Source: Skermanella mucosa (GTDB lineage Bacteria > Pseudomonadota > Alphaproteobacteria > Azospirillales > Azospirillaceae). Taken from it: a stretch of DNA of 64,000 nt. The notes under the pieces are model-generated. The model was given only the letters and a program-made list of their open reading frames with translations. It had not been told where the DNA came from and did not search any database. Within the stretch, counting starts at the first letter, position 1, and the number at the start of each line of letters is the position of its first letter. The translations under genes and the position numbers were made by a program. This document shows, piece by piece, positions 1-64,000 of the stretch. The DNA lies in contig NZ_CP086106.1 of NCBI RefSeq assembly GCF_016765655.2, positions 669,501 to 733,500 of the forward strand, read 5' to 3'.

Positions 1-198
1 GGTCATGGCCTGGACGCCGAAGGCCGCGATCGCGCCGAAGATCCCGTCGGCCACCGCGGCGCCCAGGCCGGTGGCGAATCCCGTCAGGACCCCGCCCTGG
101 AGCGTGCGGCGGATGCACAGCAGGCCGATCGGCCCCACCGGCGCCGCGATGGCGATCCCCAGCAGGATGCCGCGCAGGAGAACTGCCAGATACTCCAC
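1..198 (-). CDS. LysE family translocator, N-terminal part (cut by window edge)
   Basis: Reading the minus strand from a GTG at 198 gives an open frame to the left edge, so only the first 66 residues are visible. They form two hydrophobic segments around A-A-P-V-G-P-I-G-L-L and a later G-L-G-A-A-V-A-D. The first resembles the A-x-x-P-G-P motif of LysE/RhtB amino-acid exporters of the inner membrane. A GGGGAG ribosome binding site lies about 8 nt before the GTG, which decides the start. The gene is divergent from lptD across a 318-nt gap. The substrate cannot be told from this fragment; the family exports amino acids or other small metabolites. Confidence 0.72.
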   Translation of the reverse strand, partial: MEYLAVLLRGILLGIAIAAPVGPIGLLCIRRTLQGGVLTGFATGLGAAVADGIFGAIAAFGVQAMT

Positions 199-516
199 AA
201 CCAGAACTCCCCAATCCCCCATGCGCGCGACGCGGCGGAGTATGCCCGCCCGGCTCCCGAAGCGGAACGGGGGAATGGGCGGTGCGGCACTAAACACGAC
301 CCGTGGGGACGCGCTTAAGGAAAGTATGGGGCGCGGAGGGTTGCCGGAGTGCAGCACCTGTGACCTTTGTACCGGCTGCCGGTCCGATGCGGCTTGCCTC
401 CCGGACGGCCTTCGATTAATCAGGGAACCGGTACAGGGCCGCGGACCAAGTCCCATCGCCAACCATCCGCCTCCACTGGGGAGCGCTCCGCCGGGGCCGC
501 TCCGAAGGGTATTCTT
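199..516. other. Divergent intergenic region, lysE-like / lptD
   Basis: This 318-nt gap should hold promoters for the exporter fragment (leftward) and lptD (rightward). No convincing -35/-10 pair was found by eye. The GGGGAG Shine-Dalgarno of the exporter is at one end and GAAGGG for lptD (504-509) at the other. No small gene is supported. Confidence 0.4.
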
Positions 517-2769
517 GTGCGTGCTTTTTCCTTCCGGGATAAGGGTTTGAAGCGTCCTGAACGGGGACTGCGGAACAGCTTGCGCGGCGGCCTGTTGGCC
601 CTGGGGATCGCGGCGGCGGCGGGCGTTCCCGCGGCATCGGCGCAGCAGGCCGGGGACGACCAGCCCGTGCTGCTGAATGCCGACGAACTCACCTATGACG
701 AGACCCTGGGCATCGTGACCGCCACGGGCGACGTGGAACTGGCCCAGGGCGACCGCCTGCTGCTGGCCGACCGGGTCTCCTTCAACGAGCGCACCCGGGT
801 GGTGACCGCCACCGGCAATATCCGCCTGCTGGAGCCGAGCGGCGACGTGATGTTCGCGGAATACGCCGAACTGACCGACGACCTGGCCCAGGGGTTCGTG
901 CAGCAGGTCCGCGCCCTGCTGACCGACAATTCCCGGCTCGCCGGGACCGAGGCGGAACGGACCGAAGGGGGCCGCTTCATGCGGATCAACCGGGCGGTCT
1001 ATTCCCCCTGCGACCTGTGCGTCGAGGACCCGACCCGGGCGCCGCTCTGGCAGCTCCGCGCCAACCGGGTGGTCCATGACAAGGAGGCGAAGGAGGTCGT
1101 CTATCGCGACGCCTGGCTCGAGATGTTCGGCATCCCCGTGCTGTACACGCCTTATTTCGAGCATCCCGACCCGACGGTCGACCGGAAGAGCGGCTTCCTG
1201 AGTCCCATCTTCGGCTATGGCGGCAATCTCGGGACTTTCGCGGCGGTGCCCTACTACTGGTCGATCGCCCCCGACATGGACGCGACGATCACCCCGATGT
1301 TCAGCACGGAGGACGGGGTCCAGCTGCGCGGCGAATGGCGCCAGCGGTTCGAGCGGGGACGCCTGTTCCTCGACGGCAGCATCGTGAACGCCGACCGGAC
1401 CACGACCTCGGGCGAGGTGAAGGAGGACCGCTGGCGCGGCCACCTGTTCGGCGAGGGCCTGTTCGACCTCGACGAGACCTGGCGGGCGGGCTTCAACCTC
1501 CAGCAGACGTCGGACCGATCCTACCTGCGGCGGTACCGGATCAGCGGCGAGGACATCCTGACCAGCCGCGCCTTCGTCGAAGGCTTCCAGGGCCGCAACT
1601 ACGCGGTCGCGAACGCCTATCGGTTCGACGACCTGCGCGAGATCTATGAGAACGAGCCCTATGTGATCCCGCTCGCCGAGGCCCAGATGCTCGGCGAACC
1701 CGACTCGCTGCTGGGCGGGCGCTGGTCGCTGGATTTCGGCCTGGTCGGATTGCAGCGCCCGGAAGGGCGCGACACCCAGCGCGCCTCGATCGAGGCGGGC
1801 TGGCAGCGCCAGTTCGTCGCGGACGCGGGGCTGATCACCACGGTCAGCGGCAGCCTGCGGGGCGACGCCTATTACGCCACCGACTATGTCAGGCCGGACG
1901 ATCCCACCGGGCGGGAGGACAGCACGACCGACTACCGCCTGTTTCCCCAGGGGCAGATCACCATGCGGTATCCGGTGGCGCGCCAGATCGGCACGGTCCA
2001 GCACGTGATCGAGCCGATCGTCTCGTTCACCACCTCGCCCAATGTCGACGACCAGGACGACATCCCGAACGAGGACAGCCAGGATATCGAGCTGACCGCC
2101 TACAACCTGTTCCGGCCCAACCGCTTCCCCGGCGTCGACCGGATCGACTCGGGCACCCGGGTGACCTACGGCGCCAAGACGGGCTTCTACGGTTTCGGCG
2201 GCGGCTTCTCGGAATTCTTCCTGGGACAGAGCTACCAGATCTCCCGGAACGACGAGGCGCTCGAAGCCTCGGGCCTGGGCGAGGATTATTCCGACATCGT
2301 CGGCAGCGTCCGCATCCAGCCCGGCCCCTACCTGGACCTGCAGTATAATTTCCAGCTCTCGGAGGAGGACCTGGAGGCTCAGGTCCAGCAGTTCCGCGTC
2401 AGCGCCGGCGTTCCCGTGCTGCGCGCCGGCGTCAACTATTACTACCGCGACCGGCCGACCAGCGGCGACACCGCCCCGCGCCGCGAATACTTGTCCGCGT
2501 CCCTCAGCTCGTCCTTCTCGCAGTACTGGTCCGCGGCCGTGGCGCAGAGCTACGACCTCCAGGCGACCGACGAGAGGCTGCGCAGCACCAGCGCCTCGCT
2601 GACCTACAGCGACGAGTGCTTCACCTTCCAGATCATCGGATCGCGGGACAATACCGTCCGCTCCGGCGAGGAAGGCGGCGACACGATCTATTTCCGCCTG
2701 GTGTTCCGCAACCTGGGCGAGGTCGAGGCCCCGCTGATCAGCTCCTCCTCGCAGGCGTCGTCCCAGTAA
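517..2769 (+). CDS. lptD: LPS-assembly protein LptD (outer-membrane beta-barrel)
   Basis: LptD is the outer-membrane beta-barrel that, with LptE, inserts lipopolysaccharide into the outer leaflet. The GTG at 517 is preceded by GAAGGG at a 7-nt spacing and yields 750 residues, normal for the family. A basic then hydrophobic signal peptide ends around A-S-A|Q-Q (residue 42). It is followed by an OstA/LptA-like beta-jellyroll domain (about residues 48-150, with L-N-A-D-E-L-T-Y-D and G-N-I-R-L-L-E) and then the large barrel domain, which contains F-G-I-P-V-L-Y-T-P-Y. Cysteines 165 and 168 form a C-x2-C at the domain junction and Cys701 lies near the C terminus, so a disulfide between N-domain and barrel is possible. 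A longer frame starts upstream at 367, but its leader lacks signal-peptide character. lptE is the convergent neighbour. Confidence 0.93.
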   Translation: MRAFSFRDKGLKRPERGLRNSLRGGLLALGIAAAAGVPAASAQQAGDDQPVLLNADELTYDETLGIVTATGDVELAQGDRLLLADRVSFNERTRVVTATGNIRLLEPSGDVMFAEYAELTDDLAQGFVQQVRALLTDNSRLAGTEAERTEGGRFMRINRAVYSPCDLCVEDPTRAPLWQLRANRVVHDKEAKEVVYRDAWLEMFGIPVLYTPYFEHPDPTVDRKSGFLSPIFGYGGNLGTFAAVPYYWSIAPDMDATITPMFSTEDGVQLRGEWRQRFERGRLFLDGSIVNADRTTTSGEVKEDRWRGHLFGEGLFDLDETWRAGFNLQQTSDRSYLRRYRISGEDILTSRAFVEGFQGRNYAVANAYRFDDLREIYENEPYVIPLAEAQMLGEPDSLLGGRWSLDFGLVGLQRPEGRDTQRASIEAGWQRQFVADAGLITTVSGSLRGDAYYATDYVRPDDPTGREDSTTDYRLFPQGQITMRYPVARQIGTVQHVIEPIVSFTTSPNVDDQDDIPNEDSQDIELTAYNLFRPNRFPGVDRIDSGTRVTYGAKTGFYGFGGGFSEFFLGQSYQISRNDEALEASGLGEDYSDIVGSVRIQPGPYLDLQYNFQLSEEDLEAQVQQFRVSAGVPVLRAGVNYYYRDRPTSGDTAPRREYLSASLSSSFSQYWSAAVAQSYDLQATDERLRSTSASLTYSDECFTFQIIGSRDNTVRSGEEGGDTIYFRLVFRNLGEVEAPLISSSSQASSQ

Positions 2770-2783
2770 GCCCGCCGCGAGGC

Positions 2784-2802
2784 GGAGGGTCGGCAGGGAC
2801 GC
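2784..2802 (+). repeat. Partial arm copy next to the 48-nt two-hairpin element
   Basis: This segment repeats the left end of the complete element that begins at 2813 (GGAGGGTCGGC, then AGGGACGC instead of the full second half). It lies just after the lptD stop and looks like a decayed or partial copy. Confidence 0.5.
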
Positions 2803-2812
2803 TTTTCCTTGC

Positions 2813-2860
2813 GGAGGGTCGGCGTCCCGCCGACCGTGGTGCGCGGGACGCGCACCCTCC
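2813..2860 (-). repeat. 48-nt two-hairpin palindromic element, copy 1 (inverted)
   Basis: The layout is GGAG (2813-2816), an 8-bp hairpin with loop TCC (2817-2835), 2 nt, a 7-bp hairpin with loop GGGAC (2838-2856), then CTCC (2857-2860). Its reverse complement matches the copies at 44664 and 51379 except for the linker dinucleotide and one compensated base pair in one arm (T-A here, G-C there). It lies between the convergent lptD and lptE. It could be a REP-type element, a bidirectional terminator or an mRNA 3'-end stabiliser. Confidence 0.85.
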
Positions 2861-2949
2861 CCGGGAGTCCCCCGGCTCCGGCCAGCCGATAGTCGATCGT
2901 AGGTTGGGCCGTGGCCGAACGCTCGGAACCAAATATGTCGGTCGGAAAA

Positions 2950-3474
2950 CTAGGACGCCGACGCCGTAACCGGCTCGCGGTTGAAGAACAGCGACAGCCG
3001 TCGGGTGATGTCTTCGCTCAGCTGCGCCACGCTCCGGTCGTAGGCGTCCTGCTCCCCGATCAGGGTCGCGTACTGGCTGCGCAGGATGTTGAAGTTGCTG
3101 ACGGACGTCGTGGTACCGGACAGGACGGCGGCACCCTGGGCGTTCCGCAGCGTATAGGCCGCCAGCACGTTCAGCTCGGCGCGGGTGGCGCTGTCGTCGA
3201 CCGCGATGCCCAGCTTGATCACCGTCGGGTTCAGAGCGATGTCGAGGGTGTACTCCGGCGAGGCCGGCCGGCCGTCGAGATAGAACCGGTCGATCAGGCT
3301 GTTGCGGAGCTGCTGCCCCAGGCGATTCGGGATATTGTTGACCTGGACGAGCGACAGTTGCTGCGCGGCCGGGGCGCTGGCGCCGTGGAGCGGCTGGTAT
3401 CCGCAGGCGGGCAGCAGCATCAGACAGAGCAAAGCGCCCCACCTTGAAAGCGGGTTTGTCTTGTTCGACGGCAT
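2950..3474 (-). CDS. lptE: LPS assembly lipoprotein LptE
   Basis: This 174-residue lipoprotein is the likely LptE, the plug that sits inside LptD and helps LPS insertion. The N terminus has a basic-hydrophobic leader and lipobox L21-P22-A23-C24, followed by G-Y-Q-P-L, the usual LptE opening. The remainder suits the compact LptE fold, with conserved-looking stretches such as L-G-Q-Q-L-R-N-S-L and a C-terminal helix with L-S-E-D-I-T-R-R-L. The ATG at 3474 follows an AGGTGG ribosome binding site; an upstream in-frame extension was rejected because it would bury the signal peptide. In many alphaproteobacteria lptE follows leuS (general knowledge); here it faces lptD. A short 67-nt gap separates it from the ligase-like gene upstream. 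Confidence 0.88.
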   Translation of the reverse strand: MPSNKTNPLSRWGALLCLMLLPACGYQPLHGASAPAAQQLSLVQVNNIPNRLGQQLRNSLIDRFYLDGRPASPEYTLDIALNPTVIKLGIAVDDSATRAELNVLAAYTLRNAQGAAVLSGTTTSVSNFNILRSQYATLIGEQDAYDRSVAQLSEDITRRLSLFFNREPVTASAS

Positions 3475-3541
3475 CGGCCACCTGGTGAATTCACGGGACT
3501 TCAGAGAACTGATGCGGCCGGCGCGATCAGCCCCGTCGAAG

Positions 3542-4762
3542 CTATCCAACTCGGTGCTGGCGCGCAAGCACGTGGATCGCCAGCATCGACAGGAACAGCG
3601 CGCCCAGCCACCAGACCTGCCAGATTCCATAGGCGACCGAGATCATGGCGAGCATGCCGGCGAAGGCGGCGAGCGCTACCGGCTGGCTGTCGCGCGGCAG
3701 GGTGCCGATGTCGCGCAGGATGGTCAGCCCGGCGGCGATGCCGAGGCAGACTCCGACGAATCCAAGCTCCAGCCAGACCTGAAGGATGGCATTGTGCGGG
3801 TGGAGCGGCAGCACCGGGAAGCTGTAGCCGCCGCGGTCGACGAACACGTTCTCCGCCAGGGAGCGGGACGAATCCAGTCCCCAGCCCAACAGCGGGCGCT
3901 CGAACACGAGGTTGGACGCGTAGTGCCAGATTTCGATCCGGTGGAGGAACGAGAAGGGCAGGTCGCCCCGGTCGATCAGATCCAGGCCGTAGAGATATTC
4001 CATGGCCGGAATGGTCGCGAAGAAGGTGACGACGACTCCGACGCCCAGCAGATGCCGGACCAAGGTCGGCGCCGCCATCGCGGCCGCCAGGGTCACCAGG
4101 CCGACCAGCAGCCCGGCCATCGCCGACTCGCTTTCCCCGCCGGTCACCAGGACGATCATGCCGACCGGAAGCAGGGCGGTCGCTGCCCGCTGGCGGCGCA
4201 GCCACAACACCTGGCAGACCGGCCAGCACAGGGCCGCCATCGCGACCATGTTCCGGTTGATCAACGATCCGTAGAATTCTGTGTCGGGCAGGGCGCCGCC
4301 GCGCATCAGCCGATAGACCGGCAGGCCGTGCAGCAGGTCCAGCATCAGCAGGATCACCGCCGCGGCGTAGGCCGTCACGAACAGGCCGGCGCGGCGCCCG
4401 TCCAGCAGCGGGGCCCGGGTCGCGGCGACCGCCAGGAACAGGGCGGGCACCAGCGCGTAGCCCAGTTCCCAGGCCTGCTTGAGGCTCTGCCCCGGCCGGA
4501 TGCTCCAGAGCGAGGTCAGGGCGCCGTAGGCCAGGAATCCGCCCAGGATCACCAGCCACCGGACCGGCGGGGCGGGCCAGCGGCCGGTGTCCAGGCGGTG
4601 GAGCACGACGCCGATGACCGAGCCGGCGATCATCAGCGGGGCCAGCCCGCGCGGCACTGTGACCGCGATCAGGGGGGCGAGCAGGAGGGTGATCAGGCAA
4701 GCGGTCGCGAAGCGCGCGGGCACGGCCGGCCCGCTCATGTCGCCAAACTCATTCTGGATCAC
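3542..4762 (-). CDS. O-antigen ligase family membrane protein (WaaL/Wzy type)
   Basis: This polytopic inner-membrane protein has about ten hydrophobic segments over 406 residues. A periplasmic-loop signature, H-R-I-E-I-W then P-L-L-G-W-G-L-D-S-S-R, is followed by L-H-P-H-N-A-I-L-Q with His321 and His323. This is typical of the Wzy_C/O-antigen ligase superfamily. Such proteins either ligate Und-PP-linked O-antigen to lipid A-core (WaaL) or polymerise repeat units (Wzy); sequence alone does not separate the two. The GTG at 4762 directly follows the stop of the upstream dehydratase gene, which implies translational coupling. An ATG at 4738 (start M-S-G-P-A) is an alternative. Confidence 0.85.
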   Translation of the reverse strand: MIQNEFGDMSGPAVPARFATACLITLLLAPLIAVTVPRGLAPLMIAGSVIGVVLHRLDTGRWPAPPVRWLVILGGFLAYGALTSLWSIRPGQSLKQAWELGYALVPALFLAVAATRAPLLDGRRAGLFVTAYAAAVILLMLDLLHGLPVYRLMRGGALPDTEFYGSLINRNMVAMAALCWPVCQVLWLRRQRAATALLPVGMIVLVTGGESESAMAGLLVGLVTLAAAMAAPTLVRHLLGVGVVVTFFATIPAMEYLYGLDLIDRGDLPFSFLHRIEIWHYASNLVFERPLLGWGLDSSRSLAENVFVDRGGYSFPVLPLHPHNAILQVWLELGFVGVCLGIAAGLTILRDIGTLPRDSQPVALAAFAGMLAMISVAYGIWQVWWLGALFLSMLAIHVLARQHRVG

Positions 4763-6766
4763 TCATTCTGGGCCGCTCATCCTTGCGGGTTCATGTCGAT
4801 CGGAGCCCGGTTCCCGGCGCGGGGCCTCCGCCGTGGCACCCTCCGACCGGAAATCGGGGACAAGGGTGCGCAGGGTGGCCAGGGTCCTGGGCCGGTCGGT
4901 CGCGCGCGCGGCAAGCTCCAGCTCGTTCAGAAGCCGGTTGATCACCGCGTGGTCGATCGCGCGGGGCGATGCCTGGAACACCCCGTCGGCGCTGGTGCGG
5001 GTCGGCGCCTCGCCCTCGGACAGCAGTTCCTCGAACAGCTTCTCGCCCGGCCGCAGCCCGGTGAACTCGATCCGGATGTCCTTGTCCGGGCGGAGCCCGA
5101 CCAGCCGGATCATGTTGCGGGCCAGATCGACGATCTTCACCGGCTCGCCCATGTCGAGCACGAAGATCCGGCCGCGGCCCTGGGGGTGGGCCGAGCCGTA
5201 GGCGGATGCCTGGAGCACCAGCTCGACCGCCTCGCGCACGGTCATGAAGTAGCGCCGCATGTCCGGATGGGTGACCGTCAGCGGGCCGCCCGCCGCGAGC
5301 TGGCGCTGGAACAGCGGGACCACCGAGCCGCTGGAGCCCAGCACGTTGCCGAACCGGACCGTCATGAACCGGGTGCTGGCCCCCTCCGACGCCGGCAGCA
5401 GGTCCAGCGACTGGCAATAGGATTCGGCGGCGCGCTTGGTGGCGCCCATCACGCTGCTCGGGTTGATCGCCTTGTCGGTGGAGATCAGGACCATGGCGCG
5501 GGTGCCGGCCGTCCGCGCCGCGTCGGCGACGTTGCGCGTGCCGATGGCATTGGTCAGCACGCCCTCCTCCGGGTTGGCCTCGACCAGCGGAACGTGCTTC
5601 AGGGCGGCGGCGTGGAACACAAGGTCGGGCCGGGCGTCCTGGAACAGCCGCAGCACGCGGGCGCGTTCGCGCACGTCCGCGATGACGCTTCGGCAGGCCA
5701 GGTTCGGGTACCGGCTCCGGATCTCGCCGTCGATCGTGTAGAGATTGAATTCGCCCGCATCGACCATGGTCAGCTCAGCCGGGCCCAGTGCCGCGATCTG
5801 GCGCGTCAGCTCGCTGCCGATCGTGCCGCCGGCACCGGTGACCAATACCCGGCGCCCGGCGATCAGGCCTTCGATGGCGCTTCGGTTCAGCACCGTCTGG
5901 GGGCGGCCCAGCAGGTCCTCCACCGCGATCGGCCGAAGCTCGATCTTGCCTTCACCCAGCGCGTCCTTGAACTCGGTCAGGCTGGGCAGGCGGCTGAGCG
6001 ACAGTCCCAGCGGTTCGGCGAGATCGAGCAGCCGGCGGATCAGGTCGCCGTCATGGTCAGTTTCCGGCTTGGTTACGATCAGCCTCTGCGGCTTCACGCC
6101 GCGCCGGTGCAGCGATTCGACCACTGAGGTCAGGTCGCCCACGCCGCCCAGCACCGGCACGCCGCGGATTTCCCGACCGATCCGGCCGCCCTTGTCATCC
6201 ACCACGCCGACCACGCGGTACGCCGACTGGGGCGTTTGGGAGAGCGCGCGGATCAGTTGGTCCGCGCCGTCCTCGGCGCCGACCAGCAGCACCGGCACCT
6301 GCTGCCCGCCGCCGGAGAAGTCGGACAGGGCCAGCCGCCGGTCCTTGAACAGGCGGTAGCCGAAGCGCGGCCCGCCGAGCAGGAACAGGAGCACGAACCA
6401 CTGGATCACCGGGATCGAGCGCGGGATCGTGTCCAGCCGGGTCAGCAGGAACAGCAGCAGGACGGACACGACCGAAACGACGGTGGCGGCCTTGGTCACC
6501 AGGATCAGGTCCGGGGCCGACGCGTAGCGCCAGATCCCGCGGTAAAGTCCCAGCAGGCGGTAGGTGATGGCCGCGGTCAGCAGGACCACCACGAGGCCCT
6601 CCAGCAGGCCTTCGAAATGGAACCCGAACAGGTCGTCCCCCACGCGCAGGTAGAACGCCGCGACGAAGGCGAGACCCGTCATCAGGAGGTCGTGGAAGTA
6701 GGCGAGGCCGGCTCGATCGAATTTCATCAGGTCAACGGGCGCTGCTCTATGGGCCGGCCGCAGCAT
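4763..6766 (-). CDS. Membrane-anchored nucleotide-sugar 4,6-dehydratase (FlaA1/WbpM/CapD family)
   Basis: This 667-residue WbpM-type enzyme has an N-terminal membrane region (about residues 20-135, four helices), a Rossmann-like CoA-binding domain (about 150-290) and a C-terminal SDR dehydratase. T-G-A-G-G-T-I-G (about 310-317) binds NAD(P), and S-T-D-K then M440-G-A-T-K444 is the M-x3-K active-site variant typical of long inverting or retaining UDP-HexNAc 4,6-dehydratases. Such enzymes turn UDP-GlcNAc into the 4-keto-6-deoxy intermediate used for QuiNAc or FucNAc. The ATG at 6766 overlaps the upstream gene by 20 nt; an ATG at 6727 (M-K-F-D-R) fits the usual N terminus and may be the true start. 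It lies directly downstream of the SDR and initiating-transferase genes. Confidence 0.9.
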   Translation of the reverse strand: MLRPAHRAAPVDLMKFDRAGLAYFHDLLMTGLAFVAAFYLRVGDDLFGFHFEGLLEGLVVVLLTAAITYRLLGLYRGIWRYASAPDLILVTKAATVVSVVSVLLLFLLTRLDTIPRSIPVIQWFVLLFLLGGPRFGYRLFKDRRLALSDFSGGGQQVPVLLVGAEDGADQLIRALSQTPQSAYRVVGVVDDKGGRIGREIRGVPVLGGVGDLTSVVESLHRRGVKPQRLIVTKPETDHDGDLIRRLLDLAEPLGLSLSRLPSLTEFKDALGEGKIELRPIAVEDLLGRPQTVLNRSAIEGLIAGRRVLVTGAGGTIGSELTRQIAALGPAELTMVDAGEFNLYTIDGEIRSRYPNLACRSVIADVRERARVLRLFQDARPDLVFHAAALKHVPLVEANPEEGVLTNAIGTRNVADAARTAGTRAMVLISTDKAINPSSVMGATKRAAESYCQSLDLLPASEGASTRFMTVRFGNVLGSSGSVVPLFQRQLAAGGPLTVTHPDMRRYFMTVREAVELVLQASAYGSAHPQGRGRIFVLDMGEPVKIVDLARNMIRLVGLRPDKDIRIEFTGLRPGEKLFEELLSEGEAPTRTSADGVFQASPRAIDHAVINRLLNELELAARATDRPRTLATLRTLVPDFRSEGATAEAPRREPGSDRHEPARMSGPE

Positions 6767-7706
6767 TGAACCATTCCGCGGTGAGGCGCAAGGCGTCTTC
6801 CTGCGACCAATTCGGTTGCCAGCCCAGGGATTTCCGAATGGCGCGGTCGTCCAGTTCCAGCGATGCCGCCAGCCGGTCGAAGGCGTCGCGGCGTCCTATC
6901 AGGCTGAAGGCGGCCCCCAGCAGGGGCGGCGGAACGCCGAACAGACGCGCCGGACGCCCCAGAGCGCGGGCGAGCGCGCGGATCAGGTCCGGCGTCGACA
7001 GCACCGGGCCGTCATGGACCAGGAACCGGTGGCCCGGAGCGTCGCGGTGTTCGACGCACGCCGTGATGGCGCCGGCCAGGTTCCCGACATAGACCAGGCT
7101 GCGCCGGTTGCGGATGGAACCGAAGGGCAGCGGCGGGGCGCGGCGGCACAGCTCCATCAATTGCCGGAAATTGGCGCCGACGCCCGGGCCGTAGACCAGC
7201 GGGGGCCTGACCACGACCTGTTCCAGTCCGGTCCGCGCGGCAACCGCCTCCAGCGCCTGCTCGGCCTCCAGCTTGGAGATGCCGTAGGGGGAACTCGGCC
7301 GGGGCGGGGTCTCGTCGGTCACCGCATCCTCGGCGCCGTTCTCTGTCACCGCCTTGATGGTGCTGACCAGCACCATGCGGCGCACCCCGGCGGCGGCGGC
7401 GGCCTCGGCCAGCCGCCGCGTGCCCTCCCGGTTGACCCGGCGGTGCAGGTCGAGCGCCGCGGCGGACTCGCCCGGCTCCTCCGTCTGGTGGACCCGGGCG
7501 GCGAGATGGACGACCGCGTCGACCCCGTCCAGGGCGCGGGCCCAGTCGGTTTCCGGGCCGATGTCGCCGACCGCCGCCGTGTCGGGGACGGGGAGGGGGC
7601 CGGGACGGCGGACCGCGGCGCGGACATGGTGGCCCCGGCAGGCGAGCATCGGAATCAGGGCGGACGCGACGAAGCCGGTCGCTCCGGTCACCAGGACGCG
7701 CATCAT
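6747..7706 (-). CDS. NAD-dependent epimerase/reductase, WbpV/WbpK-like
   Basis: This 319-residue extended SDR has nucleotide-binding motif T-G-A-T-G-F-V-A near the N terminus and catalytic Y141-G-I-S-K145. Its position between a WbpM-like dehydratase and a WecA-like transferase suggests reduction of the 4-keto group of UDP-4-keto-6-deoxy-HexNAc, giving UDP-QuiNAc or UDP-FucNAc; this substrate is inferred from context. The start ATGATG at 7706/7703 overlaps the TGA of the upstream gene. The GGGAGGG ribosome site sits so close that the second ATG (7703) may be used. The G-x-x-G-F-V-A in place of G-x-x-G-F-I-G is common in this subgroup. Confidence 0.85.
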   Translation of the reverse strand: MMRVLVTGATGFVASALIPMLACRGHHVRAAVRRPGPLPVPDTAAVGDIGPETDWARALDGVDAVVHLAARVHQTEEPGESAAALDLHRRVNREGTRRLAEAAAAAGVRRMVLVSTIKAVTENGAEDAVTDETPPRPSSPYGISKLEAEQALEAVAARTGLEQVVVRPPLVYGPGVGANFRQLMELCRRAPPLPFGSIRNRRSLVYVGNLAGAITACVEHRDAPGHRFLVHDGPVLSTPDLIRALARALGRPARLFGVPPPLLGAAFSLIGRRDAFDRLAASLELDDRAIRKSLGWQPNWSQEDALRLTAEWFNAAAGP

Positions 7707-8707
7707 GCCCTCCCGGCCGGACGGGGCAGGAAGGCCATCAGGGCGAGCACGACCAGGGCGCCGGGCACCAGCGCCATCCAGCCGACCGTCACCGACGCGG
7801 CGGCCAGGGCCACCAGGCCGGCATTGGCCGCGAGAACCCACAGCACGACGCCGGAGTGGCTGCGGCCGGCCTGGACCGCGCGCTGGTATATGTGCTCGCG
7901 GTGGGGCTGCCAGATCCGCTTGCCCGCGGCCAGCCGGCGCAGCAGCGTGAAGGTGGCGTCCGCCAGGAAATAGAGCGGGACCAGGAGTGCGGCCGCCCAG
8001 GCGCCCGCCCCGGCGGCGCCGAGCAGGAGCCAGCCCAGCAGGTAGCCCAGCGGGACGCTTCCCACGTCGCCCATGAAGACCCGGGCCGGATGCCAGTTCC
8101 AGCCGAGGAACCCCAGCGCCGCCCCGGCCGTCGCCAGCGCCAGCCAGAGCGGCACGACCCCCAGCCCCGCGGTCACCGAGACCAGCGCCAGCCCGGCGCC
8201 GATCGAGGCGGCCTCGCTGCCCGCCAGCCCGTCGATCCCGTCCATGAAGTTGAACAGGTTGACGAACCAGAGCCAGCAGAAGCCCGCCGCCAGCCGGTCC
8301 GCCCACAGGGGCAGCCAGCCCTGGAAGACCAGGTCGTGGCCCGGCAGCGCCGTCAGCCCCAGGGCCACCGCCGCGACCTGCGCCGCCAGCCGGAACAGGG
8401 CGGGGCGGCTGCGCCGGTCATCCATCCAGGAGACGGCGATCAGCCCGGCGGCGCCCGCCAGCACGGGTCCGATTCGGTCGAACGAGCCGACAATCCAGCC
8501 GATCAGCGCGAAGGCCGGCAGCAGGGTCGCCATGATGCCCCAGCCGCCGCCGCGCGGCGTCGGCACGGTATGGCTGCTGCGCTCGTTGGGAAGGTCGAGG
8601 ATCGCGTTGCGGCGCAGGTAACCGAGCACCATGCCGGTCGCCATGTAGGACAGGGCGGCGGTGCCGGCGAGCAGGGCGGTTTCGAACAGGCCAATGGCAT
8701 CGGTCAT
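7703..8707 (-). CDS. Undecaprenyl-phosphate sugar-1-phosphate transferase, WecA/WbpL family
   Basis: This 334-residue polytopic protein (about ten hydrophobic segments) belongs to the polyprenyl-phosphate HexNAc-1-phosphate transferases, which start lipid-linked glycan synthesis on the cytoplasmic face. Visible signatures are D38-L-P-N-E-R-S-S-H46 and P-R-G-G-G, the D96-D97 pair, N-F-M-D156-G-I-D159-G, and F-M-G-D-V-G-S. All are catalytic or Mg-binding motifs of the family. The donor is probably the UDP-QuiNAc/FucNAc/GlcNAc-type sugar made by the two genes downstream. The gene overlaps its downstream partner by the classic ATGA arrangement, so the trio is probably one operon. Confidence 0.92.
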   Translation of the reverse strand: MTDAIGLFETALLAGTAALSYMATGMVLGYLRRNAILDLPNERSSHTVPTPRGGGWGIMATLLPAFALIGWIVGSFDRIGPVLAGAAGLIAVSWMDDRRSRPALFRLAAQVAAVALGLTALPGHDLVFQGWLPLWADRLAAGFCWLWFVNLFNFMDGIDGLAGSEAASIGAGLALVSVTAGLGVVPLWLALATAGAALGFLGWNWHPARVFMGDVGSVPLGYLLGWLLLGAAGAGAWAAALLVPLYFLADATFTLLRRLAAGKRIWQPHREHIYQRAVQAGRSHSGVVLWVLAANAGLVALAAASVTVGWMALVPGALVVLALMAFLPRPAGRA

Positions 8708-8771
8708 CGGGATATCCGGGCGGAACGCCCCAGCTTGGTCCGGCCGGATGGTCCCGGCTTGGCGAAGGCGA

Positions 8772-9764
8772 TCATGCGATGCCGTGATAGTCCTTGTACC
8801 ACGCGACGAACCGGGGAATACCCACTTCTATCGGAATGGCGGGTTCGAAACCGAGATCGCGGCGGGTCGCGTCGATGTCGGCATAGGTCGCGGGCACGTC
8901 GCCGGCCTGCATCGGCTCCAGGTTCTTCAGGGCGGTGCGGCCCAGCGCCTGTTCGATCACCTCGATGAAGCGGATCAGGCTCTCCGACTTGTGATTGCCC
9001 AGGTTGTAGAGCATGGAACGTACGCCGCGCGCGTCCGGAGCGGGCGGGCGCCCCAGCGCGGCGACGACGCCGGCCACGATGTCGTCCACATAAGTGAAGT
9101 CGCGCTCCATCCGGCCTTCGTTGAACACCCGGATCGGCCGGCCGGCCATGATCGCGTCGCAGAACAGGTAGGCCGCCATGTCCGGCCGGCCCCAGGGACC
9201 GTAGACCGTGAAGAACCGCAGCCCGGTCGCCGGCAGCTTGTGGATGTGGCTGAAGCTGTAGGCGATCAGCTCGCCCGCACGCTTCGTCGCGGCGTACAGC
9301 GAGACCGGATGGTCCACCGGATCGTCGATCGAGAAGGGCAGCTTGGTGTTTGCGCCGTAGACCGAGGAGGAGCTGGCATAGACGAAATGCTCCAGGGAAT
9401 CCAGGTTCCGGGCCGCCTCCAGCATGACCACCTGGCCGACCACGTTGGCGTCCGCATAGGCGTACGGGTTCTCCAGCGAATATCGTACACCCGCCTGCGC
9501 GGCGAGATGGACGATGCCGGTGACCGGTCCGGACGATCCCGCCCGCTTCAGCGCCGCGCCGACCGCGTCGCGGTCGGCCACGTCGGCCTGGATGAAGGTG
9601 AAGCCGGTCCGGCCCGCCAGCCGCCCGAGCCGCGCGCGCTTGAGGTCCACGCTGTAATAGTCGTTCATGTTGTCGATGCCGACCACCTGATCGCCGCGGG
9701 CCAGCAGCGCCTCGGCGACATGGGAGCCGATGAAGCCGGCGACACCGGTGAGAAAGATCGTCAT
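8772..9764 (-). CDS. UDP-glucuronate 4-epimerase-like NAD-dependent epimerase
   Basis: This 330-residue extended SDR has T-G-V-A-G-F-I-G (residues 6-13), a serine run S-S-S-S-V-Y-G (about 131) and Y157-A-A-T-K161. The order of D-N-M-N-D-Y-Y after the first strand and F-F-T-V-Y-G-P-W-G-R-P-D-M-A is characteristic of UDP-glucuronate 4-epimerases (CapI/LpsL type), which make UDP-galacturonate. An A-G-G-T ribosome site lies close before the ATG at 9764. The gap to the WbpL-like gene is 64 nt, so they may be co-transcribed. Other C4 epimerases of this clade cannot be excluded. Confidence 0.88.
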   Translation of the reverse strand: MTIFLTGVAGFIGSHVAEALLARGDQVVGIDNMNDYYSVDLKRARLGRLAGRTGFTFIQADVADRDAVGAALKRAGSSGPVTGIVHLAAQAGVRYSLENPYAYADANVVGQVVMLEAARNLDSLEHFVYASSSSVYGANTKLPFSIDDPVDHPVSLYAATKRAGELIAYSFSHIHKLPATGLRFFTVYGPWGRPDMAAYLFCDAIMAGRPIRVFNEGRMERDFTYVDDIVAGVVAALGRPPAPDARGVRSMLYNLGNHKSESLIRFIEVIEQALGRTALKNLEPMQAGDVPATYADIDATRRDLGFEPAIPIEVGIPRFVAWYKDYHGIA

Positions 9765-9886
9765 CCAGGACCTCGGTCGAGTTCAGTACGGCCGCTTTAT
9801 GGCCCAGCCCACCCGGCAGTGCCAGCGCAACTCGGTCATAGCCCTTCCGAATCGGGATCGTACGGGTCGAGCTTCCCCGAATCGGT

Positions 9887-11263
9887 TCAGCCGCCGCTGT
9901 CCGCGTCACGCGGCCCGCCGTCGCGCGGCCCCAGGGCGGCCAGCAGGCGGCGCGGCAGCAGGGGCGGCGGGATGCCGACCCGCTGCCAGGCCATGGCCGC
10001 CATGGCGATCTGGCTGCCCAGCAGCGACAGGGTGGTCATGGCGGCGGCCCCCTCGATCCCGAAGGCCGGGATCATGACCAGGTTCAGGGCGATATTGGCC
10101 GCCGCGGCGCAGCCGAGCGCCCGCATCGCCTGCTGCTCGTGCCCCGTCATGGTCAGCATCAGGTGACTCGGGCCGATCACGGTGCGCAGGCAGATGCCGA
10201 TCATCAGGATGCGGGCGGCTCCGGCGCCGTCGACGAATTCGGACCCGAACAGCCCGAGGATCCAGGGAGCCAGGGCGATCAGCGGAATCCCGATGACGAG
10301 CGACCCGGCGAGCGTCATCAGGGTCGTCGTCCGCATGAAGGCGGCCAGTTCGGTCCGCTCTCCCCGGGCATAGTGGGCGGCGAACGTCGGGCCGACGATC
10401 GCGCCGACCGCCAGGTACGGGAAAAGCACCAGTTCCGCCACGTTGCAGGCGACGACATAGACGCCGGCGTCGGCGGCCGTCAACAGCCAGCCGATCATCA
10501 GCACGTCGCTGCGCTGGAGCAGGAGCTGGCTGCCGCCGGTAAGCCCCAGGACGAACGCCGAGCCGATCCAGTCGCGCCGCCGGAAAATCGCGCGGGGCGC
10601 GGGGGCGGGCAGCACCGCGAGGCGCCGGCGCAGATACAGGATCAGGATCAGCGCGCTCGCCCCGCCCAGCGCCACGAACCCCATGACCGCCGGTGGCGTC
10701 AGCGCCAGCGACAGGCCGGTCGCGGCCCCCACCAGGAGCAGCACGACGGCGTCGCGTCCGAGTCGTTCCGGCGCGGTGCCCAGCACCACCTGGCCCTGCC
10801 CGTACAGGACGGCGGCATTGAGCCTCAGCATGGCGAGCAGGGGCAGCACCATGAAGCCGGCCAGGAAGGTGGCGCCGAGCTCGGCCGGGATCCCCGGCTG
10901 CAGGGATATCAGGAACGCGCCGAGCGCCGAGATCGCGATGCTGAGGCCGCCGACCAGGCCGGCGGCATGGCGCAGCACGCCGGCGAGCAGGGCCCATTCC
11001 TGACGGGCCTGGTGTGCCGCGACGCTGCGCATCATCAGCATGTCGTGGCCCATGACGGCCACGTATACCAGGATGTTGATCCAGGCCATGACGTAGGCGA
11101 AATGCCCGTAGCCCTCGTGGCCGAGCAGGCGGGCGAGCACGATCTGGAGCAGCAGGGCCTGGGCCATGCCCGCGACGTTCAGCGCCATGACGCTGCCGCC
11201 GCCCCGGGCCAGCCGCATGAGCGCCGGGTTTCGCGTGATCAGGAGAGGAAGTCGAAATGCCAC
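9887..11263 (-). CDS. Oligosaccharide flippase family protein (Wzx-like)
   Basis: This 458-residue membrane protein has about 12 hydrophobic helices of the MOP/polysaccharide-synthase superfamily. The N terminus G-G-G-S-V-M-A-L-N followed by V-L-A-R-L-L-G-H-E-G-Y-G is typical of Wzx flippases, which move Und-PP-linked sugar units across the inner membrane. The start is a GTG at 11263 with no clear ribosome site, so it is uncertain. It is the first gene of the minus-strand block and divergent from asnB. A flippase in the same locus as an ABC exporter suggests two glycans, or hybrid use of shared initiation enzymes. Confidence 0.85.
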   Translation of the reverse strand: MAFRLPLLITRNPALMRLARGGGSVMALNVAGMAQALLLQIVLARLLGHEGYGHFAYVMAWINILVYVAVMGHDMLMMRSVAAHQARQEWALLAGVLRHAAGLVGGLSIAISALGAFLISLQPGIPAELGATFLAGFMVLPLLAMLRLNAAVLYGQGQVVLGTAPERLGRDAVVLLLVGAATGLSLALTPPAVMGFVALGGASALILILYLRRRLAVLPAPAPRAIFRRRDWIGSAFVLGLTGGSQLLLQRSDVLMIGWLLTAADAGVYVVACNVAELVLFPYLAVGAIVGPTFAAHYARGERTELAAFMRTTTLMTLAGSLVIGIPLIALAPWILGLFGSEFVDGAGAARILMIGICLRTVIGPSHLMLTMTGHEQQAMRALGCAAAANIALNLVMIPAFGIEGAAAMTTLSLLGSQIAMAAMAWQRVGIPPPLLPRRLLAALGPRDGGPRDADSGG

Positions 11264-11507
11264 CGCGATAACCGAAACCTGCGAAGACCGGGACGCGCGC
11301 CGCTGCCGGAAGCTTATGCGGCGGAGAATGCTGTCGCGCGAAGGAGGAAGTCAATGCGGCTGGGCACCTTTTCGATCGTCACCCATAAGGTGGCCCCGCT
11401 TACCGATGATTGCGCTTGCCCGGAGCGGGCGCGGGCTTCTATTCGAAGACTTCGGTTCTTCTTGAACCATCGTCGTCACGGACAGTCAGGCGGGGAGATC
11501 GGTTCCG

Positions 11508-13517
11508 TTGTGTGGCATCTGCGGTTTCGTCGAACCTTCCGGCCGCCGGGCGCCGGCACCCCTGGTGCGCGCCATGGCGGACGCCCTGGCCCACCGCGGT
11601 CCGGACGGCGACGGGGTGTGGACCGACGAGGCGGCGGGCGTCGCGTTCGGCCACCGGCGGCTCGCGATCGTCGACCTGTCGCCCCTGGGGCGCCAGCCGA
11701 TGGAGTCGGCCGACGGCCGGCTGGTGCTGACCTTCAACGGCGAAATCTACAACTACCGCGACCTGCGCGCCGAGCTCGAGGCCGGCGGGATCCGCCTGCG
11801 CGGCCAGTCCGACACCGAGGTGCTGGTCGAGGCCTGCGCCGCCTGGGGCGTCGGGCGGACGGTGCGCCGGCTGATCGGCATCTTCGCCTTCGCCCTGTGG
11901 GACAAGGCCGCCCGGCGCCTGACGCTGGTCCGCGACCAGCTCGGCGTCAAGCCGCTCTACTGGGGCCGGGTCGGGGCAGGGGGCGGTGCCGGGATAGGGG
12001 CCGGCGTGATGTTCGCGTCCGAGCTGAAGGCGCTGCGGGTGCATCCCGGCTGGTCGCCCGGACTGGACCGCGGCGCGCTGGCCTCCTACCTGCGCTTCAA
12101 CTACGTCCCCGCGCCGCACACGATCTATCGCGGCGTGGCCAAGCTTCCCGCCGGCTCGATGCTGACCTGGGAACCGGGGGCCGAGCCCCGGACCGAATGT
12201 TACTGGGACATGCGGGCGGTGGCGCGGGTTCCGCCGCGCGAGCGCGACCCGGTCTCGGCGGTCGGCGAGCTGGAGGCGCTGCTGGGCGATGCCGTCGGCC
12301 GGCAGATGGTCGCGGACGTGCCGCTCGGCGCCTTCCTGTCCGGCGGGATCGACAGTTCGACCGTGGCGGCGCTGATGCAGGCCCGAAGCGGCCGGCCGGT
12401 GCGGACCTTCTCCATCGGGTTCGACGTGGCCGGCTATGACGAGGCGGTCCACGCGAAGGTGGTCGCCGGGCACCTGGGCACCGACCACACCGAGCTCTAT
12501 GTCGGCCGCGACCACGCGCGCGACGTGATCCCCCGGCTGCCGGACCTGTTCGACGAGCCTTTCGCGGACAGTTCCCAGATTCCCACATACCTGGTCTCGG
12601 AAATGACCCGCCGCCACGTCACCGTGGCGCTGTCGGGCGATGGCGGCGACGAGCTGTTCGCGGGCTATCACCGCTATTTCTGGGCGGACGCGGCGCGCCG
12701 GCGGCTGGGCCGCATTCCCCGGAGCCTGCGCGGGTTCGCGGCGGCGGCGCTCTCGGGTCCGTCCGAAGGTGCCTGGGACCGCGGGTTCGGCCTGCTCCCC
12801 CGCGGGGTCCGTCCGGACCGCGCGGGCGACCGCATGCACAAGCTGGCGGCGCTGCTGGCGGCGTCGGGACCGGACGAGGTCTATCGCGGCCTGCTGTCCC
12901 ACTGGGACCCCGCGGAGATCGTCAGGGGTGCGGACGAGCCGCGCGGCATCCTGTGGGACGGTTCGGTCGCCGGCGAGATCCCCGACTTTCTCCGGCGCAT
13001 GCAGTTCCTGGACACGGTGACCTATCTTCCGGACGACATCCTGGCGAAGGTGGACCGGGCGAGCATGGCGGTCGGGCTGGAGGCGCGGGTGCCGCTGCTC
13101 GACCACCGCGTGGTCGAGTTCGCCGCCGGCCTGCCGACCTCGCTCAAGGTGCGCGGCGGGCAGGGCAAATGGCTGCTCCGCCAGGTGCTCTACCGCCATG
13201 TTCCCCGTGACCTTGTCGAGCGGCCGAAGATGGGCTTCAGCGTGCCGCTCGACGGCTGGTTGCGCGGCCCCTTGCGCGACTGGGCCGAGGACCTGCTGGA
13301 CGAGCGGCGGCTGGAGGAGGAGGGCGTGCTCGATCCCGGGCCGGTCCGCCGCCGCTGGGCGGAGCATCTGTCGGGCACGCGGGACCATCATGACAGGCTG
13401 TGGGGCGTTCTCATGTTCCAGGCGTGGCGGCGGCGGTGGCTCGACCCGGGCTCCAACCGGACCGGGGAGGGCGATCCGGAGATCCGGCCGCGCCCGGCGG
13501 CAGCGGCAGCCTGGTGA
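11508..13517 (+). CDS. asnB: Asparagine synthase (glutamine-hydrolysing)
   Basis: This 669-residue class II amidotransferase begins at a TTG (11508) so that Cys2 (C-G-I-C-G-F) becomes the N-terminal glutaminase nucleophile; GGGGAG lies about 10 nt upstream. The glutaminase half contains H-R-G-P-D-G and F-N-G-E-I-Y-N-Y. The synthetase half has the PP-loop S278-G-G-I-D-S-S and S-G-D-G-G-D-E-L-F-A-G-Y. The protein hydrolyses glutamine and amidates aspartate, or an acidic sugar or peptide acceptor. AsnB-like genes in polysaccharide loci (WbpS type) often act on uronic acids or have no proven sugar role. Here it heads the plus-strand block, with no partner overlap. Confidence 0.93.
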   Translation: MCGICGFVEPSGRRAPAPLVRAMADALAHRGPDGDGVWTDEAAGVAFGHRRLAIVDLSPLGRQPMESADGRLVLTFNGEIYNYRDLRAELEAGGIRLRGQSDTEVLVEACAAWGVGRTVRRLIGIFAFALWDKAARRLTLVRDQLGVKPLYWGRVGAGGGAGIGAGVMFASELKALRVHPGWSPGLDRGALASYLRFNYVPAPHTIYRGVAKLPAGSMLTWEPGAEPRTECYWDMRAVARVPPRERDPVSAVGELEALLGDAVGRQMVADVPLGAFLSGGIDSSTVAALMQARSGRPVRTFSIGFDVAGYDEAVHAKVVAGHLGTDHTELYVGRDHARDVIPRLPDLFDEPFADSSQIPTYLVSEMTRRHVTVALSGDGGDELFAGYHRYFWADAARRRLGRIPRSLRGFAAAALSGPSEGAWDRGFGLLPRGVRPDRAGDRMHKLAALLAASGPDEVYRGLLSHWDPAEIVRGADEPRGILWDGSVAGEIPDFLRRMQFLDTVTYLPDDILAKVDRASMAVGLEARVPLLDHRVVEFAAGLPTSLKVRGGQGKWLLRQVLYRHVPRDLVERPKMGFSVPLDGWLRGPLRDWAEDLLDERRLEEEGVLDPGPVRRRWAEHLSGTRDHHDRLWGVLMFQAWRRRWLDPGSNRTGEGDPEIRPRPAAAAAW

Positions 13518-13834
13518 TGGCTCATTGGGGAAACAGGAGTAGATGATTGGAAATATTCAACCGAGAACCCCTAGCCCCAATGGACTGCTGCACTTGATTT
13601 TCCGGTCTAGCCGAAAAGGCATATTTCCTTTGTTTTTGCCATCCTGATCGCTCAGGGAACTTAGATTAAGCCCCTTTGATAATTGACGGGGTTGGGTACG
13701 CTCATTAGCTATGGCATTGATGCCAACTGCTCGGGTGTTTTGTTTGCGAAACAGGCCTGCTCCGGAGTGGCAGGCAACCAGCAGGTCTGACGTGCGTGGC
13801 CAGCCCGTAAGCGACGAGAAGAGGGCCTGATTGA
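13518..13834. other. AT-rich intergenic region before the ABC-polysaccharide block
   Basis: This 317-nt gap is clearly richer in A/T than its surroundings, with runs such as TTTCCTTTGTTTTTGCC. It contains a small inverted repeat, GGCAT-TG-ATGCC, near 13712-13723. It probably carries the promoter for the glycosyltransferase genes downstream. No confident -35/-10 pair and no coding frame were seen. Confidence 0.4.
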
Positions 13835-15070
13835 GTGGTCGGCACTGACAAGCGAAACATGCCCGACGGCCGGAAGCGGAACATTCTGCTTTGGTATTGG
13901 GGCAGGCGAGGCGGTGGAGCCCATTATTGCTTGGAAGTTGCCCGTGAACTGTCCCGGCGAGACGAGTTCAACCTGCACCTGTCGGTATCGCGCAATTGCG
14001 ATCTCTACGGCGAGATCAAGGCGCTGGGGCTTCCGGGGTTCGACGTGGACACCTATTGCGATGTCGGATCCGCGGTCGTGGCCCTGTCGCGCCTGCCGCA
14101 GGTCAGGCGGCGATTCAGGGAATACCTGGAAAAGCACGAGATCGACGTCGTCCTGTGCACCATGCAGCACCTATGGAACCCCTTCATGCTGCCGGCGATC
14201 CGCCGGGTCGGCGCGCGGTACGTGGTGACCATCCACGACGCGACACTCCATCCGGGCGAGCGGTTCCTGCCGTACCAGTGGTGGCTGGACTGGGAGATCC
14301 GCCAGGCCGACGGGTACGTGGTGCTGAGCGACCATGTCGGCGGAGTCCTGCGCACCCGCCACCGCACCGCGGCCGACCGGATCGCCGTGGCCCCCTGCGG
14401 CCCGTTCAACCAGTTCATCGACGCCGGACGGGCCTGCCGGCCGGCGGCCGAGATACGGGCGCCCCGGCGGCTGCTCTTCTTCGGCCGGATCATCGCCTAC
14501 AAGGGCCTCGACCTCCTGCTCGACGCCTACGGCCGGCTGAAGGCCGCCCATCCCGACCTCAGCCTGGCCATCTACGGCGACGGCGACCTGTCGCCGTACC
14601 GGGCGGCCCTGGAAGGGCTGGCGGACGTGACCGTGGAGAACCGCTACATCGGGGAGGAGGAGCTTCCGGCCATCCTGGAAGAGGCCGACCTCGTCGTCCT
14701 GCCTTACCGGGAGGCCAGCCAGTCCGGGGTCCTGGTCCTGGCCGAGGCCGCCGGCCTTCCGGTGGTCGGCACGCCGGCCGGCGCGCTGGTCGAGCAGATC
14801 GTCCCCGGCGTCAACGGCCTGATCGCCGCCGGCATCAGCGGCGAGGCGCTGGCGGCGTCGATCGGCCGTCTGCTCGACGATCCCGCCCTCTACCATCGCT
14901 GCATCCAGGGCATCGCCCGGAACGCCGAGTACCGCTGGTCGGAGGCCGGAGACCGCATTTCCCGCTTCCTGCTGGACCCGGGCTCGTCGGCCCCGCCGGC
15001 ACCCCGTTACAGCGCCGCTCCCGGCCCCGGGACGGAGCACCGCCTGCCGCTCCGCCGGCAGGCGCGCTGA
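13835..15070 (+). CDS. Glycosyltransferase family 4
   Basis: This 411-residue GT-B enzyme starts at a GTG preceded by AAGAGGG. The N-terminal acceptor domain opens with a short Rossmann strand and W-G-R-R-G-G-G-A. The C-terminal domain shows L-F-F-G-R-I-I-A-Y-K-G-L, then P-Y-R-E-A-S-Q-S-G-V-L-V-L-A-E-A-A-G, the donor-binding E-x7-E region of GT4. It transfers a sugar, probably from a GDP- or UDP-donor, in the cytoplasm. In this cluster it could add an adaptor sugar or rhamnose residues. A Pro/Arg-rich tail of about 35 residues has no family match. An ATG at 13859 is a possible alternative start. Confidence 0.86.
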   Translation: MVGTDKRNMPDGRKRNILLWYWGRRGGGAHYCLEVARELSRRDEFNLHLSVSRNCDLYGEIKALGLPGFDVDTYCDVGSAVVALSRLPQVRRRFREYLEKHEIDVVLCTMQHLWNPFMLPAIRRVGARYVVTIHDATLHPGERFLPYQWWLDWEIRQADGYVVLSDHVGGVLRTRHRTAADRIAVAPCGPFNQFIDAGRACRPAAEIRAPRRLLFFGRIIAYKGLDLLLDAYGRLKAAHPDLSLAIYGDGDLSPYRAALEGLADVTVENRYIGEEELPAILEEADLVVLPYREASQSGVLVLAEAAGLPVVGTPAGALVEQIVPGVNGLIAAGISGEALAASIGRLLDDPALYHRCIQGIARNAEYRWSEAGDRISRFLLDPGSSAPPAPRYSAAPGPGTEHRLPLRRQAR

Positions 15071-15093
15071 CGGACGGGGACGGCATCGCCGTG

Positions 15094-16317
15094 ATGACGG
15101 TATCCCCCCGGAAGACCGCCCGCTCGCTGTGGCGCAGCATGCCGCCGGGACTGCGACGGTCGCTGCTGTTCGGCACCACCCGGCTGGCCGCTCCCGCCGC
15201 ACGGCTGCCCGGCCCGCCGCCGGCCGAGCCGGTGGTCGTCGTGGGACCCATCTCCAGCGCCACCGGACTGGGCGAGGGGGCGCGGCTCTGCATGCGCGCG
15301 CTCCGCGCCCAGGGATTGGACGTCCGGGGCTTCGACGTCAGCCAGGTCATGCTCGGCGGCGATCCGGCGGAGCCGATCGACCCCGGGGCCGCGGTCGGAC
15401 CGGGGCCGGGCACCGTGATCCTGCACGTCAACGCGCCGCTGGCGCCGCTGGCCCTGCTGATGCTGGGAAGGGCGGCGGTCAAGGCCAAGCGGATCATCGG
15501 CTACTTCGCCTGGGAACTGCCCGACCTGCCGGCCGACTGGATCGCCGCCCTGCCCCATGTCCACGAGATCTGGGTTCCCAGCCGGTTCACCGCCGACGCG
15601 TTCCGGCGGCACACCGACCGGCCGGTGCGGATCGTAGCCCATCCGGTCGCGACGCCGGGCCGCACGCGGCCGGCCGGCGAGCAGGCCGGCGCGCCCTTCA
15701 CGGTGCTCACCCCGTTCAACATGGCGTCCGGCTTCACCCGGAAGAACCCGGTGGCGGCGGTCCAGGCGTTCAAGCTGGCCTTCGGGCCGGCCGACGAGGC
15801 GCGGCTGATCCTGAAGACGCACCATGTCCCGTCATATCCGGCGGGCCGGGACCGGCTGGCCGAGGCGATCGACGGCGATCCGCGCATCAGCATCCTCGAC
15901 GGCACGATGGACCGGAAGGAGCTGGACGCGCTGATCGCCGGCAGCGATGCCGTCATGCTGCTGCACCGGTCCGAAGGGTTCGGCCTGCCGCTTGCGGAGG
16001 CGATGGGGCATGGCGTGCCGGTCGTCGCCACGAACTGGTCGGGCAATACGGACTTCATGGATTTCGGCAACTCCTGCCCGGTCTCCTACTGCCTGGTGCC
16101 CGCCCTCGACCCCCAGGGAAGCTACCACTACGCCGACCAGGTCTGGGCCGAGCCCTCGGTGGATAACGCCGCCCGGCAACTGGGCCTGCTGGCGGAAAGC
16201 CCTGACGCCCGCGCCCGCATGGGAGAGGCCGCCACCGCGACGATCCGCCGGCGCTGTTCGGCCGAGGCCTATGCCCAGACCCTGGGCGCTCTGCTGTTGA
16301 CCGGCGCAGATGTCTAG
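15094..16317 (+). CDS. Glycosyltransferase family 4 (second)
   Basis: This 407-residue GT-B protein has an N-terminal P-I-S-S-A-T-G-L-G-E-G-A-R motif, found in transferases acting on lipid-linked or nascent glycans. Its C-terminal donor domain contains H-R-S-E-G-F-G-L-P-L-A-E-A-M-G, with the two glutamates of the GT4 E-x7-E signature. N-M-A-S-G-F-T-R-K-N-P before the donor half corresponds to the S-x-x-R-K-N loop. The start is GTG-ATG at 15091/15094. It follows the previous transferase after 23 nt and is probably in the same operon. The acceptor is unknown; by context it joins the D-rhamnan-type assembly enzymes. Confidence 0.86.
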   Translation: MTVSPRKTARSLWRSMPPGLRRSLLFGTTRLAAPAARLPGPPPAEPVVVVGPISSATGLGEGARLCMRALRAQGLDVRGFDVSQVMLGGDPAEPIDPGAAVGPGPGTVILHVNAPLAPLALLMLGRAAVKAKRIIGYFAWELPDLPADWIAALPHVHEIWVPSRFTADAFRRHTDRPVRIVAHPVATPGRTRPAGEQAGAPFTVLTPFNMASGFTRKNPVAAVQAFKLAFGPADEARLILKTHHVPSYPAGRDRLAEAIDGDPRISILDGTMDRKELDALIAGSDAVMLLHRSEGFGLPLAEAMGHGVPVVATNWSGNTDFMDFGNSCPVSYCLVPALDPQGSYHYADQVWAEPSVDNAARQLGLLAESPDARARMGEAATATIRRRCSAEAYAQTLGALLLTGADV

Positions 16318-16344
16318 GTGCGGCTCCCCTATGGGGCAGTACGC

Positions 16345-16373
16345 TTGACAACAGCAAAGCGTTCCGCTCCTAT
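16345..16373 (+). promoter_or_regulatory. Possible promoter upstream of wzm
   Basis: TTGACA at 16345-16350 is a perfect -35 hexamer. A 17-nt spacing puts a poor -10 (TCCTAT) at 16368. It lies in a 225-nt A/T-rich gap that separates the two transferase genes from the ABC-exporter genes, so a separate promoter here is plausible but unproven. Confidence 0.3.
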
Positions 16374-16542
16374 TCGCGGCATGAAATACAGTAAATATTA
16401 GCTGATATGTTGTTAAACATGCTTAAGTGGAAACCTAAAGAGAGATTTCGAGTGCCAGGCAGTCTGCCGGGACGTGTGAGGCTGGATTCATGATGGACCT
16501 GCCATTTGGCGGAAGCGGGCTGACTACAATGCGGACTCTCTC

Positions 16543-17358
16543 ATGAATGCGGTGATCACGAAAATTCCCTTTGCTGAGCCGCTGTGGCGCTACCGGGCTT
16601 TCATCTGGAGCGCCGCCACCCGTGAGATGCGCCTGCAGTCGATGAATTCCGTGCTCGGCTGGCTGTGGCCGGTGCTGAACGCCGCGGCCCTCATCCTGCT
16701 GTACATGACGCTGTTCGTGGAGGTGCTGAAAAGCAGGCTGCCGGGTTCCGACGACAGCATGTCCTATGCGATCTACCTGTGCGTCGGCATCATCACCTGG
16801 ACCTATTTCTCCAACACCATCCTGCGCTCGCTGAACATCTTCGGCGAGAACGCCATGCTGCTGAAGAAGGCGGGGTTTCCGAAGATCACGCTGCCGATCA
16901 TCGTGATCGTGTCCCAGGGCGTCCATTTCGCGATCATGCTGGGGGTCTTCGCCGTCCTGCTGATCGTCACCGGGCGGATCCCCGGATGGGCCCTGCTGGG
17001 CATGGTCCCGCTGCTGGTCCTGCAGCAGACCATCGCGATCTCGCTTGGCATGCTGCTCGGCACGCTCAACGTCTTCTTCCGGGACGTCGGGCAGGCGATC
17101 GGGATCGTGCTGACCTTCTGGTTCTGGCTGACACCCATCGTCTACCCGCTGTCGATCCTGCCGCCGGCGGTCGCCTCGTTCGTCACCAACTGGAACCCGA
17201 TGACCCGGATCATCACCGGATACCACGACATCGCGCTCAACAACGCCATGCCGGACCCGGCCGCCTATGTCGGCCACGCGGTGCTGGCGATGTTGCTGTT
17301 CGCGCTGGCCTATTTCTGCTTCAAGCGTCTGTACAGCGCGGTCCAGGACTATCTCTGA
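16543..17358 (+). CDS. wzm: ABC-2 polysaccharide exporter permease (Wzm type)
   Basis: This 271-residue inner-membrane permease has six hydrophobic segments and the ABC-2 layout of polysaccharide exporters (Wzm, KpsM, TagG). It shows A-T-R-E-M-R-L-Q-S at the amphipathic interface helix, N-V-F-F-R-D-V-G-Q before the fifth helix, and W-L-T-P-I-V-Y-P. It forms the membrane pore for a completed, Und-PP-linked glycan. Its stop overlaps the ATG of the ATPase gene (TGATG), so the two products are translationally coupled. Confidence 0.92.
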   Translation: MNAVITKIPFAEPLWRYRAFIWSAATREMRLQSMNSVLGWLWPVLNAAALILLYMTLFVEVLKSRLPGSDDSMSYAIYLCVGIITWTYFSNTILRSLNIFGENAMLLKKAGFPKITLPIIVIVSQGVHFAIMLGVFAVLLIVTGRIPGWALLGMVPLLVLQQTIAISLGMLLGTLNVFFRDVGQAIGIVLTFWFWLTPIVYPLSILPPAVASFVTNWNPMTRIITGYHDIALNNAMPDPAAYVGHAVLAMLLFALAYFCFKRLYSAVQDYL

Positions 17359-18650
17359 TGCCCCTGATCAGCATCCGGAACATCACCAAGAAGTATCATA
17401 CCTTCGCCAGCGACTGGGACCGCTTCGTCGAGGCGATCACCAACGGCAAGGTCCGGCGCCGCCACGAGCACTGGATCCTGAAGGGGGTCTCGCTGGAGGC
17501 GGAGCCGGGCGAGTCGATCGGCATCATCGGCTACAACGGCGCCGGCAAGAGCACCCTTCTGAAGATCGTGCTGGGCGTCTCGACGCCCGACAGCGGCACC
17601 GTCGCGATCAACGGCCGGGTCGCCGGGCTGCTGGAGCTGGGCGTGGGCTTCCATCCCGAATTCACCGGCCGGGAGAACGCGACGATCAGCTGCCAGCTCC
17701 TCGGCCTCGACCCGGCGGAGATCCCGCCGCTGGTCGAGGAGATCAAGCGTTTCTCGGAGCTGGAGGACTATTTCGACGAGCCGATGCGGACATATTCCAC
17801 CGGCATGCAGATGCGCCTCGCCTTCAGCGCGTCCACCGCGGTCCGCCCGGAGATCCTGGTGGTCGACGAGGCGCTGGCGGTCGGCGACGCCTATTTCCAG
17901 CACAAGTCGATGGCCCGCATCCGGCGATTCCGCGAGGCCGGGACGACCCTGTTCCTCGTCTCCCACGATCCCACCGCGATCAAGAACCTGTGCGACCGGG
18001 CGCTCATCCTCGAGGAGGGCGTGGTGATCCGCGACGGCCGGCCGGACGAGGTCCTGGACTACTACCAGGCCATGGTCAACCGGCGGAAGAAGGACGAGGA
18101 GATCCGCCAGTTCAGCAACGACGGCGTCGTCGTCACCCGCAGCGGCGACGCCCGGATGGAGATCTCCGCCATCCAGGTCCTCGACATGGATGGCAATCCC
18201 GGCCGGGTGTTCAGGACGGGGGAGACGGCCCGCATCCGGCAGACCATCACCTGCAACGATCCCGGCGTCCGGCCCAATGTCGGCATCATGATCCGCGACC
18301 GGCTGGGCAACCACATCTACGGCACCAACACTCACCTGAAGAAGGTCGCGATCGACGACCGCTTCGAGGCCGGGACCCGGTTCCACGTGGATTTCGACGT
18401 CGAGCTCCGGCTGGGCGCCGGGTCGTACAACGTGTCCGTCGCCGTGGTCGACGACGCGCTGCACAGCAGCCATCTCGACTGGATCGACCAGGCCGTCGTC
18501 TTCCAGGTCATGCCCGACGGCGTGCCCGACTTCGCCGGGCTGACGCCGCTGCCGGCCCGCCTTTCCTACGGCCTGGGGCCCGGGATCGAAGCCGGGCAGG
18601 GGGCCGCGGACCAGCGGCTCGGTGCCGACCGGGTGGAGGCGGGAGACTGA
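17358..18650 (+). CDS. wzt: ABC polysaccharide exporter ATPase with C-terminal Wzt-type binding domain
   Basis: This 430-residue ATPase drives export through the adjacent permease. Walker A is G58-Y-N-G-A-G-K-S-T66, the signature is Y-S-T-G-M-Q-M-R-L, Walker B is I-L-V-V-D-E-A, and the switch histidine is in V-S-H-D-P. An N-terminal insert before Walker A (residues 17-40) is usual for polysaccharide exporters. Residues about 285-400 add a beta-sandwich Wzt_C domain, which in E. coli O8/O9a Wzt recognises the terminal modification of the O-antigen. Its presence predicts that the exported chain carries a cap, and a methyltransferase gene follows after 104 nt. The last 30 residues are low-complexity. 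Confidence 0.93.
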   Translation: MPLISIRNITKKYHTFASDWDRFVEAITNGKVRRRHEHWILKGVSLEAEPGESIGIIGYNGAGKSTLLKIVLGVSTPDSGTVAINGRVAGLLELGVGFHPEFTGRENATISCQLLGLDPAEIPPLVEEIKRFSELEDYFDEPMRTYSTGMQMRLAFSASTAVRPEILVVDEALAVGDAYFQHKSMARIRRFREAGTTLFLVSHDPTAIKNLCDRALILEEGVVIRDGRPDEVLDYYQAMVNRRKKDEEIRQFSNDGVVVTRSGDARMEISAIQVLDMDGNPGRVFRTGETARIRQTITCNDPGVRPNVGIMIRDRLGNHIYGTNTHLKKVAIDDRFEAGTRFHVDFDVELRLGAGSYNVSVAVVDDALHSSHLDWIDQAVVFQVMPDGVPDFAGLTPLPARLSYGLGPGIEAGQGAADQRLGADRVEAGD

Positions 18651-18754
18651 ATGTCCCGGCGAACTGACGGAGCGGCGCCCCGGCCCGAGGAGCGGCGAAG
18701 CGCCCCGATCCCGGCCGCCGCCCGTGACCGATCCGATATCGAGACCCCGAGCCG

Positions 18755-20251
18755 ATGACCTTTATTTCCTACGCCCAGAACTACGAAGACATCATGCTGT
18801 TCCGCGCCCTGCGCGACGTGGAGCAGGGCTTCTATGTCGATGTCGGCGCCAACAGCCCGGACGAGCATTCGGTGACCCGTGCCTTCTATGAGCGAGGATG
18901 GCACGGGATCAACATCGAGCCGGTCCTGGAATTCCACCGGCAATTGCTGGCGGCGCGTCCGCGTGACGTCAACCTGCCGATCGCCGTCGCCGACCGGACC
19001 GGGTTCATCGATTTCCACGACGTGGCCGGCACGGGCCTCTCCACGATCAGCCCGGAAATCGCCGACAACCACCGCGCGGCCGGCTATCAGGTCACGAAGC
19101 GCGGCGTCGTCGTCGAGACCCTCGACGAGGTGTTCAGGAAATACGTGACCGGCGACGTCCATTTCCTCAAGATCGACGTGGAGGGGCTGGAGGACTCGGT
19201 CCTGCGGGGGCTATCCCTCGCGGAAGTCCGGCCCTGGATCATCGTCGTCGAGGCGACGGAAGTGCTGAGCCAGGTCCAGAACCATGCGTCCTGGGACCCC
19301 TGGCTGAAGGAAAGGGATTATTCCTTCGTCTATTTCGACGGGCTCAACCGCTTCTACGTGGCGGACGAGCATTCCGGCCTGGCCCGCTCCTTCCAGAGCC
19401 CGCCCAATGTCTTCGACGACTGGATGCGGGTCGGCGACCGCCAGGCGCACGACAGGGCGAACGTGCTCACCGCCAAGCTGGAGGAGGAGCGGGAGGCGCA
19501 CAAGGGCGAGCTGGAGATCCTGAGGACCCAGGTCGAGGAATGGAAGGCCCGGGCCGCGGCTGCCCAGGCCGCCGAAACCGCCCGCCGGGCCGAGGACGAG
19601 GCGCGGCGGCTGGAACTGCAGACGCGGCTGGGCGAGCTGATGCGTGCCCTCGACGAGGCTGCCGCGACGGCGGCCCGGAGGTCGGAGCGGGAGGCGAAGC
19701 TGCTCGACCAGATGGCGGACCTGTCCGCCCAGGCCGCCGGCCTGAGGGCCGGCATGGCGGGCCTGCGGAAGGGAATGGGCGGTTCGGCGCAGGCCGAGGC
19801 CGACGCGCTGAGGCACCGGGTGTCCGAGCTGGAGCACGCCTCGTCGGTGGCCAAGCTGCAGCTGGACGCCGTCCTGACCAGCTCCTCCTGGCGGATCACG
19901 GCGCCGATGCGCGGGGTCAAGATGGCCGCCGCGACTCTTGCCAAGTCCATGGGAGGCGCCGATGGCTCCCGGCCGGGTCCCTCCCTGGTCAGCCGCGCGG
20001 CCCACTGGTCGGCGCGCCAACCCATGCTCAAGCGGGCCGCGGTGGCCGTCCTGGCGAGGAGTCCCGCGCTGGAGCGCAAGGTCCGCTCCCTGGTGGCGCC
20101 GCCGCCGGGGGTGCCGCCGACCGTTGTCGCCGACATTCCGCAGCCGCGCCGGCCGGACGGGTCAGGCCCCGCCATCGTCTCCCGAAGCCCGTCCCCGGCG
20201 GAAGCCATCGTCGAAACCGCTTTCCGCCGCGCTCTCTCTCGCGCGCGCTGA
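18755..20251 (+). CDS. FkbM family methyltransferase with C-terminal coiled coil
   Basis: Residues 1-215 are an FkbM-type SAM-dependent O-methyltransferase: S-Y-A-Q-N-Y-E-D near the start, F-Y-V-D-V-G-A-N-S-P as SAM motif I, and F-L-K-I-D-V-E-G-L-E, the FkbM signature. Residues about 225-365 are Glu/Arg/Ala/Leu-rich with heptad spacing, predicting a long coiled coil. Then S-S-S-W-R-I-T-A-P-M-R, a motif often seen at the ends of polysaccharide glycosyltransferases, and a basic amphipathic tail. It lies between wzt and a large polymerase-like transferase. By analogy with WbdD (methyltransferase plus coiled-coil ruler) it may cap the chain and set its length, but the fold differs and this role is inferred. 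Confidence 0.85.
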   Translation: MTFISYAQNYEDIMLFRALRDVEQGFYVDVGANSPDEHSVTRAFYERGWHGINIEPVLEFHRQLLAARPRDVNLPIAVADRTGFIDFHDVAGTGLSTISPEIADNHRAAGYQVTKRGVVVETLDEVFRKYVTGDVHFLKIDVEGLEDSVLRGLSLAEVRPWIIVVEATEVLSQVQNHASWDPWLKERDYSFVYFDGLNRFYVADEHSGLARSFQSPPNVFDDWMRVGDRQAHDRANVLTAKLEEEREAHKGELEILRTQVEEWKARAAAAQAAETARRAEDEARRLELQTRLGELMRALDEAAATAARRSEREAKLLDQMADLSAQAAGLRAGMAGLRKGMGGSAQAEADALRHRVSELEHASSVAKLQLDAVLTSSSWRITAPMRGVKMAAATLAKSMGGADGSRPGPSLVSRAAHWSARQPMLKRAAVAVLARSPALERKVRSLVAPPPGVPPTVVADIPQPRRPDGSGPAIVSRSPSPAEAIVETAFRRALSRAR

Positions 20252-20266
20252 CCGGAAGAAGATCCC

Positions 20267-23200
20267 ATGCGTATCGTCCTGGACCTGCAGTCCCGCCAAT
20301 CGCCGAGCCGTGTCCGCGGCATCGGGCGCTATTCCCTGGCCCTGGCGCGCCACCTGGCGACGCTGGCGACCGGCCACGAGGTCATCGTCGCGCTGAACGG
20401 GGCGCTGCCCGACACGGTCGACGCGGTCCGCGCCGACCTGGACGGGGTCGTCCCCGCGGAGCGGATCGTCACCTGGTCCCAGCCCGGCGGCGTCGGGTCG
20501 GTGACGGGGGACAGCCGCTGGCGCGCCCGCGCCGCGGAGCGGCTGCGCGAGCGGTTTCTCGAGTCGCTGCGGCCGGACGTCCTGCACGTGTCGAGCCTGT
20601 TCGAGGGGCTGGGCGACGACGTGACCACCTCCATCGGGGAGGTCGCCGCCGACCTGCCGACGGCGGTCACGCTGTACGACCTGATCCCGCTGGTCCGGCG
20701 CGACGTCTACCTGGCCAACCCCGCGGTCGCCGACTGGTACGAGCGCAAGCTTGCGTCGCTGCGGCGGGCCGACCTGTGGCTGGCGATCTCCGACCATACG
20801 CGGCGGGAGGGAATCGAACTGCTGGGCCTGCCGGAGGACCGGGTGCGGTCGATCTCCTCCGCGGTCGACCCGATGTTCCGCCCGGTCAAGCCGGCTGACG
20901 AGGCGGCGCTGCGGCGGCGCTACGGCCTGGAAAAGCCGTTCGTCCTGTATACGGCGACCGTCGAGCCGCACAAGAACGTGGAAGGGCTGTTCACGGCTTA
21001 CGGGAAACTGTCGCCGCAGGTGCGCCGGACCCACCGGCTGGCGATCGTCTGCCGGATCGACGACCACAACCTGGCGCGGCTGAACGCCGCCGCCCGCCGG
21101 GCCGGGCTGCGCGACGACGACTACGTCATCACCGGCTACGTCCCGGACGAGGATCTGCTGGCGCTCTACTCCATCTGCCGGCTCTACGTCTTCCCGTCGC
21201 TCCACGAGGGCTTCGGCCTGCCGGCGCTGGAGGCGATGGCCTGCGGCGCTCCGGTAATCGCGTCGGACTCGACGAGCCTGCCCGAGGTGGTCGGCCGCCG
21301 GGACGCCCTGTTCGACGCCGGATCGCCCGATGCCGTCGCGGGCGCCATGGAGCGGGCGCTGGGCGACGAAGGCTTCCTCGCGGACCTGCGCCGGCACGGC
21401 CTTGCCCGCGCCCGCCTGTTCAGCTGGGAGAGCACGGCGCGCAAGGCGCTCGACGCCTTCGAGGAACTGCATGACCGCCGGCGCGAAAGCTCCCGCGCCG
21501 CGGTGCGCGGGCCGCTGACGCGGCGGCCCCGGCTGGCTTTCGTCTGCCCTCTGAAGCCGGAGGAGAACCGGTTCTCCCGCCACGCCGGCGCGGTGCTGCC
21601 GGAACTGGCCCGCTACTACGACATCGAGTGCGTCGTTCGCCAGGATCTGGTCGAGGACGGCTTCGCCCGGTCGAACCTGCCCATCCGATCCGCCTCGTGG
21701 TTCGCCGGGAACGGGGCGCGCTACGACCGCGTGCTCTATCACCTGGGCGACGACGCCGTCCTCCATCCCTGGGTTTCGGACCTGCTCAGCCAGTGGCCGG
21801 GCACCGTCGCGCTGCATGACGATGGCCTGGGCGGCGCGCTGTCGCTCCTGCCGCCCGCCGAAGGGCGGCCCGATCCCTGGAGCGCCGAGCTTTACCGCTC
21901 CCACGGCTGGACGGCGGTGGTCGAGCGCCTGCGGGCCGAAGACCCCGATGCCGTCGCGGCGAAGTACCCGTGCCTCGGCTCCATCGTCGAGAACGCCGCC
22001 GGGATCATCCGGCCCGATCCGGACCGCAGCCCGGCCCGCATGGCCGAGCTTTACCGCGACGCGCTGGAGGACCATGCCGCGAATTCCCGCATGGCGCGCC
22101 TGGACCGGCTGGCCGACGACGTCATGGCGATCTCCGCCCCCGACGCTCCCGGTCCGGAGGATTGGGAGAAGGTGCTGGCCTGCGCCGCCGAGAACCTGCC
22201 TCCGGCAGTACCGGTCCGCCAGTTCCTGATCGACGTGTCGGAACTCGTGCAGCGCGATGCCGGCACCGGCATCCAGCGCGTCACGAAGAACATCACCCTG
22301 AAGCTCCTGGAGAACCCGCCGGCCGGCTTCCGGGTCGAGCCGGTCTTCGACGACGGTTCAGGGGTCTTCCGCTACGCCCGCGCGCTGACGGCGAAGCTGA
22401 TCGGCATGCCCGGCAAGGGGCTCGGGGACGACCTGATCGACACCCGGCCGGGCGACGTGCTGCTGGGCCTGGACCTGGTGGCGCACCAGATCACCGGGCG
22501 GCGGGAGTTGAACCGCCGCCTGAGGCATCGGGGCGTCCGCGTCTTCTACGTCGTGTACGACCTGCTGCCGGTCCTGCGGCCGCAATGGTTCCCGCCCTTC
22601 CCGCTGTTCCGCACCTGGCTCCAAGCGATCTGCCGCGAGGCGGACGGGCTGGTCTGCATCTCGCGATCGGTGGCGCAGCAGCTGCTGGACCACCTGCCGG
22701 AACTGGGTGTCGAGCGGCAGACGCCGCTGAAGATCGGTCATTTCCATCTCGGCGCGGATATCGACACCAAGGCGGGTGCGGTATCGGACGGGGTGGCGTC
22801 CCTGCTGGAACGGCCGACCCTGAAGTTCCTGGTGGTCGGCACGGTCGAGCCCAGGAAGGGCCATGCCCAGTGCCTCGCCGCCTTCGAGGAACTGTGGGCC
22901 GCCGGAGCCGACGTCGACCTCGTCCTGGTCGGCAAGCAGGGTTGGATGGTCGATGAACTGGCCGCCAGGATGCGTGGCCACGTCGAGGCCGGCAGGCGGC
23001 TCCACTGGCTCGACAAGGCGTCGGACGCCGATCTGAACGCGCTCTACGCGGAATGCACCGCGCTGCTCGGCATGTCGCAGGACGAGGGCTTCGGGCTGCC
23101 GCTGATCGAGGCCGCCAAGCATGGCCTGCCGATCATCGCGCGGGACATCCCGGTGTTCCGGGAGATCGCCGGCGATCATGCGGCATATTTCTCCGGGATG

Positions 23201-23482
23201 GAGGGGCATGACTTCGCGGAGGCGCTGTCCGCCTGGATCGAACGCCGCCGGCGCGGCGACGTGCCGGATTCCGGGAGCATGCCCTGGCTGACCTGGGCGC
23301 GTGCGGCGGAACAGCTCGTCGACGCCATCCTCCACAATCGATGGGACGCCGCCTGGCTCCCGGGGGCTGCCGACCAGGGACGGCGGGCGGACGCCGGGGA
23401 GGATGAAGGTTCAAGCGCCGGCGGACCGGCCGTGACGGGCGGCGGCGAGCGGGAGCCGCCCCGCCTGGCGCGGCGTGCCTGA
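20267..23482 (+). CDS. Large multi-module glycosyltransferase (two complete GT4 domains)
   Basis: This 1071-residue protein has a full GT4 domain at about 1-405: R-G-I-G-R-Y-S-L near the start, V-E-P-H-K-N-V, and H-E-G-F-G-L-P-A-L-E-A-M. A second lies at about 655-1035: G-T-G-I-Q-R-V, V-E-P-R-K-G-H, and D-E-G-F-G-L-P-L-I-E-A. Residues about 415-600 resemble only an N-terminal GT-B half (L-A-F-V-C-P-L-K-P-E-E, Y-H-L-G-D-D, V-A-L-H-D). Two GT4 domains in one chain recall WbdA-type O-antigen polymerases, in which each domain makes a different linkage. With gmd and rmd downstream, GDP-D-rhamnose is the likely donor. The gene begins 15 nt after the methyltransferase gene. The C-terminal 35 residues are Gly/Arg-rich and disordered. 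Confidence 0.9.
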   Translation: MRIVLDLQSRQSPSRVRGIGRYSLALARHLATLATGHEVIVALNGALPDTVDAVRADLDGVVPAERIVTWSQPGGVGSVTGDSRWRARAAERLRERFLESLRPDVLHVSSLFEGLGDDVTTSIGEVAADLPTAVTLYDLIPLVRRDVYLANPAVADWYERKLASLRRADLWLAISDHTRREGIELLGLPEDRVRSISSAVDPMFRPVKPADEAALRRRYGLEKPFVLYTATVEPHKNVEGLFTAYGKLSPQVRRTHRLAIVCRIDDHNLARLNAAARRAGLRDDDYVITGYVPDEDLLALYSICRLYVFPSLHEGFGLPALEAMACGAPVIASDSTSLPEVVGRRDALFDAGSPDAVAGAMERALGDEGFLADLRRHGLARARLFSWESTARKALDAFEELHDRRRESSRAAVRGPLTRRPRLAFVCPLKPEENRFSRHAGAVLPELARYYDIECVVRQDLVEDGFARSNLPIRSASWFAGNGARYDRVLYHLGDDAVLHPWVSDLLSQWPGTVALHDDGLGGALSLLPPAEGRPDPWSAELYRSHGWTAVVERLRAEDPDAVAAKYPCLGSIVENAAGIIRPDPDRSPARMAELYRDALEDHAANSRMARLDRLADDVMAISAPDAPGPEDWEKVLACAAENLPPAVPVRQFLIDVSELVQRDAGTGIQRVTKNITLKLLENPPAGFRVEPVFDDGSGVFRYARALTAKLIGMPGKGLGDDLIDTRPGDVLLGLDLVAHQITGRRELNRRLRHRGVRVFYVVYDLLPVLRPQWFPPFPLFRTWLQAICREADGLVCISRSVAQQLLDHLPELGVERQTPLKIGHFHLGADIDTKAGAVSDGVASLLERPTLKFLVVGTVEPRKGHAQCLAAFEELWAAGADVDLVLVGKQGWMVDELAARMRGHVEAGRRLHWLDKASDADLNALYAECTALLGMSQDEGFGLPLIEAAKHGLPIIARDIPVFREIAGDHAAYFSGMEGHDFAEALSAWIERRRRGDVPDSGSMPWLTWARAAEQLVDAILHNRWDAAWLPGAADQGRRADAGEDEGSSAGGPAVTGGGEREPPRLARRA

Positions 23483-24853
<1,371 letters not shown>

Positions 24854-24861
24854 GACCGGCT

Positions 24862-25869
24862 GTGTCTCTGGAGGAAGTGCCGCTCAAGGTCCTGGTAACG
24901 GGGGGAACCGGTTTCGTAGGCGGTCACCTGATCCCCGCGCTGGACGGGACGCTGGCGGAGGGTAGCGAGATCGTCGTCGGCACCTCCCGGCCGGACAGCG
25001 AGCGGGCGGGCGCGGCGATTCCGTCCGGCCGCATTCCGGTCCGCCTGATAGGCATGGACGTCACCGACGCGGCGCAGGTCAGCGCCGCCGTCCGGGCCGA
25101 ACAGCCGACCCATCTGGTGCATCTCGCGGCGATCGCGGCCGTGACGGCGGCCACCCGGGACCCGCGTTTCGCCTGGAACGTCAATCTCGGCGGCACGTTG
25201 AACGTCGCCCTGGCGGTGGCTGACGAGTGCCCGTCGTGCCGCATCCTGTTCAGCAGCAGTTCGGAAGTCTACGGCGCCAGCTTCAAGGCCGGCGTACCCC
25301 TGGACGAGGGGGCGCTGCTTCAGCCGGCCAATCCCTATGCCGCCAGCAAGGCGGCGGCCGACCTGATGCTCGGGCAGATGGCGCTCCAGGGGGTCGCCGT
25401 CACCCGGGTGCGGCCGTTCAACCATACCGGTTCCGGCCAGGGCGAGCAGTTCGCCATCCCGTCCTTCGCGGCCCAGATCGCACGGATCGAGCTTGGGTTG
25501 CAGGAACCCGTAATCCGCGTCGGTTGGCTGGATGCCGTCCGCGATTTCCTCGATGTCGGGGACGTGGTCGACGGCTATGTCCGGATCATCCGATCGGCCG
25601 ACCGGCTGCCGCCCGGGTGCATCATCAACCTTGCCTCGGGAACTGGCAGGCGGATCGGCGACCTGCTGGACAGGCTCGTGTCCATGTCGACGGTGCCGAT
25701 CGAACTGGTCCGGGATCCCGCTCGGTTCCGCGCCAGCGATACGCCCTCGGTCGTCGGCGACAGCGGCCGGGCCCGCGAACTGCTGGGCTGGGAACCGAAG
25801 CGCGACATGGACGATACCCTGCGTTCGGTGCTGGATTACTGGCGGAAGCACCTGGGCCGGAACGACTGA
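24862..25869 (+). CDS. rmd: GDP-6-deoxy-D-mannose (GDP-D-rhamnose) reductase
   Basis: This 335-residue SDR begins at a GTG 8 nt after gmd. T-G-G-T-G-F-V-G-G-H is the nucleotide motif, and S-S-S-E-V-Y-G with P-Y-A-A-S-K is catalytic. R-P-F-N-H-T-G-S-G-Q followed by F-A-I-P-S-F-A-A-Q-I-A and R-D-F-L-D-V is the run that marks RMD reductases, rather than the L-fucose epimerase/reductase Fcl. It reduces GDP-4-keto-6-deoxymannose to GDP-D-rhamnose, the donor of A-band-like common polysaccharide in Pseudomonas. An internal GTG at 24877, immediately after GGAGGAA, is too close to that site to be preferred. Confidence 0.88.
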   Translation: MSLEEVPLKVLVTGGTGFVGGHLIPALDGTLAEGSEIVVGTSRPDSERAGAAIPSGRIPVRLIGMDVTDAAQVSAAVRAEQPTHLVHLAAIAAVTAATRDPRFAWNVNLGGTLNVALAVADECPSCRILFSSSSEVYGASFKAGVPLDEGALLQPANPYAASKAAADLMLGQMALQGVAVTRVRPFNHTGSGQGEQFAIPSFAAQIARIELGLQEPVIRVGWLDAVRDFLDVGDVVDGYVRIIRSADRLPPGCIINLASGTGRRIGDLLDRLVSMSTVPIELVRDPARFRASDTPSVVGDSGRARELLGWEPKRDMDDTLRSVLDYWRKHLGRND

Positions 25870-25899
25870 CCGGCCCGGCCCATCATCGAATGGGATAGG

Positions 25900-25927
25900 G
25901 GCCTCGCGGGGCGCGCCCCGCGAGGCC
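25900..25927. terminator. Perfect 28-nt palindrome between convergent genes
   Basis: GGCCTCGCGGGGCG followed by its exact reverse complement (25914-25927) lies between the ends of rmd and the minus-strand gene ending at 25935. It can form a 12-13 bp hairpin from either strand. No T-run follows on either side, so it is a probable but non-classical bidirectional terminator. Confidence 0.6.
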
Positions 25928-25934
25928 TGAGCCG

Positions 25935-27341
25935 TCAGCGGGCCGCCGTGGCGACCTGGCGGATCACGGACGCCAGCTGGTCGCGGGCCTTTTCCGCCAT
26001 GGCCTTTCCGGCCGTGTCGCTCTCGTGGATGAAGGTCGTGAAGATCCGCGCCCTGTTTATGTAATAGACATGGCGGAATTCCGTCGTCCGCTCCGGCAGG
26101 ACGCAGGTGGCCTCGCCGATCCGCAGGGTGATTTCGCGAAGCTGCTCGACCGGGCCCAGGGACGACCTGAATTCCCCTGAACAGCTGTTCTTCAGCACGG
26201 TGACATAGGATTCGGTCAATTCCGCAAGGCTGCGGTTGTCGATGATGCTGACCTCGCGGATGCCGCCGAACACTTGGCCGTACTTCCAGGCGAATGTCGC
26301 CGGCCTCTGGTCGGGCGCGACCCGGTCCAGCGAAACCGGGACGATCCCGGCCATGCCGGCGGCGGACAGCAGGTTGACCAGCGCGTCGGGCAGGGCGGGT
26401 CCCAGGATCGGGGGAGCGGCGGCCGGTGGCGGGACGGGGTCCGGAGCGGTCCCGGCGGGAGGAGCCGGCATCGGAAGCACCGAGGCGACGTTCACCGCGG
26501 GGGACTCGCCGACCGGGGGCGGGACCAGCTCGGGCGCTGCTTCCACAGCTTGGGCATTCCCGGGCGTCGGCGGCGTGGCCGTCGCGGCGGCCGGGGTGGC
26601 GGGCGGCTCCGCCTGGACCGCGGCCGGCGGGGGCTCGGGGACCGCGGCCGCCGCTTCCGTCGGGGCGGGAACCTTCGGCGCATCGGCGGCCGGACCGGGA
26701 ATGGGGGCCGGCGGCGCGTCGGCGGCTGGGCCGGGAGTGGGGGCCGGCGGTGCTTCGGTGATCGTCAGGGGCTTCGCAGCCGTCCTCCCGTCGGACTGGA
26801 CGCAGCTGTTCAGGTTGGCCAGCGCGGCGCCGCTGCCGCGCAGGCTGAGCGACAGCTTCACGTCCGGATTGTCGATGGCCAGCGTGTTGCCGCGGCGGAT
26901 CGCCTCGAAGAAGGAAGCGTCCTTGCCCAGCGAGACCGCCAGGGCGGACGGTCTGGTGACCAGCCCCGAACCCTGCCGCGTGCCGCGCTGGTCGATCGTC
27001 AGTTTCGTCGGCAGCAGGGATTTCGGATTCAGCCTGGGTTCGGGCAGGCCGATTATCACGACGACCTCGTCGGCCCTGTTCTTCGCGATCAGCAGGGCAT
27101 GCCCGTTGTCGTACCGGGTGCCCGCGGCGCAGTAGTCGAACTCGCCGCCTTCCCGCGACACGGCCGTGACCGCCCAGTCCTCGGCCGGGAGCGAGACCGC
27201 GGCGGCCCGCTTGGCGGCGGGCTTTTCGGCCGCCTTCTCGACGGCCCGCGCGGAACCCGCCGGCAGGGCGGGGCCGAGCGCCAGTCCCAGGCCGACGGTC
27301 CACAGCATCCAGTGGTTCATGACGATTTTTCCAGGTGTCAT
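25935..27341 (-). CDS. Secreted protein of unknown function with Pro/Ala-rich central linker
   Basis: I do not recognise this gene. It encodes 468 residues with a signal peptide (M-N-H-W-M-L-W to about A-R-A), so it is exported. The N-terminal domain (about 45-200) has D-Y-C-A-A-G-T-R-Y and a later F-F-E-A-I-R-R-G-N-T-L-A-I and G-S-G-A-A-L-A-N-L-N-S-C pattern. This resembles small alphaproteobacterial periplasmic proteins of the invasion-associated locus B kind. Residues about 205-330 are Pro/Ala/Glu-rich and probably extended. A C-terminal domain (about 345-468) has two cysteines (N-S-C-S-G and A-T-C-V-L-P). The start is ATG 27341 or, more consistent with the signal peptide, 27320. It is the last gene of a minus-strand operon with a lipoprotein hydrolase and a ligase-like protein. 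Confidence 0.75.
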   Translation of the reverse strand: MTPGKIVMNHWMLWTVGLGLALGPALPAGSARAVEKAAEKPAAKRAAAVSLPAEDWAVTAVSREGGEFDYCAAGTRYDNGHALLIAKNRADEVVVIIGLPEPRLNPKSLLPTKLTIDQRGTRQGSGLVTRPSALAVSLGKDASFFEAIRRGNTLAIDNPDVKLSLSLRGSGAALANLNSCVQSDGRTAAKPLTITEAPPAPTPGPAADAPPAPIPGPAADAPKVPAPTEAAAAVPEPPPAAVQAEPPATPAAATATPPTPGNAQAVEAAPELVPPPVGESPAVNVASVLPMPAPPAGTAPDPVPPPAAAPPILGPALPDALVNLLSAAGMAGIVPVSLDRVAPDQRPATFAWKYGQVFGGIREVSIIDNRSLAELTESYVTVLKNSCSGEFRSSLGPVEQLREITLRIGEATCVLPERTTEFRHVYYINRARIFTTFIHESDTAGKAMAEKARDQLASVIRQVATAAR

Positions 27342-27354
27342 CGCTGTTCACATG

Positions 27355-28278
27355 TCATCGAATCGGAGCCGGACGGGGCGGCACGGCCGTGCAATCGGGA
27401 ATTTCCCGGAGCGCCGCCGGCCACTCATCCAGCCAGCCCTTGTCGTGGCTGGCACCGGGGACCTGCAGGATGCGCAGGCAGGCATCGGGCGCCGCGCGCC
27501 GGGCGTAGCTGTCGGCGACCAGCCGGGGCACGATGCCGTCCCGCGCGCCGACCAGGTGCAGTTGCGGCAAGGCGCCCAGGCTGCGCGCCGAGTCGGACGG
27601 GTCGAGCGATCCGGACAGCGGCGTGATCCGATGGTGGGATGTCCACGCCGCAGTGGCGAGGTTTCCCGCCACGCTGACCACGGCCGTCACGTCGGGCCGC
27701 CTGGCCGCCAGCAGGACGACGGCGCCGCCCCCGCCCGAATAACCGATCAGCACGAGCCTTCGGGAAGATGCCGGAACCGCCCGGTCGATCGCGCCGTCCA
27801 GCGCCGCCACCACCGGCTCGGCGAGGCGGCGCGAGGTCCAGAACGCCGGCTCGCACGAGTCGCGGGAGCCCGCCGGCCGGAACTGGCACGGCCGCGCCAG
27901 GTACAGGACGTTGGGTCCGCCGTCCCGCGCGGCGAGCCGCAACGCCATGGGGTTGAGCGGAGTGGGATCCGACGACGGGTCGGAGGGCGACGACCAGGCG
28001 TAGCCGTCGCCCTCGACATAGACGTGGACGGGTTCGCCCGGCTTGTCGAAGCGCGACCAGACGGCGATGTCGAACCCGCCGGAGCGCAGGGTGGACCGGG
28101 CCAACCCGCCTTCGGCCGCGATGCCGGCCGCCGCCGATCCGCGCTCGGCCGGGCTGGCCGTGCAGCCGGCGGCGAGAAGCGAAGCCAGGAGAAGCGCCAG
28201 CCGGCGGCGCCCCCGCGGCATCCGCGGCGGCGGCCGATCGGACGCGGTGCCGGTGGGCTCAGTCACGGCGCAGTTCAT
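27355..28278 (-). CDS. Alpha/beta-hydrolase-fold lipoprotein
   Basis: This 307-residue protein has a long basic leader and lipobox L-A-A-G-C, so it is probably lipid-anchored. The nucleophile elbow is G-Y-S-G-G-G-G, within an L-V-L-I-G-Y-S strand-turn. A later G-A-R-D-G-I-V (acid) and S-H-D-K-G (histidine) complete a plausible Ser-Asp-His triad. An early V-E-G-D-G-Y-A-W could form the oxyanion region. The substrate is unknown; esterases of this build deacylate lipids or glycans in the periplasm. It overlaps the upstream gene by 20 nt and ends 13 nt before the next start, indicating an operon. A shorter start at 28221 would also keep the lipobox. Confidence 0.78.
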   Translation of the reverse strand: MNCAVTEPTGTASDRPPPRMPRGRRRLALLLASLLAAGCTASPAERGSAAAGIAAEGGLARSTLRSGGFDIAVWSRFDKPGEPVHVYVEGDGYAWSSPSDPSSDPTPLNPMALRLAARDGGPNVLYLARPCQFRPAGSRDSCEPAFWTSRRLAEPVVAALDGAIDRAVPASSRRLVLIGYSGGGGAVVLLAARRPDVTAVVSVAGNLATAAWTSHHRITPLSGSLDPSDSARSLGALPQLHLVGARDGIVPRLVADSYARRAAPDACLRILQVPGASHDKGWLDEWPAALREIPDCTAVPPRPAPIR

Positions 28279-30415
28279 GGAGCCTGTTCCTGAGCTCGGG
28301 TGTCAGGGGGATGACCCGCTCGACGCCCGCGTCCATCGCGCGCAGCAGCCGGGCCTGTCCCAGGTTTCCCCACTCGGCGGTCGGTGCCATGGCGATGCCC
28401 GTGAACCACAGGGCGACGGGATCGTCGGGGTTGCGCAGCAGCAGTTCGTTGCCGACCCGGATCGCGACAGGGCCGTTGTTCGACGTCACCAGCAGGTCGA
28501 GGAAAGGAACGGCAAGGTCGACCCGGTCGGGCAGCTGGTCGAGCAGGGCGAACAGCTTCTGGCTCCAGCCGGGGACCTCCCACTCGCGCAGGCGGTCGAG
28601 TCGGGGATCGCCCATCTTGGTCGCCAGCTCGTCGCGCATGATCAGCGTCAGCGACTTCAGCCGGATGCTCGACGGCAGGTCTGCGGCGTGGCGGTCGACC
28701 GCCCGAAGCAGGGTTTCGAACCAGAAGACCTCGCTTTCCGTCAGCGGTTGCCCGTTCTGACCTTTCGCGGCGAGTTCGTGCGTCAGGTCCAGCGCGATCC
28801 ACCACAGGTGCGAGCCGCCCTGCCCGTGATCCCACAGCAGGATCGGCGGCGTGTCCGGCGACGGCGGCCGGCCGGACCTGATCACCGCGAGCAGCCGTTC
28901 CGAGTCTGCGGCTACCCGGACCGCGAGGACCGATCCGGCGGCGAGCGTCACGGCGACGATCAGCGCGATGCCGGTAGCCAGGTGGCGCGGGGTCCCGGTG
29001 CCGACAGGGCTCCGGCGCCGCCTCACGCCACCCGCGGTCGCGGCGAAGGCGACCGCCTGGAACGGAACCGCGACCGGCAAGGTGAACCAGGCCGCCAGAA
29101 GTCCGGCGATCGCCACCCAGACGGCGCACAGCAGCGCGCGGGACCGGCGGCGGGCGCACAGGATCGCCGTGACCGGCAGGGCTGCCATCAGGATGCCGCC
29201 GGGCAGTCCCGCCGACAGGATCGCCTCCAGATAGGTGTTGTGGGTATGGAAGGCTCCGCCGCCGGTGCTTCCCAAGGACTGCTGCCAGGTCTCGGTGACC
29301 GCGCGGACGTCGCGCACCCGGTGCAGGAAGCTGTAGAGGACGTCGTTGAACGAGCCCCAGCCGGCGCCGTGCACCAGCAGCATCGGGTCGGACCGGAGCG
29401 CCTCGAGCGCCACCAGGATCATCTCGGTGCGCGACAGGGGCGATTCGAGTCCCTTGGCGGTGCCGAGCCAGTACATTCCCGCCGGGACCGCCACGGTCAG
29501 GCCCAGTGCCGTTGCGACGGCCAGGGCGCGCCAGGTGCGTCCGGTCCCGATCGCCTGGGCCAGGATCAGCATGGCGGGAATCGCCGCCGCCGCGATGCCG
29601 ATCGCGGTCTTGTTCTGCGACGTCGCGACGATCGCGCCGCCAAGCGCCAGGGCGGCCGCCATCCGCAGAGGGCCGGGGCCGGATGACGCGCGGCCGGCGA
29701 CCCGCTCGAGTCGGCGGGCCAGCGGCGCCGGCCACCGGAGGCTCTTGTCGCTCGCGACGATGGCCATCACGGACAGGCCCAGGAGCGCCGCGAACTCCGG
29801 CCAGACCACCGGGCGCCAGGGAGAGCCGATCGGCTCGCCGACATTGAGGACCAGCAGGGTGACGCCGGAGACCGCCGCCGAGCCGACGATGGCTTGGCGG
29901 ACCCGCCGGCGCTGCCACAGCGCGAGCGTCAGCGCCGTCAGGACGGCGAGGGACGCGTACCAAAGTACCCCTTCGCCGGTCTGCGGCGGTCCCATGGCCG
30001 ACCGCACCGGGAGCGGAGCCGCCAGCGACGCCGCGGCCGACCAGAGCGCCAGCGCCGAGGTCGCCAGGGTCAGGGGATGGGTGAGGGCGGCTGTCACCGG
30101 GTAGCGCAGGGCGGCCATCAGCGCGAGGCATAGTGTCGCGGCGGCCGCACAGGCGAACAGCGCCGCGACGACCGGTTCCGACTGGTACCACACGCCGAAC
30201 GCGAACGGTTTCAGCGCGGGCACGAAGATGAAGAACGACGCCGACACGATCGCTCCGCCCGTGGCTGTCAGCCAGGATGGCGCAGCACTGGCGGATCGTT
30301 CCGCCGATACCGCGGCGGGGCTCACGGTCGAAGGCCCGTCCGATACGGGGGAGTTGGCTGGCACCCGGATTATCCTCTCAGCGACCCGTCCAGGGCCTTT
30401 CATGACGCGGCCCAT
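28259..30415 (-). CDS. O-antigen ligase-like membrane protein with long C-terminal soluble tail
   Basis: This 718-residue protein has about eleven hydrophobic segments up to residue about 505. A periplasmic loop contains G-A-G-W-G-S-F-N-D and G-G-A-F-H-T-H-N-T-Y-L-E, the His-x-His-Asn pattern of the Wzy_C superfamily. Residues about 510-718 are soluble, helical and end with L-L-L-R-N-P-D-D-P-V-A-L-W, which resembles a tetratricopeptide-like segment. Members ligate or polymerise glycans, and a related type is used for protein O-glycosylation (PglL). With two ligase-like proteins in the window, this larger one may handle a different polymer or acceptor. It heads the minus-strand operon; ATG 30403 is an alternative start. 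Confidence 0.76.
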   Translation of the reverse strand: MGRVMKGPGRVAERIIRVPANSPVSDGPSTVSPAAVSAERSASAAPSWLTATGGAIVSASFFIFVPALKPFAFGVWYQSEPVVAALFACAAAATLCLALMAALRYPVTAALTHPLTLATSALALWSAAASLAAPLPVRSAMGPPQTGEGVLWYASLAVLTALTLALWQRRRVRQAIVGSAAVSGVTLLVLNVGEPIGSPWRPVVWPEFAALLGLSVMAIVASDKSLRWPAPLARRLERVAGRASSGPGPLRMAAALALGGAIVATSQNKTAIGIAAAAIPAMLILAQAIGTGRTWRALAVATALGLTVAVPAGMYWLGTAKGLESPLSRTEMILVALEALRSDPMLLVHGAGWGSFNDVLYSFLHRVRDVRAVTETWQQSLGSTGGGAFHTHNTYLEAILSAGLPGGILMAALPVTAILCARRRSRALLCAVWVAIAGLLAAWFTLPVAVPFQAVAFAATAGGVRRRRSPVGTGTPRHLATGIALIVAVTLAAGSVLAVRVAADSERLLAVIRSGRPPSPDTPPILLWDHGQGGSHLWWIALDLTHELAAKGQNGQPLTESEVFWFETLLRAVDRHAADLPSSIRLKSLTLIMRDELATKMGDPRLDRLREWEVPGWSQKLFALLDQLPDRVDLAVPFLDLLVTSNNGPVAIRVGNELLLRNPDDPVALWFTGIAMAPTAEWGNLGQARLLRAMDAGVERVIPLTPELRNRLHELRRD

Positions 30416-30785
30416 GCCGCCGACGCGGGGCGGTGCTCGGCCCCCCCGGCCGCCGTCCCGGATTGGGTCCCGACCAGGTCCGGCAGGCTCCCGCGGAGGC
30501 CGCTTCGGCGATCGCCACTATCGAGGCGAGTATTTAATGTTGCCTTAACGCTGATTTATTCCAATCGAAGGGTCGGGCACATGGGATGGGGGCCATTCCG
30601 GGGTGTGCATATCCTGATAATCACTGCCGAGGTGTGTCTTCACGGCCATATACCCGAACACGACCATTGCGACGCACGTGATGCGATTATCGGTACTTGA
30701 TCCTTCTCCGAAGATTGTTTACTCATGATGGTACGCAGTTCGAAATTTGCAGAACTTTGCCGCATTCGCCGCAGGGGGCACATTT
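30416..30785. other. Divergent intergenic region upstream of the autotransporter
   Basis: This 370-nt gap is A/T-rich after 30520 and should contain promoters for the autotransporter (right) and the ligase-like operon (left). AGGGGG lies 7-8 nt before the ATG at 30786. No clear sigma-70 pair, operator or small gene was recognised. Confidence 0.4.
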
Positions 30786-33365
30786 ATGTTGATCAATAGA
30801 CGTCGTAGGCAGCAGGCGGTACTGCTTGCAACCACATCGGTATTCGCGTTCAGCGCAGTATTCTCGGGCGCCGGCAGCGCCTACGCTCAGGCCCAGTCCG
30901 TCACGGCGGTCGCGACGGTCAGGACGACCTCCACCGTCGCCGCGTCCGAAACAGTCGTCGGAACGGCGGACAAGCCCGTGGCGATCGAACTGATCGGCGG
31001 CGGCACGGTCGAGAACCGGGGCACGATCCGCGGCTTCGCGAACAGCTCCGCCATCGTCGTCACCGGCGTCGCCTCCGCCGCGACCAAGATCGACAACTAC
31101 GGCACGATCGAGGCGAGCAAGGACCCCGGCAACACGGCGCGAAACGTCGCCGCGATCTATCTCGCCAGCCGGGCTGACATCATCAACCGCCCGACGGGCG
31201 TGATCCGGGGCACGGGCGGTGCCGACGGCATCATCGTCGCGACCGACGTCGCCAACGGGGACACCGGCGGGTCGACGATCACCAACGAAGGCCTGATCTC
31301 CAGCGACAGCGGCAACGCGATCTCCGTCTACGGGGCGATGCGCAGCATCACCAACAGCGGCACGATCATCTCCCAGACCGGCACCGCCATCTATCTCGGC
31401 GCGAACGGCTCGATCTCCGACGGGATCACCAACAGCGGCACGATCCAGGGCGGTCCGGACGACGGTTCCGGCAAGGCGATCGACGCCTCGCTCAGCTCGG
31501 CCGGCCTGACGGTCATCAACTCCGGCAAGATCGTCGGCCAGGTCCTTTTCGGGTCGGGCAACGACGAGTTGCGCCTGCTCGGCGGCAGCATCACCGGCAA
31601 CGTCAGCGGCGGCGCCGGCACCAACACCGTGAACGCGGTGAGCGGCACCTCCACGCTCAACGGCAGCATCTCGGGCTTCAGCGCCTTCACCATCGCCTCG
31701 GGCGCCAAGGTCAACCAGAACGGCTCCATCGCCGCGACCACGGTGACCAACTCCGGCACCCTGGATGTCGGAAGCGCCACCCGCACCATCACCGGCAACT
31801 ACGTCCAGACATCGACCGGCACCCTGGCCGTCACGATCACCGACGCCGCCCAGGGCCAGCTCTCGGTCAGCGGAACGGCCAGCGTGGACGGCAAGGTCGC
31901 GCCGAACACCGGGTCGCGGACCGCCACGGTGGCTCCCGGCACGTCCCTGACGGTCCTCGAGTCGACCGGCACGCTGACCCTCGCGTCGACCGCCGGCATC
32001 GACAACACCAACGCGATCGAAAAGTTCGTACTGTCCCAATCGGGCAACCAGCTCCGGATCACCCGCGAGGCCGGTATCTCTCCCGACGCGCCGGTCCAGA
32101 AGGCGATCAACGCGATCAAGACCGGCACGGTCTCGACCGGCGGCAACGCTTCGGTCGCGACAACGACCGTCGCTCTCGAGTCGGCGCTGACCACGATCGT
32201 GGACCAGCCCGGCGGCTTGTCGCAGCGGATCACCACCGTGGGGTCGACGACCTCCCTCGGCAGCATCCTGTCGATCTTCCAGAGCTCGACCGTCACGATC
32301 AACGGCACCTCGGTCCAGCTGACCCAGACCCAGGTCAACGACATCGTCTCACAGTTCGTCAGGGAACTGACGCCTGACTTCAGCATCTCCGCCACGGGCG
32401 CCACCGTCACCAACGCGATCAGCGCTGCGTCCACGACGACGGTCAGCACCCGTATCGCGTCCATGCGCGGAGCGGACAGCCAGACCGGCATGGCCGCCGG
32501 TGACATGGTCGGCCGCGGCATCGAGATGTGGGCCCAGCCCTACCTGTCCACCTTCACGCAGGATCTGAAGGACGGCGTTTCCGGCTTCCAGGCCGACAGC
32601 CGCGGCCTGACGATCGGTGCGGATACGGTGGTCGCCGACAACCTGCGCGTCGGCCTGGCGGTCGGCTATGCGAACACCGACATCGACGGCAAGGACGCTT
32701 CCGTCGGCGATACTTCGGATATCGACAGCTACCAGGCGACGCTGTACGCCAGCTACAGCCCGGCTCCGTGGTTCGTGGACTTCCAGCTGGGCTACGGCTT
32801 CAACAAGAACGACCAGACCCGCAAGTTCAACGTCACCCAGGCCTCCAGCGGCTTCTCGACGATCGAGAACCTGACGGCGGACTTCGACTCCTCCGCCTAC
32901 CGGGCCCGCGTCGGCGGCGGCATGACGACGAACCTCAACGGCTTCGAACTGACGCCCAACCTGTTCCTGCAGTACACCTACTCCGATACCGACTCCTACC
33001 AGGAGACGGGGTCGAACGGTGTGTCGATGGCTTCCTCCGACAACACGTCGTTCCAGGCCGGCATCGGCTTGCGGATCGCCTATCCCGTGGCGATCGAAGG
33101 CGGGCGCCTGATCCCCGAACTGCGCATCGGTTACACGCGTGAGTTCAACGACGACGCTCCGTCCAACAACTTCACCATGGTCAACCTTCCCGAGCTCGCC
33201 TCGACCATCAAGGGGGCCAAGCCGAGCCAGGACATCTACAATGTCGGCGTCGGCCTGACCTTCCTGTCGAACGACAAGCTGACCATCTCCGGCAACTACG
33301 ACTATCAGGGCACCGACTCGAGCGACGGCCACGTCGGTTACCTGCGCCTCCGCTACAAGTTCTGA
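30786..33365 (+). CDS. Autotransporter (type Va) outer-membrane protein
   Basis: This 859-residue protein has a signal peptide (R-R-R-R-Q-Q, hydrophobic core, A-Y-A|Q-A-Q at residue 34). The passenger (about 35-460) is rich in Asn/Ser/Gly/Thr, with repeats of I-T-N-S-G-T-I type, the signature of a right-handed beta-helix. A linker (about 460-575) precedes a C-terminal 12-strand barrel domain (about 576-859). The barrel contains R-G-I-E-M-W-A-Q-P-Y, ends Y-L-R-L-R-Y-K-F, and has the terminal Phe recognised by the Bam machinery. The passenger is displayed or released at the surface; its target is unknown. I chose the ATG at 30786 because it follows AGGGGG and gives a proper signal peptide. A stem-loop terminator follows. 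Confidence 0.92.
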   Translation: MLINRRRRQQAVLLATTSVFAFSAVFSGAGSAYAQAQSVTAVATVRTTSTVAASETVVGTADKPVAIELIGGGTVENRGTIRGFANSSAIVVTGVASAATKIDNYGTIEASKDPGNTARNVAAIYLASRADIINRPTGVIRGTGGADGIIVATDVANGDTGGSTITNEGLISSDSGNAISVYGAMRSITNSGTIISQTGTAIYLGANGSISDGITNSGTIQGGPDDGSGKAIDASLSSAGLTVINSGKIVGQVLFGSGNDELRLLGGSITGNVSGGAGTNTVNAVSGTSTLNGSISGFSAFTIASGAKVNQNGSIAATTVTNSGTLDVGSATRTITGNYVQTSTGTLAVTITDAAQGQLSVSGTASVDGKVAPNTGSRTATVAPGTSLTVLESTGTLTLASTAGIDNTNAIEKFVLSQSGNQLRITREAGISPDAPVQKAINAIKTGTVSTGGNASVATTTVALESALTTIVDQPGGLSQRITTVGSTTSLGSILSIFQSSTVTINGTSVQLTQTQVNDIVSQFVRELTPDFSISATGATVTNAISAASTTTVSTRIASMRGADSQTGMAAGDMVGRGIEMWAQPYLSTFTQDLKDGVSGFQADSRGLTIGADTVVADNLRVGLAVGYANTDIDGKDASVGDTSDIDSYQATLYASYSPAPWFVDFQLGYGFNKNDQTRKFNVTQASSGFSTIENLTADFDSSAYRARVGGGMTTNLNGFELTPNLFLQYTYSDTDSYQETGSNGVSMASSDNTSFQAGIGLRIAYPVAIEGGRLIPELRIGYTREFNDDAPSNNFTMVNLPELASTIKGAKPSQDIYNVGVGLTFLSNDKLTISGNYDYQGTDSSDGHVGYLRLRYKF

Positions 33366-33390
33366 TGCGGACGCTCGTCTGAGCAGCGGC

Positions 33391-33428
33391 AGGGGCTCCA
33401 TCCTCCGGGATGGAGCCCCTGTTGTTTT
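33391..33428 (+). terminator. Rho-independent terminator after the autotransporter gene
   Basis: AGGGGCTCCATCC (33391-33403), a TCCG-type loop and GGATGGAGCCCCT (to 33420) form a perfect stem, followed by GTTGTTTTGT. It lies 25 nt after the autotransporter stop and just before the repeat-protein gene, so the two are probably separate transcripts or partly read through. Confidence 0.88.
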
Positions 33429-33455
33429 GTGCGCCAGCCTAGAAGTGATGGACCC

Positions 33456-35834
33456 ATGAACAGGATCAGGTCCGATGGGGCCGGAGCGCTCGTCCTGTTC
33501 TCCGGCGCGATACGGTTGGGAGCGCTGGCCGCCTCCCTCTTGCTGCCACTCCATGCCGCCGCGCTGGCCTGGGACGAGGCGGCGTCGCACGCGCGCCTGG
33601 AACGGGCCGCGATCGCGAAGGCCGCCGGCATCGAAGCGCTTCTCGTCCCGGCCAATCTTCTTGAAACCGAAGCGTTCGACCTTCCCGACGGGGTCCAACC
33701 CCTCCTGACGGAGCTGCTTCGAAAGCCGGTCGAGACCGCGACCGGGGGGACCCAGCTCGCCGACCGGGTCGTCCGGGAACTGGGTCTGGAGAAAGCAGCG
33801 GACATGCTCCGGTCGTGGGGCCGTCGCGACGCCGCCGAATCCGGGCAGACAGCCCTCCGGGATCGCCTCGCGGACTATGGGCGGACCGTGGCGGACCTGC
33901 TGGCGGAGCTTCCCCAAGCTCCCGCCTGCTGCGACGTCCCTGCCATCCTTGCCGATCTCCGCGCCGGCGGACCGGGCGCCGCCACCCTGGCGGCCGTGGG
34001 AGGTTCCGCGGCCGGGGATGCCGCCCGGCGACTAGCCCCCCGATTCGCCGCCGTCCTGGAGGCGCTGGTCGGCGACATGGCCGGGCTGGCCGTCTGGGGC
34101 GACGGCTTCGTCCAGGACGGGTCCGGGGGACGGATCCTGATCGGCGGAACCGGTGACGACCGCCACCGGATCGAACCCGGCACGATCCTGGTCGTCGATC
34201 CCGGCGGCAACGACAGCTACGAATTCGCCGGCCCGGTGGCGGGCGATCGAATGACGGGCGGCCAGTTGACGGTCGTCGACCTCAAGGGCGACGATCGCTA
34301 TCTCGGAGATCCCCTCGCGATCCGGTCGTTCGTCGCCCTCGCGGACCTCGGCGGCGACGACATCCACGAGGGCGGTACGGGGACCCAGGCCGCCGCCCTC
34401 GGGGGTGTTGCGGTCCTGATCGACCGCGCCGGAAACGACCGCTACGTCGCGGAAACCTTCGGGCAGGCCGCCGCCGCCCTCGGGGTCGCCGTTCTGATCG
34501 ACGGGGCGGGGGACGACTCGCGCGGGATCGGCGAGCGCGGGCAGGGGTTCGGCCAGGCCCAGGGTATGGCGACCGGGATCAGGGCCAGCCACGGGGGCGG
34601 TATCGGCGTCCTGCGGGACGACTCGGGGGACGACACCTACGTGCTGGAGATGTTCGGGCAGGGTGCCGGCTATTTCACCGGGATCGGCGTGCTGGCGGAC
34701 GGGGCGGGGAACGACCGCTACGAGGGAGTCCGCTATGTCCAGGGCGCCGGGGTCCATGGCGGGATCGGACTGCTGGCGGACCGGGGCGGGGACGACGCCT
34801 ATGTCGCGCGCCACGGCGTCGGGCAAGGCATGGGCCTGGACATGGCGCTGGGCGCTCTCCAGGACGATGGCGGCGGCGACGCCTACGAGGCCGGCAGCCT
34901 GGCCCAGGGGGCTGGAACGGCGAACGGCATCGGGGTCCTGCTGGACGGCGGGGATGCGGACAGCTTCTCCCTTGCCGCCGAGGGCTGGGGGCGCGATCAT
35001 GCCGCGCGCGGCCTGCCCGGGGTCTCGTTCCTGGTCGGCGCCGGTCCGGAAGACCGCTTCCTGAGGAACGGCGAGGCCGTGGGGGTCGACCTGGATCGTC
35101 CCGACGGCCCGGCCGGCGGTCCACCTTATCGAATCGACCCACCCGGCGACTATGCCTGTCCCGCGGACGCACCTCCGGCTCCGGTGCCGGATGTCGGGGG
35201 GAACCTAACGGAGCTGATCCGGCGCAGCGCTCCGATGCAGGGTGACGGGGCTGAAGCGCTGGCGGCGTGGGCCGCGCTGGGCGGGCTGCTTCCCGGCGGG
35301 ATGCCGGCCCTGCTCCGGGCGGTGCCCGACCGCGACTTCGCGACCGGCTTCGCCCTGCTTCAGGCGGTTCGCTGCCACCTGCTGGACGCCGGCCCCGAAT
35401 CCCGGGCGGCGGTCTGGGCCGGGGTGCTGGAAGACCTGGATGCCCGCCGCCCCGTCGGCCAGCCGTGGCTTCACGCCCGCCTCGCCGGTCTCTCCAGGCC
35501 CGCCGAAAGCGAATCGGGCCGGGCGGTCATCGATCGGCTTGCGGCGCATCCGGCCTGCTCGGCCCGGGTCGGCGCCGTGGAACTGGCGGGCGGTGCCGTA
35601 AGGGCGGACTCGGCGCCGCCGGCGTGGCTGGCGGACTTCCTTTCCGGCATGCTCGGCGACCTGCTGGGGCAGTCCCCCGGGGATCGTTGCCTGCGGCTCG
35701 CCGCCGCGCTCCTGCGCCTTGCCGACCGAATCGGCGACCCCACCCTGGCCGGGCGCGTCGCGGAACTGGTCGCGGTCCTGCCGCCCTTCCTGGCCGACCC
35801 CGCGATCCGCTCCTCCCTTCGGCCGCCGCCCTGA
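33456..35834 (+). CDS. Secreted repeat protein with about 11 copies of a G-D-D-x-Y unit
   Basis: I do not recognise a named family. The 792-residue product has a signal peptide ending near A-A-L-A. An N-terminal alpha-helical domain (about 35-220) contains a C-C pair (A-C-C-D). Residues about 224-534 hold some 11 imperfect repeats of 24-30 residues. Each has a strand (G-I-G-V-L-x-D), a turn G-N/D-D-x-Y, then a Q-G-A-G or G-Q-A-A segment. This suggests a stacked beta-roll or beta-helix whose Asp-rich turns could bind calcium, unlike the 9-residue RTX nonapeptide. A helical C-terminal domain (about 540-792) resembles HEAT-like repeats. The ATG at 33456 was chosen because the upstream GTG lies inside a terminator. 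It is convergent with the sulfatase-like gene 10 nt away. Confidence 0.85.
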   Translation: MNRIRSDGAGALVLFSGAIRLGALAASLLLPLHAAALAWDEAASHARLERAAIAKAAGIEALLVPANLLETEAFDLPDGVQPLLTELLRKPVETATGGTQLADRVVRELGLEKAADMLRSWGRRDAAESGQTALRDRLADYGRTVADLLAELPQAPACCDVPAILADLRAGGPGAATLAAVGGSAAGDAARRLAPRFAAVLEALVGDMAGLAVWGDGFVQDGSGGRILIGGTGDDRHRIEPGTILVVDPGGNDSYEFAGPVAGDRMTGGQLTVVDLKGDDRYLGDPLAIRSFVALADLGGDDIHEGGTGTQAAALGGVAVLIDRAGNDRYVAETFGQAAAALGVAVLIDGAGDDSRGIGERGQGFGQAQGMATGIRASHGGGIGVLRDDSGDDTYVLEMFGQGAGYFTGIGVLADGAGNDRYEGVRYVQGAGVHGGIGLLADRGGDDAYVARHGVGQGMGLDMALGALQDDGGGDAYEAGSLAQGAGTANGIGVLLDGGDADSFSLAAEGWGRDHAARGLPGVSFLVGAGPEDRFLRNGEAVGVDLDRPDGPAGGPPYRIDPPGDYACPADAPPAPVPDVGGNLTELIRRSAPMQGDGAEALAAWAALGGLLPGGMPALLRAVPDRDFATGFALLQAVRCHLLDAGPESRAAVWAGVLEDLDARRPVGQPWLHARLAGLSRPAESESGRAVIDRLAAHPACSARVGAVELAGGAVRADSAPPAWLADFLSGMLGDLLGQSPGDRCLRLAAALLRLADRIGDPTLAGRVAELVAVLPPFLADPAIRSSLRPPP

Positions 35835-35844
35835 GGGGGCCTTC

Positions 35845-37494
35845 CTATGGAACGGGGGTCATGACCAGCCAGTCGCTCCACCGGTCGCCGCGGCCCGCCA
35901 GCCCGACGCGCATCCGGACCTTGCCGTAGGGCAGGATGAAGGTCTTCCAGTAGGCGGCGTCGACCGGCCCGAACTCCCGCACGGATCCCTTGACCTCCAG
36001 TTCCCCCTTCAGGCTGAGCAGGCCCTCGCCGGCCTCGTACTGGATGACATAGTCGGTCGCCGGGTCGCCGGCCCACTCCATGCGGAAGCCCCCGGACACC
36101 TGCTGGTGGGATACGGTCCCGCTGGCCGCCGGCACCCGCCAGACCGGCGCCGCGCCGTCGCCGCCGGGGTTCGCCGCCGCCGGCCTGACGATCCGGCGCG
36201 CCGCGAAGGCCGACTCGAGCGGCCCCGACAGCCGTTCCACGGTACCGGGATGCAGGGCGGCGACGTCGGCAAGCTCCCCGGGGTCCGAGCCCAGGTCATA
36301 GAGCCGGCGGGAAACCACCGCGCCGTCCCGATGGTCCAGGTGGAGCTTCCATCCGCCCTCGACGATGGCCGTGCGATAGTCGCGAATCGCGTCCGGGTCG
36401 GGTTCCTGGAAGCCGGCCCTGCTGGTCAGCGCCATCCAGGGGCGGTCCGGGGCGATCGGGTCGGCCAGAAGGTCGCGCCCGGCCAGGGGCAGTTCCGCCG
36501 CGATGCCCAGCCGACGCATCACCGTCGGCATGATGTCCAGATGGTCGGTCGGCGCTTCGACGACGCGCCCGCCCGGCTCGTTCCGCCCGCCGCCGGCCCC
36601 GGGCACCCAGAGGAACAGGGGGATGCGGGTCACCTCCTCATGGAGGTGCCCGTCATGGGTGGTCGAGGCATGGCCGACATGGCCGCGCTCCAGGTGCTCG
36701 TCGCCATGGTCGGCGGTCACCACCAGGATGGTGTCGCGGTCGAGACCGCTTGCCTTGAAAAAGCTCCAGAACCGGCCGAACCAGGCATCGAACTCCCGGT
36801 AGGTCCCCGCATGCAGAGCGGCGATAGCCGGCCGATCGGTCGGCTCGAAGGCGACCGTGCCGGTCCGGATGGTCGGCCGGGTCATCACGGCGTCCATGCG
36901 CTCCCGGGCGGCCTGGTCACCGGCGGGCAGCAAAGCCGCCAGATCCGGCATGAAGTCGGCGGATGGCCGGTAGGGCAGGTGGGTCGGCAGGTAGTGGTGC
37001 CACAGGACGAACGGCGTCGCGGCGCCGGCCTGGCGTTCCAGCCAGGGCACCGGTTCCTCCCCGGGTTCGATCGCCAGCCCCAGGCCGCGGAAGGTGTCGA
37101 TCTGCATGAAGCTCTGCAGCCCGGTCACCCGCCATCCCAAGTCCGACAGGGTTTCCAGCGGCACCTTCCACTCCGGCGGCACGGCTTGGCGCTGGGCATG
37201 GACTCCCTGCGCGAAGGGGTTGGTCCCGGTCAGCACGGAGATCACGTTGGGCGCCGTCCAGGCCGAGATGGTCCGGTGGCCGGTGAACCGGATTCCCGAT
37301 TCGGCGGCGGCGGCGAGCAGGTTCGGCGTGACGTCCGGCCGGACGAAGTCGGCGCGGAAACTCTCCACGGTCAGGATCACGACGTTCAGCCGCTTCGGCT
37401 GCCCATGGCGATGCCACGCGGCATAGCCGGCCAGTCCCAGCGCGAGGGCGAGGACGGCGGCGGCGAGGCTAATTGAAAACGAGCGGCGCGACAT
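35845..37494 (-). CDS. Sulfatase/alkaline phosphatase superfamily protein with Thr at the nucleophile position
   Basis: This 549-residue protein has a signal anchor (residues 5-26), so it is periplasmic or membrane-tethered. Residues about 36-385 are a sulfatase-type domain: V-V-I-L-T-V-E-S-F-R-A-D for metal binding, S-A-W-T80-A-P-N at the nucleophile, and T-A-D-H-G-D-E and H-V-G-H for the second metal set. Sulfatases need Cys or Ser for formylglycine; the Thr here fits LtaS/EptA-like phosphotransferases instead. A C-terminal beta domain (about 440-549) could bind sugars. It overlaps the VanZ-like gene upstream by 26 nt. A role in decorating or hydrolysing envelope glycans or lipids is inferred. 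Confidence 0.83.
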   Translation of the reverse strand: MSRRSFSISLAAAVLALALGLAGYAAWHRHGQPKRLNVVILTVESFRADFVRPDVTPNLLAAAAESGIRFTGHRTISAWTAPNVISVLTGTNPFAQGVHAQRQAVPPEWKVPLETLSDLGWRVTGLQSFMQIDTFRGLGLAIEPGEEPVPWLERQAGAATPFVLWHHYLPTHLPYRPSADFMPDLAALLPAGDQAARERMDAVMTRPTIRTGTVAFEPTDRPAIAALHAGTYREFDAWFGRFWSFFKASGLDRDTILVVTADHGDEHLERGHVGHASTTHDGHLHEEVTRIPLFLWVPGAGGGRNEPGGRVVEAPTDHLDIMPTVMRRLGIAAELPLAGRDLLADPIAPDRPWMALTSRAGFQEPDPDAIRDYRTAIVEGGWKLHLDHRDGAVVSRRLYDLGSDPGELADVAALHPGTVERLSGPLESAFAARRIVRPAAANPGGDGAAPVWRVPAASGTVSHQQVSGGFRMEWAGDPATDYVIQYEAGEGLLSLKGELEVKGSVREFGPVDAAYWKTFILPYGKVRMRVGLAGRGDRWSDWLVMTPVP

Positions 37495-38290
37495 GGGGCA
37501 TCACCGGGTAGAGGGCCAGGGGAAGGGTGATCCAGGCGAGCGCCGTGGCGGCGTGCCCGACCGCCGGACCCGACGCCGTCGCGCGGGCCGCCGCCAGCAG
37601 GGCCAGGCCGGCCGCCAGGACGGGCAGCCCGAGCCAGACAGGCGGCGGCATCCCGCGATGATCGACCAGCTGGAGCACCAGGAACAGGACGGCACCGGCC
37701 AGGGCCGCGGCCGCCGTCGCGGTTCGGCGGTCCGGGCGGAACGGGACCGCCGGACCCGTCCACAGCCCGATGCCGGCGGCCAGCAGGGCTCCGGCCGCAC
37801 CCGACACGCCGTTCACGGCCATGTCGCGCAACCCGTAGGTCCGGTTCGGGTGGAGGCCCTGGAGCATCTCGTCATGGATGCCGAAAAGCAGGGCGAACAG
37901 CACGGCGGTGCCGGTCAGGGCGGCGCCGCCGACATGGTCGGACAGCGCCCTGCGCAGCACCAGCGCCAGCAGCAGATACTGCGGCACATGGATGCGCTTG
38001 GCCGGAAAGGCGGGGTCGGTGATCAGCAGCCCGAGGGCGATCAGGGCCGCGGCGGCCATGACGGCGCCGGGCCGCAGCCTGGTCGGGCCGCGCCCGCGGA
38101 CCAGCCACGGGACGCAGCCCAGGGCGGCCACCAGCGCCGCGAAGGGAACCAGGCCGGCCCGCTCGCCGCCCAGGGCGCCGACCAGCATCCCCCAGATTTC
38201 GAAGGTATTGACATAGAGGATGACGAGCAGCGCGGCGGCGGGATAAAGATACCGCCCGGCCGGAACCGTCCGGGGAATGTCAGTTGTCAT
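37469..38290 (-). CDS. VanZ-like polytopic membrane protein
   Basis: This 273-residue inner-membrane protein has about eight hydrophobic segments. H-V-P-Q-Y-L-L-L-A followed by I-H-D-E-M-L-Q-G-L-H-P-N-R-T and D-M-A-V-N-G-V-S-G matches the conserved core of the VanZ family (D-E-x2-Q ... D ... N). The family is of uncertain function and is linked to envelope-glycan or antibiotic tolerance. The ATG at 38290 is at the left side of the divergent gap with the methyltransferase gene. Its end overlaps the sulfatase-like gene start by 26 nt, suggesting a coupled pair. Confidence 0.8.
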   Translation of the reverse strand: MTTDIPRTVPAGRYLYPAAALLVILYVNTFEIWGMLVGALGGERAGLVPFAALVAALGCVPWLVRGRGPTRLRPGAVMAAAALIALGLLITDPAFPAKRIHVPQYLLLALVLRRALSDHVGGAALTGTAVLFALLFGIHDEMLQGLHPNRTYGLRDMAVNGVSGAAGALLAAGIGLWTGPAVPFRPDRRTATAAAALAGAVLFLVLQLVDHRGMPPPVWLGLPVLAAGLALLAAARATASGPAVGHAATALAWITLPLALYPVMPHVAPLVFN

Positions 38291-38321
38291 ATCCGAGTAT
38301 TCGATAGGCTATAAATGAATT

Positions 38322-38349
38322 AACCCCTCGTTCACGAAAACAGGGGTAA
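38322..38349. promoter_or_regulatory. Inverted repeat in a divergent promoter region
   Basis: AACCCCT (38322-38328) and AGGGGTAA (38342-38349) form an inverted repeat with a 13-nt spacer in the gap between the VanZ-like and methyltransferase genes. The position suits an operator that controls both, though a weak hairpin is equally possible. Confidence 0.35.
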
Positions 38350-38453
38350 CTGCGCAAAGCAACACCGGATGGTCTAAAGTCCGACCGCCCGGTACTCAAC
38401 AGGATCTTTGTGACGAATTCCGGGCGGCCGTCCATGACAGTACACCGACTTCC

Positions 38454-39158
38454 ATGTCCTATGCCGAACTGACATATCGTTCGCACAACCCGTTGAAGCG
38501 CCTCGTCCAGGGCCACCGCTACCGCGCGATGCTGGGGCAGGTGGCGCCGGGGGCGGATATCCGCGTGCTGGATTACGGCTGCGGCGACGGCTTCTTCCTC
38601 AGCCTGCTCCAGCGGCGGGGCGTGGGACCGGACCGGCTGACCGGCTACGAACCCTTCGCGTCCATGGCGGCTCAGTTCGCGGCCGGCGCCGGCCGTCCCC
38701 GGCTGGTCGAACACCCGTCCGGACTGGCCGGCCTGGCGGAGGAGCGGTTTTCCCACATCTTCTGCATGGAGGTGCTGGAGCATCTGGACGACCCGGAACT
38801 GGCGGAGGCGCTCGACCGGATCGCCGCGCTCGCCGGCCCCGAGACCCGGATCATCGTGACCGTCCCGTCGGAACTGGGGCCGGCGGGCGCGGTCAAATGC
38901 CTCTTCCGGGCCATGTCGGGAACGGAACGGGTGGATCATGAAACCGTTCGGTCCGTGCTGGCGGGTCGGCCGCCGCCCCGCCTGGTCAGCGATACCCCCG
39001 AGGGGCGGTATATCTATTCCCATATCGGCTTCGACCAGCGGCGGGTGGAGGCGGAGCTGGCGAGTCGGTTCCGGGTAGAGCGGCGGTTCGGCATACCGTT
39101 CCGGTTCCTGCCCCTGTCCGTCAACAACGAGGTCGCCTTCATCTGCCGCCCGCGCTGA
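38454..39158 (+). CDS. SAM-dependent class I methyltransferase
   Basis: This 234-residue cytoplasmic methyltransferase has SAM motif I V-L-D-Y-G-C-G-D-G-F, an acidic residue in T-G-Y-E-P after strand 2, and F-C-M-E-V-L-E-H-L-D, a Methyltransf_11/23-type post-motif. C-terminal P-F-R-F-L-P-L-S-V-N-N-E is of a kind seen in methyltransferases inside polysaccharide loci. The acceptor (sugar or lipid) is unknown. It begins at the ATG at 38454 after a 163-nt divergent gap and is followed 12 nt later by an SDR gene, so the two are likely one operon. Confidence 0.82.
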   Translation: MSYAELTYRSHNPLKRLVQGHRYRAMLGQVAPGADIRVLDYGCGDGFFLSLLQRRGVGPDRLTGYEPFASMAAQFAAGAGRPRLVEHPSGLAGLAEERFSHIFCMEVLEHLDDPELAEALDRIAALAGPETRIIVTVPSELGPAGAVKCLFRAMSGTERVDHETVRSVLAGRPPPRLVSDTPEGRYIYSHIGFDQRRVEAELASRFRVERRFGIPFRFLPLSVNNEVAFICRPR

Positions 39159-39170
39159 GGAGACGTCGCC

Positions 39171-40079
39171 ATGGATGATCCGGAGCTTTTCCCCTCCGCC
39201 CCGCCGGTGCTGGTGCTCGGGGCGAGCAGCCTCGTCGGGCCGTACCTGCTCGCCCGGCTGGCCGCCCGCGGGCGCGCCGGCATATGCGCCGGGCGGCGCC
39301 CTCCGCCCGGCGGAACCATGGCGGCGCCGGGCTTCCCCTGGCTCCGGCTGGACGTGGCCGACCCTGCCGGCTGGGCGGTGGAGCCGGGCGCCGCCGTGCA
39401 GTCGCTGATGCCTTTGTGGCTCCTGCCGCCGCTTCTGCCCCGCCTCGCCGGGGCGGGGCAGATCGTGGCGCTCGGCTCGACCAGCGTGCAGGCCAAATCC
39501 GACAGCGCCGACCCGGAGGAGCGCGCGGTGGCCCGGCGCCTCGCCGACGCCGAGCGCGCGATCGCGGCGTTCTGCGCCGATGCCGGCATTCCCTGGACCA
39601 TACTGCGCCCGACGCTGATCCATGACGGCCTCCGCGACGCCAACGTGACCGCCATCGCGCGCTTCGTCCAGCGGTTCGGCTTCTTTCCCGTCGGCATGCC
39701 GGCCCGCGGCCTGCGCCAGCCGATCCACGCCGACGATGTCGCCGGCGCCCTCGTGGCGGCTCTCGGCAACGGACTCGTGGCCGGGCGGTCGATCGACCTG
39801 CCGGGCGGCGAGACCCTGACCTATCGCGAGATGGTCCGGCGCGTCTTCGTGGCGCTGGACCGGCCGGTCCGGATCGTGCCGCTGCCCGCCGGCCTGCTCG
39901 CCGCAGGCATCTCCGTGGTCCGCCGGGTGACCGGGGTGGCCTACAGCCCGGCGATGTTCGCTCGGATGAACCAGGACCTGGCGTTCGACGGCGGCGACGC
40001 GGTGCGGTTGCTGGGCTATGCCGCCCAGCCTTTCCGCCCCCGCTTTTCGGCCTCGCCGCCGGATTTGGCCGCCCCCTGA
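39171..40079 (+). CDS. NAD(P)-dependent epimerase/dehydratase-family protein
   Basis: This 302-residue extended-SDR protein opens with V-L-V-L-G-A-S-S-L-V-G as the nucleotide-binding loop. The middle contains L-G-S-T-S-V-Q (Ser of the triad) and L-R-P-T-L-I-H-D-G. The expected Y-x3-K is not obvious, so it may be an atypical or regulatory SDR, close to NDUFA9/NmrA-like forms. GAGGAG precedes the ATG. Its last 64 nt overlap, on the opposite strand, the end of the GT2 gene 40016-41098. The substrate is unknown; the position suggests sugar nucleotide or lipid-linked sugar chemistry. Confidence 0.78.
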   Translation: MDDPELFPSAPPVLVLGASSLVGPYLLARLAARGRAGICAGRRPPPGGTMAAPGFPWLRLDVADPAGWAVEPGAAVQSLMPLWLLPPLLPRLAGAGQIVALGSTSVQAKSDSADPEERAVARRLADAERAIAAFCADAGIPWTILRPTLIHDGLRDANVTAIARFVQRFGFFPVGMPARGLRQPIHADDVAGALVAALGNGLVAGRSIDLPGGETLTYREMVRRVFVALDRPVRIVPLPAGLLAAGISVVRRVTGVAYSPAMFARMNQDLAFDGGDAVRLLGYAAQPFRPRFSASPPDLAAP

Positions 40080-41098
40080 GCCAGCCGCCCGAACCGCAGC
40101 AGCCCGGTGATCCCGCGGACGGCCCCCCTCCGGGCCAGGCTGGACAGGCGCAGCAGGAAATATCCCCAGACCAGGAAATTGACGAAACCCAGGAAGAAGC
40201 CGGGATACAGCCCGGTGAAGTTCTTGCGGAAATACCGGGTGAAGCCGCGCGCCTTGCACCACTCGATCCGGACGACCGACGCGTCGCTCGTGCTCCGGTA
40301 GTGGATCAGGCTGACCTGCGGGACGAACAGGACCGTGCCTCCCCTGCGGGACATCGCGAAGCACAGGTCCAGGTCCTCCACATGGAGGAAATAGCGCTCG
40401 TCCATGCCGCCCAGCGTCAGGTAATCCTCCAGGGGCATCAGCATGCAGGCGCCGCTGACCGCGGGAACCGCCGTGATTGTCTCCGGCAGCGGCTGGTCGT
40501 GCTGGTTCAGCCGCCGGAAATAGGGATGGTTGGGAGCCATCCGGTCCAGCCGCAAGGCTTCCACCAGGGTCAGCCAGGGCGTCGGCAGCTCGCGCCGGGA
40601 GCCGCGCTGGTCGGTTCCGTCGGGATTGACGATCCGGCACCCCGCGACCCAGGGCCGGGGCGCCGGCCCGGTCAGCCGGATCAACTCGGCGAGCGCCCCC
40701 GGCTGCAGCACGCAGTCGGGGTTCAGCAGCAGAAGATATTCGCCGCGGGCTCCGCAGGCTCCCAGGTTGCAGGCGGCCGCATAGCCGATGTTGCCGTGGC
40801 CGGTGACCACCCGGAACCGCGGGTCATGGGTGGCGCGGGCCAGCAGCGCGCCGGTCACCGCGGCGGGATTGCCGTTGTCCACCAGGACCAGTTCGATCCC
40901 GACGTCCTGCGACAGGACGGCCGCGATCGCCTCGTCCAGGACCGGGCCGGTGTGATAGCTGACCATGACGATCGTGACGGTCGGCTGGCCCTGCCGCGCC
41001 GGGCGCGGGGCGTCCCTTTCGGGCCGCGCAGCGCCGGGGGTGTCTTCAGGCCCCGCCGGCCGCCGCCTCTTCGAATCGAGATAAACGATCTTGTTCAT
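40016..41098 (-). CDS. Glycosyltransferase family 2 (WbbL/rhamnosyltransferase-like)
   Basis: This 360-residue GT-A enzyme has an N-terminal basic leader of about 40 residues, then V-T-I-V-M-V-S-Y-H-T. L-V-L-V-D-N-G follows, then G-N-I-G-Y-A-A-A-C-N, and N-P-D in L-L-L-N-P-D-C holds the metal-binding D-x-D equivalent. A C-terminal region carries H-V-E-D-L-D-L-C-F, the ED motif of the WbbL-type rhamnosyltransferases, and a hydrophobic segment that may anchor it to the membrane. The final residues overlap the convergent SDR gene by 64 nt. With rfbB/rfbD nearby, dTDP-L-rhamnose is a plausible donor, but this is inferred. Confidence 0.86.
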   Translation of the reverse strand: MNKIVYLDSKRRRPAGPEDTPGAARPERDAPRPARQGQPTVTIVMVSYHTGPVLDEAIAAVLSQDVGIELVLVDNGNPAAVTGALLARATHDPRFRVVTGHGNIGYAAACNLGACGARGEYLLLLNPDCVLQPGALAELIRLTGPAPRPWVAGCRIVNPDGTDQRGSRRELPTPWLTLVEALRLDRMAPNHPYFRRLNQHDQPLPETITAVPAVSGACMLMPLEDYLTLGGMDERYFLHVEDLDLCFAMSRRGGTVLFVPQVSLIHYRSTSDASVVRIEWCKARGFTRYFRKNFTGLYPGFFLGFVNFLVWGYFLLRLSSLARRGAVRGITGLLRFGRLAQGAAKSGGEAEKRGRKGWAA

Positions 41099-41155
41099 TC
41101 AAATGGACCTTCATGTATCAATAGCGTGCCGGGATCCGGGAAATTCCGGTGGAAA

Positions 41156-42202
41156 TCACTTCGTCAGGACAGTCGGCAGGGGGCCGGCGGCCCGGCGGGA
41201 GGGAGGAGCCAGGGGACGGGCGCGCCGGCCCATGAGCCCCGTGACGGACCAATCCACGGCGCGCGCCACGGCGGCGGCGGACAGTCGGCGCCGGGCCTGG
41301 ATCGCGCGCCGGTCGGCCATGACCGGCCCGATATGGCGGACCGCGTCGCGCAGGCCGCGCAGCATCGGCCCGGCCTGGCCCAGGGCAGCACCCCTGGCCA
41401 GCAGCAGGCCGTTCGCGGCGAGATGGACGGGGAGCAGCCCGATCAGCAGCGGGGCGGGCATGTTCTTGACGAACATCCAGATCCGGTTGCGGGTGCTGTG
41501 GTAGGTGGCGAAGTCGCTGCGCCGGCCCGTGATCGCCGAGCCGACATGGAGGACCCGGGCGGAGGCGACCTGGATGCAGCGCTCGCCCGCCAGGCGCAGC
41601 CGGAATCCCAGGTCGACGTCCTCGCAATAGCAGAAGAACCTCTCGTCGAACCCTCCCGCCGCCAGGAAGGCGTCGCGGCGGTAGAGGGCCGCGGCCGCGC
41701 ACGGCGCGAAGACCTCGCCTTCCGGGGGCAGTTCGGATACCGGCGCGCCGTGATGCCCGCGCCAGACCAGGCCGCTGGCATGGTAGACGTCGCCGGCGCC
41801 GTCGAGCCGGCCGGGGGACGCGGCATCGATCTGCGTCGATCCGAACATCGCGACATCGGGATGGCGGACGGTCGCGTCCGCCAGGGCCTCCAGCCACCCC
41901 GGTTCGGGAAAGGCGTCCGGGTTGAGCATGGCGATCCAGGGCTCCCGCGTCAGGCCGGCCGCCAGGTTGTTGGCCGCCGCGAAGCCGAGATTGGCTCCCG
42001 GAAGGACCAGCCGGACCCGCCGCGCGAGCGGACCGGACAGGCGCTCCAGGAAGGCGGCGGACCCGTCCGTCGAGAGATTGTCCACGACGACCACCTCGCG
42101 CGGCAGCACCGTCTGGGCCGCGAGGCTGTCGATGCAGCGGCTCAGCAGGGACCCGCCGTTGTGGTTGACGACGATTACGCAGACGGGAGCTTCGGTCGTC
42201 AC
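41156..42202 (-). CDS. Glycosyltransferase family 2 (second, similar to its neighbour)
   Basis: This GT-A enzyme opens V-C-V-I-V-V-N-H-N-G-G and has V-V-D-N-L-S-T-D-G, then G-F-A-A-A-N-N-L-A and M-L-N-P-D-A. A later C-E-D-V-D-L-G-F-R-L is the WbbL-type active-site helix. It shares layout with the gene downstream and is probably a paralogue that adds another residue to the same chain. I prefer a GTG at 42202, because the residues just before the first strand suit a family N terminus. A longer GTG start at 42253 has no ribosome site. The upstream gap is A/T-rich. Confidence 0.86.
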   Translation of the reverse strand: MTTEAPVCVIVVNHNGGSLLSRCIDSLAAQTVLPREVVVVDNLSTDGSAAFLERLSGPLARRVRLVLPGANLGFAAANNLAAGLTREPWIAMLNPDAFPEPGWLEALADATVRHPDVAMFGSTQIDAASPGRLDGAGDVYHASGLVWRGHHGAPVSELPPEGEVFAPCAAAALYRRDAFLAAGGFDERFFCYCEDVDLGFRLRLAGERCIQVASARVLHVGSAITGRRSDFATYHSTRNRIWMFVKNMPAPLLIGLLPVHLAANGLLLARGAALGQAGPMLRGLRDAVRHIGPVMADRRAIQARRRLSAAAVARAVDWSVTGLMGRRARPLAPPSRRAAGPLPTVLTK

Positions 42203-42628
42203 GGTGAAGGGGCCTCGCTTCCGCCGTTTTCTGGTCGCGGGAAGTGCTACCACGGAAGGTTTATTCTAAAGGGGTAGCAAGCGCCTCAACAACACCAAAA
42301 TCCGCATATCGCTGGGACATCTTCCTGCCGATCCGCTCAAGGTGCCGACCGGAACCCCGCAGTGGTGGCGAATATACCGGAATATGCAAAGATCTTCTCG
42401 CGATGGCTGTGTGTGCTCCCGCAAGGGTGGCAAATCGTAGTTAACGAACGGTTCACACTTTGGTGGTAGCTAATCTATGCCTTCCGGCGGAGCGTCCTCC
42501 GCCGAACGTTGGGGACAGGGCGATGCCAGCGACGACCGACGTATTTTTTGCCGCGCCGCGTGACCGGTTCTTAATCCAGTCATGACAATCATGGGGAAGT
42601 TTCACCAACCGGGACCCGGAACAGAGCC
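42203..42628. other. Divergent intergenic region upstream of rfbB
   Basis: This A/T-rich stretch of about 425 nt separates the GT2 gene (leftward) from rfbB (rightward). It contains the hairpin listed separately and CATGACAATCATG just before the rfbB leader. Promoters are expected here but no convincing hexamers were found. No coding frame is supported. Confidence 0.4.
42485..42504 (+). promoter_or_regulatory. Hairpin in the rfbB leader
   Basis: CGGCGGAG - CGTC - CTCCGCCG forms a perfect 8-bp stem with a 4-nt loop, about 125 nt before the rfbB start. It lacks a T-run, so it may be a leader structure or mRNA stabiliser instead of a terminator. Confidence 0.4.
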
Positions 42629-43714
42629 ATGAAGATCATCATCACCGGCGCCGCAGGCTTCATCGGTTCGGCCGTGGCGCGGCACCTCCTGCGGGACACG
42701 AACGCCTCCATCGTGTGCCTGGACAAGATGACCTACGCGGCCCATCCCGATACCCTGGCGCCGATCATCGACGGGGTGCGGGCGGTGTTCGAGCCGGTCG
42801 ACATCTGCGACCGGGCCGAGGTCGAACGGGTCTTCCGGGAGCACCGGCCCGACGCGGTCATGCACCTGGCCGCGGAGAGCCATGTGGACCGGTCGATCGA
42901 GATCCCCGGCGTCTTCATCGAGACCAACGTGGTCGGCACCTACGTGCTGCTGGAGGCGGCGCGCCGCCACTGGTCGGAGCTGACCGGGGAGCGGCGGGAC
43001 GGCTTCCGGTTCCACCATGTCTCGACCGACGAGGTCTACGGCTCGCTCGGGCCGACCGGCAAGTTCACCGAGGAGACGCCCTACGCGCCCAGCTCGCCCT
43101 ACTCGGCGAGCAAGGCCTCGGCCGACCACATCGTCAACGCCTGGCACCATACCCACGGGCTGCCGGTCGTCGTCAGCAACTGCTCGAACAACTACGGCCC
43201 CTACCAGTTTCCCGAGAAGCTGATCCCGCTGATGATCATCAACGCGCTGGAAGGCAAGCCGCTGCCGGTCTACGGCGCCGGGGCCAATGTCCGCGACTGG
43301 CTGTTCGTCGAGGACCACGCGGCCGCGCTGGTGCGGATCCTCACCGCGGGACGGGTGGGGCAGAAATACAATGTCGGCGGCGATGCCGAACGGAGCAACC
43401 TCGAGGTCGTGCACGCCATCTGCGACACGCTCGACGGGATGCTGCCGCGCGAGAGGCCCCGCCGCGACCTGATCACCCATGTGGCCGACCGGCCGGGCCA
43501 TGATCTCCGCTACGCGATCGACGCGACGAAGATCCGCCGCGAACTGGGCTGGGAACCGTCGGTGACCTTCGAGGCCGGCCTGCGCCGGACCATCGAATGG
43601 TACCTGACCAACCAGACCTGGTGGCAGCCGCTCCGCTCCGCCGTCTATGGCGGGCAGCGCCTCGGTCTCGGCGCCCTCGAAACCACCCGCAGGCTGGAGG
43701 TTGTCGCCTCGTGA
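42629..43714 (+). CDS. rfbB: dTDP-glucose 4,6-dehydratase
   Basis: This 361-residue SDR is the second enzyme of dTDP-L-rhamnose synthesis. It has [10 protein letters not shown] near the N terminus, [20 protein letters not shown] (with the catalytic Thr-Asp-Glu) and S-P-Y-S-A-S-K-A (Y-x3-K). [13 protein letters not shown] is diagnostic of RmlB. The product is dTDP-4-keto-6-deoxyglucose. The gene overlaps rfbD by 4 nt (GTGA). rfbA and rfbC are not in the window, so synthesis needs genes elsewhere or uses another branch. Confidence 0.96.
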
Positions 43715-44655
43715 CGGAAACCATGGAAAATACCGCATCCCCCCGGACGCTTCTGGTGTTCGGCCACCACGGGCAGGTCGCGACCGCGCTTCGCGAGGCG
43801 GTTCCGCCCGCCGGCTGGAGCATCCGGACGATCGGCCGCGACGGGGTCGACATCGTCGACCGCGCCGGCGTCGAGCGGGCCGTCCGGGAGAGCGGCGCCG
43901 CGCTGGTGATCAATGCCGCCGCCTATACCGCCGTCGACCGCGCCGAGAGCGAGCCCGACCAAGCCTTCGCCGTCAACCGCGACGGCGCCGCCCATGTCGC
44001 GCAGGCCTGCGCCCGGGCCGGCCTGCCGCTGATCCATCTCTCGACCGACTATGTCTTCGACGGCAAGGCGGCCGGCCACGCCTACCGCGAGACCGACCCG
44101 GTCAACCCGCTCAGCGCCTACGGCGTCAGCAAGGCCGCCGGCGAGCAGGCGGTGCGGGCGGCGGGCGCCCGGCACGCGATCGTCCGGACCTCCTGGGTAT
44201 ACGGCCCGCACGGCCACAATTTCGTCCGGACCATGCTGCGCATGGGCGACGAGCGGCCGGAGCTGGGCATCGTGGACGATCAGGTCGGCTGCCCGACCGC
44301 GGCGGCCGACATCGCCGACGCCCTGATCGCGATGGCGGCCCGCATCCTCTCCGAGCCGGCACCCGCGGAGGCGGGGCTGTTCGGCACCTTCCATTTCGCC
44401 GGGGCGGCCCGCATGACCTGGTACCGCTTCGCCCGCGAAGTCTTCTCGCTCGCCGCCCGCCACGGCCGCGGCACCCCGGGTCTGCGGCCGATCGCGTCGC
44501 TGGACTATCCCACCCCGGCGGTCCGGCCGGTCAATTCGGTGCTCGACTGCTCCCGGCTGGCGGCGGTCTACGGCATATCCAGCCCGCCGCTCCGCTCCAG
44601 CCTGGAAACCTGCATCGCCCGCCTGTGCGAGGCCCGGATGGAAGTGGCGGCCTGA
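43711..44655 (+). CDS. rfbD: dTDP-4-dehydrorhamnose reductase
   Basis: This 314-residue SDR reduces dTDP-4-keto-L-rhamnose to dTDP-L-rhamnose. [12 protein letters not shown] is the atypical RmlD nucleotide loop. [12 protein letters not shown] and [10 protein letters not shown] are diagnostic, and Y-G-V-S-K supplies the Y-x3-K. The GTG at 43711 follows GGAGG and overlaps the rfbB stop, which decides the start; an ATG at 43723 is the alternative. The 48-nt two-hairpin element begins 9 nt after the stop. Confidence 0.95.
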
Positions 44656-44663
44656 CCGGGTCC

Positions 44664-44711
44664 GGAGGGTGCGCGTCCCGCGCACCTTGGGCGGCGGGAC
44701 GCCGCCCCTCC
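44664..44711 (+). repeat. 48-nt two-hairpin palindromic element, copy 2
   Basis: The layout is GGAG, an 8-bp hairpin GGTGCGCG-TCC-CGCGCACC, linker TT, a 7-bp hairpin GGGCGGC-GGGAC-GCCGCCC, and CTCC. The ends pair to close a three-way junction. It lies between the convergent rfbD and GH17-GT2 genes and is nearly identical to the copy at 51379. The strand is assigned by matching the two plus copies. Confidence 0.88.
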
Positions 44712-44725
44712 GCGGAAGCTTCCGG

Positions 44726-47335
44726 TCAATCGCCCGCTTCGGCCTCGGCGACCTGCGGCTGGGCGTTGCGGCGGCGGCGCAGGCGAATCGCCGGCATGAC
44801 GTTGATCATGGAGGTCGCCAGGGCCGCCAGGTAGGGCAGCGACTGCACGACCAGCAGGCCGGCCCACAGGAAGGCGTCGCGGTTCTCGTGGCCGAACACC
44901 GCCACGATCGCCGCCGCGGCCAGCCACAGGCCGAGCATCAGCCCGATCTCCTCCCGCGCGTGCAGCAGCCCCTGGACGATCGCCGGCTGGTTCTCGCATT
45001 TGGGCGTCCGGACGAACGGCCGGCCGGAGGTGAACATCCCCTGCCAGATCGCCCGCCCGACCGTGTGGGTCAGCGCCATGCCCGCCACCGCGGCGCCGAT
45101 CTTCTGGGGCCAGGTGCAGCGGACCCGCGCCTCGTAGAGCCACAGGCTGCACACGATCTTGAAGCCGAACACCGACAGGGTCGGGACCATGAAGACGGTC
45201 GGCGGGAACTCGAAATATTTCGGGAAGGCCAGCAGCCCCAGCGACCAGAACACCGCGGCCGCGGCGAACGCCATGTGCGCCGCGTCGGCGAACCAGGGCA
45301 GCCAGCCGGTCAGGAAATGATAGCGCTGGGCCGTCGTCAGCGTGCGGCTGCCCGGCATCATCTCCCGCCAGTGGCGCTTCAGGATCTGCACCGCGCCGTA
45401 GGCCCACCGGAAGCGCTGGGTCTTGTAGGCGGCGAAGCTGTCCGGCACGAGCCCCCGGCCGAAGCTGTCCGGCATGTAGACCGCCTCGTACCCGGCCTCG
45501 AACAGGCGCAGGCCCAGCTCGGCGTCCTCGGTGATGCACCACTCGCCCCAGCGGCCGACCTCGACCAGCGCCGACTTGCGGATCAGCGTCATGGTGCCGT
45601 GCTGGATGATGGCGTTGCGCTCGTTGCGCTGGATCATGCCGATCTTGAAGAAGCCCTGGTACTCCCAGTTGCACATGGCCTGGAAGGTATCGTGGCCCCA
45701 GTCGCGATAGTCCTGCGGCGACTGGACGAACCCGACCTCTGCGCGCTGGAAATAGGGCACGGTGGAGGACAGCCAGGCGGGATCGACCTGATAGTCGCTG
45801 TCGATCACCGCGACGATCTCGGCGTCGGGCGCGGTGTGGTCCAGCCCGAAATTCAGGGCGCCGGCCTTGTAGCCCGGCCATTTCGGCAGGTGGAAGAAGC
45901 GGAAGCGGTCGCCGAGCTGGTGGCAGAAGGCCTCGACCGGCCGCCACACGGCCTCGTCCCGGGTATTGTTGTCGATGATCAGCACTTCGAAGTTCGGGTA
46001 GTCCAGCTTCGCCAGCGCGTTCAGCGTCTGCATGACCATGTGCGGCGGCTCGTTGTAGCAGGGCACATGGATCGACACCTTGGGCGCGTCCGGCCCCGGC
46101 GCCCCCCGGGCCGGCTCGAACCGGCGGCGCCAGCGGTCGGTCCAGACCACTTCGGTCAGCTCCAGCCCGTCGAACAGCATGACTGCCAGCAGCACGACCT
46201 GGCAGGCGAGCAGAACCGCCCAGGCGATCTCGGTGGTCACCGCCATGCCGAAGGACATCGCCGAGGCGCCGGTCCAGACCAGGATCGAGGCGCTCGCCTG
46301 GATCAATGCCGCGTAGAAGAACTGACCGCTCGGCTTCAGGTCCGACCGGCGGAACACGAACCACAAGGTCGGCAGGAACGCCATGGCGATCGCGACGGCG
46401 CACAGGACCGGCCAGTCCGGCACCTCCAGGATGCCGCCCGACAGCGGGAACTTGGGCTGGCGTATCGCGTCCCACATGCCCCAGTTGGCGCCCGCCGTGC
46501 CTTCCAGCGTCCGCTTCCACGGCTGGTCGAAGGCTTCCATCACGTAATAGTCCAGCCGCTCGCGCGCGGCGACATTGAAGAAGGTGCGCAGGAACTTGGC
46601 CTGGTTGACCAGCGACGCCTCGGCGCCGCGCCGCCACGGGCCGTCGCTGGGCCAGCCGATCTCGCCGATCAGGATGTGCTTGCCGGGGTATTTCGCCTTC
46701 AGCTCGTTGTAGCGGAACAGGGCGTACTCGACGGCGCCCTCGGCCGGCACTCCCTCCCAGTAGGGCAGGATATGGACGGTGATGTAGTCCACCGCCGCCA
46801 CCAGTTCGGGATGGTCCAGCCAGACGTGCCACGGCTCGGCGGTCGAGACCGGGACGTCCACCTGCCGCTTGACCCGCTCGATGTTGGCGATCTGCTGGGG
46901 CACCGTCACGTCGGTGCGCAGGATCGCCTCGTTGCCGACCAGCACGCGGCGGACATTGTCATGATGCCGGGTCACGCGCACGAGGCTGGCGATCTCCGCC
47001 TCGTCCACTTCCGGTATGCCCTGGATCCAGGCGCCCTGGGTGACGGTCAGGCCGTGGCGGCGGGCGGCCTGGGGGATCAGGTCGGCGCCGTTGAGCGAGC
47101 TGTAGCTGCGCACGCTCTTGACGTGGCCCGACAGCGCCGAGATGTCGCGCTCGATGTCGGCGGGGCCGGGATGGCGTCCCTCGATCGGGTTCTGGTCGAC
47201 CTGGTAGGGGCTGAGCGCCACGCCGTTGATCAGGCCGGCCCAGGAGCGCTCGTCCTCGGGCCGGTTGGATAGCGCCCAGGCGCCGAGATTGCCCAGCATG
47301 ACGAGCATGAGTACGAGGATCGCTGATGTGCGCAT
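44726..47335 (-). CDS. GH17-GT2 fusion, beta-glucan synthase type
   Basis: This 869-residue membrane protein has an N-terminal hydrophobic helix, then a GH17-like domain (about 35-300): V-R-S-Y-S-S-L-N-G, V-G-N-E-A-I, and I-G-E-I-G-W-P-S-D, with the two glutamates of that family. It continues with transmembrane segments (about 310-410) and a processive GT2 domain (about 425-690): V-P-C-Y-N-E-P-P, D-S-D-Y-Q, I-T-E-D-A-E-L-G, and Q-R-F-R-W-A-Y-G (the Q-x2-R-W motif). More membrane helices follow. NdvB/NdvC of Bradyrhizobium combine such activities to make beta-1,3/1,6-glucans, so this is probably a periplasmic glucan or exopolysaccharide synthase. It stands alone as a transcription unit. Confidence 0.9.
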   Translation of the reverse strand: MRTSAILVLMLVMLGNLGAWALSNRPEDERSWAGLINGVALSPYQVDQNPIEGRHPGPADIERDISALSGHVKSVRSYSSLNGADLIPQAARRHGLTVTQGAWIQGIPEVDEAEIASLVRVTRHHDNVRRVLVGNEAILRTDVTVPQQIANIERVKRQVDVPVSTAEPWHVWLDHPELVAAVDYITVHILPYWEGVPAEGAVEYALFRYNELKAKYPGKHILIGEIGWPSDGPWRRGAEASLVNQAKFLRTFFNVAARERLDYYVMEAFDQPWKRTLEGTAGANWGMWDAIRQPKFPLSGGILEVPDWPVLCAVAIAMAFLPTLWFVFRRSDLKPSGQFFYAALIQASASILVWTGASAMSFGMAVTTEIAWAVLLACQVVLLAVMLFDGLELTEVVWTDRWRRRFEPARGAPGPDAPKVSIHVPCYNEPPHMVMQTLNALAKLDYPNFEVLIIDNNTRDEAVWRPVEAFCHQLGDRFRFFHLPKWPGYKAGALNFGLDHTAPDAEIVAVIDSDYQVDPAWLSSTVPYFQRAEVGFVQSPQDYRDWGHDTFQAMCNWEYQGFFKIGMIQRNERNAIIQHGTMTLIRKSALVEVGRWGEWCITEDAELGLRLFEAGYEAVYMPDSFGRGLVPDSFAAYKTQRFRWAYGAVQILKRHWREMMPGSRTLTTAQRYHFLTGWLPWFADAAHMAFAAAAVFWSLGLLAFPKYFEFPPTVFMVPTLSVFGFKIVCSLWLYEARVRCTWPQKIGAAVAGMALTHTVGRAIWQGMFTSGRPFVRTPKCENQPAIVQGLLHAREEIGLMLGLWLAAAAIVAVFGHENRDAFLWAGLLVVQSLPYLAALATSMINVMPAIRLRRRRNAQPQVAEAEAGD

Positions 47336-47712
47336 GTCTTGTCGGCTTTCCGTTATTCTTCTTGCTCGCCGACACGTGGCGCGGCGCCGCCATAGGACAG
47401 GACCTGTGACCTATTGCACCAGAACGCACGAAACCCCTTGGCATCGGGATCGGGTCGCGGCCCCGATGCCATCCACCGGCGATGACTCTCCCTGCGGGAG
47501 TCGTCTCCGGCACTGCTCAACTAACGCGAAGCCATAGATTCCACAACGCGCCACGCGGGTGCGATGCGGCATTTTATCTGCTTATCATGTAACTTAAACT
47601 ACAATGCGCTTCATATGCTCGTAAACCCGCCCATTCCGTGGGCCATGGGACAAACATGTGCCGGCGCGCGTTATTCCGTTCGACGCAGCGGGGCAGGGAG
47701 GAAAATCCGATC
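47336..47712. other. Divergent intergenic region, glucan synthase / HIT protein
   Basis: This gap of about 375 nt includes CTCCC-TGC-GGGAG (near 47490), a small hairpin, and an A/T-rich patch around 47570-47640. GGGAGG lies 11-12 nt before the HIT-protein ATG. Promoters for both divergent genes should lie here, but I could not assign them. Open frames across it look spurious. Confidence 0.4.
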
Positions 47713-48117
47713 ATGTTCAAGCTTCACGACAGGCTGGCCGCCGACACCGTGCTGGTGCATCCCCTGACCTTGTGCCAGATGCTCTGCATGAACAACCGGG
47801 TCTGGCCCTGGCTGATCCTGGTGCCGGCGCGGCCCGACGTGACGGAACTGCATCACCTGTCGGCGGACGACCGCGCCCTGCTGATCGAGGAGATAGCCCA
47901 GGCGTCGGCGCTGCTCGAAGGGATGTTCCGGCCGGACAAGCTGAACGTCGCCGCGATCGGCAACGTCGTGCCGCAGCTGCATGTCCATGTGGTGGCGCGG
48001 CGCCGCGACGATCCCGCCTGGCCCAACCCGGTTTGGGGCAGTGGCATCGCCGAACCCTACGCCCCGGCAGACCTCGACTCCCTGGTGCTGCGCCTGCGGG
48101 ACGGGCTGGAGACATGA
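47713..48117 (+). CDS. HIT domain-containing protein
   Basis: This 134-residue protein has the HIT-family core G-N-V-V-P-Q-L-H-V-H-V-V-A-R, the His-x-His catalytic motif of nucleotide hydrolases and transferases acting on AMP-like substrates, followed by D-P-A-W-P-N-P-V-W-G. This last run is typical of a proteobacterial HIT subgroup. I use the ATG at 47713 (start M-F-K-L-H-D) after GGGAGG; an upstream ATG at 47638 would add 25 residues unlike the family. It faces the NDH-2-type gene with only 21 nt between the stops. Confidence 0.9.
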   Translation: MFKLHDRLAADTVLVHPLTLCQMLCMNNRVWPWLILVPARPDVTELHHLSADDRALLIEEIAQASALLEGMFRPDKLNVAAIGNVVPQLHVHVVARRRDDPAWPNPVWGSGIAEPYAPADLDSLVLRLRDGLET

Positions 48118-48138
48118 CCGCCGCGGACGGCCGCTTCG

Positions 48139-49503
48139 TCACTCCGCCGGGCGCGCCTGCCGACGGTTCTCCCGCACGGGGGCCTTGCGCTCGCCGGTGA
48201 TCAGCCGGGCGCCGCGCTGGTAGGTCGCGTAGGCGACCAGCCACTGCATCGTGACGAGCAGCCGGTTCCGGAAGCCGATCAGCAGATAGACGTGGACGAC
48301 CCCCCACAGCAGCCAGGCGACGAAACCCTTCAGCTTCGTCTTGCCGAAGTCGGCGACCGCCGAGTTGCGGCCGATGGTCGCCAGGTTGCCGCGGTTCTTG
48401 AACCGGAAGGGCGGCATCGGCTCGCCCCGGGTCAGATGGGCGTGCAGGTGCCTGCCGACATGCTCGCCCTGCTGCTTGGCCACCTGCGCCAACCCCGGCA
48501 GCGGCTGGCCGTCGTCGTGCATCGCCAGCGCGGTGTCGCCCAGCACGAAAATGTCGGGATGCCCGGGAACACCGAGGTCATCCCCCACCTTGACCCGGCC
48601 CGCCTTGTCGGTCTCCACGTCCAGCCACGTCCCGGCGGGCGAGGCCCTGACGCCGGCGCCCCAGACGATGGTTCCGGCCGGCACGACCCTTCCCCCGACG
48701 GTGACCCCCTCGGCGGTCACGTCCTCGACCGGAGTATCCACCATCACGGTCACGCCCAGCTTCGTCAGCGCCCGGTGGGCGTATTCGGACAGTTCGGGCG
48801 GGAAGGCCGGCAGCACGCGCGGCCCAGCCTCGACCAGGATCACGCGCGCCGTCTCGGGGTCGATGTTGCGGAAGTCGCGGGCCAGCGTGTGGCGCGACAG
48901 TTCGGCGATCGCCCCGGCCATCTCGACGCCGGTCGGACCGGCGCCGACGATCACGGTGGTCATCAGGCTCTGCTGCTTGGCCGGGTCGGGGCAGATCTCC
49001 GCCTGCTCGAAGGCCATCAGCACCCGGCCGCGGATCTGCCGGGCGTCCTCGATCGTCTTGAGGCCCGTGGCGTGGCGCTCCCACTCGTCATGGCCGAAAT
49101 AGCTGTGGGTGGACCCGGTCGCGACGACCAGCCGGTCATAGGAAACGGCGGAACCGTCGGCCAGCGCCACCGACCTGGCCTCCTTGTCGATCCCGACGAC
49201 CTCGCCCAGCATCACCTCGATGTTGGCGTGGCGGCTGACGATCCGGCGGATCGGCTCGGCGATGTCGGCCGGCGACAGGGCGGCGCTGGCGACCTGGTAG
49301 AGCAGCGGCACGAACAGGTGATAGTTGCGCCGGTCGATCAGCGTGACGTCGATCTCCTTCCCGCCCAGCTCATTGGCGGCGGCCAATCCCGCGAATCCGG
49401 CGCCGATGACGACCACGCGCGGGCGTCCTCCCGCTCGGCCGTCATGCCGGCCGGCGGGAGCGGCGGCGGAATGCGGATCTGCGGCTTCCTTGGCGGCGGT
49501 CAT
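48139..49503 (-). CDS. FAD-dependent NAD(P)H dehydrogenase, NDH-2 type
   Basis: This 454-residue enzyme matches type II NADH:quinone oxidoreductases. It has a first FAD-binding Rossmann motif V-V-I-G-A-G-F-A-G-L near residue 32, Y-H-L-F-V-P-L-L-Y-Q-V-A-S, V-A-T-G-S, a second nucleotide-binding G-A-G-P-T-G-V-E-M-A-G for NADH, and V-L-G-D-T-A-L near the end. It has a C-terminal amphipathic stretch (G-V-V-H-V-Y-L-L-I-G-F-R-N-R) that anchors to the membrane. It feeds electrons to quinone without pumping protons. The ATG at 49503 follows GAGGA; a longer start at 49533 is less likely. Convergent with the HIT gene. Confidence 0.92.
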   Translation of the reverse strand: MTAAKEAADPHSAAAPAGRHDGRAGGRPRVVVIGAGFAGLAAANELGGKEIDVTLIDRRNYHLFVPLLYQVASAALSPADIAEPIRRIVSRHANIEVMLGEVVGIDKEARSVALADGSAVSYDRLVVATGSTHSYFGHDEWERHATGLKTIEDARQIRGRVLMAFEQAEICPDPAKQQSLMTTVIVGAGPTGVEMAGAIAELSRHTLARDFRNIDPETARVILVEAGPRVLPAFPPELSEYAHRALTKLGVTVMVDTPVEDVTAEGVTVGGRVVPAGTIVWGAGVRASPAGTWLDVETDKAGRVKVGDDLGVPGHPDIFVLGDTALAMHDDGQPLPGLAQVAKQQGEHVGRHLHAHLTRGEPMPPFRFKNRGNLATIGRNSAVADFGKTKLKGFVAWLLWGVVHVYLLIGFRNRLLVTMQWLVAYATYQRGARLITGERKAPVRENRRQARPAE

Positions 49504-49667
49504 GGTTTCGTCCTCGCAGCGTTCGGTAACCATGCCCTTGAAATGGCCGCGACGCGAAAGGGTTCCCTGTGCGCCAAGCGTTCCGCCACCGGAAGCACTC
49601 CAATGGACACCTTGGCATCGGACCCCATCGGGCCACCTTGTAAAGACAGGAACACGAGGAGGACGGG

Positions 49668-50219
49668 ATGAAGAGATCGCGAAGAATAAAGCTTACGATG
49701 CTCGGCGCCTCGGCCATCGTGCTGACCGCCTGCGAAGAACGCGTCGAAACGCAGGTATACGAGACGGTCGAGCAATGCCTGGCGAACGTCGAGGAACACC
49801 CGGACGACTGCCGCCGCGACTTCGAGAGCGCCAGGGCGACCCACGTCGAAACTGCGCCCCGTTACACGTCGCAGGCCGATTGCGAGGCTGAATTCGGCGA
49901 CGGCAGATGCGAGGCGGGACCCGCCGGCCAGCAAACCGAGGCCGGCCAGGGCGGATCGTTCTTCATGCCGGTCATGATGGGCTACATGCTGGGCAATGCC
50001 CTGGGCCGGACCAGCATGGCGGCCCAGCCCCTCTACCGCCCGCTGGTCAACGGGACGCCCGGATCGTTCCGGACGCCGGGCAACGTCGATGTCGGGTCTT
50101 CCGTGGGGCGGACCAGCGTCCGGCCCTCGGCGGTCAACGCCCCCGTCGCGAATGCCGGGCAGGCCATCAGCCGCGGCGGCTTCGGCGCCCGGGGTGCCGC
50201 CACGGGTACGGGCGGCTGA
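49668..50219 (+). CDS. DUF1190 (YgiB-like) lipoprotein-like protein
   Basis: This 183-residue protein has a leader with T-A-C at residues 20-22, giving a possible lipobox (V-L-T-A-C). The middle has Y-E-T-V-E-Q-C, D-D-C-R, Y-T-S-Q-A-D-C-E and C-E-A, the conserved Cys pattern of DUF1190/YgiB. The C-terminal half is Gly/Ser/Arg-rich with S-F-F-M-P-V-M-M-G-Y-M-L-G, another DUF1190 mark. Family members sit next to a glutathionylspermidine-synthase-like gene, as here (4 nt before the next GTG). The function is unknown, and the pair is probably an operon. Confidence 0.82.
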   Translation: MKRSRRIKLTMLGASAIVLTACEERVETQVYETVEQCLANVEEHPDDCRRDFESARATHVETAPRYTSQADCEAEFGDGRCEAGPAGQQTEAGQGGSFFMPVMMGYMLGNALGRTSMAAQPLYRPLVNGTPGSFRTPGNVDVGSSVGRTSVRPSAVNAPVANAGQAISRGGFGARGAATGTGG

Positions 50220-50223
50220 TCCG

Positions 50224-51366
50224 GTGGAACGGATCGGCCTCGCCGCCCGGCCCGATTGGCGGGACACGGCCGCCGAGGCGGGCTTCACCTTCCACTCCGA
50301 GAACGGTCCCTACTGGGACGAGACGGCGGCCTACCGCTTCACCCTGGCGCAGGTCGAGGAGATCGAGGAAGCCACCGAATCGCTGGAGTCGCTGTGCTAT
50401 CAGGTCGTCGACCGTGCCGTCGGGGACCCCGCCGTCCTGGACCGCCTTGCCATACCGCGCGGGTTCCATGACCTGGTCCGGCGGAGTTGGACGGACCGGG
50501 AGCGCAACCTCTACGGCCGGTTCGACTTCAGCTACGACGGCGGGACCCCGCCGAAGTTGCTCGAATACAATGCCGACACGCCGACCTCCCTCTACGAGGC
50601 CGCCGTGTTCCAGTGGGTGTGGCTGGAGCAGATGATCGGCCGCGGCGCCTTGCCCAGGGGCTCCGACCAGTTCAATTCCCTCCACGAGCGGCTGGTCGAG
50701 TCCTGGAAAGGCGTGGGCGTCGTCGGCGACCGCCTGCACCTCGCCGGCGTGATGGACGCCGAGGAGGACCGCGTCACCGTGGCCTACCTCGCCGACTGCG
50801 CCCGGCAGGCCGGCTTCGCCACCGAGGAAATGGACGTCGCGGAGATCGGGGTGACCGCCGCGGGGGATTTCGTCGACCTGCGGGACCGCCCGATCAGGAC
50901 GCTGTTCAAGCTCTACCCCTGGGAGTTCATGGTCCGGGAACAGTACGCGGCCAGCCTGCTCCGCCGGAGCACCCGGTTCATCGAGCCCGCCTGGAAGATG
51001 ATCCTCTCCAACAAGGGCCTGCTGGCGCTGCTGTGGGAGATGTTCCCCGGCCATCCGAACCTGCTTCCCGCCTTCTTCGACGGGAGCGAACACGGTCTGG
51101 CGCAACCTTTCGTCCGGAAGCCGCTGCTGTCCCGGGAAGGCGCCAACGTGGAGATCGTCGGCCTGCTCGACGCGGAGGACGGCCCCTACGGCGCCGAGGG
51201 TTACGTGGTCCAGCAATACGCCCCGCTGCCCCGCTTCGACGGGAACTACCCCGTGATCGGTTCCTGGGTGGTCGCCGGCCAGCCCGCCGGCATGGGCATC
51301 CGGGAAGACACCTCCCCGGTGACCCGCAACACCAGCCGCTTTATCCCGCATTTCATCCAGGGTTAG
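50224..51366 (+). CDS. Glutathionylspermidine synthase-like ATP-grasp protein (YgiC family)
   Basis: This 380-residue protein matches the C-terminal ATP-grasp domain of glutathionylspermidine synthetase (YgiC/YjfC type). Recognisable runs are Y-G-R-F-D-F-S-Y-D, L-L-E-Y-N-A-D-T-P-T-S-L, F-K-L-Y-P-W-E, L-S-N-K-G-L-L-A and F-V-R-K-P-L-L-S-R-E-G-A-N. A separate amidase domain is absent. E. coli YgiC lacks measurable glutathionylspermidine synthase activity (general knowledge), so the amine/peptide ligation substrate is unknown. It starts at a GTG right after the DUF1190 gene. Confidence 0.9.
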   Translation: MERIGLAARPDWRDTAAEAGFTFHSENGPYWDETAAYRFTLAQVEEIEEATESLESLCYQVVDRAVGDPAVLDRLAIPRGFHDLVRRSWTDRERNLYGRFDFSYDGGTPPKLLEYNADTPTSLYEAAVFQWVWLEQMIGRGALPRGSDQFNSLHERLVESWKGVGVVGDRLHLAGVMDAEEDRVTVAYLADCARQAGFATEEMDVAEIGVTAAGDFVDLRDRPIRTLFKLYPWEFMVREQYAASLLRRSTRFIEPAWKMILSNKGLLALLWEMFPGHPNLLPAFFDGSEHGLAQPFVRKPLLSREGANVEIVGLLDAEDGPYGAEGYVVQQYAPLPRFDGNYPVIGSWVVAGQPAGMGIREDTSPVTRNTSRFIPHFIQG

Positions 51367-51378
51367 CGCCCGGCCATG

Positions 51379-51426
51379 GGAGGGTGCGCGTTCCGCGCAC
51401 CTTGGGCGGCGGGACGCCGCCCCTCC
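51379..51426 (+). repeat. 48-nt two-hairpin palindromic element, copy 3
   Basis: Same layout as the copy at 44664, with one change: the first loop is TTC instead of TCC. It lies 12 nt after the stop of the ATP-grasp gene and 19 nt before the end of the convergent polyferredoxin gene. Confidence 0.88.
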
Positions 51427-51445
51427 GCAAAGGCCGGCAGCCCCC

Positions 51446-53491
51446 TTACGCCTTGTAGTCCTCCGTCGTGATGGTCGGCGGGCGCTCCGGCCCGGCATAG
51501 GGGTCGAGGGCCGTTTCCGACTGGGCGATCACGCGGCAGTCGGCGCACATGTAGATGCGGTCGATCAGCGCCTTGTTGCCGAACATCCAGTGCTTGCCGG
51601 CCAGCTTCTCGGCGATCCGGTCGATCGACGCCTTGGTGCCGAACGCGGTGCCGCAGCGGATGCAGTGGCAGGGCTCCTCCTGCTTCACCATCACGGGGGA
51701 CCGGGCGGCGTCGGTGAAGTCGAGTCGCGGGTTCAGACGGATCACCTTCTCGGGGCAGGTGTTCTGGCACAGCCCGCACTGGACGCAGGCATCCTCGGTG
51801 AAGCTCAGCATCGGCCGGTCCGCGTTGTCCGACAGGGCGCCGGTCGGGCAGGCGGAGACGCAGGCGAGGCAGAGCGTGCAGCCCTCCACGTCGATGTCGA
51901 GCGTGCCGAACGGCGCCCCCGCCGCCAGTGGCAGGACCGGCACCGGTTCCGGGGCGACGCCGTGGAGCTTGCGCAGCGCCAGCCGCGACAGGCCCTTCTT
52001 GTCGCCCAGCGCCAGGAAATTCTCCGGCTCCGCCCCCGGCCGCCGCGGCATGCCGTACAGCTCGCCGGTCAGCAGGTCGGGGTCGTCGGCCTCGATCAGC
52101 CCGACCCGGCCGGAGCCGAAGCCCAGGCCGGACAGCACCGTCTCCGCCAAGCCCAGGGTGCGGGCGAGCGGCAGCAGGTCCTCGCGCGGGCGGGCGGTGA
52201 CCAGCACCCGCAACTCGGCGGCACCATAGGCGAAGCTTGCCGCCAGCGCCTCGATGCCGAGCTGGGTGACCGAATTGACCGCGAAGGGGATCACCCGAGC
52301 CGGCAGGCCGGCGCCGAAGCGGGCCGCGAGGTCGATCAGCGGGTCGCCGTGGTCGGCGTCATGGACCAGCACGACCGCGTCCCGTCCGCCCGCGCGGTGA
52401 TATGTCATCAGCAGGGTGCGCAGCCGTTCCAGCAGCGATTCCGGCGCGGGCAGGGCATATGTGGCGGCCCCGGTCGGGCAGACCGCCGCGCAGGAGCCGC
52501 AGCCCGCGCAGACGAACGGGTCGATCGCGACATGCTCGCCGGCCGATGCGATGGCCCCGGTCGGGCAGACCTCCAGGCAGCGGGTGCAGCCGGTCTTGCG
52601 CGAGCGGGAGTGGGCGCACAGCTCCGCCCGGTAGTCCACGTAGCGCGGCTTGTCGAACTCGCCCACCAGGTCGGCGGCCTTGAAAACCGCCTTCTGCACC
52701 TCCGCCGGGCTGCCGGGGTCGGGCCTCAGGTAGCCGTCCCTCTTGCCGTGGGCCGGGAACAGCGGCGTGCCGCCGGTCAGGTCGATGATGATGTCGCAGG
52801 TGGACTTGGCGCCCCGCCGCGCCGGGCCGAACGCCAGCGCCTGACGCGACGAGGGCAGCGGGACGGCGTAGTCGTCCACCTCGATCTCGAACGCGCCGAG
52901 ATGGCCGCTCGCCCGCGTGATGGTGCCCTTCAGGATCGGGAACTCCGCGGTGCGCGGCGGGATCACGGCGCCGGGCCGGGTCAGCATCACCGTGATGTCC
53001 AGCCGGTCCGACAGCTGCCGGGCGACCTCGATCGCCAACTCGTCCCGGCCATAGATCAGGGCCACGCCTTCCGACTTCAGCTCGACCGATCCGGCGGGCG
53101 GCAGGTCGAGCGCCGCCTCGGCGATCAGCGCCGCGATCTTCGGGTGGGCGTCGGCAGCCTCGTCCGACCAGCCGGCGCGCTCGCGGATATTGAAGAACCC
53201 GACCCGCGCGTCGGGATGGGTATCCTCGCGCTGCTCGTCGAACAGGGGCGCCTCCTGGGTGCAGGCGACCAGCACCGGGCCGGACGCCTCGCCCAGGGCC
53301 GCGGTGAAGCGGTCCAGCTCGCCGCGGCACAGCTGGGTGGCGACAAGGGCCGTCGCCTCGGGGCCGGCGCCGCAGGCTTTCGCCAGTTTCCCGCCGTCCA
53401 GGGGCATCGTGCCCTCGCAATTGCACACGAGGACGGTGCGGCCGTTTACGTCCATCGGGCCGGTCACGCGATCATAGGAGAGAGGTTTCAT
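51446..53491 (-). CDS. Polyferredoxin-like 4Fe-4S protein of a formate dehydrogenase cluster
   Basis: This 681-residue protein carries four ferredoxin-type cysteine clusters in two pairs. The first pair is C-T-R-C-L-E-V-C-P-T-G and C-A-G-C-G-S-C-A-A-V-C-P (about residues 300-345). The second is C-T-L-C-L-A-C-V-S-A-C-P and C-V-Q-C-G-L-C-Q-N-T-C-P (about 545-590). Its C terminus adds C-H-C-I-R-C and M-C-A-D-C. It lacks a signal peptide and a recognisable catalytic domain, so it probably serves electron transfer or metal-cluster supply in the cytoplasm. Genes like it occur beside the DUF3305/3306-type formate dehydrogenase biogenesis genes. The ATG at 53491 follows AGGA and is divergent from those genes. 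Confidence 0.82.
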   Translation of the reverse strand: MKPLSYDRVTGPMDVNGRTVLVCNCEGTMPLDGGKLAKACGAGPEATALVATQLCRGELDRFTAALGEASGPVLVACTQEAPLFDEQREDTHPDARVGFFNIRERAGWSDEAADAHPKIAALIAEAALDLPPAGSVELKSEGVALIYGRDELAIEVARQLSDRLDITVMLTRPGAVIPPRTAEFPILKGTITRASGHLGAFEIEVDDYAVPLPSSRQALAFGPARRGAKSTCDIIIDLTGGTPLFPAHGKRDGYLRPDPGSPAEVQKAVFKAADLVGEFDKPRYVDYRAELCAHSRSRKTGCTRCLEVCPTGAIASAGEHVAIDPFVCAGCGSCAAVCPTGAATYALPAPESLLERLRTLLMTYHRAGGRDAVVLVHDADHGDPLIDLAARFGAGLPARVIPFAVNSVTQLGIEALAASFAYGAAELRVLVTARPREDLLPLARTLGLAETVLSGLGFGSGRVGLIEADDPDLLTGELYGMPRRPGAEPENFLALGDKKGLSRLALRKLHGVAPEPVPVLPLAAGAPFGTLDIDVEGCTLCLACVSACPTGALSDNADRPMLSFTEDACVQCGLCQNTCPEKVIRLNPRLDFTDAARSPVMVKQEEPCHCIRCGTAFGTKASIDRIAEKLAGKHWMFGNKALIDRIYMCADCRVIAQSETALDPYAGPERPPTITTEDYKA

Positions 53492-53552
53492 TGCGATCCT
53501 AGGGGAGTGCCCCGATATTTGCGATAACTGGCCATTTCATGAGAGTGCCGCC

Positions 53553-54311
53553 TTGGCGTCGGATATTACCTCAAACTCCGCTCCGGATCCCGAGCTTCCG
53601 CCGATTTATCAGCCGGTGACCATCCCGCGCGGCAGCGCCTTCGCCCGAGCCCTGGCGGACGCCGCGGCGGGAGCGGAGGCCGGCACGCTGGTCTGGACCC
53701 GGCGCGACGACCGGCTTGACGCCGCCGTCGTGCTGGAGCCGAACGAGCCGCTGGCGCAATCGCTGCCGGTCACCTACGTCGCGCTGCTCGGCCTGGGCGA
53801 CGCGCTGGGCGCCCTGGGACCGCCCAACATCCCGGTGACCTTCGGCTGGCCCGACCGAATCGAGGTGAACGGCGCCACGGTCGGCGGCGTCCGCCTCGCC
53901 GCGGCTGAGACCCGGAGCGCGGACGCCATTCCCGACTGGCTGGTACTGGGTATCTCGATCCAGATCCATGGTTTTCCCGACGACGACAGCCCCGGCCTGA
54001 GCCCGGACCGCACCGCCCTCCACGAGGAGGGGTTCGGCGAGGTCGAGGCGCTGCCGTTGCTGGAAAGCTTCAGCAGGCACTTCCTTGCCTGGATGAACAG
54101 TTGGCAGGAGGATGGGTTCGATCAAGTACGGCAGGCGTGGTTAAGTCGCGCCACCGGCTTCGACGACGCGATCTCGCTGGAGGTGGACGGCGTCCGCCTG
54201 TCCGGCGGCTTCACCGGCCTCGACGATGCCGGCGGGCTGCTGCTGGGGCGGGAGGACGGCATCCGCCACGTGGCCCTGGCCCCGGTCCTGCGGGAGCCGA
54301 CATGGTCATGA
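53553..54311 (+). CDS. Biotin/lipoate-protein ligase family protein
   Basis: This 252-residue protein has the BPL/LplA catalytic-core outline: G-T-L-V-W-T-R-R-D-D-R, L-G-D-A-L-G, P-D-R-I-E-V-N-G and L-G-I-S-I-Q-I near the middle. The family transfers biotin or lipoate, but in formate dehydrogenase clusters the real acceptor is not known. The frame has no ATG in a suitable place; a TTG at 53553 is the most upstream workable start, with a weak ribosome site. It ends with an overlap on the next gene (ATGA), forming the front of the maturation operon. Confidence 0.75.
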   Translation: MASDITSNSAPDPELPPIYQPVTIPRGSAFARALADAAAGAEAGTLVWTRRDDRLDAAVVLEPNEPLAQSLPVTYVALLGLGDALGALGPPNIPVTFGWPDRIEVNGATVGGVRLAAAETRSADAIPDWLVLGISIQIHGFPDDDSPGLSPDRTALHEEGFGEVEALPLLESFSRHFLAWMNSWQEDGFDQVRQAWLSRATGFDDAISLEVDGVRLSGGFTGLDDAGGLLLGREDGIRHVALAPVLREPTWS

Positions 54312-54802
54312 CCCGGCTGCCGCGGACCATCCGGCTCGACGCGTCCGACGCGGCCATCTTCGAGCGCGCGGCCGAACCCGGCGAATGGGCGGTGCCCGGC
54401 GCCTTCATGTTCGTCCAGGCCGATCCCGCCCTGCTGAAGGGCAAGGCCCGGCAGGCCTTCGCCAACGGCTTCCTGGGTACTTCCAGCTTCGGCTGGTCCA
54501 CACTGGTCGCGGTCGGCGAGGCGGACGAGGCCGAGGCGGCGGCCGTGGCCGAGGCGCTGGCCGACCGCTTCGTCGCGGAGTTCGGGGCACCCGACCGGGC
54601 CTCCGCCCTGGCCGCCGCGCGCGAGGAGGTGGAGTTCGCCACCGGCCTCTGCGGGCATCCGGTCAACACGCTGCTGGCGGTCAGCCGGGAATTCGGGGCC
54701 GACGGGGACATCCGGGAGAGCTTCCGGGTGATCGAGCCGAGGACGGAAAAACTTCATGCGCCGATCTGGACGATCGTTCCGGATCAGGAAGAGGGACACT
54801 GA
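54302..54802 (+). CDS. DUF6505-like protein in formate dehydrogenase cluster
   Basis: This 166-residue cytoplasmic protein has no hydrophobic segment. It shows R-T-I-R-L-D-A-S-D, P-G-E-W-A-V-P-G-A-F, F-A-N-G-F-L-G and a Cys in G-L-C-G-H-P-V-N-T-L, matching the pattern I associate with DUF6505 proteins in formate dehydrogenase loci. The function is unknown; its place suggests maturation or cofactor handling. ATG 54302 (or 54308) overlaps the preceding stop, indicating tight coupling. Confidence 0.7.
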   Translation: MVMTRLPRTIRLDASDAAIFERAAEPGEWAVPGAFMFVQADPALLKGKARQAFANGFLGTSSFGWSTLVAVGEADEAEAAAVAEALADRFVAEFGAPDRASALAAAREEVEFATGLCGHPVNTLLAVSREFGADGDIRESFRVIEPRTEKLHAPIWTIVPDQEEGH

Positions 54803-54803
54803 A

Positions 54804-55829
54804 TTGACCGCCGATTTCTGGCTGAGTTCCGGCCATCACCTGCTCGACCGCACGCCCGAGGGCCGGCTGGAGGTCACCGACGATTTCCTGCGAGCCTATC
54901 TCGCGCGGCCGGAGATCCGCCCGGTGGAGGAATCCTGCGCCGCTGAGCTGGCGCTGCACCGCTCCCTCCTCGCCGACCCGCGGGCGGAGGTGCCGCCCGA
55001 GCGGCTGGCCGCCCTGGGCGATCCCGACGCGCGCGAGAACTACGAGGTCTGGCTGGGCTTCCGCGACACCCTGGCGGCGCACGACACCCTGGAGGAGGGC
55101 TATCTGGCCCTGGTCCGCGGCGGCACCGGGCGGGTGCCCGCGCTGTTCATCGACCAGCTCGTCCACCTGATCCTGCGGACCATGCTGGACGGCTGCGCGG
55201 ATCCGACGCGCGTGCGGGCGGCCGAGCTGCTGTTCCGGCCGCAGCGGGTCAACATCCAGGACGGCGCGGTCCTGGTGGCCGACGAGGAGACCGTGGACCA
55301 GCGGACCCGCGACGGCGGCTTCGGCTCGCTCGGCCGGCTGCTGTCGGAGAACGGCACCGCCGTGCGCGGCGTCGACCTCGACGTCATGACCGAGGCCAAC
55401 GCCGGCCAGTACTGGGAGCGCAGCGACCGCTTCGACATGGTGCTTGAGGTAGGCTTCCCGAAGCCCGGCCTCGACGCGCTATGCCGCGTGCTGGAGCAGT
55501 GGGTCCGCCACCTGCTGGGCGTCGGCGTGCGCATCCATCCGGTCCAGCAGATCCGGGACGAGCGCTGGGTCTGGCATGTCGGCCTGGACGGGGAGGCGAC
55601 CGCGATCATGAACGCGCTGTACGACGGGGCGGAGGTCGGCGAGGCGGACATGGCCCGCGTGCTGGCATTGTTCCGGCTGGAGTTCGACGATCCCGCCGCC
55701 ATGCTGCCCCGGGTCGCCGGCCGTCCGGTCTACCTGGCGATGGCGATGACCGGCGACCGCAAGCTGCGCCTGAAGCCGCAGAACCTGCTGGTCAATCTGC
55801 CGCTTGCCGAAGGAGGGCGGGGAAGATGA
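54804..55829 (+). CDS. DUF6352-like protein in formate dehydrogenase cluster
   Basis: This 341-residue protein opens D-F-W-L-S-S-G-H-H-L-L-D-R and V-T-D-D-F-L-R-A-Y-L-A-R-P-E, then E-E-S-C-A-A-E-L-A-L-H, as in DUF6352 proteins. It has a central helical region and a conserved F-I-D-Q-L-V-H-L-I-L-R. The function is unknown. I prefer the TTG at 54804, preceded by AGAGGGA, over an upstream ATG at 54756. The ATG would overlap the previous gene by 47 nt and add residues unlike the family start. The stop overlaps the next gene's ATG. Confidence 0.68.
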   Translation: MTADFWLSSGHHLLDRTPEGRLEVTDDFLRAYLARPEIRPVEESCAAELALHRSLLADPRAEVPPERLAALGDPDARENYEVWLGFRDTLAAHDTLEEGYLALVRGGTGRVPALFIDQLVHLILRTMLDGCADPTRVRAAELLFRPQRVNIQDGAVLVADEETVDQRTRDGGFGSLGRLLSENGTAVRGVDLDVMTEANAGQYWERSDRFDMVLEVGFPKPGLDALCRVLEQWVRHLLGVGVRIHPVQQIRDERWVWHVGLDGEATAIMNALYDGAEVGEADMARVLALFRLEFDDPAAMLPRVAGRPVYLAMAMTGDRKLRLKPQNLLVNLPLAEGGRGR

Positions 55830-56371
55830 GCACGGTTCCGAATCCGAGCGACCGGATGACGGTCGGTGTGGTCGTCGAGCACCGCCGGATCGACCATCCC
55901 TGGCAGTCCCACCGCTGGCAGCCGGTCGCCGTTCTGCCCGGCGCGCCGGCGGCGCCCGCCTGGACGGTGCTGGGGCAGGGCGAAGGCTGGGCGCGCTATC
56001 TGGCCGGCACGGCGGAGCTCACCCTCTATCCCGGCGAGACCGAAACCTACGTTTACAACCTGGAAAGCCCCGAGCCGGCCATCTACGTCGTGCTCCGCAA
56101 GAGCGACGACGCGCGCGGCATAAGACTGCTCGGCGCCACGGTCGACCCCGGCGAGGCCCACGCCCACGCCGATACCGGCGACGATCTGGTGGAAGCCCTG
56201 CCGCTTCCCGGCATCGTCCGCGACTGGATGGCGGCCTTCGTCGCGGTCCACCATGTCCCGCGCACGAAATGGAAGCGCAAGCGCGACCGCGTCGATCCCG
56301 AGGCCATGGCGATCCGGGTGCCGGGGCAGGGCCGGTTCGAGAGCTCGGAAGAGGACGACGATGACGAGTGA
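55826..56371 (+). CDS. DUF3305 domain protein
   Basis: This 181-residue protein begins V-G-V-V-V-E-H-R-R-I-D-H-P-W, which recalls the DUF3305 family, with later T-L-Y-P-G-E-T-E-T-Y-V-Y-N-L-E. It is predicted to be cytoplasmic. DUF3305/DUF3306 pairs accompany molybdenum formate dehydrogenases and TorD-like chaperones in many proteobacteria, but their role is not established. The start overlaps the previous stop (ATGA). An acidic Glu/Asp tail ends the protein. Confidence 0.78.
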   Translation: MSTVPNPSDRMTVGVVVEHRRIDHPWQSHRWQPVAVLPGAPAAPAWTVLGQGEGWARYLAGTAELTLYPGETETYVYNLESPEPAIYVVLRKSDDARGIRLLGATVDPGEAHAHADTGDDLVEALPLPGIVRDWMAAFVAVHHVPRTKWKRKRDRVDPEAMAIRVPGQGRFESSEEDDDDE

Positions 56372-57017
56372 TCGCGAAGAAGGTTTTCTGGGCCGCTGGG
56401 CGCGGCTGAAGAAACGGCCAACCGTATCGGAGCCCGAACGGGCGCCCGATCCCGTCCCGGCGGAGAATGCCGTCCAGGCCGCCGCCCAGGACACCGGGCC
56501 CGCCGCGCCGGAGGAGCCCTTCGATCCCGCGTCGCTGCCCGCCCTGGACACCCTGGACGCGGGCAGCGACTACGCCGCCTTCCTGAAGCCCGGCGTCCCG
56601 CGCGAGCTGCGGACCCTGGCGCTCCGGCGCGCCTGGGTGACCGATCCGGCGATCACCGGCTACAAGACGCTGGCCGACTACGACTGGGACTTCAACGCGC
56701 CGGGCTACGGCGCGCTGAGGGTGACCGACGATGTCGCCGACCTGGCCCGGCGGGCGTTCGGACTGCTCGACCCGGAGGAAAAGTCCGACCCCAAGCCGCA
56801 GCCTGAAGTCCCCCAGCCTGAAGTCCCTGAGCCCGAGATCCGCGAGCCGCCCGACCATCCGGCCGAATCCGTGCCCGCCATCGCCGAAGCCCCCGCGCAG
56901 CCGACGGCACCGTCAGGACTGCCGCGCGAGGCGGAACCGGAGCCGGAGCCGCCCGCCGCGGAGCGGGGTGGGCCTCGGCGGCGGCGCCACGGGGGAGCCG
57001 TCCCGACGATCGCCTGA
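56361..57017 (+). CDS. DUF3306 domain protein
   Basis: This 218-residue protein starts at an ATG overlapping the previous gene by 11 nt. F-L-G-R-W-A-R-L-K-K near the N terminus and L-K-P-G-V-P-R-E-L-R-T-L-A-L-R-R-A-W match DUF3306. The middle is helical. The C terminus is a Pro/Glu-rich low-complexity tail with a repeated P-Q-P-E-V motif and a basic G-P-R-R-R-R-H-G end. The function is unknown, though it accompanies DUF3305 as a pair. It is the last of the contiguous accessory genes before the kinase. Confidence 0.78.
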   Translation: MTSDREEGFLGRWARLKKRPTVSEPERAPDPVPAENAVQAAAQDTGPAAPEEPFDPASLPALDTLDAGSDYAAFLKPGVPRELRTLALRRAWVTDPAITGYKTLADYDWDFNAPGYGALRVTDDVADLARRAFGLLDPEEKSDPKPQPEVPQPEVPEPEIREPPDHPAESVPAIAEAPAQPTAPSGLPREAEPEPEPPAAERGGPRRRRHGGAVPTIA

Positions 57018-57098
57018 ACAGCGAAATTGTCGCATGTGATCCATCCTCAGCTGGTGTTAACGGTTGCTTGAATTTACCTAAAGTAAGCGATACCGGAA

Positions 57099-60238
<3,140 letters not shown>

Positions 60239-60239
<1 letters not shown>

Positions 60240-60682
60240 TGACCGGCATGACCAGATCATTCAACTATGAATTGCTTCGCGTCGCCCTGATCGACGACGA
60301 GGCCTATGCGCGCCAGATCATCAAGCAGATCCTGCACCAGATCGGCGTCCGCTCCTTCGTCGAGGCGGAGGACGGCAGGAGCGGCCTGATGGAGGTCGTC
60401 CGCACCCGGCCCGACATCGTCTTCTGCGACGTCCACATGAAGCCGCTGAACGGACTCCAGTTCCTCGAAGGGCTGCGGCAGGTCAAGGTCAAGGGGCTGG
60501 ACCAGATCCCGGTGATCATGCTGACGGCCGACGCCAAGACCGATACCGTCGCGGTCGCCCGGGAGCGCGCCGTCGCCGGCTATCTGGTCAAGCCCGTCAG
60601 CACCGGGCAGGTCAAGGGCAGGCTGGACCAGGTGATCGCCAACAGCCCGCGCCTCCAGGAAATTCTCCGGGGCAACCGGTGA
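60239..60682 (+). CDS. Single-domain response regulator (CheY-like)
   Basis: This 147-residue receiver without an output domain overlaps the kinase stop (TGATG), so it is translationally coupled to it. The acidic D19-D20 pair, phospho-acceptor Asp64 in F-C-D-V-H-M-K-P, the Thr in L-T-A-D and Lys in V-K-P-V are all present, so it should be phosphorylatable. It is probably the shuttle from the kinase HPt or a stand-alone effector controlling a protein partner. Which genes it affects is unknown. Confidence 0.9.
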
Positions 60683-60820
60683 TCCGGGGGAATTCCGCCG
60701 GCTTGCGCTTCGGACCTATTGCCGAACCTTCACAATTTTTATACATTTTAGTCCAGTCTCGAAAGGATGAGCGCGCGCGACTTTTGTTGCATTGCGGTAT
60801 ATTCGTTCGGGAATCGGGTG

Positions 60821-60843
60821 GAAAGATTCTTTAATCTTTTCTC
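60821..60843 (+). terminator. A/T hairpin upstream of the TorD-like gene
   Basis: AAAGATT - CTTT-type loop - AATCTTT, followed by T-rich DNA, forms a 7-bp A/T stem in the 195-nt gap between the receiver gene and the chaperone gene. It is a weak possible terminator or operator. Confidence 0.35.
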
Positions 60844-60877
60844 CTTAGTATGACTGGTAACTGACTCTGGTGATGAC

Positions 60878-61468
60878 TTGACCGCTGACATCGACGAAGG
60901 CGACCTGTTGCGGGCGCAGTGCTACGGACTGCTGGCCCAACTTCTGGTCGGACCTCCGGGGCGGGACCTCCTGACGCGCGTGGCGGCGCTTCGGGGGGAC
61001 GACACGGCTTTCGGCAAGGCCCTGTCCCGGCTGGCCGGGGCCGCCGCCGAAAGCGATCCGGGCACCGCCGAGCGGGAGTATTTCGCGCTCTTCATCGGCG
61101 TCGCGCGGGGTGAGCTGGTGCCTTACGCCTCCTATTACCTGACGGGTTTCCTCAACGAAAAGCCGTTGGCCCGCCTGCGTGCCGACATGCAGGGCTTCGG
61201 CATCGCCCGCCAGCCCGGCGTGTCGGAGCCGGAAGACCACATCGCCTCGATCTGCGAGATGATGGCCGGCCTGATCCTGGGCAGCTTCGGCGCTCCGGCC
61301 GATCTGGCCACCCAGCGCCGTTTCTACGACCGGCATCTCGCCCCGTGGGCCGCGCGCTTCTTCGGGGACGTGGAAAACGCGCAGGCGGCGGTGCTGTACC
61401 GCCCCGTGGGAGAGATCGGCCGGCTCTTCGTCGCGATCGAAGCCGAAGCCTTCCACATGTCCGCCTGA
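60878..61468 (+). CDS. TorD/DmsD-family molecular chaperone
   Basis: This 196-residue all-alpha protein matches TorD-type chaperones, which bind the Tat signal and apo-enzyme of molybdopterin oxidoreductases until the cofactor is inserted. E-Y-F-A-L-F-I-G followed by V-P-Y-A-S-Y-Y-L-T and E-P-E-D-H-I-A-S-I-C-E-M-M are the usual family runs (the second is the E-P-x-D-H motif). The start is a TTG at 60878, with no in-frame ATG available. Its likely client is the formate dehydrogenase encoded just downstream. Confidence 0.9.
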   Translation: MTADIDEGDLLRAQCYGLLAQLLVGPPGRDLLTRVAALRGDDTAFGKALSRLAGAAAESDPGTAEREYFALFIGVARGELVPYASYYLTGFLNEKPLARLRADMQGFGIARQPGVSEPEDHIASICEMMAGLILGSFGAPADLATQRRFYDRHLAPWAARFFGDVENAQAAVLYRPVGEIGRLFVAIEAEAFHMSA

Positions 61469-61594
61469 TTTTTTTGAAGTCGAGGCCAAGCGATCCAGAG
61501 TACCCACTAGATACAGCCAGTTAGTCCCAAATAAAAAGAAAATGGCAGGCAGTTGGAGCATGACGCTGAACATTCGACACGAAGGAGCACGGGG

Positions 61595-61798
61595 ATGAGC
61601 GCCAAGGGCAAGGCGGATGGACTGGAGCGCCGCGAGTTCCTGCGGGTGATCGGGGCGGGCGCGGCGGGCGCGGCCGCCGCCGCCCCGCTCCTCGTGGCCG
61701 GAACGGCCGAAGCCGCGGAAACGCCGGAGCAGCGCGTCAAGCAGCGCTACCGCGAGACCGACCACGTCAAGAAATACTACGAAACCAATCGGTTCTGA
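61595..61798 (+). CDS. Small Tat-signal protein of formate dehydrogenase clusters
   Basis: This 67-residue protein is mostly a Tat signal, R-R-E-F-L-R-V-I-G plus an Ala-rich core and a G-T-A-E-A-A cleavage area, followed by a charged tail R-Q-R-Y-R-E. Small proteins like this occur directly before Tat-exported formate dehydrogenase alpha subunits. They may be a subunit or help piggy-back export. The ATG is preceded by GGAG with 8-nt spacing. It ends 13 nt before the alpha-subunit start. Confidence 0.82.
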   Translation: MSAKGKADGLERREFLRVIGAGAAGAAAAAPLLVAGTAEAAETPEQRVKQRYRETDHVKKYYETNRF

Positions 61799-61811
61799 CG
61801 GGAGCCACGCC

Positions 61812-64000
61812 ATGTTGGTCAAGAGAGGTTCAGCAAAGGCGCCGGGTCCGCAGTCGGCCGGAACGCGCCGGTCCGGCATCCTGTCGGCAGCCGCGGGCAC
61901 GTTGGCCCAGGCGCCGGTCGACCGCCGCACCTTCCTCAAGCGCTCCGGTCTGGCGGCCGGCGGGCTCGCCGCGGCCGGCACCCTGTCGGTCGGCACGGTC
62001 CGCAAGGCGGAGGCAGGCCCGACCACGCCGGGCGTCGAGATCGTCCGCAAGAAGAGCATCTGCACCCATTGCTCGGTCGGCTGCACCGTCACCGCCGAGG
62101 TGCAGAACGGCGTCTGGGTCGGCCAGGAGCCGTCCTGGGACAGCCCGATCAATCTCGGCACCCACTGCGCCAAGGGCGCCTCGGTGCGCGAGCTGGTCCA
62201 CGGCGACCGCCGCCTGAAATACCCCATGAAGCTGGAGAACGGGGAGTGGAAGCGCCTCTCCTGGACCCAGGCGATCGACGAGATCGGGGCCAAGCTGCTG
62301 GAGATCCGCGAGAAGGCCGGACCTGAATCGGTCTTCTGGCTGGGCTCGGCCAAGTTCTCCAACGAGGGCGCCTACCTGTTCCGCAAGATGGCGGCATTCT
62401 GGGGCACCAACACGGTGGACCACCAGGCGCGCATCTGCCACAGCACCACGGTCGCGGGCGTCGCGAACACGTGGGGCTACGGCGCCATGACCAACAGCTA
62501 CAACGACATCCACAACGCCAAGGCGATCCTGATCATCGGCGGCAATCCGGCCGAGGCCCATCCCGTGTCGCTCCAGCACGTGCTGCGCGGGAAGGAGATC
62601 AACCGGGCCCACCTGATCGTCGTCGATCCCCGCTTCACCCGCACGGCCGCCCACGCGACCGAGTACGTGCGGTTGCGCCCCGGCACGGACATCCCGCTGG
62701 TCTGGGGCATGCTCTGGCACATCTTCGAGAACGGCTGGGAAGACAAGGACTACATCGCCAAGCGCGTGTTCGGCATGGACAAGATCCGCGCCGAAGTGAA
62801 GAAGTGGGACCCGGCGGAGGTCGAGCGGGTCACCGGCGTGCCCGGCGCGCAGGTCCGCAAGGTCGCCGAGATCATGGCGAAGAACCGGCCGTCCACGCTG
62901 ATCTGGTGCATGGGCGTCACCCAGCACACCGTCGGCACCGCCAACGTCCGGGCGCTCAGCATCCTCCAGCTGGCGCTCGGCAACATCGGCGTCGAGGGAG
63001 GAGGGGCGAACATCTTCCGCGGCCACTGCAACGTGCAGGGCGCCACCGACTTCGGCCTCGACGTCACCTCCCTGCCGGCCTACTACGGCCTGACCGAGGG
63101 CGCCTGGAAGCACTGGAGCCGGGTCTGGGGCGTCGACTACGAGTGGATGAAGGGCCGCTTCGTCTCCCAGAAGTTCATGGAAGCGAAGGGCATCCCGACC
63201 ACCCGCTGGTTCGACGCCGTGCTGGCCAAGCCGGACGAGATCGAGCAGCCGGCCCCCGTCAAGGCCATGATGGTGTTCGGCCACGGCGGCAACACCGTGA
63301 CCCGCATGCCGGAGATGCGGAAAGGGCTGGAAGCGCTGGACCTGCTGGTCGTCGCCGACCCGCACCCGACCACCTTCGCCTCCGTCAGCGGCCGCAGGAA
63401 CGGGACATACCTGCTGCCGATCTGCACCCAGTTCGAGGCCGAGGGCTCGCGCACCGCGTCCAACCGCTCGATCCAGTGGGGCGACCGCGTCGTCGATCCG
63501 ATCTTCGAATCGAAGAACGACTACGACGTGATGTACGCGCTGGCCGACCGGCTCGGCTTCGCGGCCGAGATGTTCAAGCGCATCAAGGTCGTGAACGGCG
63601 TGCCCGATCCCGAGGACATCCTGCGGGAGATCAATTACGGCTCGCTCTCCACCGGCTATTCCGGCCAGTCGCCGGAGCGCCTCAAGCTCCACATGCAGCA
63701 TCAGGCCGATTTCGACCGGACCACGCTGAAGGCCTCCACCGGACCGTGCGCCGGCGAATATTACGGCCTGCCCTGGCCCTGCTGGGGCACGCCGGAGATG
63801 AAGCATCCCGGCACCCACGTCCTGTACGACACATCCAAGCATGTGCTTGAGGGCGGCGGCACCTTCCGCGCCCGCTTCGGGGTGGAGAAGGACGGCGCCA
63901 CCCTGCTGGCCGAGGGCTCCTGGTCCAAGGGGTCGGAGATCGAGGACGGCTATCCCGAGTTCACCTACGGGATGCTGAAGAAGCTGGGCTGGAACGCCGA
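61812..64000 (+). CDS. Formate dehydrogenase alpha (molybdopterin) subunit, 3' end cut by window
   Basis: The visible 729 residues are a Tat-exported molybdopterin oxidoreductase. An R-R-T-F-L-K Tat motif lies near residue 39. The iron-sulfur motif is C84-x2-C87-x3-C91 ... C119. I-C209-H-S-T-T-V-A-G is the active-site loop, where the codon at 62436 is TGC, giving Cys instead of selenocysteine. V-V-D-P-R-F-T-R-T-A and N-V-Q-G-A-T-D are conserved in formate dehydrogenases. The enzyme oxidises formate, probably in the periplasm, and passes electrons to an iron-sulfur partner. The C-terminal end and the beta/gamma subunits lie beyond the right edge. Confidence 0.95.
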   Translation, partial: MLVKRGSAKAPGPQSAGTRRSGILSAAAGTLAQAPVDRRTFLKRSGLAAGGLAAAGTLSVGTVRKAEAGPTTPGVEIVRKKSICTHCSVGCTVTAEVQNGVWVGQEPSWDSPINLGTHCAKGASVRELVHGDRRLKYPMKLENGEWKRLSWTQAIDEIGAKLLEIREKAGPESVFWLGSAKFSNEGAYLFRKMAAFWGTNTVDHQARICHSTTVAGVANTWGYGAMTNSYNDIHNAKAILIIGGNPAEAHPVSLQHVLRGKEINRAHLIVVDPRFTRTAAHATEYVRLRPGTDIPLVWGMLWHIFENGWEDKDYIAKRVFGMDKIRAEVKKWDPAEVERVTGVPGAQVRKVAEIMAKNRPSTLIWCMGVTQHTVGTANVRALSILQLALGNIGVEGGGANIFRGHCNVQGATDFGLDVTSLPAYYGLTEGAWKHWSRVWGVDYEWMKGRFVSQKFMEAKGIPTTRWFDAVLAKPDEIEQPAPVKAMMVFGHGGNTVTRMPEMRKGLEALDLLVVADPHPTTFASVSGRRNGTYLLPICTQFEAEGSRTASNRSIQWGDRVVDPIFESKNDYDVMYALADRLGFAAEMFKRIKVVNGVPDPEDILREINYGSLSTGYSGQSPERLKLHMQHQADFDRTTLKASTGPCAGEYYGLPWPCWGTPEMKHPGTHVLYDTSKHVLEGGGTFRARFGVEKDGATLLAEGSWSKGSEIEDGYPEFTYGMLKKLGWNA

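Follow-up and report, generated by a model that had tools for sequence, protein, structure and literature searches.

The locus raises the question of what kind of element the 48-nt sequence is that occurs three times in the window, and how its copies came to lie where they do. The window is the 64,000-nt stretch of Skermanella mucosa DNA analysed here, C1:669501-733500 of a 7.84-Mb genome in five contigs (G000). One stretch of contig C3 had its best match in a Skermanella rosea plasmid, at 90% over 65% of the query. An initial sequence-only reading had proposed a transcription terminator, an mRNA 3′-end stabiliser or a mobile REP-like element.

Architecture of the 48-nt element

Inspection of the window confirmed three 48-nt copies, whereas 100 shuffles of the window gave an expectation of 0.00 for this 48-mer with up to three mismatches. 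The copies and their flanking genes are as follows.

44664–44711, plus strand: consensus copy of the GGAG-tagged REP doublet (48 nt), lying between convergent genes
44664–44686, plus strand: REP unit 1, GGAG followed by GGTGCGCG-TCC-CGCGCACC
44687–44688: 2-nt linker between the REP units
44689–44711, minus strand: REP unit 2, inverted, GGAG followed by GGGCGGCG-TCC-CGCCGCCC
43711–44655 (plus) and 44726–47335 (minus): flanks of the 44664 copy, an rmlD-like gene and a glycosyltransferase gene
51379–51426, plus strand: 48-nt copy with a single changed loop base (TTC)
Up to 51366 (plus) and 51446–53491 (minus): flanks of the 51379 copy, the end of a glutathionylspermidine-synthase-like gene and an Fe-S protein gene
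2813–2860, minus strand: 48-nt copy with second arm GGTCGGCG/CGCCGACC, a compensatory change from G-C to T-A
580–2769 (plus) and 2950–3630 (minus): flanks of the 2813 copy, lptD and an lptE-like gene

As had been reported, the 44664 and 51379 copies differ at one base, and the inverted 2813 copy differs from that at 44664 at four positions, namely the two linker bases and the G-C to T-A exchange in one arm. The proposed layout of GGAG, hairpin, 2 nt, hairpin and CTCC was also correct. Instead of stems of 8 and 7 bp, both hairpins can be taken to have an 8-bp stem closed by a loop of 3 nt (TCC or GGA). Read from the outside in, each half consists of GGAG, an 8-bp stem of the form GG....CG and the loop TCC, which is TTC in one unit of the 51379 copy. 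The element is thus composed of two inverted units, 2 nt apart and with their tags facing outward, and is a head-to-head, REPIN-like REP doublet. It is a heterodimer, with the stem GGTGCGCG in one unit and GGGCGGCG in the other (GGTCGGCG in the minus-strand copy). Inverted units with outward tags, which characterize REPINs, were seen in both arms, and replication as one unit is a candidate property of the doublet. An Rfam scan of the window gave no match above the gathering score.

An imperfect GTAG-type hairpin (GTAGGTTGGGCC-GTG-GCCGAAC) was observed at 2899–2920, about 38 nt past the 2813–2860 copy, and the orthologous gap in a second genome of the genus (G002) holds more GTAG-type hairpin sequence.

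Copies in the Skermanella genome lie behind genes

When the genome was searched with a pattern allowing up to three mismatches, 57 hits at 30 places were obtained, the near-palindrome being counted on both strands. A covariance model built from 19 sequences (17 distinct) scored at least 67 bits at 33 places, and relaxing the threshold to E = 1.7e-5 brought the number to 41. These 33 strong copies were confined to three of the five contigs (C1, C3 and C4) and form many dispersed extragenic palindromes, as is expected of REPs. None of them lay inside a predicted gene, and the 4 of 50 examined places that did were all weak; genes were called with our own codon-usage script rather than taken from an annotation.

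By gene context, 15 of the 33 strong copies were convergent, 16 co-directional and 2 divergent, as compared with 654, 2300 and 2046 of 5000 random 48-nt intergenic placements, a baseline drawn from the window and 40 further stretches, many of which had been chosen because a copy was present or expected in them. Convergence was therefore enriched (15/33 versus 13%; binomial p = 5.6e-6), and 19 of all 41 places were convergent. The claim that every copy sits between convergent genes thus held for the three in the window but not genome-wide, while the enrichment at convergent ends that had been suggested as a check was found, though it is not universal. Nearness to gene 3′ ends was more pronounced, with 24 of 33 strong copies at most 50 nt away as compared with 789 of 5000 random placements (16%; binomial p = 5.0e-13), and the median distance to the nearest 3′ end was 12 nt.

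The copies at C1:1744950 (L095) and C1:1749985 (L011), 5 kb apart, have short flank pieces in common, and the flanks at L009, L094 and L095 are alike across about 470–620 nt. This likeness indicates that some copies may have been duplicated together with a neighbouring gene family.

Such tight placement behind genes, together with the enrichment between convergent ones, would be expected of a functional RNA or terminator of its own kind (a bidirectional terminator or an mRNA 3′-end stabiliser) that had been spread and maintained by selection instead of by a REP transposase. However, we found a mean of 1.8 T in the 10 nt after the element end, and at least four T in the first 6 nt at 2 of 82 ends. 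In view of this missing T-tract a plain intrinsic terminator is unlikely, and the terminator originally proposed was not supported in that form. A separate T-tailed hairpin was present in 2 of the 33 gaps of strong copies by a strict scan; outside that scan, a TTTTT-tailed hairpin was seen near a weaker copy (L090). Moreover, ordinary REPs are reported to have the same 3′-end placement (PMC3733652). A role as mRNA 3′-end stabiliser is possible.

Folding and covariation of the doublet

Complementary loops and an alternative long hairpin had also been described, and both are real in the copies because the element consists of two inverted units. Folding with RNA parameters gave the long hairpin for copies with TCC/GGA loops and a three-way junction for the 51379 copy, and DNA parameters gave the three-way junction in both copies tried. 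In single-stranded form the element can fold into two 8-bp hairpins, with outer tags able to pair as GGAG/CTCC.

To compare the two folds we used 60 distinct cores with up to seven differences from the consensus. The results revealed that 93.5% of cells were paired in the three-way junction, exceeding all 1000 shuffles (mean 91.6%), and that 17 cells were doubly changed, as against a shuffle mean of 3.2 and a maximum of 10. Five pairs carried a double change, and 45 of 1000 shuffles attained that number. For the long hairpin there were 19 doubly changed cells (reached by 4 of 1000 shuffles), but it paired in only 68.5% of cells and was rejected as the selected form. Within the window's genome alone covariation was weak, with 28 of 500 shuffles reaching the score. 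The inference of selection for structure, which had been drawn from the one compensatory exchange in the window, is thus supported by the wider set, although hairpin-templated mutation could mimic or contribute to such changes. The compensatory changes are also in keeping with a functional RNA.

Conservation and loss at orthologous sites

We then examined the distribution of the element among relatives. A match at E ≤0.1 was found in 13 of 59 genomes, and matches below 1e-5 only in G000, two other genomes of the genus (G001 and G002) and one of the same family (G013). Two further genomes of the genus, G003 and G004, gave two weak matches each; in G003, a sister species, two loci (L034 and L046) carry diverged doublets, with one and the same unit bearing GTAG at one locus and GGAG at the second. 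In a class-wide sample, scoring the best 15 candidates per genome, 2 of 385 genomes matched at E ≤1e-5, both of the same genus. The many-genome searches score only the best candidates (15 per genome for the element, 8 for transposase homologues), so diverged families are missed.

This patchiness bears on the idea that selection maintains the element as a site on the DNA bound by a protein, such as a nucleoid protein or gyrase. The sequence is conserved besides the structure, loops included, as such a site would require, but two weak matches in each of two genomes of the same genus and the 2 of 385 class genomes (best 15 candidates each) make this explanation very improbable.

Stretches of G001 and G002 picked around known or expected copies contained 34 copies, of which 30 had flanks matching those of a G000 copy. 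Substitution rates were determined from 24 of these 34, after four without a G000 flank match, five with a degenerate G000 partner and one ambiguous case had been dropped. The cores of the 24 orthologous pairs showed 47 substitutions in 1103 positions, as compared with 11 in 48 for the linker, 385 in 2073 (19%) for intergenic flanks and 111 in 1544 for coding flanks. When the five pairs with a degenerate partner were included, the core count rose to 71 in 1293 with 43 gapped positions, so that orthologous cores differ by 4–6% depending on this choice. Because core changes are rarer than those in the flanks, with the linker as an internal control, the arms appear to be conserved in place; the pairs were chosen by detectable copies, which favours conservation in these rates, and gene conversion could also have kept the arms alike. 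Conservation in place is a further point that a functional RNA would explain.

Gain, loss and decay were likewise seen. The C1:1061048 copy of G000 is missing from an otherwise alignable gap in both G001 and G002, a clean empty site. It is the only clean presence/absence site, no clear target duplication was seen there, and either a gain or a loss could account for it. Less cleanly, the G002 gap that corresponds to C1:631429 showed no copy, and with the covariance model none was detected in the counterparts of C1:1551813 (both relatives) or C1:566604 (G002), whose gaps differ in length by hundreds of bases. Element decay was seen in the five degenerate pairs. Furthermore, G000 has a 27-nt double foot (one hairpin with a tag at each end) where G002 has the complete 48-mer. 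One of the two hairpins has been lost, and the product is the form suggested in PMC6006769, which proposes that a double foot arises by deletion inside an inverted dimer.

The same core outside the genus

A pattern scan of genome contigs returned 14 stretches, from an Azospirillaceae MAG, Roseiarcus fermentans, a Roseiarcus MAG, and Rhizobiales and Methylobacteriaceae MAGs. Several Roseiarcus copies have a 46-nt core identical to that of the Skermanella element, some in tandem arrays. At E ≤0.001, with both strands counted, 82 matches were found in R. fermentans (G059), 104 in the Roseiarcus MAG (G060), 71 in G061 and 18 in G062. Roseiarcus belongs to the Hyphomicrobiales and Skermanella to the Rhodospirillales, and a core common to two alphaproteobacterial orders bears on whether such doublets move between hosts. 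That an identical core recurs in a distant order, where some copies also form tandem arrays, argues against a functional RNA spread by selection. Viral contigs gave no match to the one element pattern searched.

With the second tag base left open, GGAG was found at 118 of 120 sites in 9 of 10 genomes, two palindromic 27-mers being counted twice; the exceptions were one GTAG (G003) and one GCAG (G059).

A REP-associated transposase beside GGAG hairpins

Two Y1-transposase genes were found in the Roseiarcus MAG. The product of one, P0001, matches the NCBIfam family NF047646, REP-associated tyrosine transposase (RAYT), with 95.9 bits (cut-off 80), and contains the motifs NHVH and YIEGNP. Three elements or remnants start within 230 nt upstream of the gene, which itself starts 12 nt after the third, counted from the chosen ATG. 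In one element-dense MAG such proximity could arise by chance. In the class-wide sample, homologues of P0001 were found at five loci in 3 of 385 genomes (best eight candidates per genome; 46–52% identity). GGAG-tagged hairpins lay within about 115 nt of the match at three of the five (L233, L234 and L235), on both sides in two, mostly with one base between tag and stem. L232 had GGAC hairpins instead of GGAG, and a hairpin scan of L236 detected no tagged hairpin. All tagged hairpins that the scan found at L232–L235 were within about 150 nt of the match.

A RAYT of this clade was not found in the four genomes with the strongest matches (G000, G001, G002 and G013), where the best hit was partial (E 3.6e-14, 28–39% identity), nor in three other element-bearing genomes, R. 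fermentans (38%), G061 (no match) and G062 (33%). The suggested search for a nearby RAYT gene was thus borne out in other genomes, where GGAG hairpins stand beside RAYTs, but not in the window's own, where the matching clade was not found. A REPtron would pair a RAYT gene with the same repeats beside it; copies were seen upstream of one RAYT in the Roseiarcus MAG and related GGAG hairpins at three of five homologous loci, and no such pairing was found in the window's genome.

Copies beside a RAYT gene further weaken the case for a functional RNA without a transposase, which we consider unlikely overall. They also bear on a MITE or an isolated end derived from an ordinary IS or another DNA transposon: a short inverted-repeat element at many sites with no internal gene fits this description, but the only transposase gene observed next to copies of this kind encodes a RAYT and target duplication was not seen at the one empty site, and we give the explanation scarcely any weight.

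Of the three original proposals, it is the mobile REP-like element that was sustained: strong copies are spread over three of the five contigs, one site is occupied in G000 and empty in G001 and G002, the core recurs in another order, and elsewhere RAYT genes have GGAG hairpins beside them. We therefore consider it likely that the Skermanella elements are non-autonomous REP doublets that were once moved by a GGAG-reading RAYT, are now mostly fixed and survive behind genes. An enzyme of the P0001 clade would once have moved them, with GGAG as guide and putative site of cleavage, and the insertions would have survived mainly behind genes. Given that a matching RAYT was not found in Skermanella, where the clade may be absent or lost, the doublets probably form an old population in which most copies no longer move.

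The conservation of the arms in place suggests that transcribed hairpins may be selected. The transcribed hairpin would act, for example, as a 3′-end structure that restrains exonuclease or curbs read-through transcription coming from a convergent gene next to it. More tentatively, and with somewhat less than even confidence, we propose that P0001-like RAYTs form a clade whose guide is GGAG (GGAC in one member), a code shifted from GTAG, and that the Skermanella doublets have outlived their transposase and been kept as transcribed 3′-end structures, that is, as domesticated REPINs without a RAYT. Conserved doublets without a detectable matching RAYT offer a way to address the usefulness of the repeats in their own right. 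REP recognition reportedly involves the GTAG tag, and a natural RAYT clade with GGAG or GGAC hairpins would directly test how a tag is read and changed.

Relation to known REP systems

Tagged REPs, head-to-head dimers (in some cases 1–5 bp apart), heterodimers and 3′-end placement are described in PMC3733652, and REPINs are defined in PMC3116915. The element shares with the GTAG REPs and REPINs of these papers a tag, a short stem, a short loop, inverted units with outward tags, the occurrence of heterodimers and location at gene 3′ ends; in many genomes such repeats are linked to RAYTs. It differs in its tag, as GGAG is not among the variants listed in PMC3733652 (GYAG, GYRG, GTRG, GTMG and GTGG), in its 2-nt linker, which in known REP dimers is usually 20–100 nt although 1–5 bp exists (PMC3733652), and in that no matching RAYT was found in the Skermanella host. 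GTAG or GTGG at the hairpin foot, the mark of a canonical REP, is lacking; the element appears to work like a REP without being a canonical GTAG REP. CGTC REPs, common in Alphaproteobacteria, are mostly head-to-head dimers, as here, but have a terminal CGTC tag and stems almost always starting with A/T pairs (PMC3733652), whereas our element has CGTC at its loop and a stem opening with GG, which sets it apart from that class.

The automatic search of the paper on TnpA_REP subclasses required GTAG or GTGG (PMC6006769). No instance of the string GGAG was found in the main texts of PMC2817692, PMC8266576 and PMC6006769, and a literature search for GGAG together with GTAG, REP or RAYT gave no match, a weak result as matching was by whole word. 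The exact arm strings matched only in an unrelated virus paper. Relative to the REP literature examined, so far as its accessible text goes, the GGAG tag is new, while the doublet architecture was already known.

Other RAYT-related genes and GTAG hairpins

RAYT-related genes in G000 comprised an IS200-type gene, a gene beside GGGGTCAGAG repeats and a weak match. The second of these, on C3 (L065), was rejected as driver of the doublets, as it adjoins the GGGGTCAGAG repeats and inspection of the 3.3-kb locus revealed no GGAG doublet. At 1340–1410 of L065 this RAYT-like gene lies by repeated ATGGGGTCAGAGTC, resembling the TIR-flanked transposases described in PMC3733652.

In R. fermentans, a RAYT (L149/L193) has GGCGGGGTC-type hairpins tagged GTAG nearby; no GGAG doublet was seen at this locus, although the genome has many. 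The RAYTs at L200 and L206 (G001 and G002) were likewise rejected as drivers, as they carry GTAG hairpins. They are of another type, with a DHLH motif, and lie amid GTAG-GTTGCGCC-CAT-GGCGCAAC hairpins, so that the genus also has a REP system of the GTAG type. These hairpins differ from the 48-nt element in the GTAG tag, a longer spacer and the type of RAYT, but share with it a 4-nt tag, an 8-bp stem, a 3-nt loop and outward-facing tags.
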